From IMG/VR virus record IMGVR_UViG_3300018048_000058, positions 1 to 23,941 of that record: a stretch of 23,941 bases of DNA; one strand, 5' to 3'. Below are positions 1 through 23,941 of this stretch, one piece after another. Origin of the DNA: a virus. Below the pieces are notes generated by a model. The model was given only the letters and a program-made list of their open reading frames with translations, did not search any database and was not told the origin of the DNA. The position numbers and the translations under genes are program-made. The stretch's first letter is position 1. Each line of letters opens with the position of its first letter.

Positions 1-1009
1 CAATACCTACGTTATCATTTGTATTTTTAATAAGCCAATGTTCAAGCTCTCTAGTTACACTAGACTTTCCGAGTCCTGTTCCACCTGTAAGTGTGACCAG
101 TTCTCCCATACGCATACCATATAGTTTTTTATTCAATCCTTCCCAAGGATATGCAATACTTTCTTTTACTTCTCTATGTAGCCAATCATCTTTTTGTGAT
201 GATAGTTCCATGATTCCAGATGGGGTATATGTCTTAGCATTCCACCATGCTTGAGTAAACTCTTGAAACTTTTTCTGTTTCAACATGTCGTTAGCATCTT
301 TGAATCCATTAGGGAATGTCATGATTCTAGTTTTGTTAGGCTTTAGTATTTTAGCTACAGCTTTGGCTGCTTCTTTACCTGCCTTATCATTATCAAAACA
401 TAATACTACATTATCAAATGATTCAACAAACTCTATGCTTTCTCGTATATCTTTTACAGCAGATGAAGCACCTCGTTTTAAAGATACCACTGCCCACTTA
501 CCTTGAAAAAGTTCATGCACTGCCATAGCATCACACTCACCTTCAGTAATGGTTAGATACTTACCACCTGTATTACCATAGAGTTGTTCTCCAAATAAAC
601 CTGTGCCTTCAAAAGTTCCATTACATCCAAAGTTTTTATTAGCTACGTATCTTGTTTTAGTTCCTACAATCTCACTACCATTATGATATGGATATATATG
701 TTGTGTGACATTGTTATGAATGTCCTTTATAATCTTAACACCAAACTTTATAGCAGTCTTTTCAGATATATCTCTATCTGTTAAAGCACCATAAGAGCCT
801 ACATAGGATGTAAGAAATGTATTATCGGGTTTTGGTTTGCTTGTCATTTCAATTACCTTTCCTGTTGATTCATTGTCATAGTCTGTAAAGAATGTATTAC
901 AACTAAAACATTTAGCAGAACCATTCTCATTTAATGAGACAGCATCACTGCTTCCACATTTAGGACAGGGTAATTTGTGTTTAATAAATTGAGTTCTTTC
1001 TTGTTGCAT
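1..1009 (-). CDS. T7 gp4-like DNA primase-helicase (3' end outside window)
   Basis: Bifunctional primase-helicase that unwinds the fork and lays down primers. The 336 visible residues show a zinc-binding pair (C15-P-K-C18 and C34-F-S-C37), then a TOPRIM domain with its catalytic glutamate in EGE (156-158) and the acidic DND (206-208), then a linker and the start of a RecA-like helicase with Walker A GGTGLGKS (309-316). The order zinc ribbon, TOPRIM, helicase is that of T7 gp4. The start ATG is preceded by GGAGATAGA. The gene runs off the left edge, so the Walker B and arginine-finger regions are not visible. It is the most downstream gene of the leftward cluster seen here and follows the SSB gene, which fits a replication module. 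Confidence 0.93.
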   Translation of the reverse strand, partial: MQQERTQFIKHKLPCPKCGSSDAVSLNENGSAKCFSCNTFFTDYDNESTGKVIEMTSKPKPDNTFLTSYVGSYGALTDRDISEKTAIKFGVKIIKDIHNNVTQHIYPYHNGSEIVGTKTRYVANKNFGCNGTFEGTGLFGEQLYGNTGGKYLTITEGECDAMAVHELFQGKWAVVSLKRGASSAVKDIRESIEFVESFDNVVLCFDNDKAGKEAAKAVAKILKPNKTRIMTFPNGFKDANDMLKQKKFQEFTQAWWNAKTYTPSGIMELSSQKDDWLHREVKESIAYPWEGLNKKLYGMRMGELVTLTGGTGLGKSSVTRELEHWLIKNTNDNVGI

Positions 1010-1029
1010 TCTATCTCCACTAGAAATGT

Positions 1030-1051
1030 GGCTAGGCTTTTACACCTAGCC
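1030..1051 (-). promoter_or_regulatory. Intergenic hairpin before the primase-helicase gene
   Basis: GGCTAGG (1030-1036) is the exact reverse complement of CCTAGCC (1045-1051), with an 8-nt loop. It lies between the stop of the 84-codon gene and the primase start. There is no T run on the minus strand, so it is not a classical terminator. It may protect or process the mRNA. Confidence 0.45.
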
Positions 1052-1060
1052 GAGTTATAT

Positions 1061-1315
1061 TTATTCAGATTCTTCAGAGGTTTCTGTGTCTTCTGATTCA
1101 TCTTCTTGTTCAACTAATGCTTCAGGAGAATCCTTCAACACAGCTTCAAGATTATTTTGATGACCTTGAGAAGCAAAGTTTAATGCTTCAACTAACACAT
1201 TTAAAGTTCCTATCTTACTGATAGATATGTTAGCACCTGCTTTCTTTTGCTCGTCCTCAATCTTTGAAACATCATAGACTGATTCACCATCATCATTTTT
1301 TATAGTAATTATCAT
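1061..1315 (-). CDS. Small acidic-tailed protein, unknown function
   Basis: 84 residues, not recognised. The first 65 residues look like an ordinary small folded domain (MIITIKNDDGESVYDV at the start). The last 18 are almost all Glu, Asp, Ser and Thr. It starts two bases after the stop of the SSB gene and is surely co-transcribed with it. SSB and the primase-helicase flank it, so a replication accessory role is a reasonable inference, but nothing in the sequence proves this. The acidic tail could bind a polymerase or helicase or mimic DNA. Confidence 0.8.
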   Translation of the reverse strand: MIITIKNDDGESVYDVSKIEDEQKKAGANISISKIGTLNVLVEALNFASQGHQNNLEAVLKDSPEALVEQEDESEDTETSEESE

Positions 1316-1317
1316 GA

Positions 1318-1731
1318 TTAAAATTCCTCATCATCATCAAAAAATTCAGAGCCATCTTGCGATTTATACTCCACCAAGTCTACGATTTGAACAGCTTGTA
1401 AGTCCAGACCTTTACCTTTTTTACCTGCATACTCCCAATCGTATTCATTATATTGGACTCTAACTTTAGAGCCATTACCAACAGCAAGATTTACTTCCTG
1501 TTTGTTTTGGTCTAGTAATCTAGGAGCAACCCTGACCATACCATTTGGTCCATTGACTTTCCTTTTGATTACTATAGCAGAACCTTCATCCATCTGCTTA
1601 ATGGTATGTCCACGAGAAGCAAAGTCACTTGCAGTCTCTTCATCAACAACTAAGTTGATTGTGTACATAGGTTCATAAGTTGTATTAGGCTCTTTAATAC
1701 TAGCCCAATACGCAGTTCCTTCTACTATCAT
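1318..1731 (-). CDS. ssDNA-binding protein, T7 gp2.5-like
   Basis: 137 residues. The body suits an OB-fold (alternating strands, with NGSKVRVQYNEYDWEY in the second half), and the protein ends in an acidic tail with a terminal aromatic residue, FFDDDEEF. T7 gp2.5 and bacterial SSBs end the same way and use this tail to contact polymerase and helicase. It would coat single strands at the fork, working with the primase-helicase encoded two genes downstream. It is shorter than T7 gp2.5 (about 230 residues), closer to marine podovirus versions. The ribosome binding site AGGAGG is the strongest in this half of the window. It has its own promoter and a long structured leader upstream. Confidence 0.75.
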   Translation of the reverse strand: MIVEGTAYWASIKEPNTTYEPMYTINLVVDEETASDFASRGHTIKQMDEGSAIVIKRKVNGPNGMVRVAPRLLDQNKQEVNLAVGNGSKVRVQYNEYDWEYAGKKGKGLDLQAVQIVDLVEYKSQDGSEFFDDDEEF

Positions 1732-1760
1732 ATTTACCTCCTAGGTTTAGTTATTAGAAG

Positions 1761-1825
1761 TTGGTTTAAAACTGGGAGAGTTTTGAGCTGACTACTCTCG
1801 GAGTCATGGACTGAAGCCAAACCAA
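1761..1825 (-). promoter_or_regulatory. Structured 5' leader of the SSB gene
   Basis: Three nested inverted repeats lie in the leader between the promoter and the SSB start: outer TTGGTTT (1761-1767) with AAACCAA (1819-1825), inner GAGAG (1776-1780) with CTCTC (1795-1799), and AGTC (1802-1805) with GACT (1809-1812). Together they can form a three-way junction in the RNA. No riboswitch family I know matches. A 64-codon open frame across it has no ribosome binding site and is probably spurious. Confidence 0.5.
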
Positions 1826-1887
1826 ATAGTTTTATATTTGGAGATAGAGGGCTTAAAGTTCTTTGGTTACTCGATGTCATGTTGCAC

Positions 1888-1916
1888 ATTTTACAATATA
1901 TTTTGATTAATGTCAA
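1888..1916 (-). promoter_or_regulatory. Sigma-70 promoter for SSB and primase-helicase
   Basis: On the minus strand TTGACA (1911-1916) is followed after exactly 17 bp by TAAAAT (1888-1893). Transcription would start near 1881, about 150 nt before the SSB start codon. The promoter overlaps the end of the upstream 68-codon gene. Confidence 0.75.
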
Positions 1917-2097
1917 GTAAAATATCACTCATTGTGTAAATACTTTCATCTATAAGTTTTACATAATAGTATTCGTCTTCACGCCAACGAACTTCATAAG
2001 CTACTTTATTTCCATAACGTTCTTGGTTATTTGCTTTTACCCAAGATTCAAATGTTCTAAATTCATCTTTATCAAATTTTCTAAATCCTTCATACAT
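1891..2097 (-). CDS. Hypothetical protein, 68 aa
   Basis: Not recognised. Soluble, with many aromatic and charged residues and a Tyr-rich stretch (REDEYYYVKL, residues 40-49). The frame stays open further upstream to 2160, but the start at 2097 is preferred. It follows the stop of the previous gene directly and has GGAGAC seven bases before it, while the longer version would overlap that gene by 62 bases without a ribosome binding site. Its last codons overlap the -35 and -10 region of the SSB promoter. Confidence 0.7.
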   Translation of the reverse strand: MYEGFRKFDKDEFRTFESWVKANNQERYGNKVAYEVRWREDEYYYVKLIDESIYTMSDILLDINQNIL

Positions 2098-2098
2098 A

Positions 2099-2584
2099 TT
2101 ATAGTCTCCACCATGTTGGTTGTTCTCTGTTCTTGTTCCATTGTGCATAATGTTTTTCATGTATTACATAATTCCTATATGCTTTGACTGGGTTATCATC
2201 TTTATATTTATCAGGCATAGCCTGTGCAAGTGGTGTCATATTACCTTGATGTATGTTCTTTGGAAATTCCATTAAAGCTTTAGCTAACTTAGTAATACTT
2301 GCATGTTCTTTACCATATCTATAAGTGTATTCCATACCAAGTGCTAAGAAATGTGTGTATAACCATTCATAATTACCTCTTGATTGTCTAGCCCAGACAG
2401 TGCATGGATGATTTTTATATGCTTCCTTGTAAAGTCCTACACTATCTGCATACTCATCACCATCTAATACTCTGTGTGCAGTACACAACATCTGTGCAGT
2501 TTCAAGTGGCATTTTTACTAGCATCTTATCAGGTTGTGCTTCTGCTGACTTGACTGGACACTTATCAAAATAAAATATGTTCAT
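2099..2584 (-). CDS. Conserved phage protein of unknown function
   Basis: 161 residues, starting MNIFYFDKCPVKSAEAQ. I recognise the pattern from memory as a conserved uncharacterised protein of T4-like cyanophages and other marine phages: an N-terminal FDKxP strand, K-M-x-LE-x-AQML-x-TAHR, then NHPCTVWARQSRGNYEWL and FAQAMPD/LAQAMPD-type segments. Conserved His, Cys, Trp and Arg residues in the HPCTVWARQS segment suggest an enzyme, perhaps acting on nucleotides or nucleic acid, but no catalytic family can be named. A strong GGAGGG ribosome binding site precedes the ATG. Confidence 0.85.
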   Translation of the reverse strand: MNIFYFDKCPVKSAEAQPDKMLVKMPLETAQMLCTAHRVLDGDEYADSVGLYKEAYKNHPCTVWARQSRGNYEWLYTHFLALGMEYTYRYGKEHASITKLAKALMEFPKNIHQGNMTPLAQAMPDKYKDDNPVKAYRNYVIHEKHYAQWNKNREQPTWWRL

Positions 2585-2592
2585 GTTCCCTC

Positions 2593-2700
2593 CTATTTAT
2601 TTTTATCTTCAAACTCTTTGTCGGCTATCATCAAGCCAACACCTATCAAACATGATAACATAAAGACTATGACTAATGCAAGTCCTAATATATTACCCAT
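2593..2700 (-). CDS. 35-aa single-span membrane peptide
   Basis: The sequence begins MGNILGLALVIVFMLSC, with a hydrophobic stretch at about residues 3-26 and then a charged tail (DKEFEDKNK). The ATG has GGAGAA upstream and overlaps the end of the preceding gene by 8 bases, suggesting translational coupling. Cys17 sits inside the hydrophobic segment, but the residues before it are not a good lipobox. Function unknown; with the preceding membrane-anchored coiled-coil protein it could form a pair. Confidence 0.6.
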   Translation of the reverse strand: MGNILGLALVIVFMLSCLIGVGLMIADKEFEDKNK

Positions 2701-3037
2701 TGTTATTCTCCAAATCTACATGGTCCCCTGTTAAAGTTCCAAGATTACCTGTAGCAGTTTGCTCTTTAAATTTATTATCAACAGCTTCTTCAACTTTTTT
2801 ATCAACATTAATTTCTCTATCATTCAAAGCATTTCTAAATGATTTGACAATCATATTAAAGTTATTTACTTCTGTTTCTAATTCATTGATAGTATCTTCT
2901 AGTAATACAATCTTCCTGTTTAAAGTAGTTATATCATTTGCATTATTTCTAGCGTCTTCATGTACTATAACTACACTAGCATACATAGTTAATACAACTG
3001 CAATAACAGTCAATATTTTTATTATAAATAGTTTCAT
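2693..3037 (-). CDS. Membrane-anchored coiled-coil protein, unknown
   Basis: 114 residues. One transmembrane segment at about 3-25 (FIIKILTVIAVVLTMYASVV), then a helical stretch of about 60 residues with heptad-like spacing (LNRKIVLLEDTINELETEV), then a short polar tail. The topology (N-in anchor, long periplasmic coiled coil) is that of inner-membrane spanins such as lambda Rz, but also of many unrelated phage membrane proteins. Its position among early replication genes argues against a lysis role. Confidence 0.75.
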   Translation of the reverse strand: MKLFIIKILTVIAVVLTMYASVVIVHEDARNNANDITTLNRKIVLLEDTINELETEVNNFNMIVKSFRNALNDREINVDKKVEEAVDNKFKEQTATGNLGTLTGDHVDLENNNG

Positions 3038-3038
3038 A

Positions 3039-3275
3039 TTATTTTGTACCTCTTTTTATATATTTATAACTATCAGAACTCCACTCTGCATCTAACAATT
3101 CTACTAACTCATATTTAAGACTGCTTAAATTATGAATATCAGATAACCATAAATCATTAGTCTCGTGTAAAGTGTTTAACATGCTATCAAGTTTACCTAT
3201 ATATTTAAATAAAGTATCGTACTCACTAACACTCATGTCAATAGTTATTTTGTTTTTTAAAATTTTAGTTTTCAT
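3039..3275 (-). CDS. Hypothetical protein, 78 aa
   Basis: Not recognised. Mostly helical by composition (SVSEYDTLFKYIGKLDSML; then SSLKYELVELLDAEW), mixed charge, no cysteines and no membrane segment. Its ATG overlaps the stop codon of the upstream 51-codon gene (ATGA), so it is translationally coupled to it. The stop lies one base before the next gene's start. Confidence 0.7.
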   Translation of the reverse strand: MKTKILKNKITIDMSVSEYDTLFKYIGKLDSMLNTLHETNDLWLSDIHNLSSLKYELVELLDAEWSSDSYKYIKRGTK

Positions 3276-3427
3276 TTACCTTGTCCTCTATATTTTTTAA
3301 AGTTAGCTTTTCTATTTTTATTCATAGTAGAGTAGCCAACATTACCTCTACCTTGACTTGTTTTCTTACCTCTAACACCTGTTGCTGAAGTATGAACACT
3401 GCTAAACGCTTTTGATTTTACTGCCAT
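3272..3427 (-). CDS. Small basic protein, 51 aa
   Basis: Begins MAVKSKAFSSVHTSATGVRG and ends NFKKYRGQGK. Very rich in Lys, Arg, Gly and Ser, with no hydrophobic core, so it is likely disordered and nucleic-acid binding. I recall close relatives among small unannotated proteins of marine phages. It starts inside the end of the upstream 64-codon gene and ends with an ATGA overlap on the next gene, so it sits in a tightly coupled string. It is similar in style to the basic micro-proteins of the rightward cluster. Confidence 0.65.
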   Translation of the reverse strand: MAVKSKAFSSVHTSATGVRGKKTSQGRGNVGYSTMNKNRKANFKKYRGQGK

Positions 3428-3612
3428 TCTATTTTATCCTTTTTTCTTTTGTCGTTATACTCTGTGATTTCTTTGCCATTCATGTATCCTGTTTTAACTT
3501 GAGTCCACTTACCCTCATTAAATCTAACCTCAATAAATTTCACACTCTTATCAATCTTTTCTTGTTCTATTTCTTGTCTACGTTTTTCTACTTTATCAGT
3601 GTGTTGTGTCAT
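3418..3612 (-). CDS. Hypothetical protein, 64 aa
   Basis: Not recognised. Highly charged: a Glu/Lys-rich helix (residues 6-24) followed by a possible beta hairpin (KFIEVRFNEGKWTQVKTGYM) and a basic tail. It overlaps the stop of the upstream gene by 17 bases and the start of the next gene by 10 bases, which supports real, coupled translation. The plus-strand open frame over the same bases has no ribosome binding site. Confidence 0.6.
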   Translation of the reverse strand: MTQHTDKVEKRRQEIEQEKIDKSVKFIEVRFNEGKWTQVKTGYMNGKEITEYNDKRKKDKIEWQ

Positions 3613-3868
3613 GATATACTTCCTCTACAATTTTAAAAGCATCCTGTAGTTCTGTTTCAGGTATATAACCTCTAAGCTCCCTCAATCTTTTAATGTTCAT
3701 ATTTTCTATATCCCAAGACTTATCATCTACAGTTCTTGTTATACTTTTTATTTCCTCAACCATGTCCATACCAATCATGGTATCAACAGCAGAATAAATA
3801 GAATTACAATAAGTTTTAAGCTTATCATCTTTTCCATTTATTACTACATCAACTATGTATTCATCCAT
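3596..3868 (-). CDS. Hypothetical protein, 90 aa
   Basis: Not recognised. Starts with a beta-like segment (MDEYIVDVVING), then a helix containing several Met residues (TMIGMDMVEEI), and later NIKRLRELRGYIPETELQDAF, a likely amphipathic helix. Acidic overall. Overlaps the preceding gene by 8 bases and the following one by 17. Early-gene character is inferred only from its position in the leftward string. Confidence 0.7.
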   Translation of the reverse strand: MDEYIVDVVINGKDDKLKTYCNSIYSAVDTMIGMDMVEEIKSITRTVDDKSWDIENMNIKRLRELRGYIPETELQDAFKIVEEVYHDTTH

Positions 3869-4124
3869 TACCTGCTATCTCCTGTAGTTGTTTAAAAGTT
3901 TTGATGTTCGGATTACGTTTGATATGTTTCATAATCCATTTGTCTGTCATATAAGATAAGTAAAGTTGTCCTTTACCAAAAGCATGAGTCTGTTCAGGTA
4001 ATAAATCCTCAACATTATCAACAGTAATAGTTGATGCTTGGTCTTCAGGCAATAAAGTCTGAAGCCACTCAACTTGGATAGGCTTTACTCGTCTACGTAG
4101 TTCTTTTATTTTCTTTTGATTCAT
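3861..4124 (-). CDS. Hypothetical protein, 87 aa
   Basis: Not recognised. Basic N-terminus (KKIKELRRRVKP), then a segment with WLQTLLPED and a C-terminal helix KTFKQLQEI. The start follows the stop of the upstream gene by one base. The mix of Arg/Lys clusters and a compact helical body would suit a small protein that binds nucleic acid or a host partner. No specific family is proposed. Confidence 0.7.
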   Translation of the reverse strand: MNQKKIKELRRRVKPIQVEWLQTLLPEDQASTITVDNVEDLLPEQTHAFGKGQLYLSYMTDKWIMKHIKRNPNIKTFKQLQEIAGNG

Positions 4125-4125
4125 A

Positions 4126-4479
4126 TTATTTCCATGCTGTAAATTCCATATAAGGTGTTTCTCTATGTGTTTCAGGCAACCATTCTACCATATCTTTTAC
4201 ATCTTGTAAAGTCCAATTAGTTGCTTTTGTTTCTCCCTCATCATCATGAGATAACAACAATGCTTTACCTCCATAGTTAGCACCAATCTCTACCATTCTA
4301 AAGTATCTTTGATTGTCTATAAGTAAACCCTCATCATCTATATACATATCTTCATGAGGTGTAAGTCTTACACAATCAAAAGTTCTACAGTCAACCAAAG
4401 AATATATTTCTCTATAGTCTCCTGTATATTCAGTCTCCTTTATTGTTTGGTCAAATGGATTTATTAATATTGCTTTCAT
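4126..4479 (-). CDS. DUF3846-like protein
   Basis: 117 residues. MKAILINPFDQTIKETEY followed by YREIYSLVDCRTFDCVRL, an acidic DMYIDDEGLL turn and an ALLLSHDDEGET segment match my recollection of the DUF3846 family: a short beta protein with 'I-x-P' near the start, 'L-V-x-C/G-x-x-x-x-V-x-L' and 'D-E-x-G' elements, common in phages and plasmids. The function of that family is not known. GGAGAAACTT lies just before the start. It belongs to the leftward string, 10 bases from the upstream gene. Confidence 0.7.
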   Translation of the reverse strand: MKAILINPFDQTIKETEYTGDYREIYSLVDCRTFDCVRLTPHEDMYIDDEGLLIDNQRYFRMVEIGANYGGKALLLSHDDEGETKATNWTLQDVKDMVEWLPETHRETPYMEFTAWK

Positions 4480-4489
4480 AAGTTTCTCC

Positions 4490-4678
4490 TTAAGTTGTTT
4501 GATTATAAAACATATTCTCGGCTATGAATCCAAGTATCTCATCTCTGTCATCATCTTCATGTAAACCATAGACATCACAGATTATTCTGATATCTTCTTC
4601 AAGTAAGCCTTGTTGGTCTAAGTCTAGAACTTCCTCAAAGATTTGTTCTAGTGCTTGGTCTTTAGTTGTGTTGCTCAT
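4490..4678 (-). CDS. Acidic hypothetical protein, 62 aa
   Basis: Not recognised. Strongly acidic and helical (QALEQIFEEVLDLDQQGL; DVYGLHEDDDRDEILGFIAE). Its ATG overlaps the TGA of the upstream 50-codon gene as ATGA. Small acidic early phage proteins sometimes mimic DNA to block host nucleases or repressors. Here that is only a possibility suggested by charge. Confidence 0.7.
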   Translation of the reverse strand: MSNTTKDQALEQIFEEVLDLDQQGLLEEDIRIICDVYGLHEDDDRDEILGFIAENMFYNQTT

Positions 4679-4827
4679 TCTATCTCCTGTGTTGTATCTA
4701 TTTCATCTATTAAATCCCATACATCATCAAAGGCTTCTGATACTTCTACATCACATACCTTTGATTCTACTATTACATTTAATACACTTAAGTTATTTCT
4801 TAGTTCGCACCATTGTTTATATGTCAT
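4675..4827 (-). CDS. Acidic hypothetical protein, 50 aa
   Basis: Starts MTYKQWCELRNNLSVLN and ends DEIDTTQEIE. Helical and acidic, with two cysteines (7 and 25). GGAGGTAGT lies before the ATG, and the stop overlaps the next start as ATGA. The several open frames on the plus strand over this stretch have no ribosome binding site and do not form a series. This one continues the minus-strand string. Confidence 0.65.
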   Translation of the reverse strand: MTYKQWCELRNNLSVLNVIVESKVCDVEVSEAFDDVWDLIDEIDTTQEIE

Positions 4828-4835
4828 ACTACCTC

Positions 4836-5543
4836 CTATGCTGTATGTATTACAAAGCCACTCATATCTTTACGTGCTTTGCCTTTTGCTTTTAGACCTA
4901 CAATAACATTCTGCTTGTCTAAAAATCTTAAGTCTGTTTCATCTCCATTGACTACCTCTCTACCTTTAAAATGTATAGGCATATCGCCATTGAATACTAC
5001 TGCTATGTTGTATGCAATCTTGTCAAACCAATTTGCATACTTCATATTAGCTTCTGAATAGCTCCATGTCAAGTGATAGTTTTTGTAATCAGATACTTTT
5101 CTTGTAGGTATCTTGGTGTAATCATAGAACTGAACATCAGGAAACATCTCAAAGATATTCTGTTCATTGACTTTGATAGTCTCCCATTGTATATCACTAG
5201 TGCCATTGAGTCTTATGCAAGGAAGCTTGTCTTTGTTGCTACAATATCTTACAAACTTTGTGATATCTGAAATCAAATATTCCATAAAAATATCTCTAGC
5301 TTCTAAGAATAATTTAGTCTTACGTTTCCTAGCTTCTTGGATTACATTGGTAGTCTCACCTTTCTTGATGATACCACCACGTCCTGCTGTATTGAGACAG
5401 GCTTCCTTACACCCAGCAATGTCTTGATAAGGACATATCTTAGTATTGATTGGACTAAGGTGCATGATAGCAGTTAAGTAATTACTTACTACTTCACCTT
5501 TCTTAGTCTTTGGATTGTTAAAACTTAGTAGTTGATAACTCAT
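4836..5543 (-). CDS. GP88-like (phage gene product 88 family) protein
   Basis: 235 residues, the largest protein between SSB and the edge of the early string. LLSFNNPKTKKGE, then a cysteine cluster C37-P-Y-Q-D-I-A-G-C45-K-E-A-C49-LNTAGRG, then VIQEARKRKTKLFLEARDIFMEYL and IRLNGTSDIQWE. I recognise this arrangement as the phage GP88 domain family, first named from a mycobacteriophage. Its function is not established to my knowledge. The three-cysteine cluster and a later RLNGTSDI strand suggest metal binding and an enzyme-like fold. Its start overlaps the preceding gene (ATGA). Confidence 0.75.
   Translation of the reverse strand: MSYQLLSFNNPKTKKGEVVSNYLTAIMHLSPINTKICPYQDIAGCKEACLNTAGRGGIIKKGETTNVIQEARKRKTKLFLEARDIFMEYLISDITKFVRYCSNKDKLPCIRLNGTSDIQWETIKVNEQNIFEMFPDVQFYDYTKIPTRKVSDYKNYHLTWSYSEANMKYANWFDKIAYNIAVVFNGDMPIHFKGREVVNGDETDLRFLDKQNVIVGLKAKGKARKDMSGFVIHTA
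5044..5072 (-). promoter_or_regulatory. Possible internal promoter inside the GP88-like gene
   Basis: On the minus strand TTGACA (5067-5072), 17 bp, then TAATAT (5044-5049). The hexamers are near consensus, but the site is within coding DNA of low GC, where chance matches are common. If used it would feed the tiny genes downstream. Confidence 0.3.
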
Positions 5544-5716
5544 AGGTTCTCCATTCTTTTAGGTAAAACAAATACTGAATGACAGTAGGAACAACATCTA
5601 CCTTCTGCATAAGGCTCTGCATTTTCTCCTTGATTCCAATATACTTTACCATCTTCTGTTTTCTTTTGTTCTATGTCACCTTCACAGATAACACACTCTA
5701 ATATTTCATCAAACAT
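5540..5716 (-). CDS. Small Cys-rich (zinc ribbon-like) protein, 58 aa
   Basis: Two cysteine knuckles: C8-V-I-C11 near the N-terminus and C41-C42-S-Y-C45-H in the second half, about 30 residues apart, as in a zinc ribbon. Such small proteins often bind nucleic acid or transcription machinery. GGAGATAAAT precedes the ATG, and the stop overlaps the GP88-like start (ATGA), so the two are co-translated and may act together. Confidence 0.7.
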   Translation of the reverse strand: MFDEILECVICEGDIEQKKTEDGKVYWNQGENAEPYAEGRCCSYCHSVFVLPKRMENL

Positions 5717-5725
5717 ATTTATCTC

Positions 5726-5935
5726 CTATATATGCATTAAATCATCTACAAATTCTGACATAATCCTTTTTAGTTCGTCAAAATCTTTAGCGTCTCTAAT
5801 AGTTTTTCTATAGTCTTGAAGACATCTTTTATTTGTTTTACTGTCATAAGTTCTATATGCTAATGCTTCTTGTATTCTATATTTAATTGTAGATACAATC
5901 TTTTTTTCTAATTCATGTTCATTTAGTATGCTCAT
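5726..5935 (-). CDS. Hypothetical protein, 69 aa
   Basis: Not recognised. Predicted all-helical by composition (NEHELEKKIVSTIKYRIQEAL; then DFDELKRIMSEFVDDLMHI) with a basic middle. GGAGATAAT precedes the ATG. First gene after a 160-bp gap that holds an inverted repeat and a possible promoter, so it may open a transcription unit. Confidence 0.7.
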   Translation of the reverse strand: MSILNEHELEKKIVSTIKYRIQEALAYRTYDSKTNKRCLQDYRKTIRDAKDFDELKRIMSEFVDDLMHI

Positions 5936-5960
5936 ATTATCTCCTGTTAAAATTAAAGTC

Positions 5961-6034
5961 GGCAGGAGTAGTGAAGGTTAATTAGATGTTTATTTTATAG
6001 TCTTTTCCTGACTCACGCTTACTACTCCAATGCC
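5961..6034. repeat. Inverted repeat with GAGTAG core in an intergenic gap
   Basis: GGCAGGAGTAGT (5961-5972) pairs with ACTACTCC plus TGCC (6021-6028, 6031-6034), leaving only a two-base AA bulge and a 48-nt loop. It sits in the 160-bp gap between two minus-strand genes, upstream of the 69-codon gene. A similar element occurs at 7393-7451. It could be an operator pair or a leader hairpin. Confidence 0.6.
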
Positions 6035-6054
6035 TGTAGTTTTAGTCAATTTTA

Positions 6055-6083
6055 TTTATATGTGGAGACATGGATTTCGCCAA
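6055..6083 (-). promoter_or_regulatory. Possible promoter for the 5.9 kb and downstream genes
   Basis: On the minus strand TTGGCG (6078-6083), 17 bp, then TATAAA (6055-6060). The -35 box has two mismatches. It would give a leader of about 110 nt containing the inverted repeat at 5961-6034. Confidence 0.4.
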
Positions 6084-6098
6084 ACGACACATAAATTT

Positions 6099-6527
6099 TT
6101 AAGCACCAAATTGACTAGCAATATCATCAATGATACTTGATAATTTATCTTTCCAATCAGGTGATATAAGAGCTATTGCTAACTTTCTTTCAATGTTTCG
6201 CATTGTATCCCAATGATTATCAGTCCAAGTAAGTTGACCTGAACCATTATAATATCGACTTACAGTAGTAAGTTCAAATTCATTTTTACTTATGTTATTA
6301 TTAAACTCTTTAACAAGTTTACCTATAATATCTCTAGTGTTGGTCATAGCTTTGTTTAGTTCCTGACTTTGTTTGTCTAAATCTGCTAGTTCATCTACTA
6401 CAGCTTGTATATCTTTATATTTTTTAGTTTGTTCTAGTTCTTTTTGAATAACAATATTAGTTTCCTGTATCTTTTGATAGATTTCAGTAGCTATTGCTTC
6501 TTGTTCAAATTTTCTCATCTGTGTCAT
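6099..6527 (-). CDS. Coiled-coil protein, 142 aa, unknown
   Basis: Not recognised. A long charged helix (IYQKIQETNIVIQKELEQTKK, then VVDELADLDKQSQELNKAM) is followed by a region with SRYYNGSGQLTWTDNHWDTM and a helical C-terminus ending ASQFGA. The start at 6527 is chosen over 6539: the earlier ATG is part of the sequence ATGGAGATAATT, whose GGAGAT is the ribosome binding site of the later one. The stop is followed by the gap with promoter and inverted repeat. Confidence 0.75.
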   Translation of the reverse strand: MTQMRKFEQEAIATEIYQKIQETNIVIQKELEQTKKYKDIQAVVDELADLDKQSQELNKAMTNTRDIIGKLVKEFNNNISKNEFELTTVSRYYNGSGQLTWTDNHWDTMRNIERKLAIALISPDWKDKLSSIIDDIASQFGA

Positions 6528-6539
6528 AATTATCTCCAT

Positions 6540-6614
6540 AAATTATTAGTTAAAATTTTGAATGAGTTTATTTTATTCTCAAAACCCATGTCTGCAAAAG
6601 TAGAGAGCAGTCTT
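6540..6614. other. Short non-coding gap between minus-strand genes
   Basis: 75 bases without a convincing gene. The minus strand can form a weak hairpin (TTTTGAG with CTC and CAAAA) before the next ribosome binding site. A plus-strand open frame crossing it has no ribosome binding site. Confidence 0.4.
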
Positions 6615-7022
6615 TTAAGAAAACAACCTAGCGAATCTAAGTTTCATTCTTCCAAAGAAACTACCAGTCATTAAGATTTGATAGTCTTTGAGAGCTTCTA
6701 AAACTTCTTGGACATCTAGATTATTAGCCACTTCAAGTATCTGCATACCTTTGTTGTCCTTACCAAGTGGTGTAGGTCTTACAAAGTGTAGAGGTCTTGA
6801 AGGCACTCCTCTTTGTTGATAGATTGAAACTTTACCTGAATGATACCCTAAAAAAGTATCACCAACAGTAGTCTCATTTCTTTCTTTATTTTTTCTTACT
6901 CTAACTATATTTACTCCAAGTGAGTTAGCAAAGTTCCAAATTGCTTTTTCACCTATACTAGCTCTATCATAGATAGATTTTACAGTTTTAGTATCACGTT
7001 TACCATATACATATTTAGCCAT
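6615..7022 (-). CDS. Basic hypothetical protein, 135 aa
   Basis: Not recognised. Basic throughout, with VKSIYDRASIGEKAIWNFANS at the N-terminus, then VRVRKNKERNETTVGDTFLGY and a Pro/Arg-rich VPSRPLHFVRPTPLG segment, and a basic C-terminus. Such charge suits nucleic-acid or ribosome binding, but no motif is diagnostic. AAGGAGATATAA lies directly before the ATG. It sits 13 bases after the next upstream gene in the leftward string. Confidence 0.75.
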   Translation of the reverse strand: MAKYVYGKRDTKTVKSIYDRASIGEKAIWNFANSLGVNIVRVRKNKERNETTVGDTFLGYHSGKVSIYQQRGVPSRPLHFVRPTPLGKDNKGMQILEVANNLDVQEVLEALKDYQILMTGSFFGRMKLRFARLFS

Positions 7023-7035
7023 TTATATCTCCTTT

Positions 7036-7359
7036 TTATGATGGTGGGTTTAATTTAACAGAGACTGTGTAGCCCTCTGTCATGCTTTCAAAGTTTGATA
7101 AAACTTCATTTACTTCTTCTTTCAAAGAATCTGTTTCAGACTTTAAATCAAATTTAATATCTTCTAAATCAATTGACTCTACTTCATCTATTCTACATTC
7201 TAAATCACTTACTGTGTATTCAAGACTTTCAAAGTCATATTTGAGGTCATCACATTTAGATTCTAAATCTCTTATGCGTTCTAAAGAGTCATTCCATTCT
7301 AAAATTAATGATTGAATTTTAGTATCAATACCTAACCATTTTTGTATTAATTTTTTCAT
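7036..7359 (-). CDS. Acidic coiled-coil protein, 107 aa
   Basis: After MKKLIQKWLGIDTKIQ the protein is almost one continuous acidic coiled coil (LILEWNDSLERIRDLESK, DLKYDFESLEYTVSDLE, and so on), ending with a short beta-like tail (TVSVKLNPPS). The frame extends upstream to 7413, but the start at 7359 is preferred because GGAGATAGAT sits just before it; the extension would run into the inverted repeat at 7393-7451. Function unknown; oligomerisation likely. Confidence 0.75.
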   Translation of the reverse strand: MKKLIQKWLGIDTKIQSLILEWNDSLERIRDLESKCDDLKYDFESLEYTVSDLECRIDEVESIDLEDIKFDLKSETDSLKEEVNEVLSNFESMTEGYTVSVKLNPPS

Positions 7360-7392
7360 ATCTATCTCCATATTTATTGTTAATATTAAAAG

Positions 7393-7451
7393 TGTGAGTA
7401 GAAAATATGCCACCCATTATACTTTGGTGAATGCTACAAATTCTACTCACA
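7393..7451. repeat. Inverted repeat with GAGTAG core, flanking a -10-like box
   Basis: TGTGAGTAGAA (7393-7403) is the exact reverse complement of TTCTACTCACA (7441-7451); the loop is 37 nt. On the minus strand the loop contains a perfect TATAAT (7416-7421) without a good -35 at 17 bp. It lies just upstream of the coiled-coil gene. It shares its GAGTAG/CTACTC core with the repeat at 5961-6034. Confidence 0.6.
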
Positions 7452-7487
7452 AGGCAGTTTTGAATGATTGCCCCAGCATTAATAAAT

Positions 7488-7685
7488 CTATTTTTTACTA
7501 TAAACTAATTTAGCAGTTGCTTTGTCTTTAACAAAACAGTTTACAGTAAATCTACGTTCAACATAATCGTTTACATTAAAATCATAATCTCTTGAATGTA
7601 TTACGATATCTCTTGTTGAAAAGCCTGTCAAGTCAGTTCTGGGTTTTACTTCTATTTTTACTACATTGTGTATATTTATATCCAT
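7488..7685 (-). CDS. Hypothetical protein, 65 aa
   Basis: Not recognised. Alternating hydrophobic and polar residues (NIHNVVKIEVKP; STRDIVIHSRDYDFNV; RRFTVNCFV) suggest an all-beta small domain. Basic at the C-terminus. GGAGATAAAC precedes the ATG. Followed by the 7393-7451 inverted repeat before the next gene. Confidence 0.65.
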   Translation of the reverse strand: MDINIHNVVKIEVKPRTDLTGFSTRDIVIHSRDYDFNVNDYVERRFTVNCFVKDKATAKLVYSKK

Positions 7686-7694
7686 GTTTATCTC

Positions 7695-7808
7695 CTATAC
7701 TGTTGGGTTAATATCTTCAGCTAATTCGTTATTAGCTTCAATGGTCTCAGCTTTTAATTCCTGTTCGGTCATAAAATCTAAAAATTCTAAATGGTCTAGT
7801 TCGTCCAT
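7695..7808 (-). CDS. Acidic peptide, 37 aa
   Basis: Starts MDELDHLEFLDFMTEQELKA and continues with more Glu and Asp. GGAGATAAAT stands before the ATG at the usual distance, and it fills an otherwise empty space in the minus-strand string with neighbours nine bases away on each side. Function unknown. Support is mainly the ribosome binding site and the fit in the string. Confidence 0.55.
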   Translation of the reverse strand: MDELDHLEFLDFMTEQELKAETIEANNELAEDINPTV

Positions 7809-7817
7809 ATTTATCTC

Positions 7818-8018
7818 CTAATTTACTTTATTAATTTTAAAGTTTTCAACATCAATAGCTTCAACTTCTGTAAAAAATTCTATAATTCCTTTCTTTTTAC
7901 TTTCAGCTTCTACAAATGTTTCTTGAATTTTATAGTCTGAATTTACCCAAACTATTCTATACTCGTTTACCCATGATATTTTTTCATTATCATCAGTAAT
8001 ATCTAAATAATCATTCAT
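7818..8018 (-). CDS. Acidic hypothetical protein, 66 aa
   Basis: Not recognised. Contains EYRIVWVNSDYKIQETFVEAES, a beta hairpin, followed by a helix (KKGIIEFFTEVEAI), an arrangement seen in small beta-beta-alpha domains. GGAGATAAAA precedes the start. It is the first gene downstream of the strong promoter at 8074-8103, so it probably heads a transcription unit. Confidence 0.7.
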   Translation of the reverse strand: MNDYLDITDDNEKISWVNEYRIVWVNSDYKIQETFVEAESKKKGIIEFFTEVEAIDVENFKINKVN

Positions 8019-8037
8019 TTTTATCTCCTATATTTAT

Positions 8038-8053
8038 AAGACTTTGAAGTCTT
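8038..8053 (-). promoter_or_regulatory. Leader hairpin upstream of the 66-aa gene
   Basis: AAGACTT (8038-8044) is the exact reverse complement of AAGTCTT (8047-8053). It lies in the short leader between the promoter at 8074-8103 and the ribosome binding site. No T run follows, so it is more likely a 5' stabilising stem than a terminator. Confidence 0.4.
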
Positions 8054-8073
8054 GCTGTGTCGTTGTGGTTCAA

Positions 8074-8103
8074 ATTATAACCTTTTTGCTTGGTCGTTGT
8101 CAA
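8074..8103 (-). promoter_or_regulatory. Sigma-70 promoter, consensus hexamers
   Basis: On the minus strand TTGACA (8098-8103), 18 bp, then TATAAT (8074-8079): both hexamers are perfect. Its -35 box is the end of a 44-bp repeat that also ends in the -35 box of the promoter at 8412-8439. Transcription would start near 8066. Confidence 0.8.
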
Positions 8104-8141
8104 GCGTCTTAACAAATTTAAAGTATATACTTATATTTAAA
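8098..8141 (-). repeat. 44-bp repeat, copy 1 (promoter upstream element)
   Basis: Matches 8434-8477 at 43 of 44 positions in the same orientation. It contains the perfect 12-bp palindrome AAGTATATACTT (8121-8132) about 18 bp upstream of the -35 box. AT-rich, so it could be an operator, an UP element, or both. It overlaps the last codons of the 71-codon gene. Confidence 0.8.
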
Positions 8142-8352
8142 ATTGTTGAATCGTCCAAACTGTTCCCATTTCCATAGTGGTGTCATTCAAAAAGTCAAAG
8201 GTTGATTTAACAAACAGATGTTTCTTTTTATTAGACATATGTCTATATATTATTGACCTATCTTCTTTGAAACAATTTTGTCCCTTTACAACATAACCTA
8301 ACTCATTGATATATCGTTCTAATTTATCAAAGCTGTTAAATTTTTTTATCAT
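8137..8352 (-). CDS. Hypothetical protein, 71 aa
   Basis: Not recognised. MIKKFNSFDKLERYINELGYV, then a basic middle with IIYRHMSNKKKHLFVKS and an end TMEMGTVWTIQQF. Helix-then-strands in feel. An upstream TTG at 8364 is in frame, but the ATG at 8352 has GGAGATAATT before it and is preferred. It is driven by the promoter at 8412-8439, and its stop lies within the 44-bp repeat of the next promoter. Confidence 0.65.
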   Translation of the reverse strand: MIKKFNSFDKLERYINELGYVVKGQNCFKEDRSIIYRHMSNKKKHLFVKSTFDFLNDTTMEMGTVWTIQQF

Positions 8353-8380
8353 AATTATCTCCAATCGTTTTAAAAATTAA

Positions 8381-8398
8381 GCAAGGAATGTTCCCTGC
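8381..8398 (-). promoter_or_regulatory. Leader hairpin, possible attenuator
   Basis: GCAAGGAA (8381-8388) pairs with TTCCCTGC (8391-8398), 8 bp with one G-U, tight loop. On the minus strand it is followed by TTAATTTTT, so it resembles a weak rho-independent terminator between the promoter at 8412-8439 and the 71-codon gene. Confidence 0.45.
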
Positions 8399-8411
8399 CA
8401 AGCCGACACCC

Positions 8412-8439
8412 ATTTTAGCGAAGCCACCGAAAATGTCAA
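8412..8439 (-). promoter_or_regulatory. Sigma-70 promoter sharing its upstream repeat
   Basis: On the minus strand TTGACA (8434-8439), 16 bp, then TAAAAT (8412-8417). The sequence upstream of the -35 is the second copy of the 44-bp repeat. Start expected near 8404, giving a leader with the 8381-8398 hairpin. Confidence 0.7.
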
Positions 8440-8477
8440 GCGTCTTAACAAACTTAAAGTATATACTTATATTTAAA
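8434..8477 (-). repeat. 44-bp repeat, copy 2
   Basis: Second copy of the repeat at 8098-8141, with the palindrome AAGTATATACTT at 8457-8468. It borders the AT-rich stretch and DnaA-box array that follow. Confidence 0.8.
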
Positions 8478-8584
8478 GTTTGCTGATTTTTTAAGTATAA
8501 TTTTAAAGTTTAAATTTAAAGTTATCCACAGGTTATACATACTTATCTACAAAATATATACAAGTTATACATAAATTATCCACA
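8478..8584 (+). other. Candidate replication origin: phased DnaA-box array with AT-rich flank
   Basis: TTATCCACA at 8522 and 8576 are perfect matches to the DnaA box TTATNCACA. Between them lie TTATACATA (8533), TTATCTACA (8543), a degenerate ATATATACA (8554) and TTATACATA (8565). All are on the plus strand and the starts are spaced 11, 10, 11, 11 and 11 bp, so they face the same side of the helix. Bases 8478-8521 are almost pure A+T and could be the unwinding element. Known bacterial and plasmid origins (oriC, P1 and similar) use this design; the assignment here is inference. Confidence 0.65.
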
Positions 8585-8814
8585 GCTTTTGCCTTCAATT
8601 TAAAGCCCCCGCCTTTCTAATAACACCCTATTAAGCTTTAAAAACTGCCCTCAATCTTAAGCCCCCGACAACCTTTTTTAAGACTCGAGTTTAATCTTAA
8701 ACTTACTTAACTTACTTACTTCTTTGGTATGGTCGTATGCCATATAAAAAGCCATCTCATTTAAGTAAGCTGAGAAGATTTGAGAGTTCTTAAGTTATGA
8801 TAAATTCTAGGCAT
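8585..8814. other. Non-coding stretch between origin candidate and terminator
   Basis: No gene with a ribosome binding site. It holds two copies of a short GC island in AT-rich DNA (TTTAAAGCCCCCGCC around 8600 and CTTAAGCCCCCGAC around 8657), a small palindrome ACTCGAGT near 8684, and tandem CTTACTTA units around 8700-8720. These may be further protein-binding sites of an origin region. Confidence 0.35.
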
Positions 8815-8849
8815 AAAAAAACTCTCTCACTTGAAAGGCGAGAGAGTTT
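8815..8849 (-). terminator. Rho-independent terminator of the two-gene unit
   Basis: GAGAGAGTTT (8840-8849) pairs perfectly with AAACTCTCTC (8819-8828) around an 11-nt loop, and on the minus strand the stem runs into a T tract (A at 8815-8820 on the plus strand). It follows the stop of the 89-codon gene. Confidence 0.85.
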
Positions 8850-8857
8850 CGAAGAGT

Positions 8858-9127
8858 TTAGCTATTCTCTTTTAGATACAAAGCAATCTTATCAAGATAT
8901 ACTTTTGGAAGGCTTTTAGCTTGAAGAATCGTATGAGCTTTCTTAAAAGTAAGTCTTTCATCTTTAGCTAAACTATAAAGGCATCCAGTAATTTGCTTTT
9001 GAAGTTTCCAATTCATCTTGGTTCCTTTCTTAGCAAATTTATATCCTATTGCTTGACATTGTCTGAACGAAGCAGGTGCTGAAGTTCTGTCTTTATCAAA
9101 GCTATTTATATCAAATGTATTTTCCAT
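8858..9127 (-). CDS. Hypothetical protein, 89 aa (intact copy)
   Basis: Not recognised. Basic and helical, with RTSAPASFRQCQAIGYKFAK, TKMNWKLQKQITGCLYSLA and RLTFKKAHTILQAKSLPK. The segment order looks like several short helices, possibly a DNA-binding bundle. AAAGGAGTATAAT lies before the ATG. It ends just before a strong terminator. A broken copy lies mirror-image on the plus strand at 9643-9858, so this gene was duplicated by inversion or the mirror copy is an artefact. Confidence 0.8.
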   Translation of the reverse strand: MENTFDINSFDKDRTSAPASFRQCQAIGYKFAKKGTKMNWKLQKQITGCLYSLAKDERLTFKKAHTILQAKSLPKVYLDKIALYLKENS

Positions 9128-9138
9128 ATTATACTCCT

Positions 9139-9321
9139 TTAAGTAATGGATTTATAAATACTTGCAATATAATCTTGCAAGTGGTTAAGGTCGTCAGTAT
9201 TATTACCGACTATTCCTAAAGCTTGGATTCCGTTTATCATCAAAGCTAATACGTAATCTTTTGCTTGAGAAACTGTTTTAAATTCTAAAGTCTCGTTGTT
9301 TGAAAAGGTAATTAAAATCAT
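9139..9321 (-). CDS. Hypothetical protein, 60 aa (intact copy)
   Basis: Not recognised. MILITFSNNETLEFKTVSQA forms a probable beta hairpin, followed by a helix (KDYVLALMINGIQALGIV) and a C-terminal helix DDLNHLQDYIASIYKSIT. GGAGATTTATT precedes the ATG. Forms a two-gene unit with the 89-codon gene, ended by the terminator at 8815-8849. A decayed mirror copy is at 9492-9632. Confidence 0.75.
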   Translation of the reverse strand: MILITFSNNETLEFKTVSQAKDYVLALMINGIQALGIVGNNTDDLNHLQDYIASIYKSIT

Positions 9322-9491
9322 AATAAATCTCCTATATGGTTTGCAGAGATTGTTAGGTTTTTAAGTTGCAAATGCTTGAGTTTTGCGTAGCAAAAGTTTT
9401 ATAGATTTCCGAGTCTTCGAGGAAATACTGTAAACATTTGTCACTTTAAAACCTTTACAATATCGTAAACCAGCTTCAATAGGAGATTATT

Positions 9492-9632
9492 ATGACAATT
9501 TTAATAGCTTTTCATGAGACTTTAGAATTGTTTCTCAACAAAAGTTACTTTAAAGCCTGATAAACTTCCAAGGTTTGATAGTCGGTAAGACGACCATAAC
9601 CACAAAAGATTATCAAGTATTTATACCATTAC
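9492..9632 (+). pseudogene. Decayed mirror copy of the 60-aa gene
   Basis: The ribosome binding site and ATG (AGGAGATTATTATG) are kept, as are blocks such as GAGACTTTAGAATT and ATAGTCGGTAA. Deletions and insertions break the frame, and the open reading from the ATG stops after 22 codons (MTILIAFHETLELFLNKSYF at its start). It is on the strand opposite to the intact gene at 9139-9321. A functional product is unlikely. Confidence 0.75.
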
Positions 9633-9642
9633 AATTGTATAA

Positions 9643-9858
9643 TATGGAAATACTTTGAGTGCTTTGATGACAGAACAAAGCTTTGCAAGTGAGTGTCAAG
9701 CTATATAAATTTGCATAGAATCAAGATGAATTGAGAAACAAGAAAGCAACTTGAAAGGCTTTATAGTCCTAAAGATACTTGAGTTACTTCATTGCGAAGT
9801 AGATTCTTCAAGGTAACAACAAAAGTTTCTTGAAAGCTTTGTATCTTTAGAATAGCCT
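9643..9858 (+). pseudogene. Decayed mirror copy of the 89-aa gene
   Basis: Begins with TATAATATGGAAA as the intact gene does. It retains CTTTGATGACAGAAC-like, ATATAAATTTGC, CAAGATGAATTG and GATTCTTCAAG blocks in the same order, but indels put several stops in every frame. The copy of the downstream terminator (after 9858) has also lost its stem symmetry. Most differences are losses in this arm. Confidence 0.75.
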
Positions 9859-9932
9859 GAGGAACTCCGAAGCCTTTCAAGTGAGATAGAAACCATTGAG
9901 GTCTAAAGTTATCGTCTCTCAAATCTTCTCAG

Positions 9933-10166
9933 GGGGTAGGCAGGAGACCATGCCCCTCCACCTATATATCTATAGCATGATTATACATTATACAGGAAAA
10001 TGACCATTAACCAGAACTAGTTAACGCCCCGACACTAAAACTCTAAAATCTTTAAAGTCTTTAAAGGTATTTTTAAACGCACATGACTAATCCTACCTAA
10101 TAGGCAGTCAATTGTTTTATGAGGACTTCTCTGGGGGATATATTGACCGTGGGGGACCACAATGTT
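9933..10166. other. Non-coding region left of the divergent promoters
   Basis: No supportable gene. A GC-rich patch at 9932-9960 can pair GGCA (9939-9942) with TGCC (9951-9954). Bases 10040-10075 carry repeated CTTTAAAG units. Three runs of G5 (9933, near 10133 and near 10152) stand out in AT-rich DNA, one inside a GTGG/CCAC hairpin. As the DNA directly before the terminase genes, it could hold a packaging site, but no cos or pac sequence is recognisable. Confidence 0.35.
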
Positions 10167-10195
10167 ATTGTACACTTCAAATTCACTTTTGTCAA
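10167..10195 (-). promoter_or_regulatory. Leftward promoter of the divergent pair
   Basis: On the minus strand TTGACA (10190-10195), 17 bp, then TACAAT (10167-10172). Its -35 lies in the left arm of a 14-bp inverted repeat whose right arm holds the -35 of the rightward promoter. Its transcript would run through the palindrome at 8770-9932. Confidence 0.7.
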
Positions 10196-10238
10196 GTCTT
10201 TTGAGAAAAAAGTTAAAAAACTTAAAAAGACTTGACAA
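10189..10238. repeat. 14-bp inverted repeat joining two divergent promoters
   Basis: TTGTCAAGTCTTTT (10189-10202) is the exact reverse complement of AAAAGACTTGACAA (10225-10238). A nested repeat AAGTT/AACTT (10210-10214, 10219-10223) sits in the loop. Each arm contains one TTGACA, so a protein binding one arm would bind the other and cover both -35 boxes. Confidence 0.85.
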
Positions 10239-10260
10239 GTTTTAAATCAAACGGTATACT
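10232..10260 (+). promoter_or_regulatory. Rightward promoter for the packaging and virion genes
   Basis: TTGACA (10232-10237), 17 bp, then TATACT (10255-10260). Transcription would start about seven bases later, at or next to the A of the small terminase ATG (10267), leaving no room for a ribosome binding site. Confidence 0.75.
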
Positions 10261-10266
10261 AAATGC

Positions 10267-10713
10267 ATGGCTATATTACCGACTATAGATAATAAAAGTA
10301 GAAAAAGAGAACTAACTGAAAAGCAACAGTCTTTCCTCAATCATCTAGTAGATACTCATGGTGATGCTAAAAAGGCTGCTGAACTTGCAGGTTATACTTC
10401 TCATTACCATCACGTTGTAAAGACTTTAAAGTCTGAGATACTAGAACTCACTCAAGAGATATTAGCTAACTCAGCTCCTAAAGCTGCATTTAAGGTCGTA
10501 GAGATAATGGATTCTAAAAGACCTATAGTACAGGCTAATAACAAACTAGCTGCTGCACAGACTTTACTAGATAGAGTTGGAGTTTCTAAAGTAGATAAAG
10601 TAGATGTCAATCATAATGTAAATTCTGGTGGTATCTTTCTTATGCCTGATAAAGCCCCTTTAGACTTAGAAGAAACTGAAGATGGTGACTATGAGGTAGT
10701 TGATAATGACTAA
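10267..10713 (+). CDS. Terminase small subunit
   Basis: 148 residues. Recognises the packaging site and hands DNA to the large subunit. The N-terminal segment LTEKQQSFLNHLVDTHGDAKKAAELAGY (residues 16-43) is the helix-turn-helix region typical of small terminases, with 'K-A-A-x-x-A-G-Y'. A central helical region follows (oligomerisation), then an acidic C-terminus (LEETEDGDYEVVDND) that probably contacts the large subunit. No ribosome binding site precedes the ATG, and the promoter at 10232-10260 suggests a leaderless message. First gene of the rightward cluster, as in many phages. Confidence 0.8.
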   Translation: MAILPTIDNKSRKRELTEKQQSFLNHLVDTHGDAKKAAELAGYTSHYHHVVKTLKSEILELTQEILANSAPKAAFKVVEIMDSKRPIVQANNKLAAAQTLLDRVGVSKVDKVDVNHNVNSGGIFLMPDKAPLDLEETEDGDYEVVDND

Positions 10714-10888
10714 ATTATGGATAACTGAATATGTAGATATGGACAATAGAACATCTTTAGGTCCATACATTAAAGCAGAAACAGTTGGTGAAGCAAATAG
10801 AATAGCTATACAATACGGGTTGTTAGTACTTGGAGAGATTCAAGAACTACAACACGACATACAATTAGAAGAAAAAGTAGTCCACTAG
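10706..10888 (+). CDS. Hypothetical protein, 60 aa
   Basis: Not recognised. MTKLWITEYVDMDNRTSLGP, then a helix AETVGEANRIAIQYGLLVLG and an acidic tail. Its ATG lies inside the end of the small terminase gene (8-base overlap), so it is probably translated by coupling. The earlier in-frame TTG at 10700 is not preferred. Conserved-looking but without a known motif. Confidence 0.6.
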   Translation: MTKLWITEYVDMDNRTSLGPYIKAETVGEANRIAIQYGLLVLGEIQELQHDIQLEEKVVH

Positions 10889-10893
10889 GACTA
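10878..10893 (+). promoter_or_regulatory. TAGTCC/GGACTA stem-loop at a gene junction
   Basis: TAGTCC (10878-10883), ACTA loop, GGACTA (10888-10893): a perfect 6-bp stem over the stop codon of the 60-codon gene. It resembles stem-loops at 11214-11229 and 13810-13824. Confidence 0.45.
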
Positions 10894-10907
10894 GGCGGTA
10901 CATTAAA

Positions 10908-11216
10908 ATGGCTAAAAAGAAAGACCCAAGACTAGAAAGAGCTGGAGTATCAGGTTATAACAAACCTAAAAGAACTCCGGGACATAAAACTAAATCACAC
11001 ATAGTTGTTGCCAAAGAAGGTGATAAAATAAAAACAATTAGATTTGGACAACAAGGTAAAAAGGTTGGTAGTCTTACAGGTACTGCTGGTAAACCTAAAG
11101 CTGGTGAATCAGCACGTATGAAAGCAAAGAGACGTTCTTTTAAAGCAAGACACGCTAAGAATATTAAGAAAGGAAAAATGTCAGCAGCTTATTGGGCTGA
11201 CAAGGTTAAATGGTAG
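10908..11216 (+). CDS. Conserved basic marine-phage protein, 102 aa
   Basis: MAKKKDPRLERAGVSGYNKP, then TKSHIVVAKEGDKIKTIRFGQQG (a small beta unit), then a Lys/Arg-rich region and RRSFKARHAKNIKKGKMSAA, ending YWADKVKW. I recall this as a frequent unannotated small protein next to terminase genes in cyanophages and other marine phages. Strongly basic, so nucleic-acid binding or a virion DNA-packing role is plausible but unproven. The ribosome binding site is weak. Confidence 0.8.
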   Translation: MAKKKDPRLERAGVSGYNKPKRTPGHKTKSHIVVAKEGDKIKTIRFGQQGKKVGSLTGTAGKPKAGESARMKAKRRSFKARHAKNIKKGKMSAAYWADKVKW

Positions 11217-11229
11217 TCAAAGGAGACTA
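11214..11229 (+). promoter_or_regulatory. TAGTC/GACTA stem-loop presenting a ribosome binding site
   Basis: TAGTC (11214-11218), loop AAAGGA, GACTA (11225-11229). The stem spans the stop codon of the 102-codon gene and places AAAGGAG in or next to the loop, ahead of the 26-codon frame. Confidence 0.5.
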
Positions 11230-11237
11230 ATGGTAGT

Positions 11238-11318
11238 ATGAAGAAATATTTAGAAAAGTTTCATAAGTTTATGAAATGTACAAGAATACAAAAAGTAATT
11301 AAAAAATTTATAAAATAA
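11238..11318 (+). CDS. Possible 26-aa basic peptide
   Basis: MKKYLEKFHKFMKCTRIQKV followed by IKKFIK. Amphipathic, basic, with AAAGGAG about 12 bases upstream. Its stop is one base before the next start, which suggests a real coupled gene, but the small size leaves doubt. Confidence 0.4.
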   Translation: MKKYLEKFHKFMKCTRIQKVIKKFIK

Positions 11319-11319
11319 T

Positions 11320-11514
11320 ATGCCACACGCAGGACACTTTAAATTCAAAGCCTTACACAAACAAAACAGTAGATTGTCTATGAGACGTAATCAAGGTAAA
11401 CCCGGTAATATTACTCGTGATGAGTTTAGTAAGAACTGGGACAAAATCTTCGGGAAGTCCAAAGGACTTGATAAGAAGAAAGGAGATGATAATGCCAAGA
11501 AAAACAACGACTAA
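11320..11514 (+). CDS. Small basic protein, 64 aa
   Basis: MPHAGHFKFKALHKQNSRLS, then MRRNQGKPGNITRDEFSKNW and a Lys/Asp/Asn-rich tail. No recognised domain. It begins one base after the 26-codon frame and overlaps the next gene by 23 bases, the ribosome binding site of which (AGGAGAT) lies within it. Part of the block of tiny basic proteins between the two terminase genes. Confidence 0.65.
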   Translation: MPHAGHFKFKALHKQNSRLSMRRNQGKPGNITRDEFSKNWDKIFGKSKGLDKKKGDDNAKKNND

Positions 11515-11686
11515 AAAGAAGTCGACTGTAAACAAAGCCGGTAACTATACGAAGCCGACTATGCGTAAGAGGCTTTTCGAGAAGATTAAAGCTGGTACTA
11601 AAGGTGGTAAAGCCGGACAATGGTCTGCTCGGAAAGCCCAGCTTCTTGCAAAAGAATACAAAGCTAAAGGTGGAGGCTATAAGTAA
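11492..11686 (+). CDS. Small basic protein with WSARKA motif, 64 aa
   Basis: The start at 11492 (MPRKTTTKKKSTVNKAGNYT) is chosen because AAAGGAGATGATA precedes it; the frame is open further upstream within the previous gene. The C-terminal KAGQWSARKAQLLAKEYKA with GGGYK is a pattern I recall in many small phage and viral proteins of unknown function. About 31 percent Lys plus Arg (20 of 64). Probably binds nucleic acid. Its stop shares a base with the next ATG. Confidence 0.75.
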   Translation: MPRKTTTKKKSTVNKAGNYTKPTMRKRLFEKIKAGTKGGKAGQWSARKAQLLAKEYKAKGGGYK

Positions 11687-11928
11687 TGGCTTTAAAAGAG
11701 TCTCAAAGAAGTCTTAGACGTTGGACAAAACAAAAATGGACAACAGCTAGTGGTAAAAAATCTAGTGAAACAGGTGAAGTATATGCACCTAAAAAGACTA
11801 TTGAAAAATTAAAGTCTACTCCTTCAGGTAGAAAGAAACTTGCAGCAGCCACTAAAAAGAAAAGAGCAGCTACAAGAAAAGGTAAGCAACATGCAAAGCA
11901 TGGGTTACATAAAGGTAAGAAAAGATAA
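11686..11928 (+). CDS. Small basic protein with WTKQKW motif, 80 aa
   Basis: LRRWTKQKWTTASGKKSSET followed by GEVYAPKKTIEKLKS and a very basic tail (KKKRAATRKGKQHAKHG). 27 of 80 residues are Lys or Arg. This small 'W-T-x-Q-x-W...' protein is recalled from many marine phages, function unknown; a histone-like or DNA-condensing role is a guess. It overlaps both neighbours by one base (TAATG), a sign of translational coupling. Confidence 0.75.
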   Translation: MALKESQRSLRRWTKQKWTTASGKKSSETGEVYAPKKTIEKLKSTPSGRKKLAAATKKKRAATRKGKQHAKHGLHKGKKR

Positions 11929-12176
11929 TGAAAGAAGGTTATATAACAAGGACTTCCTCAACCATACCTTTTGGATATGAGTTGGATGAAGAGACTGATT
12001 CTTTTCTTAGACCTATAGAAGAAGAATTAAAAGTATTAAAAGAAGTTACAGAAGCAGTATTTCATGGTGAAATTAGTCTAGGTATTGGAGTAGATTGGTT
12101 AGAGGCAGAGACAGGACGTAAAATGTCTAGACCCGGATTGAAAAAACACGTAGACAAAGTATATGGACGAAAATAA
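11928..12176 (+). CDS. Hypothetical protein, 82 aa
   Basis: Not recognised. Unlike its neighbours it is acidic in the first half (YELDEETDSFLRPIEEELKV) and then carries a helix, then a basic end with EAETGRKMSRPGLKKHVDKV. The second half (GVDWLEAETGRKMSRPGLKK) has the feel of a helix-turn-helix. Overlaps the large terminase gene by 14 bases. It could be a further accessory to packaging. Confidence 0.7.
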   Translation: MKEGYITRTSSTIPFGYELDEETDSFLRPIEEELKVLKEVTEAVFHGEISLGIGVDWLEAETGRKMSRPGLKKHVDKVYGRK

Positions 12177-13809
12177 AAATAATTCAAAAAAATACTTGAC
12201 AAATCCTGATGGGAGTTATATACTAAAGAAAGATGGTACACCAAGGCTTAGACCCGGTAGACCTAAAAATTCAGAGCTATCTGGACTTAAGTTGGCTTTA
12301 CAAGCAAAAAAGAAGTTAACTAAAAAGAATCAGAAAGTTAAAAAGCTAACAAGAAGTTTAGCTAGAGTCAAGAAAGAACTTGACGAAGAAAAAAAAGTTT
12401 TAACATCTAATGTTTTAACTGAGTCAGAAACTAAAAAGTTACCTGACCCTATACAAAAACATATAGATGAAACAGGTTCTTATGTGGCTTTTATGCCTAA
12501 TGAAGGACCTCAAACAGACTTTCTAGCTGCTGCTGAAAAAGATGTACTTTACGGTGGAGCAGCAGGAGGTGGTAAAAGTTTTGCAATGTTAATAGACCCA
12601 TTGCGATATTGCCACATACCAGAGCATAGAGCTTTGATACTTAGAAGGTCTATGCCAGAACTTAGAGAGATTATAGATAAATCTCGAGAACTTTATCCTA
12701 GAGCCTTTAAAGGTGCTAAGTTTAAAGAAGTAGAAAAGTTATGGCAGTTCCCTAGTGGAGCAAAGATTGAGTTTGGGTTCTTGGAACGAGATGCAGATGT
12801 TTATCGTTATCAAGGACAAGCGTACAGTTGGATAGGGTTTGATGAGATAACTCACTTACCTACAGAGTTTGGATGGAACTACTTAGCATCACGTTTAAGA
12901 ACTACCAATCCAGAACTTAAAACATATCTAAGATGTACAGCTAACCCGGGTGGTGTTGGTGCTGCTTGGGTTAAAAAAAGATACGTAGAACCTGCAGAAC
13001 ATAATAAAAGTTTTATAGGTAAAGACGGTCTTACTAGAAAGTTTATACCAGCTAAGTTACAGGATAATCCATACTTAGCAGAAGATGGTGAATACGAAAG
13101 GATGCTACAGTCCTTACCAGCAGTTCAAAGAAAACAACTGCTAGAAGGTAACTGGGACATAAATGAAGGAGCAGCCTTTGCTGAGTTTGAACCTCCGATT
13201 CACGTCATACCACCTTTCGAGTTACCGGGGTGGTGGGAAAGAGTTAAAGCAGTAGACTATGGTTATGCTGCTGAAAGTTGTTGCTTATGGGCTGCTATCG
13301 ACCCTGAAGACAAAACCATTATTATATATAGAGAATTATACAAAAAAGGTTTAACAGGCGAAGCTCTAGGCGACATTATCACCGAAATGGAAGATAATGA
13401 AATAAAGTCCATAACTGGTGTACTAGATACAGCAGCTTGGTCAAGGACTGGATATACTGGTCCTACTATTGGTGAAATCTTAGTTAATAAAGGACATAAA
13501 CTAAGAAGAGCTGATAAGAATAGAATAGCAGGTAAAGCTCAAATACATGAGCATTTACGGATTAATACAAATACTGGAAGACCTAGATTGCAGATATTTA
13601 ATACATGTCCCAATCTAATTAAAGAACTTCAAAGTCTTCCGTTATCTAAGAGTAACCCTGAAGATGTGGATACTCATGCTGCTGACCATGCTTATGATGC
13701 TTTAAGGTATCTAATTATGAGTAGACCAAGAATGGACCATCCTCATGATAGGATGTTAAGAATAAAAGAAGATTTATATAAACCTGCTGACACAGGATTT
13801 GGTTATTAG
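12163..13809 (+). CDS. Terminase large subunit
   Basis: 548 residues; ATP-driven motor and nuclease that packages and cuts the genome. Walker A GGAAGGGKS (131-139), Walker B WIGFDE (223-228), coupling motif TANPGG (259-264), and RNase H-like nuclease acidic residues at D365 (AVDYG), D422 (LDTAAW) and D509/D512 (DHAYDALRY). Before the ATPase lies an N-terminal extension of about 105 residues with an AT-hook-like RLRPGRPKN (28-36) and a basic coiled coil (48-79). No clear ribosome binding site; the 14-base overlap with the previous gene suggests coupling. Identity is certain; the phage subfamily is not. Confidence 0.97.
   Translation: MDENKNNSKKYLTNPDGSYILKKDGTPRLRPGRPKNSELSGLKLALQAKKKLTKKNQKVKKLTRSLARVKKELDEEKKVLTSNVLTESETKKLPDPIQKHIDETGSYVAFMPNEGPQTDFLAAAEKDVLYGGAAGGGKSFAMLIDPLRYCHIPEHRALILRRSMPELREIIDKSRELYPRAFKGAKFKEVEKLWQFPSGAKIEFGFLERDADVYRYQGQAYSWIGFDEITHLPTEFGWNYLASRLRTTNPELKTYLRCTANPGGVGAAWVKKRYVEPAEHNKSFIGKDGLTRKFIPAKLQDNPYLAEDGEYERMLQSLPAVQRKQLLEGNWDINEGAAFAEFEPPIHVIPPFELPGWWERVKAVDYGYAAESCCLWAAIDPEDKTIIIYRELYKKGLTGEALGDIITEMEDNEIKSITGVLDTAAWSRTGYTGPTIGEILVNKGHKLRRADKNRIAGKAQIHEHLRINTNTGRPRLQIFNTCPNLIKELQSLPLSKSNPEDVDTHAADHAYDALRYLIMSRPRMDHPHDRMLRIKEDLYKPADTGFGY
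12196..12224 (+). promoter_or_regulatory. Possible internal promoter at the start of the large terminase gene
   Basis: TTGACA (12196-12201), 17 bp, TATACT (12219-12224): the same two hexamers and spacing as the promoter at 10232-10260. It lies inside coding sequence, so it may be chance. Confidence 0.35.
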
Positions 13810-13824
13810 TAGTCTAAAGGACTA
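13810..13824 (+). promoter_or_regulatory. TAGTC/GACTA stem-loop before the portal gene
   Basis: TAGTC (13810-13814), loop TAAAG, GACTA (13820-13824), just after the large terminase stop. The AAAGGA ribosome binding site lies in and beside the loop. Third example of this stem-loop in the rightward cluster. Confidence 0.45.
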
Positions 13825-13829
13825 AAATT

Positions 13830-16040
13830 ATGGCAGAAGATAACACATTTTTAAATGCTGATAACATCTACGAAGAAGTAGAAGGTGAGTCTGGAAAGAA
13901 TTTAAACATACCAGAAGACCAACAAAGAAACTTAATAGGTATTATTCAAGGTAGGTTTGCTCAAGCAGAAGATGCTAGAGAAACTGATGAAAGAAGATGG
14001 TTACGTGCATACGAAAACTATAGAGGTTTATATAACAAGTCAATAAAATTTAGAGACTCTGAAAAGTCTCGGGTATTTGTAAAAGTTACCAAGACTAAAG
14101 TACTCGCTGCTTTTGGTCAGTTAGTAGATGTTATCTTTGGTACAGGTAAATTCCCAATAGGAATTAGTGAAACTAAAATACCTGAAGGTGAAACAAATTA
14201 CGCACACTTAGATATTTCAAATCCTGTTCCGGGAATAGAAACTACAGAAACTGAAATACCAGATGATATTGGTAATAGAGAAGGTGCTAATATAAATCCT
14301 TATGATGTTGGTTATGAAGGAGATGGTAAAACTTTAAAACCCGGTGCTACTTTTTATAATGGCATATTTGAAGATAGTCTTGAAGACCAAGCTGAAGAAG
14401 CTGGTATACTTGTAGATGGTGCTAGTCCTGACCCACAAGTATTAGAAATAAGTCCTGCACAAAAAGCTGCAAGACGAATGGAAAAACTTATCCATGACCA
14501 AATAGAAGAGTCTAATGGTTCTTCAGAAATAAGAAATGCTTTACTTGAAGCAGCTTTACTCGGTACTGGAATTATGAAAGGACCATTTAATGTAAATAAA
14601 AAATTACATAAATGGGACACAGAAGAAGATGGTACAAGAACTTATAATCCTTTAGAAGTTAGAGTACCTAGAATAGAATTTGTAAGTTGCTGGGATTTTT
14701 ATCCAGACCCTACAGCAACTACTATGGATGAATGTGAATACATTATTCATAGACATAAAATGAATAAGAGTCAGTTAAGGCAGTTACGTAATATGCCTTA
14801 TTTTGATGAAGATGCAATACGTGCAACAATTCAAATGGGTCCTAATTACGTAGAAAAAGATTTTGAGTATTCCTTAAAAGATGATGCTAGAGCTGATGAA
14901 GATTATCAAAGTAACTTTGAAGTTTTAGAATACTGGGGAATCATGGATGCAGAATATGCAAAAGAAGTAGGTATTGACTTACCTGATTCTGTAGATGATT
15001 TAGATGAAGTACAAGTAAATGTATGGACATGTGGACATCAAGTATTAAGAGCTGTAATAAATCCATTCACTCCTTACAGAATACCTTATCATGCTTTCCC
15101 ATACGAAAGAAATCCTTATAACTTCTTTGGTATTGGTGTAGCAGAAAATATGGATGACAGTCAGCAAATTATGAACGGTCATGCAAGAATGGCTGTAGAT
15201 AATTTAGCAATGGCTGGTTCTTTGGTATTTGATGTAGATGAGTCTGCTTTAGTTGGTGGACAATCAATGGAAATATATCCGGGTAAAATATTTAGAAGAC
15301 AAGCTGGAATGCCGGGACAAGCTATACACGGTTTAAAGTTTCCTAATACAGCACCAGAGAACATGATGATGTTTGATAAGTTTAGACAACTTGCAGACGA
15401 ACAAACAGGTATACCTAGTTATTCACACGGACAAACAGGTGTTCAAAGTATGACAAGGACTGCTTCAGGTATGTCAATGTTACTTGGAGCATCAAGTTTA
15501 AATATTAAAACAGTTATCAAAAACCTTGATGACTTTTTATTGAAACCTTTAGGTGAAGCTTACTTCCAATGGAACATGCAGTTCTTAGAAGCTAACCTAG
15601 ACGTTAAAGGTGATTTAGAAGTTAAAGCTACTGGAACAAATAGCTTGATGCAAAAAGAAGTAAGAAGTCAAAGATTGACTATGTTCTTACAAACTGCACA
15701 AAATCCTGCAGTTGCTCCATTTGTTAAGATTTCTAAACTAATAAGTGAACTAGCCTACAGCTTAGATTTAGACCCTGATGAAATACTCAATGACCCGGAA
15801 GAAGCTGCAATAATGGCACAAATAATAGGAATGCAAAATGCTGGACAAACAATTAGCGAGGAGACTCAACCTCTTGGTGGGCAACAAGGAGCTATGGGAG
15901 GCATTCAAGGAACACCTGAACAACCTCAAGAACTTGGAGTTACAGGCACTGGTGGTGGCAACATCGGAATCGGAAATGTTCCGGTTGCAGGGGAAAGTGA
16001 ATTCTCTGGTACGCCTAGAGCAGTTGGACCTACAGGTTAA
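13830..16040 (+). CDS. Portal protein
   Basis: 736 residues, directly after the large terminase, the size and position of podovirus portals (P22 gp1 is about 725). Recognisable elements: RWLRAYENYRGLY near residue 50, RVFVKVTKTKVLAAFGQLVD, EFVSCWDFYPDPTA, the segment AENMDDSQQIMNGHARMAVD, and MTRTASGMSMLLGA near residue 540. These are common to the portal type with a long C-terminal barrel. The last 70 residues are Gly/Gln/Pro-rich and probably disordered. Forms the dodecameric channel for DNA at one capsid vertex. Assignment rests on position, length and pattern. Confidence 0.88.
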   Translation: MAEDNTFLNADNIYEEVEGESGKNLNIPEDQQRNLIGIIQGRFAQAEDARETDERRWLRAYENYRGLYNKSIKFRDSEKSRVFVKVTKTKVLAAFGQLVDVIFGTGKFPIGISETKIPEGETNYAHLDISNPVPGIETTETEIPDDIGNREGANINPYDVGYEGDGKTLKPGATFYNGIFEDSLEDQAEEAGILVDGASPDPQVLEISPAQKAARRMEKLIHDQIEESNGSSEIRNALLEAALLGTGIMKGPFNVNKKLHKWDTEEDGTRTYNPLEVRVPRIEFVSCWDFYPDPTATTMDECEYIIHRHKMNKSQLRQLRNMPYFDEDAIRATIQMGPNYVEKDFEYSLKDDARADEDYQSNFEVLEYWGIMDAEYAKEVGIDLPDSVDDLDEVQVNVWTCGHQVLRAVINPFTPYRIPYHAFPYERNPYNFFGIGVAENMDDSQQIMNGHARMAVDNLAMAGSLVFDVDESALVGGQSMEIYPGKIFRRQAGMPGQAIHGLKFPNTAPENMMMFDKFRQLADEQTGIPSYSHGQTGVQSMTRTASGMSMLLGASSLNIKTVIKNLDDFLLKPLGEAYFQWNMQFLEANLDVKGDLEVKATGTNSLMQKEVRSQRLTMFLQTAQNPAVAPFVKISKLISELAYSLDLDPDEILNDPEEAAIMAQIIGMQNAGQTISEETQPLGGQQGAMGGIQGTPEQPQELGVTGTGGGNIGIGNVPVAGESEFSGTPRAVGPTG

Positions 16041-16072
16041 AGAAGCATTAAACAGAAAAGAGGAGATATAGT

Positions 16073-16249
16073 ATGTTAAATTTTATACAAACAATAAATG
16101 AATGGATAGCTGTAATACCAACTATAGTTATGGGTGCATCTTTAATATGTGCTTTAACACCTACACCAAAAGATGATGCAATTGTAGGAAAAATATATAA
16201 AATTTTAGATTGGTGTGCATTAAACGTAGGAAAAGCCAAGGAAAAATAA
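16073..16249 (+). CDS. Small membrane protein, 58 aa; possible holin
   Basis: MLNFIQTINEWIAVIPTIVM continues into GASLICALTPTPKDDAIVGK, giving one transmembrane stretch at about 11-29, then a LTPTPKDD turn and an amphipathic C-terminal helix. The 'TPTPxDDxIxGK' tail recurs from memory in short membrane proteins near phage structural or lysis genes, some labelled holins. GAGGAGATATA precedes the ATG. With only one membrane span and no endolysin in view, the holin label stays tentative. Confidence 0.7.
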   Translation: MLNFIQTINEWIAVIPTIVMGASLICALTPTPKDDAIVGKIYKILDWCALNVGKAKEK

Positions 16250-16250
16250 A

Positions 16251-17228
16251 ATGTTACAAGCTGATAAAGAAAGATATAAAATGGAAAATGGTGGTTCAAT
16301 GCTTGGAGACCTAGATAAAGATGGAAAACTTTCTGGTTATGAAAAAGCTAGACAAGATGCTATTGAAGAAAACATGAGAGAACAATATGTTATAGGTGGT
16401 CTAGCTAGAATATTATCTAAATCAGTAATTAAAAAACTTAAAAATCTTAAAGCTAAAGCAAACAAAATAGATAAAGATGGAAGTTTAAAAAATCCTAAAG
16501 ATGCTATAAAGTTTCAAGATGAATCTATTAAAGTATACGAAGAATTAATAGATAAAGGATTATCTGCAGATGAAGCTACAAAAGCTTTACAAGATGCATT
16601 AAAAATAAAAGTGGGAATGAATGAAGGTGGTCCTATGGATATGGACGACCAAATGATGATGGTTATGACACCACCAATGGAATCTGAAATGGAATCAGAC
16701 GATGACATGGAAGATGGATACACAAGATTTATAATGGAAGAAGCATTAACAGAAGATGAAGAAGATATGCTTATGTCCAAACTAGAACAAGATGAGGAAC
16801 TAGCTATGCTATTTGATAAAGTCATAGACGTTGCTCAAGAATTTGCTGGAGCTGGTCCTGTTGAAGGTCCGGGTTCAGGAGTCTCTGACAGTATACCTGC
16901 TAGGTTATCTGATGGAGAATTTGTCTTTACTGCAAAAGCTGTAGAAGAAATCGGAGCTGATAAATTAATGGCTATGATGAAAGACGCTGAAGCTAAAGCA
17001 GATGAAAGACAACCGCTTCAAACTGGTGGAGCAATAGGAGAAGAAGAAACTATGGCTACTAAAACTCCAATGACTGAACAAGTTATTAGAGTTGAAAAAG
17101 GTCCACAGACTGAACAAGTAGGTGTAGGTGGTTCTCTCCTTGATTCTGTACGTGAAGAAGAAAATCCTCTTTATGAGGAAATGGCTTTTAAACGTCCACC
17201 GGTACATGGAGCAGGATATGGAAGATAA
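16251..17228 (+). CDS. Acidic structural protein with an EF-hand loop
   Basis: 325 residues, between portal and scaffold. Residues 20-31 (DLDKDGKLSGYE) fit the 12-residue EF-hand calcium loop at positions 1, 3, 5, 6, 8 and 12. The middle is rich in Met and acidic residues. Residues around 204-235 hold GPGSGVSDSIPARLSDGEFV, a motif shared from memory with virion-associated proteins of many marine phages. Likely a capsid- or portal-associated protein, perhaps an internal core protein. The function is inferred only from neighbours. AAGGA precedes the ATG. Confidence 0.75.
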   Translation: MLQADKERYKMENGGSMLGDLDKDGKLSGYEKARQDAIEENMREQYVIGGLARILSKSVIKKLKNLKAKANKIDKDGSLKNPKDAIKFQDESIKVYEELIDKGLSADEATKALQDALKIKVGMNEGGPMDMDDQMMMVMTPPMESEMESDDDMEDGYTRFIMEEALTEDEEDMLMSKLEQDEELAMLFDKVIDVAQEFAGAGPVEGPGSGVSDSIPARLSDGEFVFTAKAVEEIGADKLMAMMKDAEAKADERQPLQTGGAIGEEETMATKTPMTEQVIRVEKGPQTEQVGVGGSLLDSVREEENPLYEEMAFKRPPVHGAGYGR

Positions 17229-17342
17229 AGCTACCTGAATTAATTACTCAGCCCTTTATCATAATAATAACCGAAAGGCTACCTTTACAAGAACAAGCCC
17301 TGCATAGTCGACAATAGCAGCTACCTTGTTAAACGAAGCCCT
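17229..17342 (+). repeat. Threefold (A/G)GCTACCT...AGCCCT repeat before the scaffold gene
   Basis: Three copies, at 17229-17255, 17277-17301 and 17319-17342, each starting with GCTACCT and ending with AGCCCT, with different spacers. Copy 2 can pair GGCT with AGCC. The scaffold ribosome binding site context GAGTAGGAG (17344-17351... into the ATG at 17360) carries GTAG, complementary to the CTAC of each copy. A role in translational control or transcript stability is possible. Confidence 0.6.
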
Positions 17343-17359
17343 GAGTAGGAGAATAGAAA

Positions 17360-18244
17360 ATGACTAATACAGTCCAAAAAGAGGATACGCCAAATCCTTA
17401 TAATGCAAAAAAATCATGGCACCAAGGTGAAGATAAACCTTTTAAATCTGCAGATGATGGTCTCTTTTTTGAAGAACCAACTGACAGAAATAAATTGTTT
17501 GATACCGATGACATAACTGAAGTAAATGCTGAAGGAAGTGTTAGACAAGAAAATTTGGAAATTGAAAAGGATACTCCTTACAAAAAACCAGATTACAAAA
17601 AAAGGTATGACGATTTAAAAAAACATTATGATGCAAAACTTAATGAGTTTAAAAGCAGAGAAGAAGAGTTATTAAATCAGGTAAAACAACCTGAATATAA
17701 AGCTCCAAAAACTGAAGAAGAACTCGAAAGATTTAAAAATGATTATCCTGATGTTTATGAAGTTGTAGAAACAGTTGCACATTTACAATCGGAGTCTAAA
17801 GCAAAAGTTCTAGAAGAACGCCTTAGTAAACTCCAAGAGAGAGAAAATCAACTGATACGACAAGATGCAGAAAAAAGGTTAATGGAAAGACATCCTGATT
17901 TTGAAGATATCAGAAACAGTGACGACTTTCATGGTTGGGCAAAAGAACAGCCTAAGTCTATTCAAGATTGGATATACAATAATGCTGACGATGCTGACCT
18001 AGCCTCACGTGCTTTAGATTTGTTTAAAAAAGATTTTGGTATTGAACCTACAAAGACTAAGTCATCTTCTAAACAGACTAGACAATCTGCTGCAGATATG
18101 GTTTCTACAAAAACTACAAGTGTAGAACCAAAGCAAAAGAAAGTATGGTCTGAAAAGGAGATTGCTGCTATGAGTATAGATGAGTTTGATAGATACGAAA
18201 GTGAAATCAGCGAAGCTATGCAAGAAGGCAGAATCGTAAAGTAA
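17360..18244 (+). CDS. Capsid scaffolding protein
   Basis: 294 residues directly before the major capsid gene, as in T7 (gp9) and similar phages. Highly charged and largely helical: a disordered acidic N-terminus, a coiled coil (KKRYDDLKKHYDAKLNEF onwards, and EERLSKLQERENQLIRQ), and a C-terminal helix with EKEIAAMSIDEFDRYESEI, the likely capsid-binding end. It would line the procapsid and be removed before packaging. Assigned by composition and position, not by a signature motif. Confidence 0.82.
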   Translation: MTNTVQKEDTPNPYNAKKSWHQGEDKPFKSADDGLFFEEPTDRNKLFDTDDITEVNAEGSVRQENLEIEKDTPYKKPDYKKRYDDLKKHYDAKLNEFKSREEELLNQVKQPEYKAPKTEEELERFKNDYPDVYEVVETVAHLQSESKAKVLEERLSKLQERENQLIRQDAEKRLMERHPDFEDIRNSDDFHGWAKEQPKSIQDWIYNNADDADLASRALDLFKKDFGIEPTKTKSSSKQTRQSAADMVSTKTTSVEPKQKKVWSEKEIAAMSIDEFDRYESEISEAMQEGRIVK

Positions 18245-18276
18245 ACTATATTAATTAACTTAAAGGAGAATGTATC

Positions 18277-19245
18277 ATGGCTCAATATTTTGAACCCGCA
18301 ACTGATACCGATGCTAACTTTGCTAACTCCGTAAGTGGACAAAATAATAGTTTCTTCCTACCTTCGATATACTCTAAAAAGGTTCTAAACTTCTTTAGAA
18401 AGGCATCGGTAGTTGAAGCTATTACTAACACCGACTATGCTGGTGAGATTTCTGCTTATGGAGACTCAGTAAAGATTATCAAGGAACCTACCATTACTGT
18501 GTATGATTACACAAGAGGTAGTGACACAACATCAACTAAACTAACAGACCAAGAGATTACATTGGTTGTTGACAGTGCTAAAGCTTTCAAATTCATCGTA
18601 GATGATATTGAAACAAATATGTCACATGTAAACTTTAAAGAAGTAGCTTCAAGCTCTGCAGCTTACTCTTTAAAAGATTCATATGACGCTGCTGTACTTT
18701 CTACAATGTTCTCAGGCGTGTCTGCTTCATCACCTGACCATGTCATTGGTGCTGATGCTGCTGCTGGTTCTGCTGGTGTAGGCGAAACAACTGCTTCTGT
18801 AGACTTAGGTGTTGCTTCTGAAGTTGACCCTCTAGACTTAATGGCTAGAATGGCTAGACTTCTTGACGACCAATCAGTCCCAGAAGAAAACAGATGGTTC
18901 GTTGCATCTCCTGATTTTTACGAAGAACTATCACAAAGTGGTTCTAAGTTATTATCAGTAGATTTTAACGCTGGTCAAGGCTCAATCAGAAATGGTTTAG
19001 TTTCAAGTGGAAAATTAAGAGGCTTTGATATGTATAAGTCTAATAACATACCTTCAGTTTCAACTGCTACAGGTCAATGTTTAGGCGGACACATGTCATC
19101 CACAGCAACTGCTAACACAATTTTATCAACAGAAGTAATTAGAGACCCTAGTTCTTTTGGTGATATTGTTAGAGGTTTACATGTCTATGGTGCGAAAGTA
19201 CTTAGAGATGATGCTATGGTTAAAGCTTTCTACACAATTGACTAA
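18277..19245 (+). CDS. Major capsid protein
   Basis: 322 residues. MAQYFEPATDTDANFANSVS, then FFLPSIYSKKVLNFFRKASV, and later ITVYDYTRGSDTT and NRWFVASPDFYEELSQSG, a pattern seen in HK97-fold major capsid proteins of podoviruses, including marine T7-like types. It has a strong ribosome binding site (AAAGGAGAATG) and is followed by a hairpin terminator, both fitting high expression. It assembles the icosahedral shell on the scaffold encoded just upstream. Confidence 0.9.
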   Translation: MAQYFEPATDTDANFANSVSGQNNSFFLPSIYSKKVLNFFRKASVVEAITNTDYAGEISAYGDSVKIIKEPTITVYDYTRGSDTTSTKLTDQEITLVVDSAKAFKFIVDDIETNMSHVNFKEVASSSAAYSLKDSYDAAVLSTMFSGVSASSPDHVIGADAAAGSAGVGETTASVDLGVASEVDPLDLMARMARLLDDQSVPEENRWFVASPDFYEELSQSGSKLLSVDFNAGQGSIRNGLVSSGKLRGFDMYKSNNIPSVSTATGQCLGGHMSSTATANTILSTEVIRDPSSFGDIVRGLHVYGAKVLRDDAMVKAFYTID

Positions 19246-19255
19246 TAATCAATAC

Positions 19256-19286
19256 GGGGAGGTCTTAATTGACCTCTCCAACTTTT
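19256..19286 (+). terminator. Terminator-like hairpin after the capsid gene
   Basis: GGGGAGGTC (19256-19264) pairs with GACCTCTCC (19271-19279), 9 bp with one G-U, 6-nt loop, followed by AAC and TTTT (19283-19286). The T run is short, so it is likely leaky. T7 also has its main terminator after the capsid gene. Confidence 0.65.
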
Positions 19287-19306
19287 AAGACACAGGGAGA
19301 TAAAGA

Positions 19307-19453
19307 ATGAAAGGCGATTACAAAAACGACATGGGAAATAAAGCTGCTAGAAGAGAATTAAAATATGGTGGCGGTAAAATGTCAAAAAGAAAAATGTATA
19401 AGCATGGTGGTAAAGCTATGAAAAATGCTATGCCAAAAGCTAAACCTTGCTAA
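19307..19453 (+). CDS. Small basic protein, 48 aa
   Basis: MKGDYKNDMGNKAARRELKY, then GGGKMSKRKMYKHGGKAMKN and a short end with Pro and Cys. Lys- and Gly-rich, with no hydrophobic core. AGGGAGATAAAG precedes the ATG. Similar tiny proteins occur beside capsid genes of marine phages, from memory. It may be a virion decoration or DNA-binding peptide; function unknown. Confidence 0.6.
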   Translation: MKGDYKNDMGNKAARRELKYGGGKMSKRKMYKHGGKAMKNAMPKAKPC

Positions 19454-19454
19454 G

Positions 19455-19598
19455 ATGAAAGTTAAAGCACCTAAAGGTTATCACTGGATGAAATCCGGTA
19501 AAACATATAAATTAATGAAACATTCAGGTAAGTTTGTTAAACATAAAGGTGCAAGTTTAACAGCTAATTTTGAGATTCAAAAGGTACATAAAAAATAA
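19455..19598 (+). CDS. Small conserved basic protein, 47 aa
   Basis: MKVKAPKGYHWMKSGKTYKL, then MKHSGKFVKHKGASLTANFE. The 'PKGYHWM...KHKGASLxAxF' pattern is one I recall from many marine phages, unannotated. It starts right after the stop of the previous gene, and its stop overlaps the next ATG (TAATG), so it is translationally coupled to the tail tube A-like gene. Confidence 0.65.
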   Translation: MKVKAPKGYHWMKSGKTYKLMKHSGKFVKHKGASLTANFEIQKVHKK

Positions 19599-20365
19599 TG
19601 GCTACTACATATCTAGATTTAACTAACGAAGTATTAAGAGAACTTAATGAGATTCCATTAACTGCTGCAAGTTTTGCAGATGCTATAGGATTTCAAAAGT
19701 TTGTAAAAGATACTGTTAATAAATCTATATTTGATATAGCTAACGAAGAACCTCAATTACCTTTCTTTTCTGCAGGAGTTAGTGGAGCTACTGACCCTTT
19801 CTATGGTAACGTAACTGTAGAAACTGTAGCAGGACAAAGATGGTATACACTTAAGTCTGGTAGTTCTAGTATCACTACTGATTATGCTTCAATAGATTGG
19901 GATGATTTTTATGTAACAACAATTAACGTAAGTGGAGAAACAGCTCCTTACGTTTCTAAAGGGTTAAGATTTTTAACTCTTGATGATTGGAAAAGATACT
20001 ACAGAGATAGCGAAAATGAAGATGATGCTAATGCTCAAAATCATGGAGAACCTAAATTTGTAATTAAGTCTCCAGATAATAGGAAATTTGGACTAAGTCC
20101 TATTCCTGATAAAGTTTACAACGTACACTTTTATGCTTTCGTAAGACCCACTGCTTTATCAGCTTATGATGATACAATGGTTTTACCAGAGCAATACAGT
20201 AATATTGTAACAGCTAGAATGAGATATTATGTCTGGCAATTTAAAGAAAGTCCACAACAGGCTGCTTTTGCATTGGACGATTATAAGAAAGGAATGAAGT
20301 ATATGAAATCTAATCTTATGAATCCAGCTCCAAAGTATATGACAGACGATAGAAGATACTTTTAA
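19598..20365 (+). CDS. Tail tube A-like head-tail connector (T7 gp11-like)
   Basis: 255 residues. MATTYLDLTNEVLRELNEIP, then FQKFVKDTVNKSIFDIANEE and a region with IDWDDFYVT and TLDDWKRYYRDSE is the familiar form of tail tubular protein A / adaptor proteins in T7-like marine podoviruses. The last third (MRYYVWQFKESPQQAAFALD) is helical. It would attach the tail to the portal. T7 gp11 is about 196 residues, so this is somewhat larger. Overlaps the preceding gene by one base. Confidence 0.85.
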   Translation: MATTYLDLTNEVLRELNEIPLTAASFADAIGFQKFVKDTVNKSIFDIANEEPQLPFFSAGVSGATDPFYGNVTVETVAGQRWYTLKSGSSSITTDYASIDWDDFYVTTINVSGETAPYVSKGLRFLTLDDWKRYYRDSENEDDANAQNHGEPKFVIKSPDNRKFGLSPIPDKVYNVHFYAFVRPTALSAYDDTMVLPEQYSNIVTARMRYYVWQFKESPQQAAFALDDYKKGMKYMKSNLMNPAPKYMTDDRRYF

Positions 20366-20368
20366 ATT

Positions 20369-21973
20369 ATGGCACGTTCACAACCTTTTACAGTAGCATG
20401 TGAAGGCGGTTTAGTTACTGCTTCTAATCAAATTGATTTGCTACGAAGACCCGGTGTAGCTACAGAGTTAGAAAACTTTGAAGTGGCTATAGAAGGTGGT
20501 TATAGAAGAGTTAGTGGTTTTACTAAGTTTGGTGAAGGTAGTGCAACTCAACCAACTGGAAGTGCTGATAGAATTTTAGGTGTAATGCCTTATGGTGACG
20601 GTGTTATAGCTTGTGCTAGTACTGATATTTATTTTACACTAGACGGAATTACGTGGATGCAAATAAATAAGTTATCTGCCGGTGGTGGTGATGACTATAC
20701 AACCTTTACAGGTAAAACAGCTACAGCTAGAACCGGACAAGGACAATGTCAGTTTGCATTGTTTGAAGGTGCTGGAGAAGATTTTGGTAGTATTATAATA
20801 GCTGATGGAGCTAATAAACCTTGGTACTTTAGAATAGAAGGTACTGGTGATTTAACTACTAGAACATTTTTCACACAAGAAATTACAGTTGACGGTACTA
20901 ACGGTGTAAAATATATTACATCACATGACCACCACTTAATTGCTGCTGGTGTTGAAGGTAATGAAACTACAGTTTATTATAGCGTACATAATGACCAAGA
21001 TGATTTTAGTGGAGCTGGTGCAGGAGCTATAACAATATCTGATAAAATAGTAGGTATTAAAGGTTTCCGTACAGACTTATTTGTATTTTGTGAAAATAGT
21101 ATTCATAAGCTTATAAACATAGACGATAATCAAACTGTAGCAATTGTTTCAGTTGCAGAAAATATAGGATGTTTAAGTGGCTATAGTATTCAAGAGATTG
21201 GCGGTGACTTAATATTTTTAGCACCGGATGGATTAAGAACAGTCGCTGGTACAACAAGAATTGGTGACGTAGAGTTAGGAACAGTTAGTAAAGCTATACA
21301 ACCTATAATGAGGGAAGTAGCTGAAAACATTAATAACTATCAAATAACAAGTATAGTATTAAGAGAAAAGTCACAGTACAGATTATTTTACACTAATGTA
21401 AATGCTGTAGCTGCAGGACAAAAAGGAATTATAGGAACACTAAGACCAAACGGTTTTGAGTGGTCAGAAACAAAAGGAATAGAAGTAACAGAAATAGGTT
21501 CAGGATTTGATGTCACAGGAGTTGAAAGATATTATCATGGGAATAATTCAGGTTATGTGTTTATACATGATTCAGGTAATGATTTTGACGGAACTGATGT
21601 ATTAGCAAGATATGCTACACCAGACTATGATTATGGTGATTTAGGAACTTTAAAAACTTTACACTATTTAAAAGTTTCAATAACAGCAGAAGGATTGGTT
21701 ACTCCAGAAGTTCAAGTTAAGTTTGACTATAACAGTGGAGACGTACCACAACCTAGAAATAATTTTTCATTAGGTACAGTTAATCCTCCATCAATATTTG
21801 GTAGTGCTGTATTTGGAACAAATATATTTGGTGCATCAGCATCACCTATGTTAAGAACACCATTACAAGGAAGTGGAACTTCAAATAACTTTACGGTGAT
21901 TTCAAACGATAATAAAGCACCATACAGAATTAATGGTTTATATGTAGATTACATACCTTCAGGTAGGAGATAA
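20369..21973 (+). CDS. Tail tube B-like / nozzle protein
   Basis: 534 residues, beta-rich throughout. It begins with VACEGGLVTASNQIDLLRRP and ELENFEVAIEGGYRRVSGFT, the N-terminal signature I associate with short-tail nozzle or 'stabilisation' proteins of marine podoviruses, which open with a G-G-L...L-x-N-F...G-Y-R-R-x-x-G pattern. Later strands suit a beta-propeller tube (HDHHLIAAGVEGNETTVYYS and following). It would form the distal tail tube below the gp11-like connector. Shorter than T7 gp12 (about 790), so the label is functional, not strict homology. Confidence 0.75.
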   Translation: MARSQPFTVACEGGLVTASNQIDLLRRPGVATELENFEVAIEGGYRRVSGFTKFGEGSATQPTGSADRILGVMPYGDGVIACASTDIYFTLDGITWMQINKLSAGGGDDYTTFTGKTATARTGQGQCQFALFEGAGEDFGSIIIADGANKPWYFRIEGTGDLTTRTFFTQEITVDGTNGVKYITSHDHHLIAAGVEGNETTVYYSVHNDQDDFSGAGAGAITISDKIVGIKGFRTDLFVFCENSIHKLINIDDNQTVAIVSVAENIGCLSGYSIQEIGGDLIFLAPDGLRTVAGTTRIGDVELGTVSKAIQPIMREVAENINNYQITSIVLREKSQYRLFYTNVNAVAAGQKGIIGTLRPNGFEWSETKGIEVTEIGSGFDVTGVERYYHGNNSGYVFIHDSGNDFDGTDVLARYATPDYDYGDLGTLKTLHYLKVSITAEGLVTPEVQVKFDYNSGDVPQPRNNFSLGTVNPPSIFGSAVFGTNIFGASASPMLRTPLQGSGTSNNFTVISNDNKAPYRINGLYVDYIPSGRR

Positions 21974-21978
21974 AAACA

Positions 21979-23941
21979 ATGGCAGGTTATATAAGACAAA
22001 GTACATTCGTAGATGGCGATACAATTACTGCTGCATTATTTAATAACGAATACAATCAGTTAGTCAATGCATTTAGTAATACATCAGGTCACAAACACGA
22101 TGGTACAACAGCAGAAGGACCAGTAATAGGTCTGATTGGTGATGCAGGTGAGACATCTCCAAACAACAAAGTATTAATAGATACTACCAATAACTATATA
22201 GAATTTTATGTTGAAGTATCTTCAGCACCTGTACAACAATTATATATTGCAGATGGAGCTATTATTCCTGTCACAGATAGCGACATTGACCTAGGTACAA
22301 CAAGTTTAAGATTTAAAGATACTTATACAGATACAGTCACAACAACTGGTAACGTAAGTATCGGTGGTGATTTAACCGTTACAGGTAGTGCTACTATTTC
22401 AGGTAATCTTACCTTTGGTGATGCAGATACTGATAGTATTAACTTAGCTGCTGAAATTGATTCAGATATTATTCCTAACACTGATGGTACATATGACTTA
22501 GGAAGTGCTACAAAAGAATGGCAAGACCTTTACATTGATGGTACAGCTAACATAGATAGTCTTGTAGCTGATACAGCAGATATAAATGGTGGTACGATAG
22601 ACGGTGCTACAATAGCAACTTCAGATATAACTGTAGGAGCTGGTAAAACTTTAGACGTTTCATCAGGCACTTTAACTTTAGCAGATGACCAAATTTCAGG
22701 TGATAAAGTTGAAGGTGGTACAATAGCTGCAACAACTATAACAGATTTAACTTTTGGTAGTCTTAACGATGGCACTATAACTATAACAGCTTTTGCAGAT
22801 GAAGATGATATGTCTTCAAACTCTGCAACGCTTGTACCAACTCAACAATCTGTAAAAGCTTATGTAGACTCTCAGGTGACTGCACAAGATTTAGACATTA
22901 CAACAGATAGTGGAACTATTGCAATTGATTTAGATAGTGAAACTTTAACTGTATCAGGAGGTACAGGTCTTGATAGTTCTGCAACAGGTAATGCAGTTAC
23001 TCTTGCAATTGATAGTACAGTAACAACTTTAACAGGCACACAGACTTTAACAAATAAAACCCTTACAAGCCCTGTAATCAATACAGGTGTATCCGGTACA
23101 GCTTTCCTTGACGATGATACTTTTGCAACTGCAACAGCAACTACATTAGCTTCTTCAGAATCTATTAAAGCTTATGTAGATACTACAGTTGCTGCAACTA
23201 ATGAAGTTGTTGAAGATTCTACTCCACAGTTAGGTGGCGATTTAGATTTAAACTCTAATGACATTATAGGTACAGGTAATATTAATAATACCGGTACGAT
23301 TACTACTGATGGTTTGACTGTTGATGGTACTAATGGTGCTTATACAATAGGTTCAACTGGTAACGATTTTTATTACGGTCGCAATGGAACTAATTATCAC
23401 ATAGCAAATACTACTAACGGTGCTTTTAATTTCTTAACAGGAGCTAGTTCTGCTAATAGGCTTAACATTGCCAACAACGGAGACATCTCCTTCTACGAAG
23501 ACACAGGAACAACTGCTCAAATGACTTGGGATGCTTCTGCAGATGCTTTAACTTTTACAAATAATACAAAAGCAGTCTTTGGAGCTGGTTCAGAGTTAGA
23601 GGTTTACTTTGATGGTTTTACTGCTTGGTTTGATAATACAGATTCTGTAACAAAAGATACACAAATTAAAGTAAAAGATGGTGGTTATATCAGTCTTAAA
23701 GCTGGTAGTGATAATATGATTCAAGCTGCAGGAAATTCCAATGTCAGTTTATACTACGATGGCTCACCTAAACTAGCCACAACGTCAACAGGGATAGACG
23801 TAACAGGTACAGTTGTTTCTGATGGTTTGACTGTTGATGGCAATGCTCGTATTGAAGAACTAGGTGCTATTGCAAAATTAACACTTGAACGTGGTGGTTC
23901 ACAAAACAATGCTGATAGTGCAGCAGTTGATTTAATTGAGA
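21979..23941 (+). CDS. Tail fibre / receptor-binding protein (3' end outside window)
   Basis: At least 654 residues, open at the right edge. Low-complexity, Thr/Ser/Gly/Asp-rich beta repeats. GHKHDGTTAEGP near residue 37, IDLGTTSLRFKDTYTD (103 onwards) and YDLGSATKEWQDLYIDG (172 onwards) are two copies of the 'DLGS...W-x-D-x-Y' fibre motif. SVKAYVD and SIKAYVD recur, and TQTLTNKTLTSPVI is the widespread fibre motif. AGGAGATAAAAAC precedes the ATG. It would form trimeric fibres that bind the host surface. The receptor cannot be predicted. Confidence 0.85.
   Translation, partial: MAGYIRQSTFVDGDTITAALFNNEYNQLVNAFSNTSGHKHDGTTAEGPVIGLIGDAGETSPNNKVLIDTTNNYIEFYVEVSSAPVQQLYIADGAIIPVTDSDIDLGTTSLRFKDTYTDTVTTTGNVSIGGDLTVTGSATISGNLTFGDADTDSINLAAEIDSDIIPNTDGTYDLGSATKEWQDLYIDGTANIDSLVADTADINGGTIDGATIATSDITVGAGKTLDVSSGTLTLADDQISGDKVEGGTIAATTITDLTFGSLNDGTITITAFADEDDMSSNSATLVPTQQSVKAYVDSQVTAQDLDITTDSGTIAIDLDSETLTVSGGTGLDSSATGNAVTLAIDSTVTTLTGTQTLTNKTLTSPVINTGVSGTAFLDDDTFATATATTLASSESIKAYVDTTVAATNEVVEDSTPQLGGDLDLNSNDIIGTGNINNTGTITTDGLTVDGTNGAYTIGSTGNDFYYGRNGTNYHIANTTNGAFNFLTGASSANRLNIANNGDISFYEDTGTTAQMTWDASADALTFTNNTKAVFGAGSELEVYFDGFTAWFDNTDSVTKDTQIKVKDGGYISLKAGSDNMIQAAGNSNVSLYYDGSPKLATTSTGIDVTGTVVSDGLTVDGNARIEELGAIAKLTLERGGSQNNADSAAVDLIE

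Follow-up and report, generated by a model that had tools for sequence, protein, structure and literature searches.

The window, an entire IMG/VR virus contig of 23,941 bp, carries an array of six sites that is real, helically phased and DnaA-type by sequence, and the probability that it is the DnaA-recruiting module of a phage replication origin is about 50%. Lytic phages whose replisome is of the T7 type are assumed to initiate without a host initiator. A conserved phased array that is echoed in unrelated phages suggests that the use or capture of host DnaA may be common in such phages, a subject on which the open papers covered here say little; this particular array was not reported in any of the open PMC papers searched. 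Further, natural variants with, without and with an altered array make its role testable by comparison.

Structure and statistics of the array

The array and its individual sites, graded by their match to the DnaA-box consensus, are:

8522..8584, + strand: six DnaA-type 9-mers, head to tail, spacing 11/10/11/11/11 bp (from chain score and positional conservation)
8522..8530, + strand: consensus DnaA box TTATCCACA, 9/9
8533..8541, + strand: weak box TTATACATA, 7/9, 2 bp after the first box
8543..8551, + strand: box TTATCTACA, 8/9
8554..8562, + strand: very weak in-phase site ATATATACA, 6/9
8565..8573, + strand: weak box TTATACATA, 7/9
8576..8584, + strand: consensus DnaA box TTATCCACA, 9/9, 2 bp after a 7/9 box

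The initial annotation had described six 9-mers on one strand, two of them perfect, with starts at 8522, 8533, 8543, 8554, 8565 and 8576 and a helical phase of 10 to 11 bp; both the sites and the phase are confirmed, the latter also by the distances between strong boxes in relatives. The chain score, which covers same-strand boxes 10 to 11 bp apart, is 25 for the array, compared to 5 for the best chain elsewhere in the window when the array is masked. Scoring against shuffled sequence, a check put forward in the same annotation, came out clearly in the array's favor, with a maximum chain score of 11 across dinucleotide shuffles of the whole window (n = 500) and of 9 across regional shuffles (n = 5000). 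Boxes with one mismatch are in mild excess across the window (15 versus 7.85 expected, with as many in 3 of 100 shuffles), and the unusual feature is the clustering and phase of the boxes, rather than the number of single boxes. A chance cluster is rejected by the shuffles together with the conservation among relatives.

As in a DnaA-box cluster, close matches to TTATCCACA are grouped beyond chance, and the cooperative geometry of boxes that point in the same direction 2 to 3 bp apart is found here with gaps of 2, 1, 2, 2 and 2 bp. In particular, dimers of Thermotoga maritima DnaA form most readily when two boxes point the same way with a 2 bp gap (PMC10316083), and in vivo E. coli DnaA favors box pairs 2 or 3 bp apart, such as a 7/9 box with a 9/9 box (PMC11317965); the last two boxes of the array (7/9 then 9/9, with a 2 bp gap) have the double-box arrangement described in the latter work. 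Because the box geometry matches published DnaA biochemistry, the array is likely to bind host DnaA.

Gene layout and replication genes

By its terminase, the contig is closest to the pelagiphages HTVC115P, HTVC103P and HTVC104P (66–68%), followed by HMO-2011-type podoviruses (47–50%). Genes up to about 9.3 kb run leftward and encode a T7-type primase-helicase, a gp2.5-like ssDNA-binding protein and others, and genes from 10.27 kb onward run rightward and encode terminase, portal and capsid. The array sits in a non-coding gap between two conserved ORFs on the leftward side:

2..1009, − strand: T7-type primase-helicase (partial), replication module (phrog_239, E 2.4e-101)
8137..8364, − strand: conserved 75-aa ORF, no assigned function, left border of the array gap
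8858..9127, − strand: conserved 89-aa ORF, no assigned function, right border of the array gap
10267..10713, + strand: terminase small subunit, first rightward gene (weak but consistent PHROGs match)

The replisome genes of the sampled relatives include the T7-type primase-helicase and the gp2.5-like ssDNA-binding protein and, as we take it from our own reading of the sequences, an A-family polymerase. A phage-encoded DnaA is rejected, as the Bac_DnaA domain had zero matches in nine phage genomes, near-complete relatives among them, with 13 of 14 controls positive; any DnaA acting in these phages would therefore be the host's. In a T7-type origin, a phage single-subunit RNA polymerase melts the DNA at a phage promoter. 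The domain of this polymerase (PF00940) had no match in the nine genomes, which does not prove its absence, as the control set was equally silent; no gene for such a polymerase was recognized among the replication-module ORFs listed for two relatives.

SAR11 is the host group of the nearest cultured relatives. The DnaA of SAR11 retains the DHTTVIH motif, which is the box-reading motif of DnaA. Across 11 SAR11 genomes, there was one hit for a phased box pair, no phased TTATCCACA cluster and no five-unit 11-bp ACA array; TTATNCACA was not clearly above its reversed control in three genomes (G011, G012 and G018). Classical DnaA boxes may therefore be scarce at the SAR11 origin. A SAR11 oriC that served as the copied template is not favored by these 11 genomes, a comparison that is not decisive, as the contig's host may be another bacterium.

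DNA stability, skew and promoters around the array

The surroundings of the array contain the following elements:

8461..8560: least stable 100-bp duplex of the window by nearest-neighbor calculation, candidate unwinding region
8412..8439, − strand: leftward sigma-70-like promoter TTGACA-16-TAAAAT, 11/12, with its −35 at 8439
8074..8103, − strand: leftward sigma-70-like promoter TTGACA-18-TATAAT, 12/12
8434..8480: 47-bp element, copy near the array, 96% identical to 8098–8144 (repeat family D1)
8098..8144: 47-bp element, second copy (repeat family D1)
8818..8850, − strand: predicted intrinsic terminator, 13-bp stem, −17.8 kcal/mol by folding, with a T run
8590..8611: conserved repeat, first copy, GCCCTCAAN..GCCC type, just 3′ of the array (repeat family D4)
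8646..8667: CCCTCAA-type repeat, second copy

The least stable duplex overlaps the 5′ half of the array and places an unstable A+T-rich element beside the boxes, as in oriC-type origins. The 44 bp to the left of the array (8478–8521) are 84% A+T, and 17 stretches of the window are equally A+T-rich; their earlier description as nearly pure A+T was overstated. The expected change in GC skew near the array is present, with a cumulative minimum at 8722, 140 bp away, although this is weak evidence of an origin because it coincides with the switch in gene direction. A run of at least three DnaA-trios was absent 3′ of the array's last box, the only hit falling within the array, and no IHF site was identified.

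Both copies of the 47-bp element start at a leftward −35 hexamer and run upstream from there, making the element a candidate operator or upstream element; its presence at two leftward promoters suggests a regulator that is common to both. According to its predicted fold, the terminator at 8818–8850 would stop leftward transcription short of the array. The pair of CCCTCAA-type repeats is kept in most relatives, whether DnaA boxes are present or not, and the two copies within one relative are more alike than copies from different phages, as if co-evolving.

Conservation, loss and rewording in relatives

In total, 80 terminase relatives were compared, and among those with enough upstream sequence an array of DnaA boxes in this position is frequent. 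About a dozen relatives retain DnaA boxes at the array position, with conserved flanking ORFs (L006, L007/L008, L011, L013, L015, L016, L017, L022, L026, L053, L055 and L080, the last with its boxes on the opposite strand). Across 11 loci, neighboring strong boxes are 21, 22, 33, 43, 44, 54 or 64 bp apart, distances that lie near multiples of 10.5 to 11 bp (R 0.92–0.96, with a p-value that is only indicative because the phages are related). In three near-complete relatives of 51–55 kb (G001, G002 and G004), there are 2, 2 and 3 copies of TTATCCACA, respectively, every one of them inside the array or no more than about 200 bp from it and none farther than about 220 bp from the others, and a second consensus-box cluster away from the array was not found. 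In G002, the GC-skew minimum is about 250 bp from the array. The cultured phages HTVC115P and HTVC103P have zero exact copies of TTATCCACA across their whole records, and a search for cultured phage DNA homologous to the array region gave no convincing match.

The array is absent from other relatives (L029, L031, L036, L047, L025, L052/L054 and L023/L027), some of which share an 87–90% identical terminase, and is therefore not indispensable in the family; the flanking genes remain conserved in L029, L031, L036, L047 and L023/L027. The expectation that close relatives would carry the same phased array thus held for the nearest ones, and failed for some with a highly similar terminase and for another clade where the array is replaced. 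In that sister clade and in L056, 11-bp arrays without DnaA consensus boxes occupy the same place but repeat other words (L020, L034, L037, L038, L041, L044, L046, L050, L056, L060, L062, L069 and L083). The replacement words include GGTACAATTAA (L069, GGTACA), GTTACATAATT (L046, GTTACA) and TTCACATAAAG (L060), which have an ACA core in common, and TTCACA is also among the words. The lag-11 signal exceeded all 300 shuffles in 12 of the 13 other-word loci, a count that is descriptive because the loci were picked after being seen. L053 and L080 carry both kinds of word. At positions 5860–6000 of L069, a near-perfect 11-bp tandem repeat of GGTACAATTAA/GGTACAGTTAA lies in the position of the DnaA array and also has TTAA-N7-TTAA spacing; by eye, this CtrA-like spacing occurs in L055 and L069 and is absent from the window's array.

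On the terminase tree, the DnaA type appears in early branches (L053, L055 and L080) as well as in the clade that includes the window; the other-word type forms one large clade (with the array-less L052/L054 inside) plus L056, and the losses are scattered. The simplest story, tentatively, is an ancestral DnaA-type array that was altered in one clade and lost several times, where the order of changes is tentative because the tree is rooted at its midpoint. It is conceivable, though on balance doubtful, that a phased 11-bp array is kept as the origin's core while its word changes between DnaA boxes, an ACA-centered word or outright loss. If so, the initiator would have been exchanged inside one closely related phage group, and a switch between host-DnaA-dependent and DnaA-independent replication could be followed. 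The change of the repeated word at a fixed place inside one phage family is the part that deserves further work.

Proposed function and alternative explanations

The suggestion in the initial annotation that the phage borrows host DnaA to open its origin, or titrates it, is partly supported. As the DnaA-recruiting module of an origin, the array would work as follows. The consensus boxes at both ends would anchor host DnaA, and ATP-DnaA would then fill in the weaker in-phase boxes head to tail along one helix face, as these boxes share one direction and are 1 to 2 bp apart. The resulting complex would put strain on the very A+T-rich DNA beneath and beside the array until it opens, and the single strands would then be accessible to the primase-helicase of T7 type, the polymerase and the ssDNA-binding protein of the phage. 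Opening of the DNA and helicase entry at the array are plausible, judging from its position, the duplex instability and the replisome context. Counting against an origin are the 5′ location of the A+T-rich flank, the lack of 3′ trios, the arrays that were lost or reworded in relatives, and the absence of a phased TTATCCACA cluster from the SAR11 genomes searched.

The array starts about 80 bp upstream of a good leftward promoter, behind a terminator, an arrangement that would also suit a transcription switch in which DnaA bound upstream of the 8439/8412 promoter activates or represses the replication operon in response to the level of DnaA-ATP; DnaA is known to regulate nrdA, polA, dnaA and other genes (PMC11317965). 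However, the near-identical second promoter element at 8098 has no boxes, and the promoter-proximal sequence is kept in relatives that lack the array. Moreover, we know of no DnaA-regulated promoter that needs as much as a six-site phased array, and we regard such a switch as unlikely. Alternatively, the array could be a sink, where phage copies titrate DnaA, or hasten its loss of ATP as datA does, and block new rounds of host replication. The loci datA and box-bearing plasmids do titrate DnaA (PMC5835720), and a replicating phage would provide many copies, but six sites per genome would titrate little early in infection, a sink needs neither strict phasing nor a fixed origin-like placement, and the three near-complete relatives have no second consensus-box cluster; we regard a sink as improbable.

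It is also quite unlikely, if a little less so than a sink, that DnaA is not the main ligand. In that case, a phage-encoded protein or a different protein of the host would read a general 11-bp array whose repeat drifts, with the DnaA word as one of its versions. The lag-11 repeats beyond shuffles in nearly all of the other-word loci, in the same place and with ACA-core words, would fit such a protein, as would the two loci that hold both kinds of word. Even so, an unrelated protein would hardly pick the exact DnaA consensus together with weaker variants typical of DnaA sites. In addition, both sides of the tree have the DnaA word, with L053, L055 and L080 among the early branches that carry it, and a candidate phage initiator was not identified.

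Comparison with known systems

The closest cultured relatives by terminase are the HMO-2011-type and HTVC115P-like podoviruses (47–50% for the HMO-2011 type and 67% for HTVC115P). The window's array is not unique in kind, as unrelated phages, among them the T7-like coliphage P483, have phased DnaA arrays too. A scan for TTATCCACAGNTTATNCATA found 73 virus stretches, and in many of these, from families unrelated to the window's, the phased arrays are long; consensus-box pairs 2 bp apart were present in at least 120 stretches, compared to 27 for an out-of-phase gap of 7 bp. Escherichia phage P483 (KP090453.1) has about nine DnaA-type boxes in non-coding DNA at about 37.1–37.4 kb, mostly 11 to 12 bp apart, and this region has partial DNA matches in 61 phage records, some at a terminal repeat; positions 380–720 of L297 are listed with it. 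Like the window, P483 and related T7-like coliphages have a run of TTATCCACA-like boxes in non-coding DNA; in contrast, their arrays have no DNA homology to the window's, some of their box gaps are larger, and in several P483-like records the matching DNA adjoins the terminal repeat.

A marine phage family (L138/L156/L145) similarly has a phased array between its replication and packaging modules, together with a T7-type primase-helicase and a DNA polymerase, but it differs from the window in its higher G+C, boxes on both strands, another terminase PHROGs profile and sigma-54-like motifs next to its boxes. By visual comparison with the sigma-54 consensus, such motifs (TGGCACGGGTATTGCA and similar, sometimes several) adjoin the arrays of L138 (8680–9280, reverse strand), L145, L126, L087 and related loci. 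A Streptococcus phage match to the L138 region was rejected, as it has no boxes. With DnaA-box arrays in the T7-like P483 and in this second family, which has a T7-type replisome, the initial annotation's statement that phages with a T7-type primase-helicase normally start replication without DnaA is too strong. For Pseudomonas phage PseuGes_254, Ori-Finder predicts an origin where the replication-gene region ends, with DnaA boxes and repeats rich in A+T; unlike the window, it has no described phased array, and the prediction concerns one genome (PMC11512268).

Similar to datA/DARS-type loci, the array is a DnaA-box cluster outside a chromosomal origin, but it differs from them in its strict helical phase, single direction, low-stability DNA and origin-like position in a phage. 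It also differs from the basal unwinding module of the B. subtilis type, in which DnaA-trios lie 3′ of a box, by having A+T-rich DNA 5′ of its boxes and no 3′ trios; trios, which lie within about 16 bp 3′ of a box, are absent from about 15% of surveyed origins (PMC8287927) and are thus not strictly defining. Overall, the array resembles an E. coli-type oriC in its strong end boxes, the weak in-phase sites between them, the one orientation, the gaps of about 2 bp and the A+T-rich unstable DNA alongside, and departs from it in being a single direct array for which neither DnaA-trios nor an IHF site was identified, and in belonging to a phage that encodes a primase-helicase of its own. In the right half of E. 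coli oriC, the A+T-rich side likewise lies 5′ of the boxes.
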